33,866 nucleotides of DNA. Source: Dehalococcoidia bacterium (lineage in GTDB: Bacteria > Chloroflexota > Dehalococcoidia > DSTF01 > JACRBR01). Positions within the stretch are counted from its first letter, which is position 1. Each line of letters opens with the position of its first letter. A program made the position numbers and the translations under genes. The notes beneath the pieces are model-generated. The model was not told where the DNA came from. It saw only the letters and a program-made list of their open reading frames with translations, and did no database searches. The stretch spans positions 15,182 to 49,047 of the forward strand of contig JBBDXD010000017.1 of assembly GCA_040902535.1 (NCBI GenBank). Reading direction: 5' to 3'. Positions 1 to 33,866 of this stretch are shown piece by piece.

Positions 1-128
1 CCCCCCCCCCGCGGCAATGCACACCAGCCGCAACACGAGCGCAAACTGCGCAGCCGACGAGCGCTCCCCACGCGGCCCACCTCATCCCATCTGTGTCATC
101 TGAGCCATCTGTGGTTCCCGCCGATCAC
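1..128. other. Gene-free left edge with one AGATGG repeat array
   Basis: No coding region is supported here. The window opens with a run of ten C. Positions 81-119 carry, read on the minus strand, three spaced AGATG cores with a period of 9 (motif CACAGATGG) behind an AACC head. This is the first of several arrays of the same family in the window. A minus-strand frame upstream of about 75 could be the edge of a neighbouring gene, but it has no start or motif I can defend. Confidence 0.5.
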
Positions 129-1001
129 TCACTCGCGCGGCTGCCGCACCAACCCCTCCTGCGCCACCGATGCCACCCGCACGCCCTGCGTGTTGTACAT
201 CTGACCCAGGATCAGCGCCCGCGCGTTGTGCGCGGCCGGACTTTCGCTCGTAAACAGCAACCAATCGTCGAATCGCGGCGGATAGTGGAACCACAACGCG
301 TGATCGAGGCTCGCCGACGCGCCCATCGTCCGGCCGATGTTGTGCGGCATGCGCGCCGTCGCGATCAGCCCGCGGTCGCTCGCGTACGTCAACAGCGCCG
401 CGTGCATCACCTCGTCGTCCGGAAAGTCGCCGCGCACGCGCATCCACACTCGCCGCCGCGGGATGCCGTCCGGCCAGTCGGTGCCCCACGGATCGCACGC
501 CCGCATCTCTACCGGGTTGTCACGCCACCACTGCTCCATGCGCATGCCTTCGGGCAGACGGTCGGGCCGGACAAATTCCCATTCCGGCAATCCTTCGGGC
601 AGCGGTACATCGGGCATCGGTTGCTGGTGCGTGATCCCCTCCTCCGGCAGCGCGAAGCTGCTCGAAAGGTTGAAGATCGCCTCGCCCGACTGGTACGCGA
701 CCACGTCGCGCGTCGTGAACGTGCGCCCGTCGCGGATCCGATACACGACGTAGCGGATCGGCACGTCGTAACGCCCGGGCCGCAGAAAATACGCGTGTAC
801 CGAATGCATCGACCCTTGTTCGACGGTGCGATACGCGGCTACGACGGCCTGCGCCGCGACCAGCCCGCCGAACAGCCGCCGCTCGCCCTCACCCGGATCG
901 CCGAGGAACATGTCGCGGTCCAGCCGGTCCAACTCGAACAGTGAGACGAGTTTGTCGAGGCGCTGTTGCGCTCGACCGGGATCGCTCCGCTCCTCGGTCA
1001 T
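129..1001 (-). CDS. tesB: Acyl-CoA thioesterase II (TesB-like)
   Basis: The 290-residue product matches the TesB double-hotdog family, which hydrolyses acyl-CoA to free fatty acid and CoA in the cytoplasm. The length equals the usual 285-290 residues. Family landmarks are visible: the N-terminal RLFGGLVAAQA segment (about 41-51), SVHAYFLRPG (about 67-76), RDGRTFTTRDV (about 90-100) in the first hotdog, and the C-terminal ASLDHALWFH (about 230-239) carrying the conserved active-site Asp region. The ATG is preceded by GGAGG with an 8-base spacer, which supports this start. It is on the same strand as the cupredoxin gene, 52 bases downstream of that gene's stop, so read-through transcription is possible but the functions are not obviously linked. 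Family assignment is strong; substrate chain length cannot be read. Confidence 0.93.
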   Translation of the reverse strand: MTEERSDPGRAQQRLDKLVSLFELDRLDRDMFLGDPGEGERRLFGGLVAAQAVVAAYRTVEQGSMHSVHAYFLRPGRYDVPIRYVVYRIRDGRTFTTRDVVAYQSGEAIFNLSSSFALPEEGITHQQPMPDVPLPEGLPEWEFVRPDRLPEGMRMEQWWRDNPVEMRACDPWGTDWPDGIPRRRVWMRVRGDFPDDEVMHAALLTYASDRGLIATARMPHNIGRTMGASASLDHALWFHYPPRFDDWLLFTSESPAAHNARALILGQMYNTQGVRVASVAQEGLVRQPRE

Positions 1002-1053
1002 CCGCGGCGCCTCCGCATGCCAAAAGAGCCACCGAAGTGACTCTCTCGTCGTC

Positions 1054-2451
1054 TCACTGTACTTCGAGCGTCCCGCTCATGTCCTGCGTATGGAAGTCGC
1101 ATCTATAGTCGTAACTCCCGGCAGCTAAGTTGATCGTGATCGTGCCGGTACTGCCGCCATTGATGCGAGCGGGGTCGGAGCACGGCGCATCGCCGCCCGC
1201 AGTGCAGAACCCCTCGTCAAAGTCGCCGCTCGCCGCGACGTGCATGTTGTGGATCGCGCCGCCGATGTTGTCGAGCGTGAACGTCACGTCCGTGCCCGCC
1301 GCGATCGAGATCGTCGGATTCTCCTCGCCGTCGACGACGAACACGTTGTCATCAAGTTCGATCGTCTGCTCTCCGCCCTCGCCGGGTGGCGGTCCTCCGG
1401 GCGGCGGGCCACCTGGCGGCGGCGCCTCCGACGGCCCCGTCGGCCCGCCTTCGACGACCTCGAGCGTGCCCGTCATGTCTTGCGTGTGGAAGTCGCACCG
1501 AAAGTCATACGTGCCCGGGGGCAGGTTGAACGTCAGCGTCCCCGACGATCCGCCCGGCATGCGCTCGGGGTCCGAGCACGGCGCTTCCCCCCCGGTCGAA
1601 CAGAATGCCGCATCGAATCCACCGCTCGCGGCGACATGGACGTTGTGCAGTGCGCCCCCGGCGTTTTCGAGCGGCATCGTCACGTCCACGTTTGCGCCGA
1701 CCTGGATCGTCGGATTCTCTTCGCCGTCGAACAGAAAGAAGTTATCCTCGAGCGTCAGCACGAAGTCGTCGCCCGGGCCGGGACCGCCATCCGGCGGTTC
1801 TTCGCCTTCGTCGACGTGCTCCTCGTAGAACGGCCCCTCGTGTACCTGCGCGTACACCGTCCCGCCGATCAGCAGCCCCGCGACGACCAGCGCGATCGCC
1901 GGCACCTGGAGCTTGATCGCCCCCGGGTTGCTCGCGAAGTACCACGCGACGAGCAGGATCAAGATCGCCACCAGCGCAGCGACCGCCGTCGCCGCCTCGT
2001 TGCCGATCTCCAGGTAAACGCGCGACAGGCTGTAAATGATCGCCAGTCCAAACGCCACGATGCCGATCGGCACCAGCAGCGCGATCCCGAACCGCTCGTA
2101 CAGGACGCCGCGCTTGGACTCTTCGGACTCGCTCTCGAGCGCCTCCGCGCGGCGCACCTGCAGGCTGTCAGGGACGATCTCGTCGCCGTGGCTGCGAATG
2201 ATGCTCACGACGTTCGGTTCTATCGCGTTGTACGTGTCGAGCGCCCGCGCGTCGCGCCACCGCGTCTCCACGGACAGGAGCGTGTCGCCACCCTCCTCGG
2301 TCGAGCGCGTCATCGTCATGCGGAGCGAGCCCGGCCGGCGCCGGATTACCGCCCGGTGCCGCTCCAGCTCGGTGAGCAAGCCCTGCGCCCCGCTGGCATC
2401 GCCCAGCTTGTCCGCCCGGATGCGTACGAGGGCGGTCTGTACGTACTCCAT
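1054..2451 (-). CDS. Membrane protein: ABM-like domain, three TM helices, two tandem cupredoxins
   Basis: Residues 1-100 look like a dimeric alpha/beta-barrel (ABM-type) domain. Three hydrophobic helices follow at about 121-143, 154-173 and 183-202. After a Pro/Gly/acidic linker come two near-identical cupredoxin domains at about 228-334 and 362-465. Domain 1 has candidate type 1 copper ligands H269 (or H272), C319, H322 and M326. Domain 2 has H401 (or H404), C451, H454 and M458. Each domain also has a conserved Cys pair (284/292; 416/424) that may form a disulfide. A proline-rich linker at about 344-357 joins them. The cupredoxins should face outside if the N-terminal domain is cytoplasmic. 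ATG start with AGGTGAG upstream. A role in electron transfer or copper handling is inferred from the ligands. The domain combination is unfamiliar to me. Confidence 0.85.
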   Translation of the reverse strand: MEYVQTALVRIRADKLGDASGAQGLLTELERHRAVIRRRPGSLRMTMTRSTEEGGDTLLSVETRWRDARALDTYNAIEPNVVSIIRSHGDEIVPDSLQVRRAEALESESEESKRGVLYERFGIALLVPIGIVAFGLAIIYSLSRVYLEIGNEAATAVAALVAILILLVAWYFASNPGAIKLQVPAIALVVAGLLIGGTVYAQVHEGPFYEEHVDEGEEPPDGGPGPGDDFVLTLEDNFFLFDGEENPTIQVGANVDVTMPLENAGGALHNVHVAASGGFDAAFCSTGGEAPCSDPERMPGGSSGTLTFNLPPGTYDFRCDFHTQDMTGTLEVVEGGPTGPSEAPPPGGPPPGGPPPGEGGEQTIELDDNVFVVDGEENPTISIAAGTDVTFTLDNIGGAIHNMHVAASGDFDEGFCTAGGDAPCSDPARINGGSTGTITINLAAGSYDYRCDFHTQDMSGTLEVQ

Positions 2452-2599
2452 GCACTCTCACCTGACTGTGATGCGCCGCGAGGCGGCGGATCGGGCCCGA
2501 ACGCCGGGCAAATAGTACCCCCCAGATTCGTTTGAATCCAGCGTCACAAAGTCGGGCGGCTGATCTCCAGCGCCGTGAATGCGTGAAGCTCGGGCTTCC
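2452..2599 (-). promoter_or_regulatory. Leader of the cupredoxin gene with a small palindrome
   Basis: This 148-base gap separates the thioredoxin-like lipoprotein gene from the cupredoxin gene on the same strand. Read on minus it holds a perfect small inverted repeat, GATTC-AAAC-GAATC (2526-2539), followed by TACTAT (2512-2517), which resembles a -10 box. No convincing -35 is seen. The palindrome could be an operator for a copper- or stress-responsive regulator, but that is inference. Confidence 0.3.
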
Positions 2600-3547
2600 T
2601 TACCTAAGCGCCTGCCGGAGCGCGCTTTCGACCTCGTCCAGCGCCGTCGGGCCCTGGTACTTCGCCACGATCCGCCCGTCCCGCCCCACGACGAACACCC
2701 ACGGCTCAGACTGTATGCCCCATTCGCGCGTCGCAGGCACGGGATTCTGCACGAACCCCGCCCGCAGGTCGCGCAGCACGTACGGCTCGACGTGGATGAA
2801 CGTCGCCTCATCGCCGTAGCGCTCCAGCAGCGGGTCCATCACCGTGTCCATCACCGGCGCGCATGTCCGGGTGCGACAGTACGCCGGCGTCGCGAACGCA
2901 ATGACCAACGGCCGCCCCGTATGCAGCGCCTCCGCGATGGTTATGTCGTGCATCTCCGGCCGCGGCGGGAACGACGAGTCGATATCCTCGATCGCCTCCA
3001 CCGAGTCAAGCGTCGCTTGCACGCTGGCCGGCGCCGCCTCGCCGATGACCGGTTCGCTGCTGTCCTCCCGCACGTTGAACCGGAACGGCGCCTCTTCGAG
3101 CCGGTCCCCGTCTGCCGTGGTCACGAGCGCCTTGAAGCCCCACTCGCCCGCGCGCTCGAACGTCACGTTGGCGACGTACACCCCGCCCGTGCCTGCATCG
3201 GTCGGCTCTGGTTCCGGCGCCTGCTCGTCGATATACGACAACTCGATCGGCACGAACCGCGCGTCCGCCGCGAACTTCTCCTCCGGATCGCCGTTCAGGT
3301 CGTAAAACCGCAGCACGACGTCGGCGTCCGCTACAAGTTCATCCGATTCGCCGGTAAGGCTCATCACCATCCGGTTCTCCCCGACGACAAGCGAGTCGTT
3401 CAGGATCACCGGGAAGACCTCGCCCTCTCCCAGCGTCACGACGCGCGGAAACTCCTCGCCCGCGCTCGATCCGCAGCCAACGCCCACGATGCCCACCGCC
3501 AGCACGATCACCCCGATCAGCGTGCCAGCCACGGACCGGCGCATCAT
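2600..3547 (-). CDS. Thioredoxin-fold lipoprotein with CX4C site and N-terminal Ig-like domain
   Basis: The 315-residue product starts with a signal peptide ending at C25, a lipoprotein-like cysteine although the lipobox (VGVGC) is atypical. Residues about 35-160 form a beta-rich YtkA/FixH-like region (GVYVANVTFERAGEWGF). Residues about 195-315 are a thioredoxin/Sco-like domain with the redox pair C224 and C229 in CRTRTC, a CX4C spacing rather than CXXC or the Sco CX3C, and a cis-Pro candidate at P282 in SEPWVFVV. It should act outside the membrane as a thiol reductase or copper chaperone. Its ATG overlaps the ABC permease stop as ATGA (3544-3547), so it is the third gene of a coupled operon. 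The CX4C family looks related to Sco/ResA-type proteins; the substrate is unknown. Confidence 0.85.
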   Translation of the reverse strand: MMRRSVAGTLIGVIVLAVGIVGVGCGSSAGEEFPRVVTLGEGEVFPVILNDSLVVGENRMVMSLTGESDELVADADVVLRFYDLNGDPEEKFAADARFVPIELSYIDEQAPEPEPTDAGTGGVYVANVTFERAGEWGFKALVTTADGDRLEEAPFRFNVREDSSEPVIGEAAPASVQATLDSVEAIEDIDSSFPPRPEMHDITIAEALHTGRPLVIAFATPAYCRTRTCAPVMDTVMDPLLERYGDEATFIHVEPYVLRDLRAGFVQNPVPATREWGIQSEPWVFVVGRDGRIVAKYQGPTALDEVESALRQALR

Positions 3548-4326
3548 CGTTCGGCGCTCAGCGTGCGGCTCGTGCCGAACCAGAACACCGCAACAGCCAG
3601 CGCCGTCATCACCGCAACATCAACCCCGACGCCGAAATACCCGCTCGCGTCATCTGCGTAAAGCGCGAGTTGCAGCGCATCCACGCCGTACGAAAGCGGG
3701 TTGATGCGTCCCAGCAACTTCAGCCACTCAGGCAGATCGGCCAGCGGGAAGAACGCGCCCGAAAGGAAGAGAAACGGGAACAGCACGAGATTCATTACCA
3801 GGTGAAAGCCCTGCATCGACCGGATCCGCGATGCCAGCAGTTGCCCCAGCCCTGAGAGAAATAAATTGAGCGCAAAGATCGCGAACAGCGCCAGCGCCAG
3901 CCCCGCTGCCACCCCGTATTGCCACTCGAAGTCGATCGCCGGCACCACCGACGCCACGCCCAGCACCAGCAGCGCCTGCCCCGCCCCGATGATCACCGCG
4001 CTCAGCGTCTTGCCGAGCAGGATCACCCGCGTCGAGTGCGGCGATGCCAGCAGCACGTTCAGGATCCCGGAGTCGCGGTCGGCGTAATACGACGCGCTCG
4101 AAAACGTCGATGAGAACAGCGCCGTCATCACGATCATCCCGGGCGTCAGAAACGTCACGTAATCGTCGATGTTGTTCGGATCGAGCCCCTCCGAAACGCC
4201 CGTGCCAAGGATCGCCAGCAGCATCAACGGAAACAGCACCGACGAGTAGAGCTGCGACCGCGATCGCCGAAACGCGCGCAGGTCGCGCGCAACGAGCGCC
4301 GCGATCGCATCGAGCGTGCGCATCAT
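3544..4326 (-). CDS. ABC-2 type transporter permease
   Basis: This 260-residue integral membrane protein has about six hydrophobic helices and the ABC-2 permease landmarks: a short basic cytoplasmic N-terminus (RDLRAFRRSRSQ), the SPHSTRVILLGK segment, and the C-terminal RINPLSYGVDALQ motif typical of drug/lipid exporters of the DrrB/NodJ kind. The reading frame is open further upstream to 4431, but the ATG at 4326 overlaps the ATPase stop as ATGA and starts directly before the conserved N-terminus, so that start is preferred. It forms the channel half of an exporter with the upstream ATPase. The coupled downstream thioredoxin-like lipoprotein suggests a role in cofactor or redox-protein biogenesis (compare NosFY or CcmAB), but this is inference; drug or lipid export fits the family as well. 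Confidence 0.9.
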   Translation of the reverse strand: MMRTLDAIAALVARDLRAFRRSRSQLYSSVLFPLMLLAILGTGVSEGLDPNNIDDYVTFLTPGMIVMTALFSSTFSSASYYADRDSGILNVLLASPHSTRVILLGKTLSAVIIGAGQALLVLGVASVVPAIDFEWQYGVAAGLALALFAIFALNLFLSGLGQLLASRIRSMQGFHLVMNLVLFPFLFLSGAFFPLADLPEWLKLLGRINPLSYGVDALQLALYADDASGYFGVGVDVAVMTALAVAVFWFGTSRTLSAER

Positions 4327-5309
4327 GATGCCGCCCCGCGCTCGTCGACGATGGCGCTCCCGACAAGCTGGAAATACACATCCTCCAGCGTCGAAGGCTC
4401 GATGTGTACGCCGGTAATCGCGTCGCCCCACTGCTGAAAGATGCGTGTCAGGAACGCGCTCGCTTCATCGACGGTCACGTGCGTCGTGCGGCCAGCCAGT
4501 CGTACATGCCCGACGCCCGGCTGCGCGTCGAGCGCCGCCACCACGGGCGCGGGATCGTCCCGCCACTCGATGCGCACCGCATCGGCGCGAAGATCGCGCT
4601 TGAGTTCGGCCGGCGTGCCCTGCTCGACCACCCTGCCGTGGTCGAGCAACGCGACGGTGTCGCAGTAACGCTCCGCTTCGTACACATCGTTCGTCGCGAG
4701 CAGCAATGTGCGCCCCGCGCCGTTCGCTTCGCTCAGGTGCTCCCACAGTGCCTGCTTCGAGTCAGGGTCGAGCGCCAACGTCGGCTCGTCGAGCAGGATC
4801 GCGTCGGGGCGCGTCACCAGCGCCCGCGCCAGCTCCAGTCGCCGCTTCATACCGCCCGACAACGTCGATGTGAACGACGACGCCCGCTCATCCAGCCCGA
4901 CGCGCTCCAACAGCTCTGCAACGTCGCGTTGAGCGTCATCGCCACGCAATCCAAAGAGCCGCGCCTGGAGCTGCATCGTCTCGCGCACCGTCATCCCCGC
5001 GTCGAGCGACGGCTCCTGGAACACCACGCCGACCCGCGCCCGCATCGCCGCCGATGGCGCGGAACCCAGCAACCGCACATCCCCGCCCTCGGCGACGCGG
5101 CGCCCCACCAGCAGCGAGATCAGCGTGCTCTTGCCGGAGCCGTTCGGACCCAGCAGCCCGAAAATCGACCCCCTCGGGACCACCAGCGAAAGCCCGTCGA
5201 GCGCAACACGCTCGCCGTAGCTGAACCGAACCTGATCGAACACGATCGCAGGCTCAGAAGCCGTTTCCCGGGGCGTCGAAAGCGTCGCTGTGGACGTGGA
5301 CAGATGCAA
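4323..5309 (-). CDS. ABC transporter ATP-binding protein with degenerate H-loop
   Basis: This is an ATPase of the DrrA/CcmA-like exporter class. Numbering from a TTG at 5309 (328 residues): Walker A GPNGSGKST 54-62, Q-loop Q98, signature LSGGM 150-154, Walker B AILLDEP 170-176. The switch position reads LLATNDVYEAE, so the usual His after the LxxT strand is Asn (N207). The C-terminal 100 residues are the extra domain common in this class, ending SLE/TLEDVYFQLVG. The frame is open to an ATG at 5534, but the extra N-terminus has no homology-like character. GTG at 5243 would also leave a nearly complete domain, so the start is uncertain. It is coupled to the permease through an ATGA overlap. The missing switch His may mean altered hydrolysis or a variant found in a subfamily. 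Confidence 0.88.
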   Translation of the reverse strand: MHLSTSTATLSTPRETASEPAIVFDQVRFSYGERVALDGLSLVVPRGSIFGLLGPNGSGKSTLISLLVGRRVAEGGDVRLLGSAPSAAMRARVGVVFQEPSLDAGMTVRETMQLQARLFGLRGDDAQRDVAELLERVGLDERASSFTSTLSGGMKRRLELARALVTRPDAILLDEPTLALDPDSKQALWEHLSEANGAGRTLLLATNDVYEAERYCDTVALLDHGRVVEQGTPAELKRDLRADAVRIEWRDDPAPVVAALDAQPGVGHVRLAGRTTHVTVDEASAFLTRIFQQWGDAITGVHIEPSTLEDVYFQLVGSAIVDERGAAS

Positions 5310-5577
5310 TAACAGGCCGCCTGTGAACAGGATAACAAGCGCCCTCCTCTCCACAAACGGACGAAACACTTCGAGTCCCGATACCGACGGGCCCCTCGCT
5401 ACGATATCCCCGCCGTGAGCCGGCATTGCCAACCGCACCGCAGGTGGAGAACAGCCCCCCGGCTGTTCCGCCGCTAATAAACCGCACCTACAGGGCAACC
5501 CCAATCCACACGACGCCAAGGAGAAGGGGCGCATTCACGCGCCCCTGACTGACAACTGCCAACTGCCAACTGACAAC
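5310..5577. other. Upstream region of the ABC operon, probably non-coding
   Basis: If the ATPase starts at 5309 or later, these 268 bases hold no gene. The frame remains open here but the translation is composition-driven. Near 5341-5350, minus strand, lies a GAGGAGGG string with no in-frame start at proper spacing. The right edge carries a heptamer array described separately. I see no clear -35/-10 pair. Confidence 0.4.
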
Positions 5578-5580
5578 TCA
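5546..5580. repeat. Heptamer array, CAACTGN x4
   Basis: Four consecutive seven-base units, CAACTGC, CAACTGC, CAACTGA and CAACTCA, occupy 5553-5580. A degenerate fifth unit (TGACTGA) precedes them. The last unit contains the stop codon of the AAA+ ATPase gene (5578-5580). This resembles heptanucleotide STRR-type repeats known from cyanobacteria. Two other heptamer arrays in this window use the unit CRACCAG, and a short one at 28833 resembles this one. Confidence 0.8.
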
Positions 5581-6870
5581 CAAAAAATACGTCGCGCACA
5601 CCTCGTCGAGCAGCTCCCGCGAAAGCGCCGGTCGCCGCTCCTCGTATTCGCACGCGTCAACCACCGCCTCGACGACGTCGCGCGGGTGGCAACCGCGCAG
5701 TTCGCGTCCCACCGGCTCGTACCACGTGTCGAGCAGATGCGTCACCGACGCATCGTCGTGCGCGATGCCGCGCATCTCGCACTCGCGCCGGAAGATCGCG
5801 CGGAACTCGACCTCGGACGGGTTCGGGACCTCCACCTTGTAGCGGATGCGCCGCAGGAACGCCTCGTCCGCCAGTTCCGCCGGCGACAGGTTCGTCGAAA
5901 ACAACACCAGCACGTCGAACGGCACTTCGATCGTCTGCCCCGTGTGCATCGTCAGGTGGTCGATGCCGCCCTCCAGCGCGACGATCCAGCGGTTCAGCAG
6001 TTGCACCGCCGGGATCTGCTGCCGCCCGAAGTCGTCGATGATCAGCGTGCCGCCATTCGCCTTCAGCGGCAACGGCGCCTCGTACACCTTCGTCTGGTCG
6101 TCGTAGACCAGTTCCAGGCTCTGCTTCGTCAGTTCTCCGCCTGCCCAGATCATCGGTCGCTGGATGCTGACCCAGCGACCGTCGCTGCGCGACTTGAGCA
6201 GCGTGTGCTCGCTCGTCGGATCCTGCTCATCCTCCACCCGCACGTGCTTCGAGGGATCGTACAGGTGCACGATGTGGCCGTGGATCTCCAGCGCGTACGG
6301 AATGCGAATCGTTCCGTCGACGACCTTCGCGATCGCCGTGGCGACGCTCGTCTTGCCATTGCCGGAGTTCCCGTGTACCAGCGTCGGTTTCCGCGACGCC
6401 GCCGCCCGCCCGATGCGCCGCATCGTCGTCTCCGCGAGCACGAGACCGCCCAGCGCATCCTCGATCTGGTCGCGCGTCACCGCGGCGGCCCGCACCGTCT
6501 GCTCGACCGCCTGCTCTACGTACGCCTTCAGCGGCACCGGCGCCGGCCCGACGTAGCCGCTGCGCGAAAGCGCCTGTTCCGCGCGCTCAAGCCCCTTCTG
6601 GCTCAACGCATAGAGATAGCCCGTCGGCCCGCCCGTCACGCCGCCCATGATCGCCGCGAGGCTGTCCTGCGATAGCGATTGCATGATCTCGTCAACGACC
6701 GGCGGCGAGAGCCGCATGGCATCGCCGAGGTCGTTTCGCGTCATCCGGCCCGCGTAGTACAGAAGCTTGAGCGCGAGGTCGCGCACCAGCCCCTCCTCGA
6801 GGCCCAGGTCTTCGACGGTGGTCGGTTCGTGGGCGTGTGCGGGCTGCGGCGAGAGTGCCAGGCTTGTCAA
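5578..6870 (-). CDS. AAA+ ATPase with N-terminal winged-helix domain
   Basis: The 430-residue protein has a winged-helix-like N-terminus (about 28-105, KLLYYAGRMTRNDLGDAM then a wing ending YLYALSQKGLERAEQAL). The AAA+ core has Walker A GNSGNGKTS (167-175), Walker B TLIIDDFGR (275-283), sensor 1 in LFSTN (N327) and a paired Arg R340/R341 as finger candidates. A helical lid lies at about 370-430. The TTG start is supported by GGAGG five bases upstream; no ATG gives a full-length domain. It belongs to the MoxR/chaperone-like AAA+ group by motif order, but I do not recognise a named function. It diverges from nadE across 152 bases, so shared regulation is possible. A DNA-binding or remodelling role is inferred only from the fold combination. 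Confidence 0.85.
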   Translation of the reverse strand: MTSLALSPQPAHAHEPTTVEDLGLEEGLVRDLALKLLYYAGRMTRNDLGDAMRLSPPVVDEIMQSLSQDSLAAIMGGVTGGPTGYLYALSQKGLERAEQALSRSGYVGPAPVPLKAYVEQAVEQTVRAAAVTRDQIEDALGGLVLAETTMRRIGRAAASRKPTLVHGNSGNGKTSVATAIAKVVDGTIRIPYALEIHGHIVHLYDPSKHVRVEDEQDPTSEHTLLKSRSDGRWVSIQRPMIWAGGELTKQSLELVYDDQTKVYEAPLPLKANGGTLIIDDFGRQQIPAVQLLNRWIVALEGGIDHLTMHTGQTIEVPFDVLVLFSTNLSPAELADEAFLRRIRYKVEVPNPSEVEFRAIFRRECEMRGIAHDDASVTHLLDTWYEPVGRELRGCHPRDVVEAVVDACEYEERRPALSRELLDEVCATYFL

Positions 6871-7022
6871 GCTGTCCTCCGTTTCCGGCGCAACGCCGGC
6901 GCGTGATCCTGGTACGCCACCCCTGACCGTAGAAACGGCGACAGGCCCCCGCCATTACGGGAAGTCCCCCGCTTCCTCAGGTGGCGCCTCATCGCCGATA
7001 CTTATCAGCGAGAGGCGGCATC

Positions 7023-8759
7023 TTGCGTACCCTGCGCGTTGCACTGGCCCAGATCGACACCACCATCGGCGACCTCGAAGGCAACGCCGCCAGGATCGCG
7101 GCCTCGATCGACCGCGCCCGCGATCTCGCCGTCGACCTCGTCGCCTTCCCCGAGCTTGCGATCACCGGCTACCCGCCGGAGGACCTGCTGCTTCGCCGCT
7201 CATTCGTCACCGACAACCTGGCCGCCCTCGACCGCGTCGCCGCCGCCGTCCACGGCATTACCGCCGTCGTCGGCTTCGTCGATGTGGATGACGACGGCGA
7301 GATCTTCAACGCCGCCGCCGTCCTCCACGATCGGCGCATCGTCGGTCGCTATCACAAGCAGTTCCTCCCGAACTACGGAGTCTTCGACGAGAATCGCTAC
7401 TTCCAGGAAGGCGCCTCGTCGCCCGTCTTCGTCATCGCCGGCGTCGATGTCGGCGTCAACATCTGTGAGGACATCTGGTATCCGACGGGCCCGTCGCGAT
7501 TGCAGGCGCTCGCCGGCGCCGAGGTCATCGTCAACATCAACGGCTCGCCGTTCCATCGCGGCAAGGTCCAGAACCGCGAAGCCATGATCCGCACGCGCGC
7601 CACCGACCACGCCGTCGCCGTCTGCTACGTGAACGCAGTCGGCGGCCAGGATGAACTCGTGTTCGATGGCCAGAGCGTCATCTACGACGAACGCGGCGAA
7701 TTGCTCGCGCGCGGCGCCGCGTTCCGCGAAGACCTCGTCGTCTGCGACATAGACGTCGAAGGCGTCTTCCAGACGCGGCTGCGCGACCCGCGACGCCGCA
7801 AGGAGCGCCGCGAAGAGTTGCGCCACGCCGACGTGCCTCGCATCGCCGTCTCGGCGGCCCCGCTGACCGCCGACAAGCCCGCCGTCTCCCCCCGCATCGC
7901 GCCGCTCCTCGAACCGGTCGCCGAGGTCTGGGAGGCGCTCGTGCTCGGCGTCCGCGACTACTTCGGCAAGACGGGCTTCGACACCGCGCTCGTCGCGCTC
8001 TCCGGCGGCATCGATTCGTCGCTCGTCGCAGCCATCGCTGCCGAAGCGCTCGGCGGCGACCACGTCGTCGGCGTCTCGATGCCCTCCCGCTTCTCGTCTG
8101 AGCACAGCAAGTCCGACGCCCGGGCGCTCGCCGAAAAGATCGGCATGCGTTACATGACGATCCCGATCGAACAGACCTTCTCTTCGACGCTCGAAACGCT
8201 GTCGGAAGCCTTCGCGGATACCGAATTTGGCACCGCAGAGGAGAACCTGCAGGCGCGCATTCGCGGCAACATCCTCATGGCGCTCTCGAACAAGTACGGC
8301 TGGCTCGTGCTCACGACGGGCAACAAGAGCGAGATGGCCACCGGCTATTCCACGCTCTACGGCGACATGGCCGGCGGCTTCGCCGTCATCAAGGATGTGC
8401 CGAAGACGCTGGTCTGGGAGCTCTCGCGCTACCGCAACCGCACCGCCGATCGCGAGATCATCCCCGAGGCCGTCATCACCAAGCCGCCCAGCGCCGAACT
8501 GCGCCCCGACCAGCTCGACACCGACTCACTGCCCCCGTACGACGTGCTCGACCCGATCCTTGAGGCCTACGTCGAAGAAGACCGCAGCATCGACGAGATC
8601 GTCGCCGCCGGCTTCGATGAAGCGCTCGTCCGCCGCGTCGTGCAGATGGTCGACCGCAACGAGTACAAGCGACGCCAGGCGCCCCCCGGCATCAAGATCA
8701 CCCCCCGCGCCTTCGGCCGCGACCGCCGCCTCCCCATCGCCAACCGCTATCGCCCCTGA
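7023..8759 (+). CDS. nadE: Glutamine-dependent NAD+ synthetase
   Basis: This two-domain enzyme makes NAD+ from deamido-NAD+, ATP and glutamine in the last step of NAD synthesis. The N-terminal nitrilase-type amidase has the triad E44 (FPELAITGYPPE), K112 (HKQFLPNYG) and C148 (VNICEDIWYPTG). The C-terminal synthetase has the pyrophosphatase P-loop SGGIDSS at 327-333 and the conserved TGNKSEMATGYSTLYGDMAGG stretch. The frame is open back to 6981, but TTG at 7023 directly precedes the conserved RVALAQID strand and has GAGAGGCGG just upstream, so 578 residues is preferred, matching the family. All catalytic residues are present. It ends 14 bases before a heptamer repeat array. Confidence 0.97.
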   Translation: MRTLRVALAQIDTTIGDLEGNAARIAASIDRARDLAVDLVAFPELAITGYPPEDLLLRRSFVTDNLAALDRVAAAVHGITAVVGFVDVDDDGEIFNAAAVLHDRRIVGRYHKQFLPNYGVFDENRYFQEGASSPVFVIAGVDVGVNICEDIWYPTGPSRLQALAGAEVIVNINGSPFHRGKVQNREAMIRTRATDHAVAVCYVNAVGGQDELVFDGQSVIYDERGELLARGAAFREDLVVCDIDVEGVFQTRLRDPRRRKERREELRHADVPRIAVSAAPLTADKPAVSPRIAPLLEPVAEVWEALVLGVRDYFGKTGFDTALVALSGGIDSSLVAAIAAEALGGDHVVGVSMPSRFSSEHSKSDARALAEKIGMRYMTIPIEQTFSSTLETLSEAFADTEFGTAEENLQARIRGNILMALSNKYGWLVLTTGNKSEMATGYSTLYGDMAGGFAVIKDVPKTLVWELSRYRNRTADREIIPEAVITKPPSAELRPDQLDTDSLPPYDVLDPILEAYVEEDRSIDEIVAAGFDEALVRRVVQMVDRNEYKRRQAPPGIKITPRAFGRDRRLPIANRYRP

Positions 8760-8773
8760 CCGAATCCGCCCAA

Positions 8774-8822
8774 CGACCAGCCACCAGGCACGAGCCACCA
8801 GCGATCAGCGACCAGCAACCAG
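8774..8822. repeat. Heptamer array, seven units of CRACCAG type
   Basis: Seven uninterrupted seven-base units fill 49 bases: CGACCAG, CCACCAG, GCACGAG, CCACCAG, CGATCAG, CGACCAG, CAACCAG. The third to seventh bases are most conserved. The array begins 14 bases after the nadE stop codon. Confidence 0.85.
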
Positions 8823-8834
8823 GCGACTAACTCC

Positions 8835-8971
8835 CGTCATCCTGGGCAAGCGCCCCATTCACGTCATCCTGGGCAAGCGTCGCATGACGTCATCCTGAGC
8901 AAGCGTCGCATAACGTCATCCTGAGCAAGCGAAGCGCCCCGAAGGATCCCCTCACGGCGACACGACGTCAC
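8835..8971. repeat. Tandem 26-base palindromic repeats, first block (four copies)
   Basis: Copies start at 8835, 8862, 8888 and 8914, giving a period of 26-27. Each begins CGTCATCCTGRGCAAGCG. The first three are truncated and end TCGCAT(A/G)A or similar. The fourth runs on to a full unit ending GAAGGATCCC. In full units ATCCT and AGGAT can pair around a GAGC/GCG interior, so the element can fold as an imperfect hairpin. No coding potential. Confidence 0.8.
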
Positions 8972-9000
8972 CTCACGGGCCAATCGCCGCAAGCAAACAT

Positions 9001-9028
9001 CAACCAGCAACCAGCAACCAGCGACCAA
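9001..9028. repeat. Heptamer array, CAACCAG x3 plus CGACCAA
   Basis: Four consecutive seven-base units of the same family as 8774-8822, placed between full-length copies of the CGTCATCCTGAGC element. Confidence 0.8.
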
Positions 9029-9033
9029 ACGCC

Positions 9034-9150
9034 CGTCATCCTGAGCAAGCGAAGCGCAGCGAAGGATCCCCTCGCGGCGATTCGTGCCTCATCTCAAGAC
9101 AAGCGTCGCATAACGTCATCCTGAGCGAACGCGAAGGATCCCGCATTCGC
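9034..9150. repeat. Palindromic CGTCATCCTGAGC repeats, second block
   Basis: One full unit starts at 9034 and ends in GAAGGATCCC near 9070. A fragment with AAGCGTCGCATAA lies at about 9101-9113. A compact unit at 9114-9142 has the inner segment deleted (CTGAGCGAACGCGAAGGATC). Same orientation as the first block. Confidence 0.75.
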
Positions 9151-9190
9151 GGACGCACAACATCATGGAGCGGGCAATACCACCCCCAAC

Positions 9191-9250
9191 CATCTATCCC
9201 ATCTGCGGACAACCCCAATCTGTGTCATCTGTGGCCATCTGTGGTTCCAA
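9191..9250. repeat. AGATGG short tandem array
   Basis: Read on minus, the block is a head GGAACC followed by CACAGATGG-type units with 9-10 base spacing, then a second head GTTGTCC with CGCAGATGG and a last AGATGG. It lies just before the HAD start codon. It belongs to the same family as arrays at 81-119, 20886-21011 and 24485-24520. Confidence 0.75.
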
Positions 9251-9275
9251 CCCCGTCTCTCTGCCACACTCACAT

Positions 9276-9905
9276 ATGCCCATCAACGGCCTCATCTTCG
9301 ACTACGGCGGCGTCCTCTGGGACATGCGCTTCGAAGTCACCCGCCTCCTCGAACGGCAGCACGGCCTCCGCGAGCGTCTCATCCTCGAAACCCTCTACGG
9401 CACCGACACCTGGCGAAGGCTCGAAGTCGGCGTCGGCGATCGCGAGCAATGGCTCACCGAGGCGCACTCACTCCTCGAAGCCGAGGCCGGACGCGCCCTG
9501 CCGCCGCTCCACCGCCACTGGCGCCAGGAGCAGCAACTCATCCTGCCCAACATCCACCTCATCGAACGACTGCGGCCGCCGTATCGCACGTCGGTGCTCA
9601 GCAACGCCGATAACACGCTCATGCGACGTCTCACCGAAGACCACCGCATCCACCACCTGTTCGATGACATCATCTGCTCCGCCGATGTCGGCATGGCAAA
9701 GCCCGAGCCGCACATCTATGCACTCGCCGCAAAACGCCTGGGTCTGCCGCCGCAAGAGTGCGTCTTCATCGACGATCTGGAAGCCAACGTGAACGCCGCG
9801 CGCGAGGCCGGCATGCACGGCATCTGCTTCCGCATCGATCTCGGACATTCGCTCGAAGAACAACTCGCCGGACTCGGCGTGAGGGTCGCCGCCCCGGGGG
9901 CCTAG
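9276..9905 (+). CDS. HAD-superfamily hydrolase (YihX/epoxide-hydrolase-like phosphatase)
   Basis: The 209-residue protein has the HAD motifs in order: motif I FDYGGVLWD with nucleophile D9 and Gly in place of the second Asp, as in YihX-type members; motif II SVLSNAD near residue 107; motif III MAKPEP near residue 137; motif IV VFIDDLEANV near residue 164. A cap domain inserted after motif I fits subclass IA. It probably dephosphorylates a small sugar phosphate or related metabolite, but the substrate is not readable. The frame is open to 9165 through repeat sequence; ATG at 9276 directly before the first strand is the sensible start, although no strong ribosome site is present. It converges with ctaG and both stop codons lie in one CTAG at 9902-9905. 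Confidence 0.9.
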   Translation: MPINGLIFDYGGVLWDMRFEVTRLLERQHGLRERLILETLYGTDTWRRLEVGVGDREQWLTEAHSLLEAEAGRALPPLHRHWRQEQQLILPNIHLIERLRPPYRTSVLSNADNTLMRRLTEDHRIHHLFDDIICSADVGMAKPEPHIYALAAKRLGLPPQECVFIDDLEANVNAAREAGMHGICFRIDLGHSLEEQLAGLGVRVAAPGA

Positions 9906-10789
9906 TTCAGCCGTCCGCCGCGCACCTGCGGTCCTTCGATGGGCAGGCCCAGGCGGTTCATCTCGTCCTGCACCTCTTCCCAGCGCGGGCCGCGGTCCGA
10001 CTTATTCTCCTGCTCGAACCACCGGAAGAACGCGTACGCGATGAACGACCAGAGGATGATGCTGCCCAGCACCTTCATCACGAATCCCGCGAACTGCTGA
10101 TCTTCAATGGGCGACAGGCCCCACATGCGCGGCGCGTCCGCGTAGGCGTCGTAGAAGACGCCTGTAGAGAACGTCAGGAACGCGGCCAGCACCGTCGGGA
10201 TCAGCGACTGCACGAACAGGTACGCCATCTGCAGCGGGTACGACAGGCGTGGCAATTCGTCGAGCGGGCTCAACACCGGCCACCACATGAGAGATGCCGA
10301 ACTTACGAGCAGGACGTGTACGAACAAATGGAACGCGTGCCCGTCCAGCGCCAGGTTCACGGCCGCAGGCATGTGCGTCACGAGCTGGATCGCGTTGAAT
10401 GCTGCGAACGCGATCAGCGGATGCGTGATCAACCGCGCGACGGAAAACACGGACTTGTTGCGAAGCGGCATCCTCAACAGCCACGAAGGCGTGCCCCAGA
10501 TCAACAACGGCGGCGCCACCATCGTGTACACCAGGTGCTGGAACATGTGTACGCTCGCCAGCCGGCTCTCCGAGATCTCGTGGATCGGCCAGCTCGACAC
10601 GAGGTATATCGCCGCCACGCCCGCCATGAACGACGCCACCTGCACCCACCGTATCCGCATCGCGTCGGACCGTTCGTGCCGCAGCCCGCCCATCGCGAAC
10701 GCATAGCCCCCGATCAACAGCGCGCAAAGAAAGACGATGTCAGGGTGCCAGTGCCAGTGGATCGACTCGGCGTGGAGCAGGGGGAGCAT
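9902..10789 (-). CDS. ctaG: Cytochrome c oxidase assembly factor, CtaG (caa3 type)
   Basis: This 295-residue polytopic protein matches the CtaG family found with Bacillus and Chloroflexota oxidases, not the Cox11-type CtaG of proteobacteria. It has an N-terminal WHWHPD motif, about seven hydrophobic helices, conserved SVHMFQHLVYTMVAPPLL (about 98-115), HAFHLFVHVLL, and FYDAYAD before the last helix. The His-rich membrane segments suggest copper handling during CuB insertion, which is inferred from the family. It is the last gene of the cta operon, 42 bases after ctaF. Its TAG stop shares four bases with the convergent HAD gene stop. Confidence 0.92.
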   Translation of the reverse strand: MLPLLHAESIHWHWHPDIVFLCALLIGGYAFAMGGLRHERSDAMRIRWVQVASFMAGVAAIYLVSSWPIHEISESRLASVHMFQHLVYTMVAPPLLIWGTPSWLLRMPLRNKSVFSVARLITHPLIAFAAFNAIQLVTHMPAAVNLALDGHAFHLFVHVLLVSSASLMWWPVLSPLDELPRLSYPLQMAYLFVQSLIPTVLAAFLTFSTGVFYDAYADAPRMWGLSPIEDQQFAGFVMKVLGSIILWSFIAYAFFRWFEQENKSDRGPRWEEVQDEMNRLGLPIEGPQVRGGRLN

Positions 10790-10831
10790 CGCGGAACCCT
10801 CCGCGGCGCGCTCGTGCGCGGCGCGCGTGCG

Positions 10832-11254
10832 TCAGACCAGGTTGGCGCCAAGCGTGGCCATGACGACCGCAAACAACACGATCGCGCCGAAGAACCCCGT
10901 CCCGAACAGCCTCGACAACAGCGGGCTGTCGAACTTCAGGTGCATGAACCACAGTACCACGAGCCCGAATTTCGCCGCCGACAGGACGAGCAGCGTCGTG
11001 ACGAGCACGCCCTGTGATAGGTCAATGTAATAGAGCGCCACCTCGACGGCCGTGATCATCCCCAGGATCAGTCCGATGACCACGTACTCCGAAGGGCCCG
11101 GGTGCGCATCGTGCGCCCGCGCCGGCGCCCGCACGGCGGCCGCCCCTCCGGCTGTCTCCTCCGCCGGCACCGCGAACAACGAGGCGGCGATCAGGATCCC
11201 CAGGAGTCCCAGCAACACGAGCGGAATGCCGAACAGCAGCTCCGGGTTCTCCAT
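10832..11254 (-). CDS. ctaF: Cytochrome c oxidase subunit IV, CtaF
   Basis: A 140-residue protein with three hydrophobic helices: an N-terminal one (about 7-28) and a pair around 56-76 and 83-104, plus a C-terminal helix near 117-137. The segment KFGLVVLWFMHLKFD is the hallmark of the prokaryotic COX4 (CyoD/CtaF) family. It stabilises the CuB site of subunit I in related oxidases. The central Ala/His-rich linker is longer than in Bacillus. Located 15 bases downstream of ctaE in the same operon. Confidence 0.9.
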   Translation of the reverse strand: MENPELLFGIPLVLLGLLGILIAASLFAVPAEETAGGAAAVRAPARAHDAHPGPSEYVVIGLILGMITAVEVALYYIDLSQGVLVTTLLVLSAAKFGLVVLWFMHLKFDSPLLSRLFGTGFFGAIVLFAVVMATLGANLV

Positions 11255-11269
11255 GTCAGTCCACTCCCG

Positions 11270-11875
11270 CTATGCCGGCTGGATCAGGTAGATGAGCGTA
11301 AAGATCACGATCCAGACAATGTCGACGAAGTGCCAGTACAGCCCTGCCAACTCGACGGCCAACGAATGGTCAGTCGTCAGCTTGCCGCGCCACGAGGCGT
11401 CCACCAGCGAGAGCAAGATCAGCACCCCGACGCTCACGTGCGCCCCGTGGAACCCCGTCAACACGAAGAACGTCGTACCGAACAGGTTCTGGTCTAGCGA
11501 GAGGCCCTCGTTCCAGAACTCCGTGAACTCAAACGCCTGTCCCGAAAGAAAGGAAATTCCCAGCAGCGCCGTCGCGATGAGCCATACGCGCATCGCCTGC
11601 AGATTGCCGCGCTGGATCGCCGCGAGTGCCAGCACCATCGTCAGACTGCTCATCAGCAGCACGAACGAACTGACCGATGTGAACGGAATGTCGTACAGGT
11701 CCTCCGGGTACGGGCCCACGACGTTCCGGTCGCGATACAGCAAGAACGCCGCGATGAACGATCCGAAGAACAGGCACTCCGACGCCAGGAACAACCACAT
11801 CAGCAGCTTCCTGTTGTCGAGCCCTGTGTTCGTGTCGAGCGCGTGTGACTCCCCGGCGGGCGCGTGCATCGCCAT
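11270..11875 (-). CDS. ctaE: Cytochrome c oxidase subunit III
   Basis: The 201-residue product has five to six transmembrane helices and the short-form (five-helix core) COX3 pattern with an N-terminal LDNRKLLMWLFLASECLFFGSF, a conserved GFHGAHV motif (about 142-148) and the terminal WHFVDIVWIVIF. Subunit III binds lipid and protects subunit I from turnover inactivation. It lies 3 bases after the ctaD stop, so translation is tightly coupled within the operon. Confidence 0.96.
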   Translation of the reverse strand: MAMHAPAGESHALDTNTGLDNRKLLMWLFLASECLFFGSFIAAFLLYRDRNVVGPYPEDLYDIPFTSVSSFVLLMSSLTMVLALAAIQRGNLQAMRVWLIATALLGISFLSGQAFEFTEFWNEGLSLDQNLFGTTFFVLTGFHGAHVSVGVLILLSLVDASWRGKLTTDHSLAVELAGLYWHFVDIVWIVIFTLIYLIQPA

Positions 11876-11878
11876 CTA

Positions 11879-13780
11879 TCAGTCGCCTCCCACTGGTTCG
11901 AGCACCCAGCCGTAGAGTCCAACAAGCCCCACGATCGCCCCGACCGCGATCAGCGGATATGCGTACAACAGCCCGATCGCCACGATCGGTAAGCCCGCGG
12001 CGGCGATCAACGGCATGTACGACGGCGCCGGCATGTGGATGTCATGCCCTTCGTCCTCCTCGTGCCCGTCGCCGTGGTCGCCGGTGGCGATCGCCGCGCC
12101 CTTTGGCACCGGCACCGGAATGCCCTTCGAGTCTTCGACGTACTTGCGGTGCCAAAATTCATCGATGCTGTGGACGACGGGAATCTTCGCGAAGTTATAG
12201 TGCGGCGGCGGCGAAGGGATCGACCATTCCAGCGTCCGGCCGTCCCACGGATCCGGGCCGGACTCCTCGCCGTTCCGTATGCTCATGATGAAATTGATCA
12301 GGAACACCAGGATGCCCAGCGCAATCGTGAACGCGCCCAGCGTCGCGATCATGTTCCACAGGTCCCAGCCGTAATCCTCCGGATAGCTCGAGATCCGGCG
12401 CGGCATCCCCATCAGCCCCAGGATCATCATCGGCTGGAACGTCAGGTTGAAGCCGATGAACATCAGCCAGAAGTGCACCTGGCCCCACGTCTCACTCAAC
12501 ATCCTGCCGGTGAACTTCGGGAACCAGTAATACACGCCCGCGAACAACCCGAACAGCGCCCCGCCGAACAGCACCTGGTGGAAGTGCGCGACGATGTAAT
12601 ACGTATCTTGCTGCTGGTAATCCGACGGCACCATCGAGTGCGTGACGCCCGTTAATCCGCCGATCGTAAACATCGTGATGAAGCCAAGACAGAACATCAC
12701 CGGCGTTTTGAAGCTGATCGATCCGCCCCACATCGTCCCCATCCAGTTGAAGATCTTTACCCCCGTCGGCACGGCGATCAGGATCGTCGATATCCCGAAC
12801 GCCGAATTCGCGATCGATCCCAGTCCTACCGTGTACATGTGGTGCGCCCACACGCCCCAGCTCATGAAGCCGATCGCAACGCCCGAAAACACGACAAACG
12901 GATAGCCGAACAGCGGCTTCCGCGAGAACACCGGCAGCACCTCCGACACGATGCCGAACGCCGGCAAGATCAGGATGTACACCTCCGGGTGCCCGAACAG
13001 CCAGAACATGTGCTGCCACAGCAGCGGCGAAGCCCCCGCGGCCGGGTTGAAGAAGTTCGCATCGAAGATCCGGTCGAACGTGAGCTGGAACAACGCCACG
13101 GCGATAATCGGCATCGCGAAGATCATCAGAAACGACGTCACCAGCGCCATCCACACGAACAGCGGCATCCGCAGCAACGACATCCCCGGCGCCCGCATAT
13201 TCAACGTCGTCACGATGAAGTTGAATCCGCCCGCCATCGTCGCGATGCCCAGGATCTGCAAGCCCAGCATCCAGTAGTTGATCCCGTCGCCCGGCGAGTA
13301 CTGGTTCAGCGTCAGCGGCGCATAGCCGAACCAGCCGCCGTCCGGAGCGCCCAGTTCGCCTTCGAAAATGTTGCCGCCGGTGAAGAAGCTCGCATTAAGG
13401 AAGATCCCGCCGAACAGGAACGCCCAGTAGCTAAACGCGTTCAGCCGCGGAAACGCCACGTCGCGCGCGCCGATCATCAGCGGCAGCAGCAGGTTGATGA
13501 ACCCCGTGCTCAGCGGCATGATCACCAGGAAGATCATCGTCGTGCCGTGCATCGTGAAGATGCGGTTATACGAATCCTGGTCCAGGAACGTACCGTTGGG
13601 CTGCGCGAGCTGAATCCGAATCAGCAGCGCCTCGATGCCGCCGACCAGGAAGAACACCAACGCCGACACGCAATACAGGATGCCGATGCGCTTGTGATCG
13701 ACCGTCGTGAGCCAGCTCCAGAGCCCGCTCTCCGAATGCTCGGTCGCGCCGTGCTGGATGGTCCCTGCTGAGACTGCCAT
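11879..13780 (-). CDS. ctaD: Cytochrome c oxidase subunit I (aa3 type, class A1)
   Basis: The 633-residue heme-copper catalytic subunit reduces O2 and pumps protons. Visible motifs include WLTTVDHKRIG near the N-terminus, GHPEVYILILP with the CuB His, the D-channel Glu and the cross-linked Tyr (class A1), the AHHMYTVG His pair for CuB, IAVPTGVKIFNW (K-channel region), and VAHFHQVLFGG with heme ligands. After the 12-helix core there is a C-terminal extension with a His/acid-rich loop (near 583-598) and two further hydrophobic helices, as in several Chloroflexota and Bacillus enzymes. No fused subunit III domain is present. It lies 2 bases after ctaC and 3 before ctaE. Confidence 0.98.
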   Translation of the reverse strand: MAVSAGTIQHGATEHSESGLWSWLTTVDHKRIGILYCVSALVFFLVGGIEALLIRIQLAQPNGTFLDQDSYNRIFTMHGTTMIFLVIMPLSTGFINLLLPLMIGARDVAFPRLNAFSYWAFLFGGIFLNASFFTGGNIFEGELGAPDGGWFGYAPLTLNQYSPGDGINYWMLGLQILGIATMAGGFNFIVTTLNMRAPGMSLLRMPLFVWMALVTSFLMIFAMPIIAVALFQLTFDRIFDANFFNPAAGASPLLWQHMFWLFGHPEVYILILPAFGIVSEVLPVFSRKPLFGYPFVVFSGVAIGFMSWGVWAHHMYTVGLGSIANSAFGISTILIAVPTGVKIFNWMGTMWGGSISFKTPVMFCLGFITMFTIGGLTGVTHSMVPSDYQQQDTYYIVAHFHQVLFGGALFGLFAGVYYWFPKFTGRMLSETWGQVHFWLMFIGFNLTFQPMMILGLMGMPRRISSYPEDYGWDLWNMIATLGAFTIALGILVFLINFIMSIRNGEESGPDPWDGRTLEWSIPSPPPHYNFAKIPVVHSIDEFWHRKYVEDSKGIPVPVPKGAAIATGDHGDGHEEDEGHDIHMPAPSYMPLIAAAGLPIVAIGLLYAYPLIAVGAIVGLVGLYGWVLEPVGGD

Positions 13781-13782
13781 GG

Positions 13783-14571
13783 CTACTCTCCGTTGCTCGC
13801 GAGCGGCTCGTCGTCGGCGGCTTCTTGCCGCGCGGCGGCCTGCTGCTCAGCGACCCACGCATCAAACTCTGCCGGCGGCATCGCGATCACCGTCATCCGC
13901 ATGGCGTTATGGTCTAACCCGCAGAACTCGGCACATTGCCCTGAGAACTCGCCCGCCTCGTCGGCGCGGAACCACATGTGATTGACGTGGTTCGGGATCG
14001 CGTCGATCTTTCCCGCGAGCTTCGGCACCCAGAAACTGTGGTTCACGTCCGTCGAGTGGATCTCGAACGCGACGTCCTGCCCCACCGGTATTCGCAACTC
14101 CCCGACCGCCGGCGTCAGCGGCGCGCCGCCCGCGTCGATCTCCGGGTACTCGAAGAGCCACGCCCACTGCACGCCCGTCACCTTCACCTGCAGCGCGTTC
14201 TCTGGCTCGCGGGACAGCGTACGGATCCCCTCCACGGTCGGCACGGCGATAACCGCAAGCAGGATGATCGGGATGATCGTCCAGCTCAGCTCGAGCGCCG
14301 TGTTGCCGTGGACCTGCTTCGGCAGGCCCGAGTCCCCTGGCTTCCGCCGGAACTTGATGGCGATATACACGATCCCCAGCATCACGATCAGCCCGACGAC
14401 TAGCGATGGCCACATGACGAGCAGGAAGTCGTCCTTCTGCTGCTGGGCCACCGTGCCGGCAGGGTTAAAGGTGTTCTGCGGGCTGCTGAAGTACTCGCAG
14501 CCGCTGAGAAAGAGCGATGAACCGAGCACCAGTGCCAGGGAGCAGATGCGCGCGATCCCGATCCTGCCCAT
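13783..14571 (-). CDS. ctaC: Cytochrome c oxidase subunit II (CuA)
   Basis: The protein has a lipoprotein signal with LSGC, two transmembrane helices, and a periplasm-side cupredoxin domain with the binuclear CuA site: His in VNHSFWVPKL, then CAEFCGLDHNAMRM giving CX3CX3HX3M. It accepts electrons from cytochrome c or a blue copper protein. There is no C-terminal cytochrome c domain, so the enzyme is aa3 rather than caa3. The ATG at 14571 is nine bases from GGAGG; an ATG two codons upstream (14577) sits only three bases away, so 14571 is preferred. A promoter lies about 135 bases upstream. The tail after the CuA domain is Ala/Gln/Glu-rich. Confidence 0.96.
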   Translation of the reverse strand: MGRIGIARICSLALVLGSSLFLSGCEYFSSPQNTFNPAGTVAQQQKDDFLLVMWPSLVVGLIVMLGIVYIAIKFRRKPGDSGLPKQVHGNTALELSWTIIPIILLAVIAVPTVEGIRTLSREPENALQVKVTGVQWAWLFEYPEIDAGGAPLTPAVGELRIPVGQDVAFEIHSTDVNHSFWVPKLAGKIDAIPNHVNHMWFRADEAGEFSGQCAEFCGLDHNAMRMTVIAMPPAEFDAWVAEQQAAARQEAADDEPLASNGE

Positions 14572-14713
14572 GATCATCGACCTCCGCGCGGCGACGCGCT
14601 GCCCTGTCGGTGCGGTCGGGTGGGCAGTGCTTCCGGGAAACAGGTGGGCGAGTCAACGGTCATCGCGAAACCGGGCACTCAGCCTCCCCTTCTCGAATCT
14701 GTTGCCGCTCCGG

Positions 14714-14742
14714 ATTATTCCCCCGCGATCCCTCAGGGTCAA
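14714..14742 (-). promoter_or_regulatory. Sigma70-type promoter upstream of ctaC
   Basis: Read on minus, TTGACC (14737-14742) and AATAAT (14714-14719) are separated by exactly 17 bases. Each matches five of six consensus bases. It sits in the 227-base gap between ctaB and ctaC, in a local AT-richer patch, and would start transcription near 14707, giving an untranslated leader of about 135 bases before ctaC. This suggests the structural oxidase genes can be transcribed apart from ctaAB. Confidence 0.65.
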
Positions 14743-14804
14743 GGGTTCGTGAGAATTCCCACAAAACCCCGATCGAATCTAATAAGCCGGCCCCGCCGCT
14801 CCCG

Positions 14805-15722
14805 TCAGCCGGCGATCAATTGGTCCGCCGCGACCGCCACGAACAGAAGCGCCAGATAGTAGATCGACCACTTGAACACGCCCATCGCCGCTCCCGGGCG
14901 GTCGTCCGATCGCAGCAGCCACGTCGCCCGCACGAATCCCGCCCCTAGCCCGATCGCGGCAACCGCGTAGATCCAGCCGACCGCCCCCGTCGCGATCAAC
15001 AGCAGCGACACCGGTACCAGCACGGCGGCGTACCAGAAGATCTGGGTCTTCGTCTCGGCCAGCGTCGCGACGACGGGCAGCATCGGCACCCGCGCCCGCG
15101 CGTAGTCGTCGCGATAGCGGATCGAGAGCGCCCAGAAGTGCGGCGGCGTCCAGAAGAACACGATCGCGAACAGCACCACCGCCGGCCATCCGATGTCTCC
15201 CGTCACCGCCGCCCATCCGACGAGCGGCGGCACCGCACCCGCCGCGCCCCCAATCACGATGTTCTGCCGCGACGTGCGCTTCAGCCATATCGTGTACACG
15301 AAGACGTAGAACACCGTCGCCGAGAGCGCCAGCACGCCCGCCAGCAGGTTCGATGTCGCCACAAGCACCACGAACGCCGCCGCCTCGAGCACCAGCGCGA
15401 AGATCAGCGCGTCCCGCGGCTCCATCTTGCCCATCGGCAGCGGCCGCCCCTGCGTCCGGTGCATGATCTCGTCGATGTCCCGGTCGAAATAGCAGTTGAT
15501 CGCGTTCGCGCCGCCGGCCGCCAGCGTGCCGCCGAACACCGTCGCAAGCACCAGCCACGCCGACGGCATCCCCTGATCGGCGAGGATCATCGCCGGGATC
15601 GTCGTGATCAACAGCAGCGAGATGATCCGCGGCTTCGTCAGCGCCACGTACGCGCCGATCGTCTCGCGCCACGTCAGCGGCGCCTTAGCCGCAGCCGTCA
15701 TTCCGGGATTCAGCGCGCCCAT
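14805..15722 (-). CDS. ctaB: Protoheme IX farnesyltransferase (heme O synthase)
   Basis: The 305-residue UbiA-family membrane enzyme attaches a farnesyl group to heme B to make heme O. It has about nine helices, the first prenyl-diphosphate motif in NCYFDRDIDEIMHRT (about 76-90) and the second conserved loop region YRDDYARARVPMLPVV (about 207-222). The ATG at 15722 lies inside the end of ctaA with a 13-base overlap; an alternative ATG seven codons later (15701) would leave a short gap. The overlap indicates translational coupling with ctaA. Its product is the substrate of CtaA. Confidence 0.96.
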   Translation of the reverse strand: MGALNPGMTAAAKAPLTWRETIGAYVALTKPRIISLLLITTIPAMILADQGMPSAWLVLATVFGGTLAAGGANAINCYFDRDIDEIMHRTQGRPLPMGKMEPRDALIFALVLEAAAFVVLVATSNLLAGVLALSATVFYVFVYTIWLKRTSRQNIVIGGAAGAVPPLVGWAAVTGDIGWPAVVLFAIVFFWTPPHFWALSIRYRDDYARARVPMLPVVATLAETKTQIFWYAAVLVPVSLLLIATGAVGWIYAVAAIGLGAGFVRATWLLRSDDRPGAAMGVFKWSIYYLALLFVAVAADQLIAG

Positions 15723-16660
15723 TCAGTCACTTTCTTCGGCGGTGCGGCGAACCCCTCAGCCTCGACGGCGTCTTCGCCCGGCAGATAGTACGACAGTGCG
15801 CTGATTGCGACCAACGTGCACCACAGCAGCGCCGCGAACGTCAGGTGCGCCACGACGACGCCCGCCGCCAGTTCCGTCCAGATGTTCGCCGCCCCGATCA
15901 ACGCCTGCGCGATGAACGCCACCAGCGTAAAGCCCGTTAGTGCGAGCAACAGCGGTTGCCGGCGCCGCTCTTCAAACGCCATGTACGTCACCCCCAGCAG
16001 CAGCACGCCCAGCAACCCCGCCACCAGGCGGTGCAGGTAGTGCAGTCCGACCGCGCTGTCGCCGCCCGGCGCCAACGATCCGTTGCAGAGCGGCCAGCCC
16101 GAGCACGCCAGCGATGCGTCGGTGCCGGAGATGTACGAACCGAGCACCAGCGTCACGTACGCCACTCCCGCCGATGCCAGCGCCAACCGCGTGAACGGCG
16201 ATTGCCTCATCGAAGGAAAAGCGTGCAACCCTCGCGATCTGAGCAACGAAATGATCGCCGCCACGATGAGCACCGCCATGAACGCCATCGCCGTCGCCAG
16301 GTGGGCCGCCGTGATCTCCGCCGGCAGTTCTCGCTTCACCGTGATGCCGCCGAGAATGATCTGCGCCACCAGCAGCACGCCCGCGCTAAACGCCAGCCAG
16401 AAGACGAGCGGGTTGCGCCGCTCCGTCTTGAACGCGAAGTACGTCACCCCCAGGAAGATCACCCCGACGATGCTCGCCGCCGTGCGATGCGAGAACTCGA
16501 TCAGCGTGTGATAGTTCGCCGGCGGGATGATCTTTCCATGGCACGTCGGCCAGTCAGGGCACCCGAGCCCGGAGTCCGTCGCCCGCACCGTCCCCCCGAT
16601 AATCACCAGGATGAACGTAGCGACGATCGTCGTGAGCAGCAGCCGTTGGAACCAGCTCAT
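15710..16660 (-). CDS. ctaA: Heme A synthase (COX15/CtaA)
   Basis: The protein oxidises the C8 methyl of heme O to formyl, yielding heme A for the aa3 oxidase. From the ATG at 16660 (316 residues) it has eight helices in two repeats. Each repeat has a Cys pair on the outer face (GLGCPDWPTCHG and SLACSGWPLCNG) and His ligands (IEFSHRTAAS and LHYLHRLVAG), as in Bacillus-type CtaA. The frame continues to a GTG at 16759, but the extra 33 residues are basic and non-conserved and the ATG directly precedes the first helix. A weak promoter-like pair (TTGCTC, 17 bases, TATTCG with upstream TG) lies near 16750-16780. It is the first gene of the cta cluster. Confidence 0.93.
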   Translation of the reverse strand: MSWFQRLLLTTIVATFILVIIGGTVRATDSGLGCPDWPTCHGKIIPPANYHTLIEFSHRTAASIVGVIFLGVTYFAFKTERRNPLVFWLAFSAGVLLVAQIILGGITVKRELPAEITAAHLATAMAFMAVLIVAAIISLLRSRGLHAFPSMRQSPFTRLALASAGVAYVTLVLGSYISGTDASLACSGWPLCNGSLAPGGDSAVGLHYLHRLVAGLLGVLLLGVTYMAFEERRRQPLLLALTGFTLVAFIAQALIGAANIWTELAAGVVVAHLTFAALLWCTLVAISALSYYLPGEDAVEAEGFAAPPKKVTEWAR

Positions 16661-16872
16661 GGGCGCGGCGCCGCCGTGCGGCGCTTCCTCCTCGGGTCGG
16701 CGCGAGTGGTGCGGAACGAAGCTAAACCAAGCGTTCGTGCTTCCCTTCACGAATAGCACCGCAGCCTAGGTGGAGCAAGCCGCCAAACTTCAACGAAGGA
16801 CGGCAGCGGCACAGGTAGCTGCGTGGCGTTAACGACATGGTCGGTTTGACACATTGAGCGCCGAGGCGGAGG

Positions 16873-17784
16873 TCAGTTTTCTCGGCGGATCTTGCCGTAA
16901 AAGGGGTATCTGCTGCGCGGCGACGACAACAGGAATGGCCTCCATGGTGTCCAGCCGCGCGGGAGCTTCACTTTGTCCGATAGGAACATGACTTCGCGTC
17001 CTTCGTATCGGCCTTGAGCAGTGTACTTGAGGCCGTAGAGTATCGAGCGATTGCGCGGAAGTATGCCGTGTTTGATTGCCGAAATGTCGTAGGTCATGAC
17101 CCACGGTTGCTTCAGTCGGTTCACCTCGCGAGCCAATCGCCGATGATCGTCCAGTCCGTAAAGGTTGAGGTACAGATCCTCACCGCTTTCGATGTACGGC
17201 GGATCGTAGAACGCGAACGTGTTCTTGCCGAGGCTTGGGAGCGTATCCCTTGTGAAGTCGAGCGCATCCGACTGATAGAGCGTGATGCGGCTGCTATAGC
17301 GACCGATCCGCCGAATGCGGGCAACGAGTTCACTCTTGTTGAATCGTGCGTCGATGCCCCACGCGCCGGTCTGGTTCTTTCCGCCGATCACACCACCATC
17401 GATGATGCCGGATCGGTTTGTGCGGTTCAGGAACAGGGTCGCATAGCCGAGGTCAGCGAGGTCGGCGGTCTCGCGCTTCTCGCAGACTCCGCGCTGTATC
17501 TGCCACTCGGACATCGTTAGCTCGGCGTGCTCGATCCTTCGGCAGAGTTCCTCCGTCTCGTTCAGCACCGTATGCCAGAACGCGAACACCGGTCGGCTCA
17601 GATCGTTGATGTGGACGGCGGACGCATATTCGTCGAGTAGGAGCGTTAGGGCTACAGCCGCGCCGCCCGCGAATGGCTCGACGTACTGCACATCCTTGAG
17701 GCCATTTTCATCTAGCAGTTGTTTGATCGCGCTGGCAAGACGCCGCTTGCCGCCGGGATAACGCAGAGGCGTGTAGTACGGCAT
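16873..17784 (-). CDS. DNA adenine methyltransferase, D12 class
   Basis: The 303-residue enzyme should transfer a methyl group from SAM to N6 of adenine in a short DNA site. Motifs fit the Dam/DpnM (D12) family: RYPGGKR (8-14), the SAM-binding EPFAGGAAV (36-44), LNRTNRSGI (119-127), the GGKNQTGAWGIDARFNK segment (134-150) and catalytic DPPY (194-197). The C-terminus ends in a basic tail. It lies 46 bases downstream of a ParB-like gene on the same strand with no restriction endonuclease beside it. Base composition is visibly less GC-rich than the cta genes, consistent with recent transfer. Its target site is not predictable from sequence. It could be a solitary epigenetic methylase or part of a defence/anti-defence pair. 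Confidence 0.92.
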   Translation of the reverse strand: MPYYTPLRYPGGKRRLASAIKQLLDENGLKDVQYVEPFAGGAAVALTLLLDEYASAVHINDLSRPVFAFWHTVLNETEELCRRIEHAELTMSEWQIQRGVCEKRETADLADLGYATLFLNRTNRSGIIDGGVIGGKNQTGAWGIDARFNKSELVARIRRIGRYSSRITLYQSDALDFTRDTLPSLGKNTFAFYDPPYIESGEDLYLNLYGLDDHRRLAREVNRLKQPWVMTYDISAIKHGILPRNRSILYGLKYTAQGRYEGREVMFLSDKVKLPRGWTPWRPFLLSSPRSRYPFYGKIRREN

Positions 17785-17830
17785 GCCTTGTAGTCTAGGC
17801 CAATTTTCCGAATCTGGCCAGCCGCAAAAT

Positions 17831-19144
17831 CTAAGGCGCCCAAACCGCGATCATGTAGGACTGCAAGTTGTTCCAGCCAACCCGCAGATCGACAGGGCCG
17901 GGGAAGATCCACTGATTGTGGACGTAAGCGTTCATCAACGGCGTGGATGCAGCAAGGAACGTGTCCTTCGCCGCGGACTTCCTCACGGCCTCCACTTGCT
18001 TCTTGTTGAGCTTTTGCAGTGACAGCAAATGGTCGGCGACCTGGTTCATCTTCGCACTGAGGCTCACCTTTTGCGGCGGGAGCGGCGGTAGATTCTTAGC
18101 GTCGATGTAGCAGTCCGTGCTCAACTCAACGAACACGCGAAACAACACGCTGACGGCGTTCGACAAGTCTGCGAGCTTCATCCTCCGCAACTCTTTCTCG
18201 ATCTCAAGACAGCGCGCGTCAGACACGCTGAGCGCGCAGTCCTTTGGAATGAGTTCCGTGCGTGTCTTTGGCAGCTTGACCGACGCCGCGCGCGGTGCCT
18301 TGGTTTGTGCGACACCGGTCGTCGCATCGACTCCTCGTCCACTACTGCGAGTCGCCTTCACGAGCGGAAGCTTCTTTGCGTAGGCGACGCGCTGGCCCTT
18401 CGTATAGATGTCCGCGACCTTGGTTTTCTGGGATGCCAGATCCTTCGCGACATGCGTCAGTGCCGCCGCGACTTTTTTCTCGTTCGCAAGCAGCATGAGC
18501 GTGCCATTTTGGACTTCGACGCCCATCCTCTCTCGAAACTCCGGCGTGCCCAGCAATCGCCTCAAGCTCGTGGCCGGTACGCGAGCGCGCTCAGCAGCCG
18601 TGATCGCCCCCCGGCTCTCAAGGAAGTCGAGGGCTTGCAAGTGGATCTCCGGCTTCCCTGTGCGCGTCTTGTAGCGATTCGACTCCTCGGAACCCCATTT
18701 GACTAGGCCCGCGCCGCCTTGCTCCCCGGTGTGCCGAAGCTCGATCCAATGCGCTGCGGCGTCGCGGCTCGTCACGACTTCGCAGGCAATCGACTGGATC
18801 GGATCGTTCTGATATTGCTGGCTCAGCTTGCGCACCGCCGCGAGCACTTGCTTGGTCGCGACATCGGCGATCAGTTCTGGATTCTCCAGCACTCTCACAG
18901 CAGTCAGGCGTCGATTCCCTTCGAGCACGATGTGCCTACCGGGGTTGCCGTCGGCCGGCATCACGATCGGTAGTTCCGACGGATTCAACCCGTACTCCTG
19001 GATATCGCTGGCCAGCTTTATGAGCTTTCGGCCCTGCGCCGCTGCTATGCCTTTGATCGCCTCGTTCTGCCCGGTGCTCGGCTGTCGAATGCGCGGGTTC
19101 TGAGTGTCTATCAACAGGTCAGCGGGTCGGATGTTGTCGCTCAT
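17831..19144 (-). CDS. ParB/Srx-fold protein with unassigned C-terminal domain
   Basis: Residues 1-90 form a ParB N-terminal-like domain: an IDTQNPRIR strand (12-20), a helix LIKLASDIQEYGL (41-53), then HIVLEGNRRLTAVRV (71-85). The GNRRLTA stretch corresponds to the ParB GERRxxA nucleotide-binding box. The middle (about 90-300) is helical and charged. The last third (about 310-437) has a helical bundle ending in NAYVHN and VGWNNLQSYM, unlike chromosomal ParB, which has a leucine-zipper-like dimer domain. There is no ParA partner and no parS-like site. It precedes the adenine methyltransferase in a two-gene unit with its own -10 element and GGAGG ribosome site. Function unknown; a nuclease, CTPase switch or DNA-binding regulator are all possible. 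Confidence 0.8.
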   Translation of the reverse strand: MSDNIRPADLLIDTQNPRIRQPSTGQNEAIKGIAAAQGRKLIKLASDIQEYGLNPSELPIVMPADGNPGRHIVLEGNRRLTAVRVLENPELIADVATKQVLAAVRKLSQQYQNDPIQSIACEVVTSRDAAAHWIELRHTGEQGGAGLVKWGSEESNRYKTRTGKPEIHLQALDFLESRGAITAAERARVPATSLRRLLGTPEFRERMGVEVQNGTLMLLANEKKVAAALTHVAKDLASQKTKVADIYTKGQRVAYAKKLPLVKATRSSGRGVDATTGVAQTKAPRAASVKLPKTRTELIPKDCALSVSDARCLEIEKELRRMKLADLSNAVSVLFRVFVELSTDCYIDAKNLPPLPPQKVSLSAKMNQVADHLLSLQKLNKKQVEAVRKSAAKDTFLAASTPLMNAYVHNQWIFPGPVDLRVGWNNLQSYMIAVWAP

Positions 19145-19249
19145 ACGGGTGGTTCCTCCGGCGGGGAGTATAGATCAGATGAAATGAAACGACGGGAGCA
19201 TCTTCATGAACGTCCCGCCGGTCTCTAGCCATAGTAGCGCTCGGAGTAT
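19145..19249 (-). promoter_or_regulatory. Promoter and ribosome site of the ParB-like/methyltransferase unit
   Basis: Read on minus, TATACT (19167-19172) is a good -10 box 22 bases before the ATG at 19144, with GGAGG (19156-19160 region) as ribosome binding site. The sequence just upstream is AT-rich (GTTTCATTTCATCTGATC) but has no clear -35. The strong -10 so close to the gene indicates independent expression of the island. Confidence 0.5.
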
Positions 19250-20533
19250 TCAATCGCAGCGACGCGTTGGACACGTTCGCCTGCCGCCACCCACCCCCTG
19301 CCTAAACCGCCGCAACGGCGAAAACACCAACCACAACCCCGCGACGTTGATCCCCACGCACGAGATCAACAACCCCTCTCGCAACCCGGCCGCCTCCGCC
19401 GTCACGCCCGCGACCAGCGCACCCAGCGGCCGCAGCCCCAGGCTGGCGAACAGGAACACAGCGTTCACGCGCCCCAGCTGCTCCTCAGGCGTCACCGTCT
19501 GCCGCAGGCTCACCGCTTCGATGTTGTGGATCGACCACAGCACGTCGCCGATGCCCTGCTCGCACGCCAGCATCGACAGCGCGAGCCAGGCCGGCCCGCC
19601 GGCGACCGGCGTCAGGAACGACAGGCCGGCCGCCATCACGTACGTCGTCGTGATGCTGCGCCCGAGCCCCATCCCGCGCGCCAACGGTGACGCGAGCGCC
19701 GCCCCGAAGATCGACCCCGCGCCGCCCGCCGCCAGCAACAGTCCCAGCGTCAGCGCCGAAAATCCAAGCCCGTCGATCACCCACAGCCCGTACAGCGTGA
19801 CGATGAAGCCGCTGAAGAAGCTGTACGTCGCCACCATCGCCAGGATCGCGCGCAGCACCGGCTGTTCGACGGCCGTCCGGAATCCCTCGAGCGCCTCCAC
19901 GACCGCCGACCGCCGCTTCACCGCCGGTCGCGTTGCCGGGATCCGCACCCGCGCGAGAAACACGCCCGACACCAGGAACGTCAGCGCGTCGACGAGCATC
20001 GCGACCGGCGCCGTCGCCGCCTGCACGATCCCGCCGCCAATCGCCGGGCCGGCGCTCGCCGCGACCGAATCGCTCATGCCCAGCGCGCTGTTCGCGTCGA
20101 CCAGGCGCTCCTTCGGCACGACGTCCGGCACGGTCGAAGAAAACGCCACGCTGAACGCCACGCCCAGACAACCCGTCACGAACGCTACGGCGTAGAGCTG
20201 CTCCACGCGCAGTTCGCCCGACACGGCGACGACCGGCACCGAGATCAGCGCCGCGAAGCGCCCCGCATCTGCGAAGATCATCACCGGTATGCGCGGCAAC
20301 CGGTCGACCCACACGCCGGCGAGGATCGCGACCAGCAGCACCGGCACGCTCGATGACGCCGCCAGCACCCCCATCTGGCGCGGCGAAGCGTCGAGGTAGA
20401 CCAGCGCCGTCAGCGAGAGCGCGCCGAACGTCGTGCCGAAGTGCGACACCGTGCTGGCCGCCCAGAGATTGCGGAAGGGACCACGTTTCCAGAGAACGTC
20501 GGGAAATACGCGCGCGTCGCGCAGAAACCTCAT
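19250..20533 (-). CDS. MFS efflux transporter (EntS/macrolide exporter-like)
   Basis: The 427-residue protein has about 12 hydrophobic helices and the MFS signature loop between helices 2 and 3 (LAGVWVDRLPRIPVMIFAD). It fits the MFS_3 group, which contains the enterobactin exporter EntS and Mef-type drug exporters. Helix 5 has VPKERLVDANSALG, typical of this group. It probably exports a small hydrophobic molecule by proton antiport; the substrate is unknown. The frame is open ten codons further (20563), but ATG at 20533 has GAGGTG five bases upstream and avoids starting inside a hairpin. A short leader ORF and hairpin directly upstream suggest inducible translation. Confidence 0.9.
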   Translation of the reverse strand: MRFLRDARVFPDVLWKRGPFRNLWAASTVSHFGTTFGALSLTALVYLDASPRQMGVLAASSSVPVLLVAILAGVWVDRLPRIPVMIFADAGRFAALISVPVVAVSGELRVEQLYAVAFVTGCLGVAFSVAFSSTVPDVVPKERLVDANSALGMSDSVAASAGPAIGGGIVQAATAPVAMLVDALTFLVSGVFLARVRIPATRPAVKRRSAVVEALEGFRTAVEQPVLRAILAMVATYSFFSGFIVTLYGLWVIDGLGFSALTLGLLLAAGGAGSIFGAALASPLARGMGLGRSITTTYVMAAGLSFLTPVAGGPAWLALSMLACEQGIGDVLWSIHNIEAVSLRQTVTPEEQLGRVNAVFLFASLGLRPLGALVAGVTAEAAGLREGLLISCVGINVAGLWLVFSPLRRFRQGVGGGRRTCPTRRCD

Positions 20534-20536
20534 CGG

Positions 20537-20588
20537 GCACCTCGATGCAAATGCAAAAGCCACGGTCGCTTGCCCGTGGCTCAGGTGC
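20537..20588 (-). promoter_or_regulatory. Hairpin that can sequester the MFS ribosome binding site
   Basis: On minus, AGCCACGG and CCGTGGCT (20558-20581) form a perfect 8-base-pair stem with an 8-base loop, followed by a short T-rich stretch. Flanking it, GCACCT (20583-20588) is complementary to AGGTGC (20537-20542), which contains most of the MFS gene's GAGGTG ribosome site. The two helices can stack into one extended structure that hides the ribosome site four bases before the start codon. It could also act as a weak terminator. Confidence 0.5.
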
Positions 20589-20609
20589 TCCGACGCAGCG
20601 GACTACGTC

Positions 20610-20678
20610 TCAGTCTCTCCGTGCGGACGGCCCGGCAGGCAAGCGCGTTCGAGTGCTCGATGAGACCAAGCAACGCAT
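20610..20678 (-). CDS. Short upstream ORF (22 residues), possible leader peptide of the MFS gene
   Basis: The ORF begins ATG at 20678, seven bases after a near-perfect ribosome site AAAGGAGGT (20686-20694), the strongest such site in the window, and stops with TGA at 20610-20612. The peptide starts MRCLVSSS, is Arg-rich and ends SARRD. It is too short for a globular protein. It lies 77 bases before the MFS start codon, just upstream of the hairpin that can mask that gene's ribosome site. This arrangement matches translational attenuators of drug-resistance genes such as erm and cat. Function as a leader peptide is inference. Confidence 0.5.
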   Translation of the reverse strand: MRCLVSSSTRTRLPAGPSARRD

Positions 20679-20871
20679 CGCGCTTACCTCCTTTCCGTCC
20701 TTGGCTCGCGCGACCGCCGCGCGACGTCCGTGCTCCATCCAACGACAGCCGCCCGCCGAAGTCAAGACGAATCAGCTCGCGACGAGAACCGCAAACCCGG
20801 CGCATCGCACAGGTGCCCGCGAGTGACATCAACACCGTCGATGCAGACCGCGACCGGCGTACCATCTCCCC
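20679..20871. other. Leader and upstream region of the MFS unit
   Basis: No gene is supported beyond the leader ORF. On minus, TTGACT (20760-20765) is followed after 17 bases by TTGGAT (20737-20742), a weak promoter candidate about 43 bases before the leader ORF ribosome site. On plus, a TACCAT box near 20856-20861 precedes an ATG at 20872 whose frame runs straight through the decamer array. Confidence 0.35.
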
Positions 20872-20885
20872 ATGACCAACGCCGT

Positions 20886-21011
20886 GCGCCGCCATCCATC
20901 TGCGTCCATCTGTGACAAACCCCGTCCACGCGCCGTCATCAATCTGTGCCCATCTGTGGCAACCCACCCCTCATCCATCTGTGCCAATCTGCGCCCATCT
21001 GTGGAAAACCC
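20886..21011. repeat. AGATGG decamer arrays, three sub-arrays
   Basis: Read on minus, there are three clusters of two to three ten-base units. Examples are CACAGATGGG-CGCAGATTGG-CACAGATGGA, then CACAGATGGG-CACAGATTGA, then CACAGATGGA-CGCAGATGGA. Each cluster is preceded by a GGTTTTC, GGTTGC or GTTTGT head and followed by TGAGGGG, TGACGG or TGGCGG. It is the largest array of this family in the window. No coding potential; the apparent ORF through it is a translation of the repeat. Confidence 0.8.
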
Positions 21012-21098
21012 CCACGCAACGCACTCAATCAAACCGGACAATCAAGTTCAGCTTCCGATCGTCCCGATGCGCAGACAAAAAATGCAAACAATCAAGAT

Positions 21099-21126
21099 TT
21101 GATCGTCCGCCCACCGCGGCTATCAT
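21099..21126 (+). promoter_or_regulatory. Promoter candidate for the Zn alcohol dehydrogenase
   Basis: TTGATC (21099-21104) and TATCAT (21121-21126) are separated by 16 bases, in an AT-richer patch 48 bases before the ADH start codon. The transcript would begin near 21133 with a leader of about 40 bases. Confidence 0.5.
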
Positions 21127-21173
21127 CAAACTCCGCCGATCGGCGCATCAAGTAACAAGAAGGAGCAGCCACC

Positions 21174-22289
21174 ATGGCCGCCACAGGCAAAGCCGCAGTC
21201 TTCCTCGGCCCCGGCAAGGGCTACGAGATCCAGGAGTTCGACATCCCGACGCCCGAGCCCGGCGGCATCGTCATCAAGGTCGCCATGGGCGGCATCTGCG
21301 GCTCCGACCTGCACATCTGGCGCGGCGACTCACCCATCTTCGCCATGATGGCCGGCAACGTCGCCGGCCACGAGATGACCGGCCGCGTCCACACCCTCGG
21401 CGCCGACGTCAAGACCGACTCGCTCGGCCGCCCGCTCAAGGAAGGCGATCGCGTCGCCTACGCGTACTTCTACCCGTGCAACCGCTGCTACCAGTGCAAC
21501 CGCGCCGAGTTCGCCGCCTGCCCGAACAAGCTGCTCACCATGGGCCCCAGCCCCGTCAGCAAGTTCAGCGGCGCCTACGGCGAGTACTACTACCTCAAGC
21601 CCGGCGGCTGGATCTTCAAGGTCCCGGACGAAGTCACCGACGAGATGGCCACGCCCGTGAACTGTGCGCTCTCACAGGTGACGTACGGCCTCTCGAAGGC
21701 CGGCTTGCGCTACGGCGATACGCTCGTCGTGCAGGGCGCCGGCGGCCTCGGCCTCAACGCCATCGCCGTCGCGAAGGAAATGGGCGCCGACGCGGTCATC
21801 GCCATCGATGGCATCCCGAACCGCCTCGAACTCGCCATGCGTTTCGGCGCCGATGCCGTCATCGACATCAACGACCACCCGACGCCAATGGACCGCATCA
21901 CGAAGGTCAAGCAACTCACGCAAAACCGCGGCGCCGATATCGTCGCGGAGTTCGTCGGCATACCGGCGGTCGTGCCCGAGGGCATCCAGATGCTCCGCGA
22001 AGGCGGCACCTACCTCGAGATCGGCAACATCTCCGTCGGCCGCACGGCCGAGATCGATCCGTCGCAACTCGTCTGGGGCACCAAGCGCATCCAGGGCGTG
22101 ATCATGTACGACCCGTGGGTCATCCCCGAGGCGCTCGACTTCCTCGTCCGCACGCGCGAGAAGTACCCGCACGGCGACGTCGTCTCGCACAAGTTCAAGC
22201 TCGAAGACATCAACACCGCCTTCGAAAACAGCGAATGGGCGAAGGAAGGCCAAACGACGAAGGTCAATCGCGCCGTTATCGCCATGTAA
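21174..22289 (+). CDS. Zinc-dependent medium-chain alcohol/sorbitol dehydrogenase-like enzyme
   Basis: The 371-residue product is a medium-chain dehydrogenase. Catalytic zinc ligands are visible in GICGSDLH (about 40-47) and GHE (about 65-67). Structural zinc is bound by four Cys in CNRCYQCNRAEFAAC (about 103-117). The Rossmann motif is GAGGLGLNAIAVAK (about 187-200). It should oxidise an alcohol or polyol with NAD(P)+; substrate unknown. ATG is preceded by AAGAAGGAG at good spacing, with a promoter candidate at 21099. It stands alone, followed by a GCGCGGGCT hairpin repeat that may serve as a transcription boundary. A second, distinct Zn-ADH lies at 25652. Confidence 0.93.
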   Translation: MAATGKAAVFLGPGKGYEIQEFDIPTPEPGGIVIKVAMGGICGSDLHIWRGDSPIFAMMAGNVAGHEMTGRVHTLGADVKTDSLGRPLKEGDRVAYAYFYPCNRCYQCNRAEFAACPNKLLTMGPSPVSKFSGAYGEYYYLKPGGWIFKVPDEVTDEMATPVNCALSQVTYGLSKAGLRYGDTLVVQGAGGLGLNAIAVAKEMGADAVIAIDGIPNRLELAMRFGADAVIDINDHPTPMDRITKVKQLTQNRGADIVAEFVGIPAVVPEGIQMLREGGTYLEIGNISVGRTAEIDPSQLVWGTKRIQGVIMYDPWVIPEALDFLVRTREKYPHGDVVSHKFKLEDINTAFENSEWAKEGQTTKVNRAVIAM

Positions 22290-22410
22290 GCCGCCAAAGA
22301 CGAGCGCGGGCTTTCAGCCCGCGCGCTATCTTTCAGAAACTCTGTGCCTCTGTGCCTCCGTGGTGAACCCGGCCCGCGCGCTACACGACTCTGCGAACCC
22401 GGCCGCCGCG
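22290..22410. repeat. GCGGGCT hairpin and CACAGAGG octamer array
   Basis: At 22304-22324 GCGCGGGCT-TTC-AGCCCGCGC forms a perfect 9-base-pair stem with a 3-base loop, shortly after the ADH stop. At 22341-22370, read on minus, CACGGAGG-CACAGAGG-CACAGAGT repeats with period 8 behind a GGTTCAC head, a variant of the AGATGG arrays. A further direct repeat, GAACCCGGCC followed by a CGCGCTAC-type string, occurs twice 29 bases apart (about 22365 and 22395). Confidence 0.7.
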
Positions 22411-23034
22411 CTACTCGCCCGATGACGACTCGCCGCCCGCGTCACCGCCTCCGGGAGCGATCACGAACTGCTCGACCTTGTCCTCGGCGTACAGCCCAGC
22501 GAAGTTGTTGCAGTCGTACTCCACCTGGATCACCCGCCCATCCTTGATCCAAAGCGCGACGCCCGCCTCGGAGTCGTCGGTGTTCGTGTCGAACACCGCC
22601 ACGTAGTCCGCCTCCAGCACGAGCGCGCGGCTGGTGGGCCTGTACACCGCGACGATGCGTGGCTCCTCGCCCAGCGCCTCGGCGTAGATATCACTCATTA
22701 CCTCGGGCCGCACCCACACCAGTTCGCATTGGAGCACCGGGTACGACTCGACTTCCTGCCCGACGTCCTCGTTCTCGCGGCAGACCGGCGGCGAAGGCGC
22801 GTCCTCCGCCTCCTCGACGCAGCCGAGGTGCTGATAGCCCGTCAAGCCCGCAAGCTCTATCGCCTCCAGCCGTAGCGCCGTGTTCAGCGTGTTGTCGAGT
22901 TCCGGGATACCCGTCGCTACCGTATCGGGGTCATCCGCCGATGGCGTGCGGACGGTGGTCTCCGTCCCGTCGCCGTTACATGCCGCCGCCATCACTGCGA
23001 GCATCGCACCCGCGAGCATCATCGTTAGTCGCAT
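22411..23034 (-). CDS. Small secreted lipoprotein of unknown function
   Basis: The 207-residue product begins with a lipoprotein signal (MRLTMMLAGAMLAVMAAAC, lipidated Cys at 19) and then a Thr/Asp-rich linker. The mature part contains four further Cys (in HLGC, PPVC, LQC and YDC) that could form two disulfides, and a mixed alpha/beta pattern ending in a Gly/Ser/Glu tail. I do not recognise the family. The open frame extends to 23448, but ATG at 23034 precedes a clean signal peptide and has GGGAAGAAG upstream; the longer N-terminus is the antisense of the ferredoxin region. No operon partner is evident. Confidence 0.75.
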   Translation of the reverse strand: MRLTMMLAGAMLAVMAAACNGDGTETTVRTPSADDPDTVATGIPELDNTLNTALRLEAIELAGLTGYQHLGCVEEAEDAPSPPVCRENEDVGQEVESYPVLQCELVWVRPEVMSDIYAEALGEEPRIVAVYRPTSRALVLEADYVAVFDTNTDDSEAGVALWIKDGRVIQVEYDCNNFAGLYAEDKVEQFVIAPGGGDAGGESSSGE

Positions 23035-23138
23035 CGCTTCTTCCCGAGCATCTGCTAGCTGCCGTCCCGGCGCCCGCAGGATTATAGACGAAGCCCCTCG
23101 TCCGAGGGGCTCCAGTTCGGTGCGCTTTAAGCTTCGCC

Positions 23139-23654
23139 CTACTCCGGCAGCGCCGCCGCGGCCGCGCCGACGAGGCGCTTCTCTTCCGCCTCTTCTTCCT
23201 CGCCCGGATACGCCCGCTTCTTCAGCAACTCGCGCGGCGGGTCGATGTAGATGGCGCCCCAGCCGCACGCATCTTCGCACAGGCGGCAACCCGTGCACTT
23301 CTTCTCGTTCAGCACGGCCACCCCGAAGAAGTCGCCCACCAGGCGGTCCGTATCGCCCAGGCTCAGCGCGTCGAACGGGCAGATCTGGATGCACAGCTCG
23401 CAGCCGCTGCCGATACAGTTGTCCTCGACGACGATCGCCTTCGGCCATTCCTTGCGCGGGAACGTCCGGCAGACATCGCCCACCGTGTCAAGGATCGCCT
23501 CCGGCGGGCACACCACGCCGCACGCGCCGCAGTCGATGCACAGCGTCGGGTCGATGACGTGTACGACGTTGCGCGTGCCCGTGATCGCGTCCGTCGGACA
23601 GCGCTTCGTACACGCCGTACAGCCGATGCACGTATCGATGATCGTGTAGGACAC
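23139..23654 (-). CDS. Polyferredoxin with four [4Fe-4S] motifs
   Basis: The 171-residue protein carries four cysteine motifs: CIGCTACTKRCP, CIDCGACGVVCP, CIGSGCELCIQICP (CX4CX2CX3C) and CTGCRLCEDACG. Numbering from the GTG start, the ligands begin at C9, C39, C80 and C120. The first two resemble a classical 2[4Fe-4S] ferredoxin and the second two a related duplicate, so it likely carries electrons to a membrane or soluble oxidoreductase. The C-terminus is an acidic tail with no redox motif. GTG at 23654 is preceded by AAAGGAG at suitable spacing; the longer frame to 23687 is not needed. No redox partner gene is adjacent. Confidence 0.9.
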   Translation of the reverse strand: MSYTIIDTCIGCTACTKRCPTDAITGTRNVVHVIDPTLCIDCGACGVVCPPEAILDTVGDVCRTFPRKEWPKAIVVEDNCIGSGCELCIQICPFDALSLGDTDRLVGDFFGVAVLNEKKCTGCRLCEDACGWGAIYIDPPRELLKKRAYPGEEEEAEEKRLVGAAAAALPE

Positions 23655-23733
23655 TCGCTGCTCCTTTGGCGCCCCGGGCGCCGTCAACCGTCCTCAACGC
23701 GACCCGTCGCCTCGCGCGGCGCCGAACATCACT

Positions 23734-23856
23734 CGCCGATCGTACGGACGCAACTCTGATGGCGCCAGGCGCCATCCGCCGATCGTAGGGACGCACCTCT
23801 TACGGCGTCCCAAGCGTCATAACGCCGATCGTAGGGACGTAGCTTTAGCTGCGTCC
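23734..23856. repeat. Three tandem GTAG-headed REP-like palindromes
   Basis: Copies begin CGCCGATCGTA at 23734, 23777 and 23823, spaced 43 and 46 bases. The third copy is the best preserved: GTAG followed by GGACGTAGCT-TT-AGCTGCGTCC, a 10-base-pair stem with one G-T pair. The second keeps only the outer six pairs (GGACGC/GCGTCC). The first is GTAC-headed and runs into a second palindrome, GATGGCGC-CAG-GCGCCATC. A 5' GTAG head and imperfect hairpin is the form of REP elements mobilised by RAYT transposases. A fourth, degenerate copy is at 28291-28320. Confidence 0.7.
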
Positions 23857-23911
23857 GAGGTGCGCCAGCGCCCGATTTTCGAAGCTATCGCTTCTCAAAT
23901 CACCTCCATCG

Positions 23912-23941
23912 AGTATAGGTGCCGCCCCAAAGCACGGGCAA
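23912..23941 (-). promoter_or_regulatory. Promoter candidate upstream of the polyferredoxin
   Basis: On minus, TTGCCC (23936-23941) and TATACT (23912-23917) are 18 bases apart. The -10 matches five of six consensus bases. The transcript would run through the REP triplet before reaching the ferredoxin start, giving a structured leader of about 250 bases. Confidence 0.4.
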
Positions 23942-23987
23942 GACGCCGAATCTGATGCCCCCGAATTTTGGGCATGCAAGCCTGCCG

Positions 23988-24443
23988 TCAGCCCGGCCGC
24001 CCGCCACGTTCCTCCCGTTCGACAATCCGGTACACCACCGTCCCCTGCGCCAACAACTTCCCCGCGCCGTTCGTCACACGCACGTCCGAGTAGATGATCT
24101 CCTTGCCGCGCTTCAGCACGCGCCCCTCCGCGAAGATATCCTCGCCGATCGCGCCGGCCAGGTAGTTGACGTTGATCCCCACCGTCGAGCCGAAGTACTT
24201 CGGCGTCGCGATCTCCGCCGTCGTCCACGCCGCCATCGCGCCCGTCGTATCGATCAGCGACGAGATCGCGCCGCCGTGCAGCGCCTTCGCCGCCGTGCTG
24301 TTTTCGTCCTGGTAATGCATCTTGAGCCGCGCCCAGCCCTCGCCCGCGTCGACGAATTCCATGCCCAGGTGCTTCATGAACGGAGTCAGCGCGATCACCT
24401 TCGACATGCGCTCGTTGTTCGCGTTGGCGGCGTCCGTCGTCAC
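23988..24443 (-). CDS. PaaI-type hotdog thioesterase
   Basis: The 151-residue single-hotdog protein has the PaaI signature ALHGGAISSLIDTTGAMAAW (about 53-72), with the conserved HGG and the Asp in SLID, followed by the TVGINVNYL strand. It should hydrolyse acyl- or aryl-CoA thioesters. GTG at 24443 has GGAGG seven bases upstream, which decides the start over an ATG at 24407 and the open frame to 24461. It is the last gene of a minus-strand set with the LLM oxidoreductase and ADH, separated from the former by an AGATGG array. A role in trimming CoA intermediates of a catabolic pathway fits the neighbours but is inference. Confidence 0.88.
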   Translation of the reverse strand: MTTDAANANNERMSKVIALTPFMKHLGMEFVDAGEGWARLKMHYQDENSTAAKALHGGAISSLIDTTGAMAAWTTAEIATPKYFGSTVGINVNYLAGAIGEDIFAEGRVLKRGKEIIYSDVRVTNGAGKLLAQGTVVYRIVEREERGGRPG

Positions 24444-24484
24444 GATCGTCCCTCCGTGCACGTGCGAGGATCGAGCAACATCAA

Positions 24485-24520
24485 ACCCATCTGTTCCATC
24501 TGTTCCATCTGCGGATAACC
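24485..24520. repeat. AGATGG short tandem array
   Basis: Read on minus, GGTTATCC head then CGCAGATGGAA-CAGATGGAA-CAGATGGG with period 9. It sits between the LLM stop codon and the PaaI-type thioesterase start, inside an apparent operon. Confidence 0.75.
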
Positions 24521-24542
24521 CCCGTGCGCCCGTGCCCGCTGC

Positions 24543-25631
24543 TCACGTCGCGGCCGCCGACGCGCTGAACTGCGGTATCACGTGCTCGCCGAACCGTCGC
24601 AGCGACTCCATGATCGCGTCGTGCGACGTGCCGCCCGCCTGCACGAGCACGATCAGCTGGTCGATGCCCTGCGCCGCGTAGTGCCGCGCGATCTGCGCGC
24701 ATTTCTCCGGTCCGCCGATGCACAGCACCCCGTCGTCCGCCATCCGCGCGATGTCGACGTCCTGCCCCGCGCCCTGCTCGAACTGCTCCCCGTACCAGCG
24801 ATACGATTCCGATCCCGATTGCGCCCACAACGCGTAGAGCTGGTTCGTCGCGCGCACGTACCACTCCGCGCCCGGCCCGCCCGTCTCCAACGCGTCGCGG
24901 TCGTCGCGGCCGCAGTGCATGAGCGTGAAGCCGGCGAACCGGTCATTGACGAACGCACCCACAGGCTCGCACTTCGCGATGCCTTCATGGTACCTGTCGA
25001 TCTTCTCGTTCAGCGCCACCGGATCCGTATAGCTGAAGTGCAGGAACCCCAGCCCGCGCTCCGCCGCGAGGAACGCCGACGATGGCTGCGTGCCCGCCAT
25101 CCACATCGGCGGGTGCGGCTGCTGCAGCGGCTTCGGCTGCACGTTGCGCGGCGGGATCTTCATCAACGGCGAGTCCCACGAGAACTCGTCCTGCGTCCAC
25201 ATCTTCGGGATCATCCGCACCGCTTCGTCCCACTCGTCGCGCGATCGCTCCGGGTCGACGCCGAACGCCTGCATTTCGTACGCCGTCGCCGAGCGCCCCG
25301 TGCCGAATTCGAGCCGCCCGCTGCTCACGATGTCCAGCGTCGCAGCGCGCTCTGCCGCGCGGATCGGATGGTTGTATCCGAACGGCAGCAAGCACACCCC
25401 CTGCCCGATCCTGATCCGCGACGTGTGCTGGCTCACCGCCGCCAGAAACACCTCAGGCGCCGACGACAGCGAAAACTCCCCCAGAAAGTGATGCTCGACG
25501 CACCACACGCAGTCGAATCCCACCTCCTCCGCCAGCTTGATCTGTTCGAGCGCCTCGGCGAACACGCCCTGCTGCCCGCGCTCGCCCCACGGTTGTGTCT
25601 TCTCGATCTCGTACAACAGTCCGAACTTCAT
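24543..25631 (-). CDS. LLM-class flavin-dependent oxidoreductase
   Basis: The 362-residue product belongs to the bacterial luciferase-like TIM-barrel family. It has an N-terminal KFGLLYEIE strand, CVWCVEHHFLGEFSLSSAP (about 41-59) with the EHH motif typical of FMN-dependent members, RIRIGQGVCLLPFGYNHPIR (about 72-91) and the LDIVSSGRLEFGTGRS phosphate-binding region. It probably uses reduced FMN to monooxygenate an organic substrate, but F420 use or another reaction cannot be excluded. ATG is preceded by GGAG nine bases upstream. It lies 20 bases after the Zn-ADH stop, so the two are very likely cotranscribed. Confidence 0.92.
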   Translation of the reverse strand: MKFGLLYEIEKTQPWGERGQQGVFAEALEQIKLAEEVGFDCVWCVEHHFLGEFSLSSAPEVFLAAVSQHTSRIRIGQGVCLLPFGYNHPIRAAERAATLDIVSSGRLEFGTGRSATAYEMQAFGVDPERSRDEWDEAVRMIPKMWTQDEFSWDSPLMKIPPRNVQPKPLQQPHPPMWMAGTQPSSAFLAAERGLGFLHFSYTDPVALNEKIDRYHEGIAKCEPVGAFVNDRFAGFTLMHCGRDDRDALETGGPGAEWYVRATNQLYALWAQSGSESYRWYGEQFEQGAGQDVDIARMADDGVLCIGGPEKCAQIARHYAAQGIDQLIVLVQAGGTSHDAIMESLRRFGEHVIPQFSASAAAT

Positions 25632-25651
25632 CGATCAGTTCTCCGATCCGT

Positions 25652-26746
25652 TCACGGGATCAACGCGACGTGGATCGCCTGCTCGCCCGCCACCGTCCCC
25701 GCGAGCAGCGCGAGTCCATGCTCCGCCTCCGCCAGCGGCAACGTGTGCGTGTGCATCCGTTCGAGCGGGTACTTCCCCGACTCGATCAGTCGCGCCGCCG
25801 CCTCGTACGCCGGCCAGTCGACGCCGAACGCGCCCTGCAACGTCAGCTCTTTCCCGACGATCTTGTCGCTGATGAAGTTCGGCACTGGAGTCGGCCCCTT
25901 CGTCCCGCCAAGCACCACGCGCCCGCCCCGCCGCGCCAGGTCGATCGCCTGCGTCACCGCTTCGACAGCGTACGCCGTCACGTCGACGACAACGTCAGCC
26001 ATTCCGCCCCCCGTGATCTCGCGCACGCGCGCCACGACGTTCTCGCGCTCGACATCGATCGCATGGTGCGCGCCGAACTCGCGCGCCAGCTCGAGTTTAC
26101 GCTCGTCGCGCGACAACCCCGTGACGATGATGCAGCCCGCCCCCGCCTCGCGTGCGGCGATAACGCACGCCAACCCCCGCTGCCCCGGCCCCAGCACCAC
26201 GATCGTCTCGCCGACGCGCAGCCGCGGCATGTCGACGGCCCAGCGAAAGCCCGCCCCGAGCGGGTTGAACAGCACCGCGATTTCCGGCGCGAGGTCTTGT
26301 GACATGCGATGCACCAGCGAGTGAGGATCGAGGTACATGTACTGGGCGTACCCGCCCCACAGAGACGGCGGCACCGCGACCGGCTTGTACCCGTACGCCG
26401 ACATCGCCCCGGTGCCCCGGCACAGGCGATACCGCCCCTGCACGCACTCCAGGCAATAGCCGCACGGCAGCAGCGTCTCCACCGCCACGCGATCCCCCCG
26501 CTTCACGCGCCAGCGCCGGCTCGCCTCGTCGCCGATCTCTTCGATGATGCCTACTGGCTCGTGCCCCGGGATCACCGGCATCGGCACCGGCAGCGCGCCC
26601 TCGAACTGCTCGTAGTCGCTGCCGCAGATGCCGCACGCCTCGACGCGCAGCAACGCGTCCTCCGCGCCGATCGCCGGCAACGGAAACTCCGCCACCCGCA
26701 GATCGCGCGGCGCGTACTGCACCATCGCCCGTGCTGTCGCTGTCAT
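25652..26746 (-). CDS. Zinc-binding medium-chain dehydrogenase
   Basis: The 364-residue enzyme has catalytic zinc motifs ACGICGSDY (about 35-43) and GHEPVG (about 60-65), a structural zinc Cys cluster in CGYCLECVQGRYRLC (about 91-105) and a Rossmann loop GPGQRGLACVIAA (about 177-189). Substrate unknown; family members act on alcohols, polyols and threonine. The ATG at 26746 has GAGG just upstream; the frame to 26788 adds only basic residues. It heads the minus-strand set ADH-LLM-PaaI and diverges from the SnoaL-like/LLM pair across 152 bases. Confidence 0.92.
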   Translation of the reverse strand: MTATARAMVQYAPRDLRVAEFPLPAIGAEDALLRVEACGICGSDYEQFEGALPVPMPVIPGHEPVGIIEEIGDEASRRWRVKRGDRVAVETLLPCGYCLECVQGRYRLCRGTGAMSAYGYKPVAVPPSLWGGYAQYMYLDPHSLVHRMSQDLAPEIAVLFNPLGAGFRWAVDMPRLRVGETIVVLGPGQRGLACVIAAREAGAGCIIVTGLSRDERKLELAREFGAHHAIDVERENVVARVREITGGGMADVVVDVTAYAVEAVTQAIDLARRGGRVVLGGTKGPTPVPNFISDKIVGKELTLQGAFGVDWPAYEAAARLIESGKYPLERMHTHTLPLAEAEHGLALLAGTVAGEQAIHVALIP

Positions 26747-26840
26747 GCACTCCTCAGTTCGCTGCGACCGAACCCATCGGCGCCGCACGTCCGCTATACA
26801 GCCTGATGCCCATTCCGTCTAGCCGTGCCTGCCATCGGGC

Positions 26841-26869
26841 TGTGCCATACGCCGCAACCGGCGTACGAT
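26841..26869 (+). promoter_or_regulatory. Weak promoter candidate for the SnoaL-like/LLM pair
   Basis: TACGAT (26864-26869) is a fair -10; TGTGCC (26841-26846), 17 bases upstream, is a poor -35. The box lies 30 bases before the start codon. A nearly identical ACCGGCGTAC-AT string occurs near 20850, so it may be a recurring element in this genome. Confidence 0.3.
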
Positions 26870-26898
26870 GCCGTGCGGACGAAGCGAAGGAGTCAACC

Positions 26899-27267
26899 AT
26901 GGCATCCGTCCCCGAAACCGTCGCCGCCTACATCGCCGCGTGGAGTGAGACGGACGACGCCAAACGCCGGGCCCTCATCGAACAAGCGTGGGCCGAAGAC
27001 GGCCTCTACGTCGATCCCGCCGCCGAAGGCCGCGGCCGCGATGCCCTCGCGCAGATCATCGCCGGCTTCCACGCCCAGGCGCCCGGCGGCCGCATCGACG
27101 TCGCGAGCGGCATCGATCAACACCACAACCAGGTGCGTTTCGCATGGAACTTCGTGCAGGCCGATGGTAAGACGGCCATCGAAGGCATCGATGTCGGCGA
27201 GCTCGCCGAGGACGGACGGCTCGCGCGGATCGTTGGCTTCTGGGGCGCCCCGCCGGCGAAGGCGTAA
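26899..27267 (+). CDS. SnoaL/NTF2-like protein
   Basis: The 122-residue protein has the NTF2-like cone fold pattern: two N-terminal helices (VAAYIAAWSETDDAKRRALI), LYVDPAAEGRGRDALAQII with the usual Asp, and two C-terminal strands ending IVGFWGAPP. Family members are small isomerases, cyclases or binding proteins; the reaction is not readable here. ATG with AAGGAG eight bases upstream. Its stop lies eight bases before the following LLM gene, so they form an operon and may act on related substrates. The open frame back to 26731 is not needed. Confidence 0.85.
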   Translation: MASVPETVAAYIAAWSETDDAKRRALIEQAWAEDGLYVDPAAEGRGRDALAQIIAGFHAQAPGGRIDVASGIDQHHNQVRFAWNFVQADGKTAIEGIDVGELAEDGRLARIVGFWGAPPAKA

Positions 27268-27275
27268 TACACGTC

Positions 27276-28295
27276 ATGCGACGCTCGGTCGTGCTGATTC
27301 AGGACAGCGTCGCCGACCTCGTCGAAGAGGCGCGCCTCGCCGAAGAAGCAGGCTTCGATGCCGTCTGGCTCACGGACTTCTACAACCGCGACGCCTTCGT
27401 CCGCATGGCCATGGTCGGACAGGCCACGTCGCGCATCAGCGTCGCGAGCGGCATCGCGTACGCGTTCGCGCGATCGCCCGTGATGACCGCCGCCGCGGCC
27501 GCCGACCTCGACGAGATCACCGGCGGCCGCATCATCCTCGGTCTCGGCACCGGCACGAAACGCATGCAGGAATCGTGGTATGGCCTGACGTTCGAGTCGC
27601 CCGCGCCCAAAGCCGCCGAAGTCGTGCGCCTCCTCCGGACGCTCTGGTCGGCGCAGGGCAACCGCCCGCTCAAGTTCGATGGCCGCTTCTACAACATCGC
27701 CATCGATCTTTTCGGACGACCGGGCCGCGTCCGCGACCGCATCCCCGTCTACCTCGCCGGCGTCAACCGCATCATGGTGCGCACCGCCGGCGAAGTCGCC
27801 GACGGCCTCGTCGGCCATCCACTGTACTCGCGCCGCTATCTCGCCGAAACCGTGCGGCCCGCGATCGCCGAAGGCCTCCGCCGTTCCGATCGCGACGCGT
27901 CGACGTTCGACGTCGCTGGCTACGTGATCACGTCGGTCGCCGAAGATGAAGCGATGGCGCGCGACGAAGCGCGCCGCCAGATCGCGTTCTATGCGACCGC
28001 GCTCACCTACAAGGGGATCATGGATCTGCACGGCTGGGAGGCGCAGGGGCAGACGATCCGCGATGCATTCAAGAAGTTCGACGTGGCCGCGATGACCGGC
28101 GCCGTCTCCGACGACATGGTGGACGCCATCGCCGTCACCGGCACGCCCGGCTCATGCCGCGCGCAACTCGCCCGCTACGAAGGCCTTCTCGACCACGCGC
28201 TCCTCTACCCGCCGACCTTCGGCACAAAACCCGACCGCGTCCGCGAAAACTACGGCCTCATCCGTGAAACCTTCGGCGCCACGTCCAGGTCGTAG
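27276..28295 (+). CDS. LLM-class oxidoreductase (F420- or FMN-dependent), second copy
   Basis: The 339-residue luciferase-like protein has an N-terminal strand/helix RRSVVLIQDSVADLVEEARLAEEAGFDAVW, a central ITGGRIILGLGTGTKRMQ phosphate-binding region (about 85-102) and a C-terminal segment AVTGTPGSCRAQLARY typical of the 5,10-methylene-H4MPT-reductase-like branch. That branch often uses F420, but no F420-synthesis gene is seen here. It differs clearly from the LLM protein at 24543 and is not a recent duplicate. Its TAG stop codon lies inside a GTAG-headed REP-like element. Confidence 0.9.
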   Translation: MRRSVVLIQDSVADLVEEARLAEEAGFDAVWLTDFYNRDAFVRMAMVGQATSRISVASGIAYAFARSPVMTAAAAADLDEITGGRIILGLGTGTKRMQESWYGLTFESPAPKAAEVVRLLRTLWSAQGNRPLKFDGRFYNIAIDLFGRPGRVRDRIPVYLAGVNRIMVRTAGEVADGLVGHPLYSRRYLAETVRPAIAEGLRRSDRDASTFDVAGYVITSVAEDEAMARDEARRQIAFYATALTYKGIMDLHGWEAQGQTIRDAFKKFDVAAMTGAVSDDMVDAIAVTGTPGSCRAQLARYEGLLDHALLYPPTFGTKPDRVRENYGLIRETFGATSRS

Positions 28296-28320
28296 GGACG
28301 AACCTCCAGTAACGCCATCC
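28291..28320. repeat. Degenerate GTAG-headed REP-like element overlapping a stop codon
   Basis: CGTAGGGACGAACCT followed by CCAGTAACGCCATCC resembles the 23734-23856 copies but the arms no longer pair well. The TAG of the GTAG head is the stop codon of the LLM gene (28293-28295). Confidence 0.55.
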
Positions 28321-28336
28321 AGAGGATGCATCTCGA

Positions 28337-28711
28337 ATGAAGCAGTTCAACGGCCGCGTAAAACGCGTCTTGGTTTACGGCTTGGACGACTGGATCGGTC
28401 TATGGGTGTTTCTTGAGGAGGCTGAGAAATCCACCCCTCTCCCCGCGGACATCCGCGAGCACGTTCTGGACGACATACAGCTTTTGATGTCTTGCGGACT
28501 CATCGAAGTCGGTGACGTGGAAAGTCGCGGATTCATACCATGGAATGAATCAATTCAGCAGGCGCGTCAGGAAATTCTTCGACGGTGGCACCAACTGGGG
28601 AGGGATCCGGCTGAAGGCGACGTGGCCTCATTCAAGCTGACCTCGCGAGGAAAACTCATCGCTCAAGCCCTGCTTGAAAGCGGTGAGGACCTCGGGTTCA
28701 TCGAAGAATAG
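28337..28711 (+). CDS. Conserved-looking hypothetical protein, 124 residues
   Basis: I cannot name this family. The protein is soluble and mostly helical: a DDWIGLWVFLEEAEK helix (about 17-31), a DIQLLMSCGLIEVGDV segment (about 46-61) resembling a winged-helix turn, WNESIQQARQEILRRWHQLG (about 69-88) and an LTSRGKLIAQALLE C-terminal helix. The pattern of a 'gain/lose function at level two' regulator is not provable. Small actinobacterial hypotheticals with GD...GFxPW and a W-x-x-LGRDP segment look similar to me. It has lower GC and freer codon use than neighbours, suggesting transfer. ATG with GAGGAT upstream supports the start. Confidence 0.7.
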   Translation: MKQFNGRVKRVLVYGLDDWIGLWVFLEEAEKSTPLPADIREHVLDDIQLLMSCGLIEVGDVESRGFIPWNESIQQARQEILRRWHQLGRDPAEGDVASFKLTSRGKLIAQALLESGEDLGFIEE

Positions 28712-28832
28712 GCCAACCATTTTCGCCGGGAGTGCGCCGCCCGTTTGCCACTCCGCTGGCGCGATGGGCGCATCCTTCTCGCGTCGCGCGCGGGAGTCGG
28801 TCAGCACTATTCGGTGAAGGACTGTATTTGGC

Positions 28833-28849
28833 GTCTGTTGTCTGTTGTC
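28833..28849. repeat. Short heptamer repeat GTCTGTT x2.4
   Basis: GTCTGTT-GTCTGTT-GTC lies just before the pyrK stop codon side. On minus it reads GACAACA-GACAACA-GAC, close to the CAACTGA unit at 5553. The surrounding gap 28712-28853 holds no gene. Confidence 0.6.
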
Positions 28850-28853
28850 GCCG

Positions 28854-29669
28854 TCAGTACACGTCCCGCACATCAAATCGCGGCCCGTCCTTGCACACGA
28901 GCTTCATTGCGCGGCCACCGCGCCGCCGCACTTCGACGGCGCAGCCGTAGCAGATGCCCGTGCCGCAGCCCATGCGCTCCTCGAGCAGCACCTGTACCGG
29001 GCGCCGTACGCGCGACTTGCGTGCCACATCGGCCATCGACCGGAACATCGGCGTCGGTCCGCAGGCGAACGCCTGGTCGCACCACTCCAGCAACTCGCCG
29101 AAGGCCTCGGTCGCCAGGCCCTTGCGCCCCGCCGAACCGTCATCGGTCGTCACGACGACCTCCACTTCACGCGGCAACAGCCGCGACGGAAACACATGCT
29201 CGGCAGAACGGCCGCCGATCACCATCGTCACGCTCTTGCCCGCCGCGACCGCGTCCTCCGCGAGCCACACCAGCGGCGCGACCCCGATGCCGCCCGCGAC
29301 GAGCAGCACGTTATGCGCCGCTCGATCGATCTCGTAGCCGACCCCGAGCGGCCCCCAGCAGTACACGCGTTCACCGGGCTTGCGACGCGCCAGCCACGCC
29401 GTGCCCCGCCCCACCACGTCGTACAGGATCGACCACTCGACTCCATCCGCCGCCTGCCGCACGCGGTGATAACTCATCGGCCGCGGCAGCAACGGATCGT
29501 CGGCGCGCCCCAAACCGCCGTCGGCGTACGCCGCATCGTCTGAGCAGCGCAGCATCAAGAACTGACCCGCGTACGCGCCGTGCGCCAGCTCCGGCGCGCG
29601 AAACCACGTGATGTACGTCTCGCCGTACAACCGCTCGTTCGACACAACCTCTGCGTAACCAATGTTCAA
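28854..29669 (-). CDS. pyrK: Dihydroorotate dehydrogenase electron transfer subunit (PyrK)
   Basis: The 271-residue flavo-iron-sulfur protein has the FAD-binding RPMSYHRV motif (about 63-70), the NAD-binding GGIGVAPLVWLAE segment (about 125-137) and a C-terminal [2Fe-2S] site with C235, C240, C243 and C259 in the order CX4CX2CX15C. PyrK couples NAD+ to the PyrD1B dihydroorotate dehydrogenase in pyrimidine synthesis. The partner pyrD is not in the window, but carB, another pyrimidine gene, lies 302 bases upstream on the same strand. The TTG start at 29669 has no clear ribosome site, so the start is uncertain by a few codons. Some PyrK-like proteins serve other enzymes. Confidence 0.88.
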   Translation of the reverse strand: MNIGYAEVVSNERLYGETYITWFRAPELAHGAYAGQFLMLRCSDDAAYADGGLGRADDPLLPRPMSYHRVRQAADGVEWSILYDVVGRGTAWLARRKPGERVYCWGPLGVGYEIDRAAHNVLLVAGGIGVAPLVWLAEDAVAAGKSVTMVIGGRSAEHVFPSRLLPREVEVVVTTDDGSAGRKGLATEAFGELLEWCDQAFACGPTPMFRSMADVARKSRVRRPVQVLLEERMGCGTGICYGCAVEVRRRGGRAMKLVCKDGPRFDVRDVY

Positions 29670-29971
29670 CGCACTACCACAACACGAGCGCGGGCTTTCA
29701 GCCCGCGCGCATCACCCGCACAACCATCAATCATGCCGCACCACCACCATCCGCGCACCCCTCGAGCGCCCCTCTCCGCTAGACGGAGAGGGGCCGGGGG
29801 TGAGGTTCTCACGCCCGCCAATCACAAACCAGCGTCCCACTCCACCTGAGCGCGGGCTCTCAGCCTGCGCCAATCACCCGCACAACCATCAATCATGCCG
29901 CACCACCACCATCGCGCACCCCTCGAGCGCCCCTCTCCGCTAGACGGAGAGGGGCCGGGGGTGAGGTCCCC
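29670..29971. repeat. 302-base gap with a 162-base tandem duplication
   Basis: Two units begin at 29686 and 29848. Each starts with a GCGCGGGCT hairpin (perfect at 29688-29708, with one mismatch at 29850-29870). A block shared with few changes follows, ending in a CCCCTCTCCG-CTAGA-CGGAGAGGGG hairpin (about 29774-29798 and 29932-29956). The second unit is shorter and runs to the carB stop codon. No gene is supported. The structures may act as transcription boundaries between carB and pyrK. Confidence 0.8.
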
Positions 29972-32900
29972 TCACACCGACCGGTACTCCGGAAACGGCT
30001 TCACCTGGTACGCCGTCGCACCGTCCCGCTGCTGGCTCGCCACCAGCGCCTCGACCGCCGCGCGCGCCGTATCGATGCTTGTGAAGCACGGTATGCGCTT
30101 CTCGCTCGCCGCCCGCCGGATATAGAAGCCGTCACGCAACGTGCCCGTAAACCGCCCTTCCGGTGTGTTGATCACGCACGTCACCGAGCCGTCGTTGATC
30201 ACGTCCACGACGTTCGGGTGGCCTTCGTTCAAACGCTTCGTCACCTGCTCGACGGCCAACCCCAGCGCGCGGATCATCGTCGCCGTGCCCTCCGTCGCGT
30301 ACAAACGAAAGCCCGCATCGTGCAGTTGGTGGACCAGCGGCAGCATCTCCGCTTTCTGCCGGTCGGCGACCGAAATCAGCACCCCGCCCGGCTTCAACGC
30401 CAGGTCTGCCGACATCAGCGCCTTCAGCAATGCCGACGGAAAGTTGTCGTCGATGCCCATCACTTCGCCCGTGGACTTCATCTCCGGCCCCAGGTACGTG
30501 TCGACGCCGATCAGTTTCGACATCGAGAACACAGGCGCCTTCACCGCCACCAGATGCTGCCGCGGCCAGAGACCGCCCTCGTATCCTTGCTCCGCCAGCG
30601 ACTTCCCCAGCATGACGTTCACCGCCGCCTGCACCATCGGCACGCCGGTCACCTTCGAGAGGAACGGCACTGTGCGCGAACCGCGCGGGTTCACCTCCAG
30701 CACGTAGATATCCGAAGCCCCCGACCGCGACAGATCGTCCGAAGGCATGATCACGTACTGCACGTTCATCAGCCCGCGCACATCCAGCGCCAGCCCAATG
30801 CGCGTCGTGTAGTCGACGATCGTATCGACTTCCTCGGTCGTCAGGTGTACACCCGGATACACCGCCATCGAGTCACCCGAATGCACCCCCGCCCGCTCGA
30901 TGTGCTCCATGATGCCCGGGATCAGCACGCGCTCGCCGTCGCAGATGCCGTCCACTTCGACCTCTTTGCCTTCGAGGTACTTGTCGATCAGGATCGGCTT
31001 GCCCTCCGCCGCCTCCGCGGCGTGCTGCACGAACCGCACCAATTCCGTCGGGTTCTGCGCGATCTCCATCGCCCGCCCGCCGAGCACGTAGCTCGGGCGC
31101 ACCAGCACCGGATAACCGAGCGCCTCCGCCGTCTTGATCGCGTCCTCGACGAGCAGCACGGCCGCCCCCGGCGGCTGCGGAATGCCAAGCTCGTTCAGGA
31201 ACCCCTCGAAGCGTCGACGATCCTCCGCCAGATCGATCGTCTCCGACGACGACCCGATGATCGGGGCCGCCGCGTTGTGCAGCGGCGCTGCCAGGTTGAT
31301 CGCCGTCTGTCCGCCAAACTGCACGATCACCGGCGGCATATCGCCGCCGCCCTCCGATCCTTCGCCCGCTTCGTTCTCCAGAATGTCGCGCACCGACTCT
31401 TCGTCGAGCGGCTCGAAGTACAGCCGGTCGCTCGTGTCGAAGTCCGTCGACACCGTCTCCGGGTTCGAATTCGCCATGATCGACGTATAGCCCGCCTCGT
31501 CGAGCGCCCAGGCCGCGTGTACCGAGCAGTAATCGAACTCGATCCCCTGCCCGATGCGTATCGGCCCGCTCCCGATGACGAGCGCCTTCTTCCCGGGCTC
31601 CGGTAGCGCCTCGTTCTCCTGCTCGTACGTGCTGTAGAAGTATGGCGTCGCCGCGTCGAACTCCGCCGCGCACGTGTCGACCATCTTGTATACCGGCCGG
31701 ATGTCCCACTGTTCTCGCAAGTCGCGCACCTGCTCCGGCAACCGGTCGCCGAGCGTCGCGATCTGCTTGTCCGAAAATCCCATCCGCTTTGCCGCCAGCA
31801 TCAGCGCCGGCGTGATCGGCTCGGCGAGCAATCGCTTCTCCATCGCCACGATCTTCTGCAGTTTCGACAGGAACCACATGTCGATGCCGGTCTGGCGCGA
31901 CAGCGCGAGCAGGTCGGCGCCCCGGCGGATGGCTGCCATCAAGGTCCATAGACGCTCGTCCGTCGCGTGCATCGGGCGCTCGCCATGACTGTCCTTCCAG
32001 CCCGGGTCCTCCCACATCAGCGACCGGCCGCCCACCTCCAGCGAACGCACCGCCTTCTGCAGCGCGCCCTCGAACGTCCGGTCGATCGCCATCACCTCCC
32101 CCGTCGCCTTCATCTGCGTGCCCAGCGAACGGTCTCCGAACTGGAACTTGTCGAATGGCCAGCGCGGGATCTTCACCACCACGTAGTCCAGCGCGGGCTC
32201 GAAGGCCGCCGTCGTCTTCTGCGTCACCGCGTTCGGAATCTGGTCGAGCGTCTTGCCAATCGCGATCTTCGAAGCCACGCGCGCGATCGGATAGCCCGTC
32301 GCCTTGCTTGCCAGCGCCGAGCTGCGCGACACGCGCGGGTTCACCTCGATCACGTAGTACGGCGGCAACGCATCCATCGCCGGTACCGCCCACGGCGTCG
32401 TCTCCGGGTTCGGCGCCAGCGCGAGCTGCACGTTGCATCCGCCTTCGATCCCGAGCGCCGAGATGATCTTCAGCGACGCCGTCCGGAGCATCTGGTACTC
32501 CTTGTCGGTCAGCGTCTGGCTCGGCGCTACGACGATGCTGTCGCCCGTGTGTACGCCCATCGGGTCGAAGTTCTCCATGTTGCACACGGTGATCACATTG
32601 CCCGCGCCGTCGCGCATCACCTCGTATTCGACTTCCTTCCAGCCGAGCAGCGACTGTTCGACGAGCACCTGCGTGATCGGACTCGCCGCAAGCCCGCCCG
32701 CGACGATCCGCTCGTACTCCTCCAGCGAGTGCGCGATGCCGCCGCCGGTGCCACCCAGCGTGTACGCGGGGCGGATCACCGCAGGCAGCCCGATGCGATC
32801 GAGCGCACCGCGCGCTTCGTCGATCGTCGTCACGATCACGGACTCCGGCGTCGGCTCGCCGATGCGGTCCAGCATCTGGCGGAACAACTCGCGATCCTCG

Positions 32901-33268
32901 GCCATCCGTATCGCCTCGAGCGGCGTGCCGAGCATGCGCACGTTGTACGTGTCGAGGACGCCCGCCTCATGGAGCGCCACACCCATGTTCAGGCCCGTCT
33001 GCCCGCCGAGCGTCGGCAGCAAGCCGTCCGGGCGCTCGCGCTCGATAATCCGCGTGACGACGTCGAGCGTGATCGGCTCGATGTACACGACGTCGGCCAC
33101 GCCTTCGTCCGTCATGATCGTCGCCGGATTGGAGTTGACCAGCACCGACGCCACGCCTTCCTCGCGCATCGCCTTGCAGGCCTGCGTGCCGGCGTAGTCG
33201 AACTCCGCGGCCTGCCCGATCACGATCGGACCGGAGCCGATGATCAGGACCTTGGATGGTTTGTTCAC
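29972..33268 (-). CDS. carB: Carbamoyl-phosphate synthase large subunit
   Basis: The 1098-residue enzyme makes carbamoyl phosphate from glutamine-derived ammonia, bicarbonate and two ATP for arginine and pyrimidine synthesis. Domains in order: N-terminal carboxy-phosphate ATP-grasp (about 1-400, with [20 protein letters not shown] and the GGTGGGIA loop), oligomerisation domain (about 400-560), second carbamate-phosphate ATP-grasp (about 570-950, with [19 protein letters not shown]), and a C-terminal MGS-like regulatory domain (about 960-1098). GTG start; the ribosome site is weak. The small subunit carA is not in the window; the next upstream gene is a membrane protein 40 bases away, so carA must be encoded elsewhere. 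Confidence 0.98.
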
Positions 33269-33308
33269 TCTGGGCGGGCTTCCCGGACTCCGTGCGTAAG
33301 AATGAGCA

Positions 33309-33803
33309 TCAGCGCCGCCTCGCGAGCGTGCGCTGGCGTTGCTGCCGCGTCTCCGCGAGCACTTGCATCCCGCCGAGATGCCCCGCGATCAGCGCGCCCG
33401 CCGCAAACGATGCGCCCATCGCCGTCGCGAATGACAGGTATGCCGGGATAGGCGTCGATGTCAGCATGTATGCGAGCGCCGCATTGGCGACGCCTGCGAT
33501 GCCGAATCCCACAGCGTACCCCGGCCACTCCGTGATCCAGTCGCCCGACCAGCGCCAGCAGAACGCCCCGAACGCCGCGCCCCCCACCGCCACACCGATC
33601 GCTACAGCCCAGCCGCCAAGCCAGTACAGCAGCGCCTCGAAGCGGTTATCGTTCCACAGGTAGAACGGCAGGATCGCGCACGTGACGAACAACACTGGCC
33701 CTGCGAGCATCGCCATCGCCGCAACGCACTGACCGCCGTACGCCAGCCGTCCGTACACGTCGATGCTCTTCATCACCACATCGAGATTGATGTCAGTGTT
33801 CAT
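33309..33803 (-). CDS. Small polytopic membrane protein, unknown function
   Basis: The 164-residue protein has four hydrophobic helices at about 25-48, 57-83, 92-113 and 121-143, and ends in a basic, Gln/Arg-rich cytoplasmic tail. No family motif is recognised. ATG at 33803 has only a weak GGGAA upstream. It lies 40 bases before carB on the same strand and may be cotranscribed with it, although no functional link is evident. Confidence 0.65.
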
Positions 33804-33849
33804 GCGTTCCCAACAAGCCGTCCGTCCGGCTTGCGATCTTGCCCCGTGG

Positions 33850-33866
33850 CGCGGGCTGAAAGCCCG
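33850..33866. repeat. Partial GCGGGCT hairpin repeat at window end
   Basis: GCGCGGGCTGAAAGCCCG at the right edge is the reverse orientation of the hairpin elements at 22304, 29688 and 29850. The element is cut by the window boundary. Confidence 0.7.

Follow-up and report, generated by a model that had tools for sequence, protein, structure and literature searches.

A Chromosomal PD-Lambda-5 Pair in a Dehalococcoidia Bacterium: Co-Inheritance, Domain Anatomy, and a Possible Mechanism

Related Systems and the Dehalococcoidia Locus

PD-Lambda-5 is a phage-defense system of Escherichia coli that came to light when isolates of this species were screened functionally, and its protective effect was confirmed with a panel of phages (Vassallo et al. 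2022; PMC9519451). Several other systems resemble parts of it. Fusions of a ParB fold to a HEPN domain, such as Saro_3948, have been listed, and HEPN domains linked to restriction–modification (R–M) systems, these fusions among them, have been argued to act as suicide RNases (Anantharaman et al. 2013; PMC3710099). PrrC/PrrI and other R–M-linked HEPN nucleases are similar in their working, in that a DNA-modification system holds a HEPN RNase or lies close to one; MntA–HepT contains a related HEPN fold, and the CTP clamps ParB, Noc, and KorB, of chromosomal type, a related N-terminal fold.

The window analyzed here, that is, the whole stretch of 33,866 nucleotides from a Dehalococcoidia bacterium, carries two ATG-started genes on the minus strand, gene A (17831..19144; 437 aa) and, downstream of it after a gap of 46 bases, gene B (16873..17784; 303 aa). 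Both open reading frames lie where a first-pass annotation, which described a ParB-fold protein 46 bases upstream of a D12 adenine methyltransferase, had placed them. The PADLOC profiles cover the two proteins essentially end to end: PD-Lambda-5_A matches A with an E-value of 7.1e-121 (residues 3–435 on positions 5–464 of a 466-position profile) and PD-Lambda-5_B matches B with an E-value of 1.7e-107. B is a D12/Dam-like N6-adenine DNA methyltransferase, with PF02086 as its sole Pfam family (E 1e-16), 7m6b (E 3.6e-12) and DpnM 2dpm (E 1.3e-5) as the nearest solved structures, and an intact DPPY catalytic motif IV at residues 194–197 (17194..17205, minus strand). Not a single Pfam or NCBIfam model matches A, which therefore looks like an orphan, and a PDB sequence search with A returned nothing significant.

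The pair is almost certainly a PD-Lambda-5 anti-phage defense system: it has the same two proteins, A then B, on the same strand, with a short gap and full-length profile matches. A homologous pair sits next to the portal gene of a P2-like prophage of E. coli, and its two proteins are 24% identical to A (E 1e-40; HMM E 1e-105) and 42% identical to B (E 2e-82; HMM E 3e-115). Whereas the E. coli example resides in a prophage, the present copy is chromosomal and stands between housekeeping genes, with no recognizable prophage. Protection against phages was demonstrated with the E. coli system and is predicted for the Dehalococcoidia copy. As PD-Lambda-5 is already described, what is new is one more copy, a chromosomal one from Dehalococcoidia. 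Two other E. coli loci matched through the methylase (L224, L225) were set aside; there, an annotated AAA ATPase, not A, adjoins the methylase. These prophage-type regions (L224:5890-8450 and L225:3843-6555), with related DNA adenine methylases beside an AAA-family ATPase, suggest that methylases of this type also serve with other partners.

Beside B, whose neighborhood consists of A, ctaA, and a gene of the MFS family, neither an endonuclease ORF nor an endonuclease domain was found. A classical type II R–M system was thus rejected, as it would require the methylase to be accompanied by a restriction endonuclease gene of its own. The earlier statement that the island has no restriction enzyme holds for classical enzymes, but the C-terminal domain of A, of HEPN type, is a candidate effector. 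It had also been noted that ParA and integrase are missing, and neither was found beside the pair.

The pair is an acquired insert. In five same-family genomes, ctaA and adh are divergently oriented neighbors, while in the window they are separated by 4.4 kb (16760..21173) that hold B, A, and the MFS gene and are absent from relatives; these limits are the presumed extent of any single insertion event. Neither A nor B was present in the seven same-family genomes searched. The lower GC content already remarked on in the first-pass annotation was borne out, at 0.586 for B and 0.600 for A against 0.65–0.70 for five flanking genes (ctaC, ctaB, ctaA, the MFS gene, and adh). GC3 is lower as well (0.72 and 0.76 against 0.86–0.92). 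Because the composition of the MFS gene is native, the A–B pair may have come separately from it. The ends of the insert showed no integrase, no tRNA, and no clear target duplication. Among the best 80 of 320 relatives, the closest homolog of A (54–55%) belongs to an Acidobacteria genome, which fits horizontal transfer.

Upstream of the gene A start codon is the sequence GGAGGAACC. The first-pass annotation had given the pair its own TATACT promoter element. The hexamer does exist on the minus strand (19172-19167), where it may be a weak −10 element of gene A; it has no −35 match, and a sigma-70 scan found no promoter there, so that a promoter is possible at most.

Repeats were observed both within the window and outside it. 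Four copies of a 10-bp-periodic CCATCTGYGN repeat lie between the MFS gene and adh (window 20886-21010), and the 17-base pattern of this element has 43 matches across the genome of the window, against three for the reversed control. About 4 kb before the window start, some four 139-bp tandem repeats, 97% alike (L221:10578-11113), contain CATCTGTG, the same element. Short tandem repeats also occur at 8835-8931 (26-bp unit, 3.7 copies) and 23734-23839 (43-bp unit, 2.4 copies).

Pairing of A and B across Genomes

Scanning one genome per species with an alignment yielded 320 relatives of A, of which the best 80 were kept; 77 of these loci were testable, the three others ending at contig ends. B adjoins A in 75 of the 77, on the same strand in 74 and convergently in one. 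Where both genes are complete (71 pairs), they are separated by a median of 8 bp, every B has the DPPY motif, and the distance matrices of A and B correlate with r = 0.75, the highest value among 1,000 permutations being 0.15 (mirror-tree). A and B thus form a real, co-inherited two-gene module, and the co-occurrence check proposed with the first-pass annotation comes out in favor of genes that travel together. The compact DNA-modification module suggested there is accordingly real, but it is the known anti-phage system PD-Lambda-5 and not a module without precedent. Among the best 80 of 320, hosts include Chloroflexota, Acidobacteriota, Gemmatimonadota, Bacteroidota, and Pseudomonadota, as well as Bdellovibrionota, Bacillota, Cyanobacteriota, Actinomycetota, and archaea. 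On viral contigs, the alignment-based scan gave one or more relatives, and a scan with the single protein gave none.

A quick tree served for coarse placement only. Within the main lineages, and among the best 80 of 320, A without B occurs only as a 260-aa stump, cut off ahead of the HEPN domain (L049). This is what one would see if a complete A harmed cells that have no B. The rarity of intact A on its own in these lineages is predicted by a self-marking or an antidote role of B, of which it is not proof. Separately, two loci of a divergent clade, L022:4959-6290 (a plasmid locus that came from a separate plasmid search) and L095:2682-3995, carry A at full length, its HEPN motif intact, with no methyltransferase nearby; B is therefore not needed in every lineage.

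Such strict pairing, the toxin-like HEPN fold of A, and the position of the pair as a recent insert would also suit a selfish addiction or regulatory module with no part in defense, in which B, as an antitoxin-like methylase, silences A, and A kills cells that lose B. We hold this to be improbable, given that the E. coli homolog was recovered and validated in a screen for phage resistance (PMC9519451), although addiction and defense roles are not mutually exclusive.

Domain Anatomy of PD-Lambda-5_A

An AlphaFold2 model of A, built from 72 sequences, has a mean pLDDT of 91 and consists of a ParB-CTPase fold, a ParB-like helical middle, a disordered linker, and a HEPN domain. Residues 1–150 (18695..19144, minus strand) adopt the ParB-CTPase (ParB/Srx) fold: in VIA-align comparisons, they superpose on Caulobacter ParB (7bm8) with a Z of 10.0 over 97 residues at 2.1 Å, and the ten best matches are all ParB, Noc, or KorB, including structures with bound CTP or CDP. 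The switch-type N-domain that the first-pass annotation had considered for A is in line with this CTP-switch fold. The GNRRLTA box reported there corresponds to residues 76–82, and its nucleotide-binding part, GNRR (residues 76–79; 18908..18919, minus strand), is invariant in the 72 homologs. Judging from this box and the ParB-type fold, A is predicted to bind a nucleotide, which need not be CTP, as the ParB-CTPase fold holds CTP, ATP, and GTP binders alike (PMC12704722). The helical middle (approximately residues 127–260; 18365..18766, minus strand) partly superposes on the DNA-binding region of KorB, Noc, and ParB, with a Z of 9.2 for KorB 8qa9 (range 1–261, 175 residues, 4.8 Å) and of 7.8 over 172 residues for Noc 7nfu. 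It is followed by a linker modeled with low confidence (pLDDT under 50 around residues 279–286).

The ParB fold and the GxRR box are what A has in common with the chromosomal clamps, and they are also all that speaks for a plasmid or chromosome segregation ParB that happens to lie beside an unrelated orphan methylase. Unlike these clamps, A has a HEPN domain in place of the ParB C-terminal dimerization domain, no ParA gene adjoins it, and no parS-like site was found within three mismatches anywhere in the window. Furthermore, the methylase is co-inherited with A. A segregation role, hardly credible, is refuted by this strict co-inheritance and by the C-terminal fold.

The first-pass annotation had called the C-terminal helical domain unfamiliar. 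This stands insofar as no Pfam or NCBIfam family matches it, yet the AlphaFold prediction resolves residues 306–437 (17834..18229, minus strand) as a HEPN domain and not as a ParB dimerization domain, the alternative outcome that the annotation had envisaged. Folded alone, these residues reach a pLDDT of 92 and a pTM of 0.87. The joint-best PDB matches of the isolated domain are 2hsb and HepT 6m6u, both with a Z of 9.1 (over 113 residues at 2.9 Å for the latter), and HEPN-type chains fill the top 18 places (Z 9.1 to 6.0), Legionella HEPN-MNT, Lactococcus AbiA, and Csm6 among them. Next come MtlR and AbiV, also counted as HEPN relatives (PMC3710099), with unrelated rows from a Z of 5.1 down. 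In the full-length model, the same residues likewise match HEPN toxins. Pfam searches with C-terminal pieces of A gave only sub-threshold matches, including one to the HEPN family DUF4145. Because a Z of about 9 counts as moderate where folds are helical, and the Foldseek search with the isolated domain gave nothing significant (E 0.25), the HEPN assignment relies on the consistency of the match list and on the motif; on these grounds, the modeled C-terminal domain of A is a HEPN fold.

Its putative catalytic histidine is H409 (17918..17920, minus strand), at the end of helix 401–409, where HEPN proteins carry the histidine of the Rx4-6H motif. It is found in 72 of the 72 homologs and, together with its surroundings, forms the most conserved part of the A C-terminus. 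The motif lacks its arginine: L, F, or M occupies position 404, whose polar neighbor is N or H in all 72. The preceding long helix 2 bears an acidic residue, E340, in 69 of 72 homologs, and an invariant arginine, R336 (18137..18139, minus strand; 72 of 72), which may stand in for the missing one. Some HEPN families have the histidine but not the arginine, whose role may fall to a different conserved basic residue (Anantharaman et al. 2013; PMC3710099). In view of these families and of the invariant R336, we infer from the model that A carries a variant HEPN active site, with its arginine displaced to R336. By analogy with other HEPN proteins, ribonuclease activity is predicted for the domain, which could instead, as the Rx4-6H arginine is missing, be a non-catalytic binding domain.

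This active site also sets A apart from its relatives. Compared by description, the HEPN–ParB fusion group mostly keeps Rx4-6H (PMC3710099), whereas A is without that arginine; a search of two Novosphingobium plasmids, pNL1 and pNL2, gave no match and did not turn up Saro_3948. HepT has an RX4HXY motif where A has [N/H]xYVHN, without R, and A has no nucleotidyltransferase antitoxin beside it, in contrast to MntA–HepT. As to PrrC/PrrI, A differs in uniting sensor and HEPN in one protein, in using a ParB fold and not an ABC ATPase, and in having no separate restriction enzyme.

The missing arginine would be easier to understand if the ParB-fold domain itself nicked or cut unmethylated phage DNA, A then being a compact restriction enzyme and its HEPN domain a dimerization or regulatory part. 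Precedents exist, since the ParB/Srx fold includes reported DNA nickers and GmrSD and SspE restrict DNA with the related DUF262 fold (PMC12839542, PMC12373910), and GmrSD_N is matched weakly by 4 of 72 A members (best E 0.003). However, searches of A showed no HNH, PD-(D/E)XK, or HKD nuclease domain, its closest structural matches are nucleotide-bound ParB proteins, that is, switches and not nucleases, and conservation in the C-terminus is strongest around H409. Direct restriction is thus an unlikely reading, though by far less so than segregation. As the likely effector is the C-terminal HEPN domain, RNA is a likelier target than DNA.

A Possible Mechanism for PD-Lambda-5

The identity of the pair, its co-inheritance, its domain folds, and its acquired position are established here; a way in which the two proteins could work together may be proposed from them. 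First, B is likely to methylate adenine at target sites of the host and so to mark self DNA, as expected from its family. Second, A would bind a nucleotide through its ParB-type fold and survey DNA through its ParB-like N-terminal and middle regions, unmarked incoming DNA letting it load or clamp while marked DNA would not; the arguments for and against this step seem to us evenly balanced, a sensing of DNA methylation by A being plausible. Third, loading would release or dimerize the C-terminal HEPN domain, tethered by the disordered linker, and this domain would probably act as the effector, cleaving RNA (tRNA or mRNA being the probable substrates) and stopping growth before phage release. 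Taken as a whole, an explanation that joins R–M logic to abortive infection, with a ribonuclease replacing the restriction enzyme, is the one towards which we lean slightly.

In itself, the locus is ordinary, being one more member of a defense system that occurs in numerous bacterial phyla and in some archaea. Of potentially greater interest is the family-wide anatomy: a ParB CTP-switch fold, a linker, a HEPN domain whose active site is unusual, and a strictly co-inherited methyltransferase. This anatomy leads to a concrete and testable mechanism for PD-Lambda-5, for which none was reported in the literature found. In its most specific form, which we put forward tentatively and with some doubt, PD-Lambda-5_A would be a methylation-gated clamp, whose ParB-type switch, loading onto DNA that lacks the mark and onto no other, would activate a HEPN ribonuclease in which R336 replaces the usual catalytic arginine. 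If true, this would be a new principle of activation, in which a CTP/NTP clamp on DNA controls an effector that cuts RNA.
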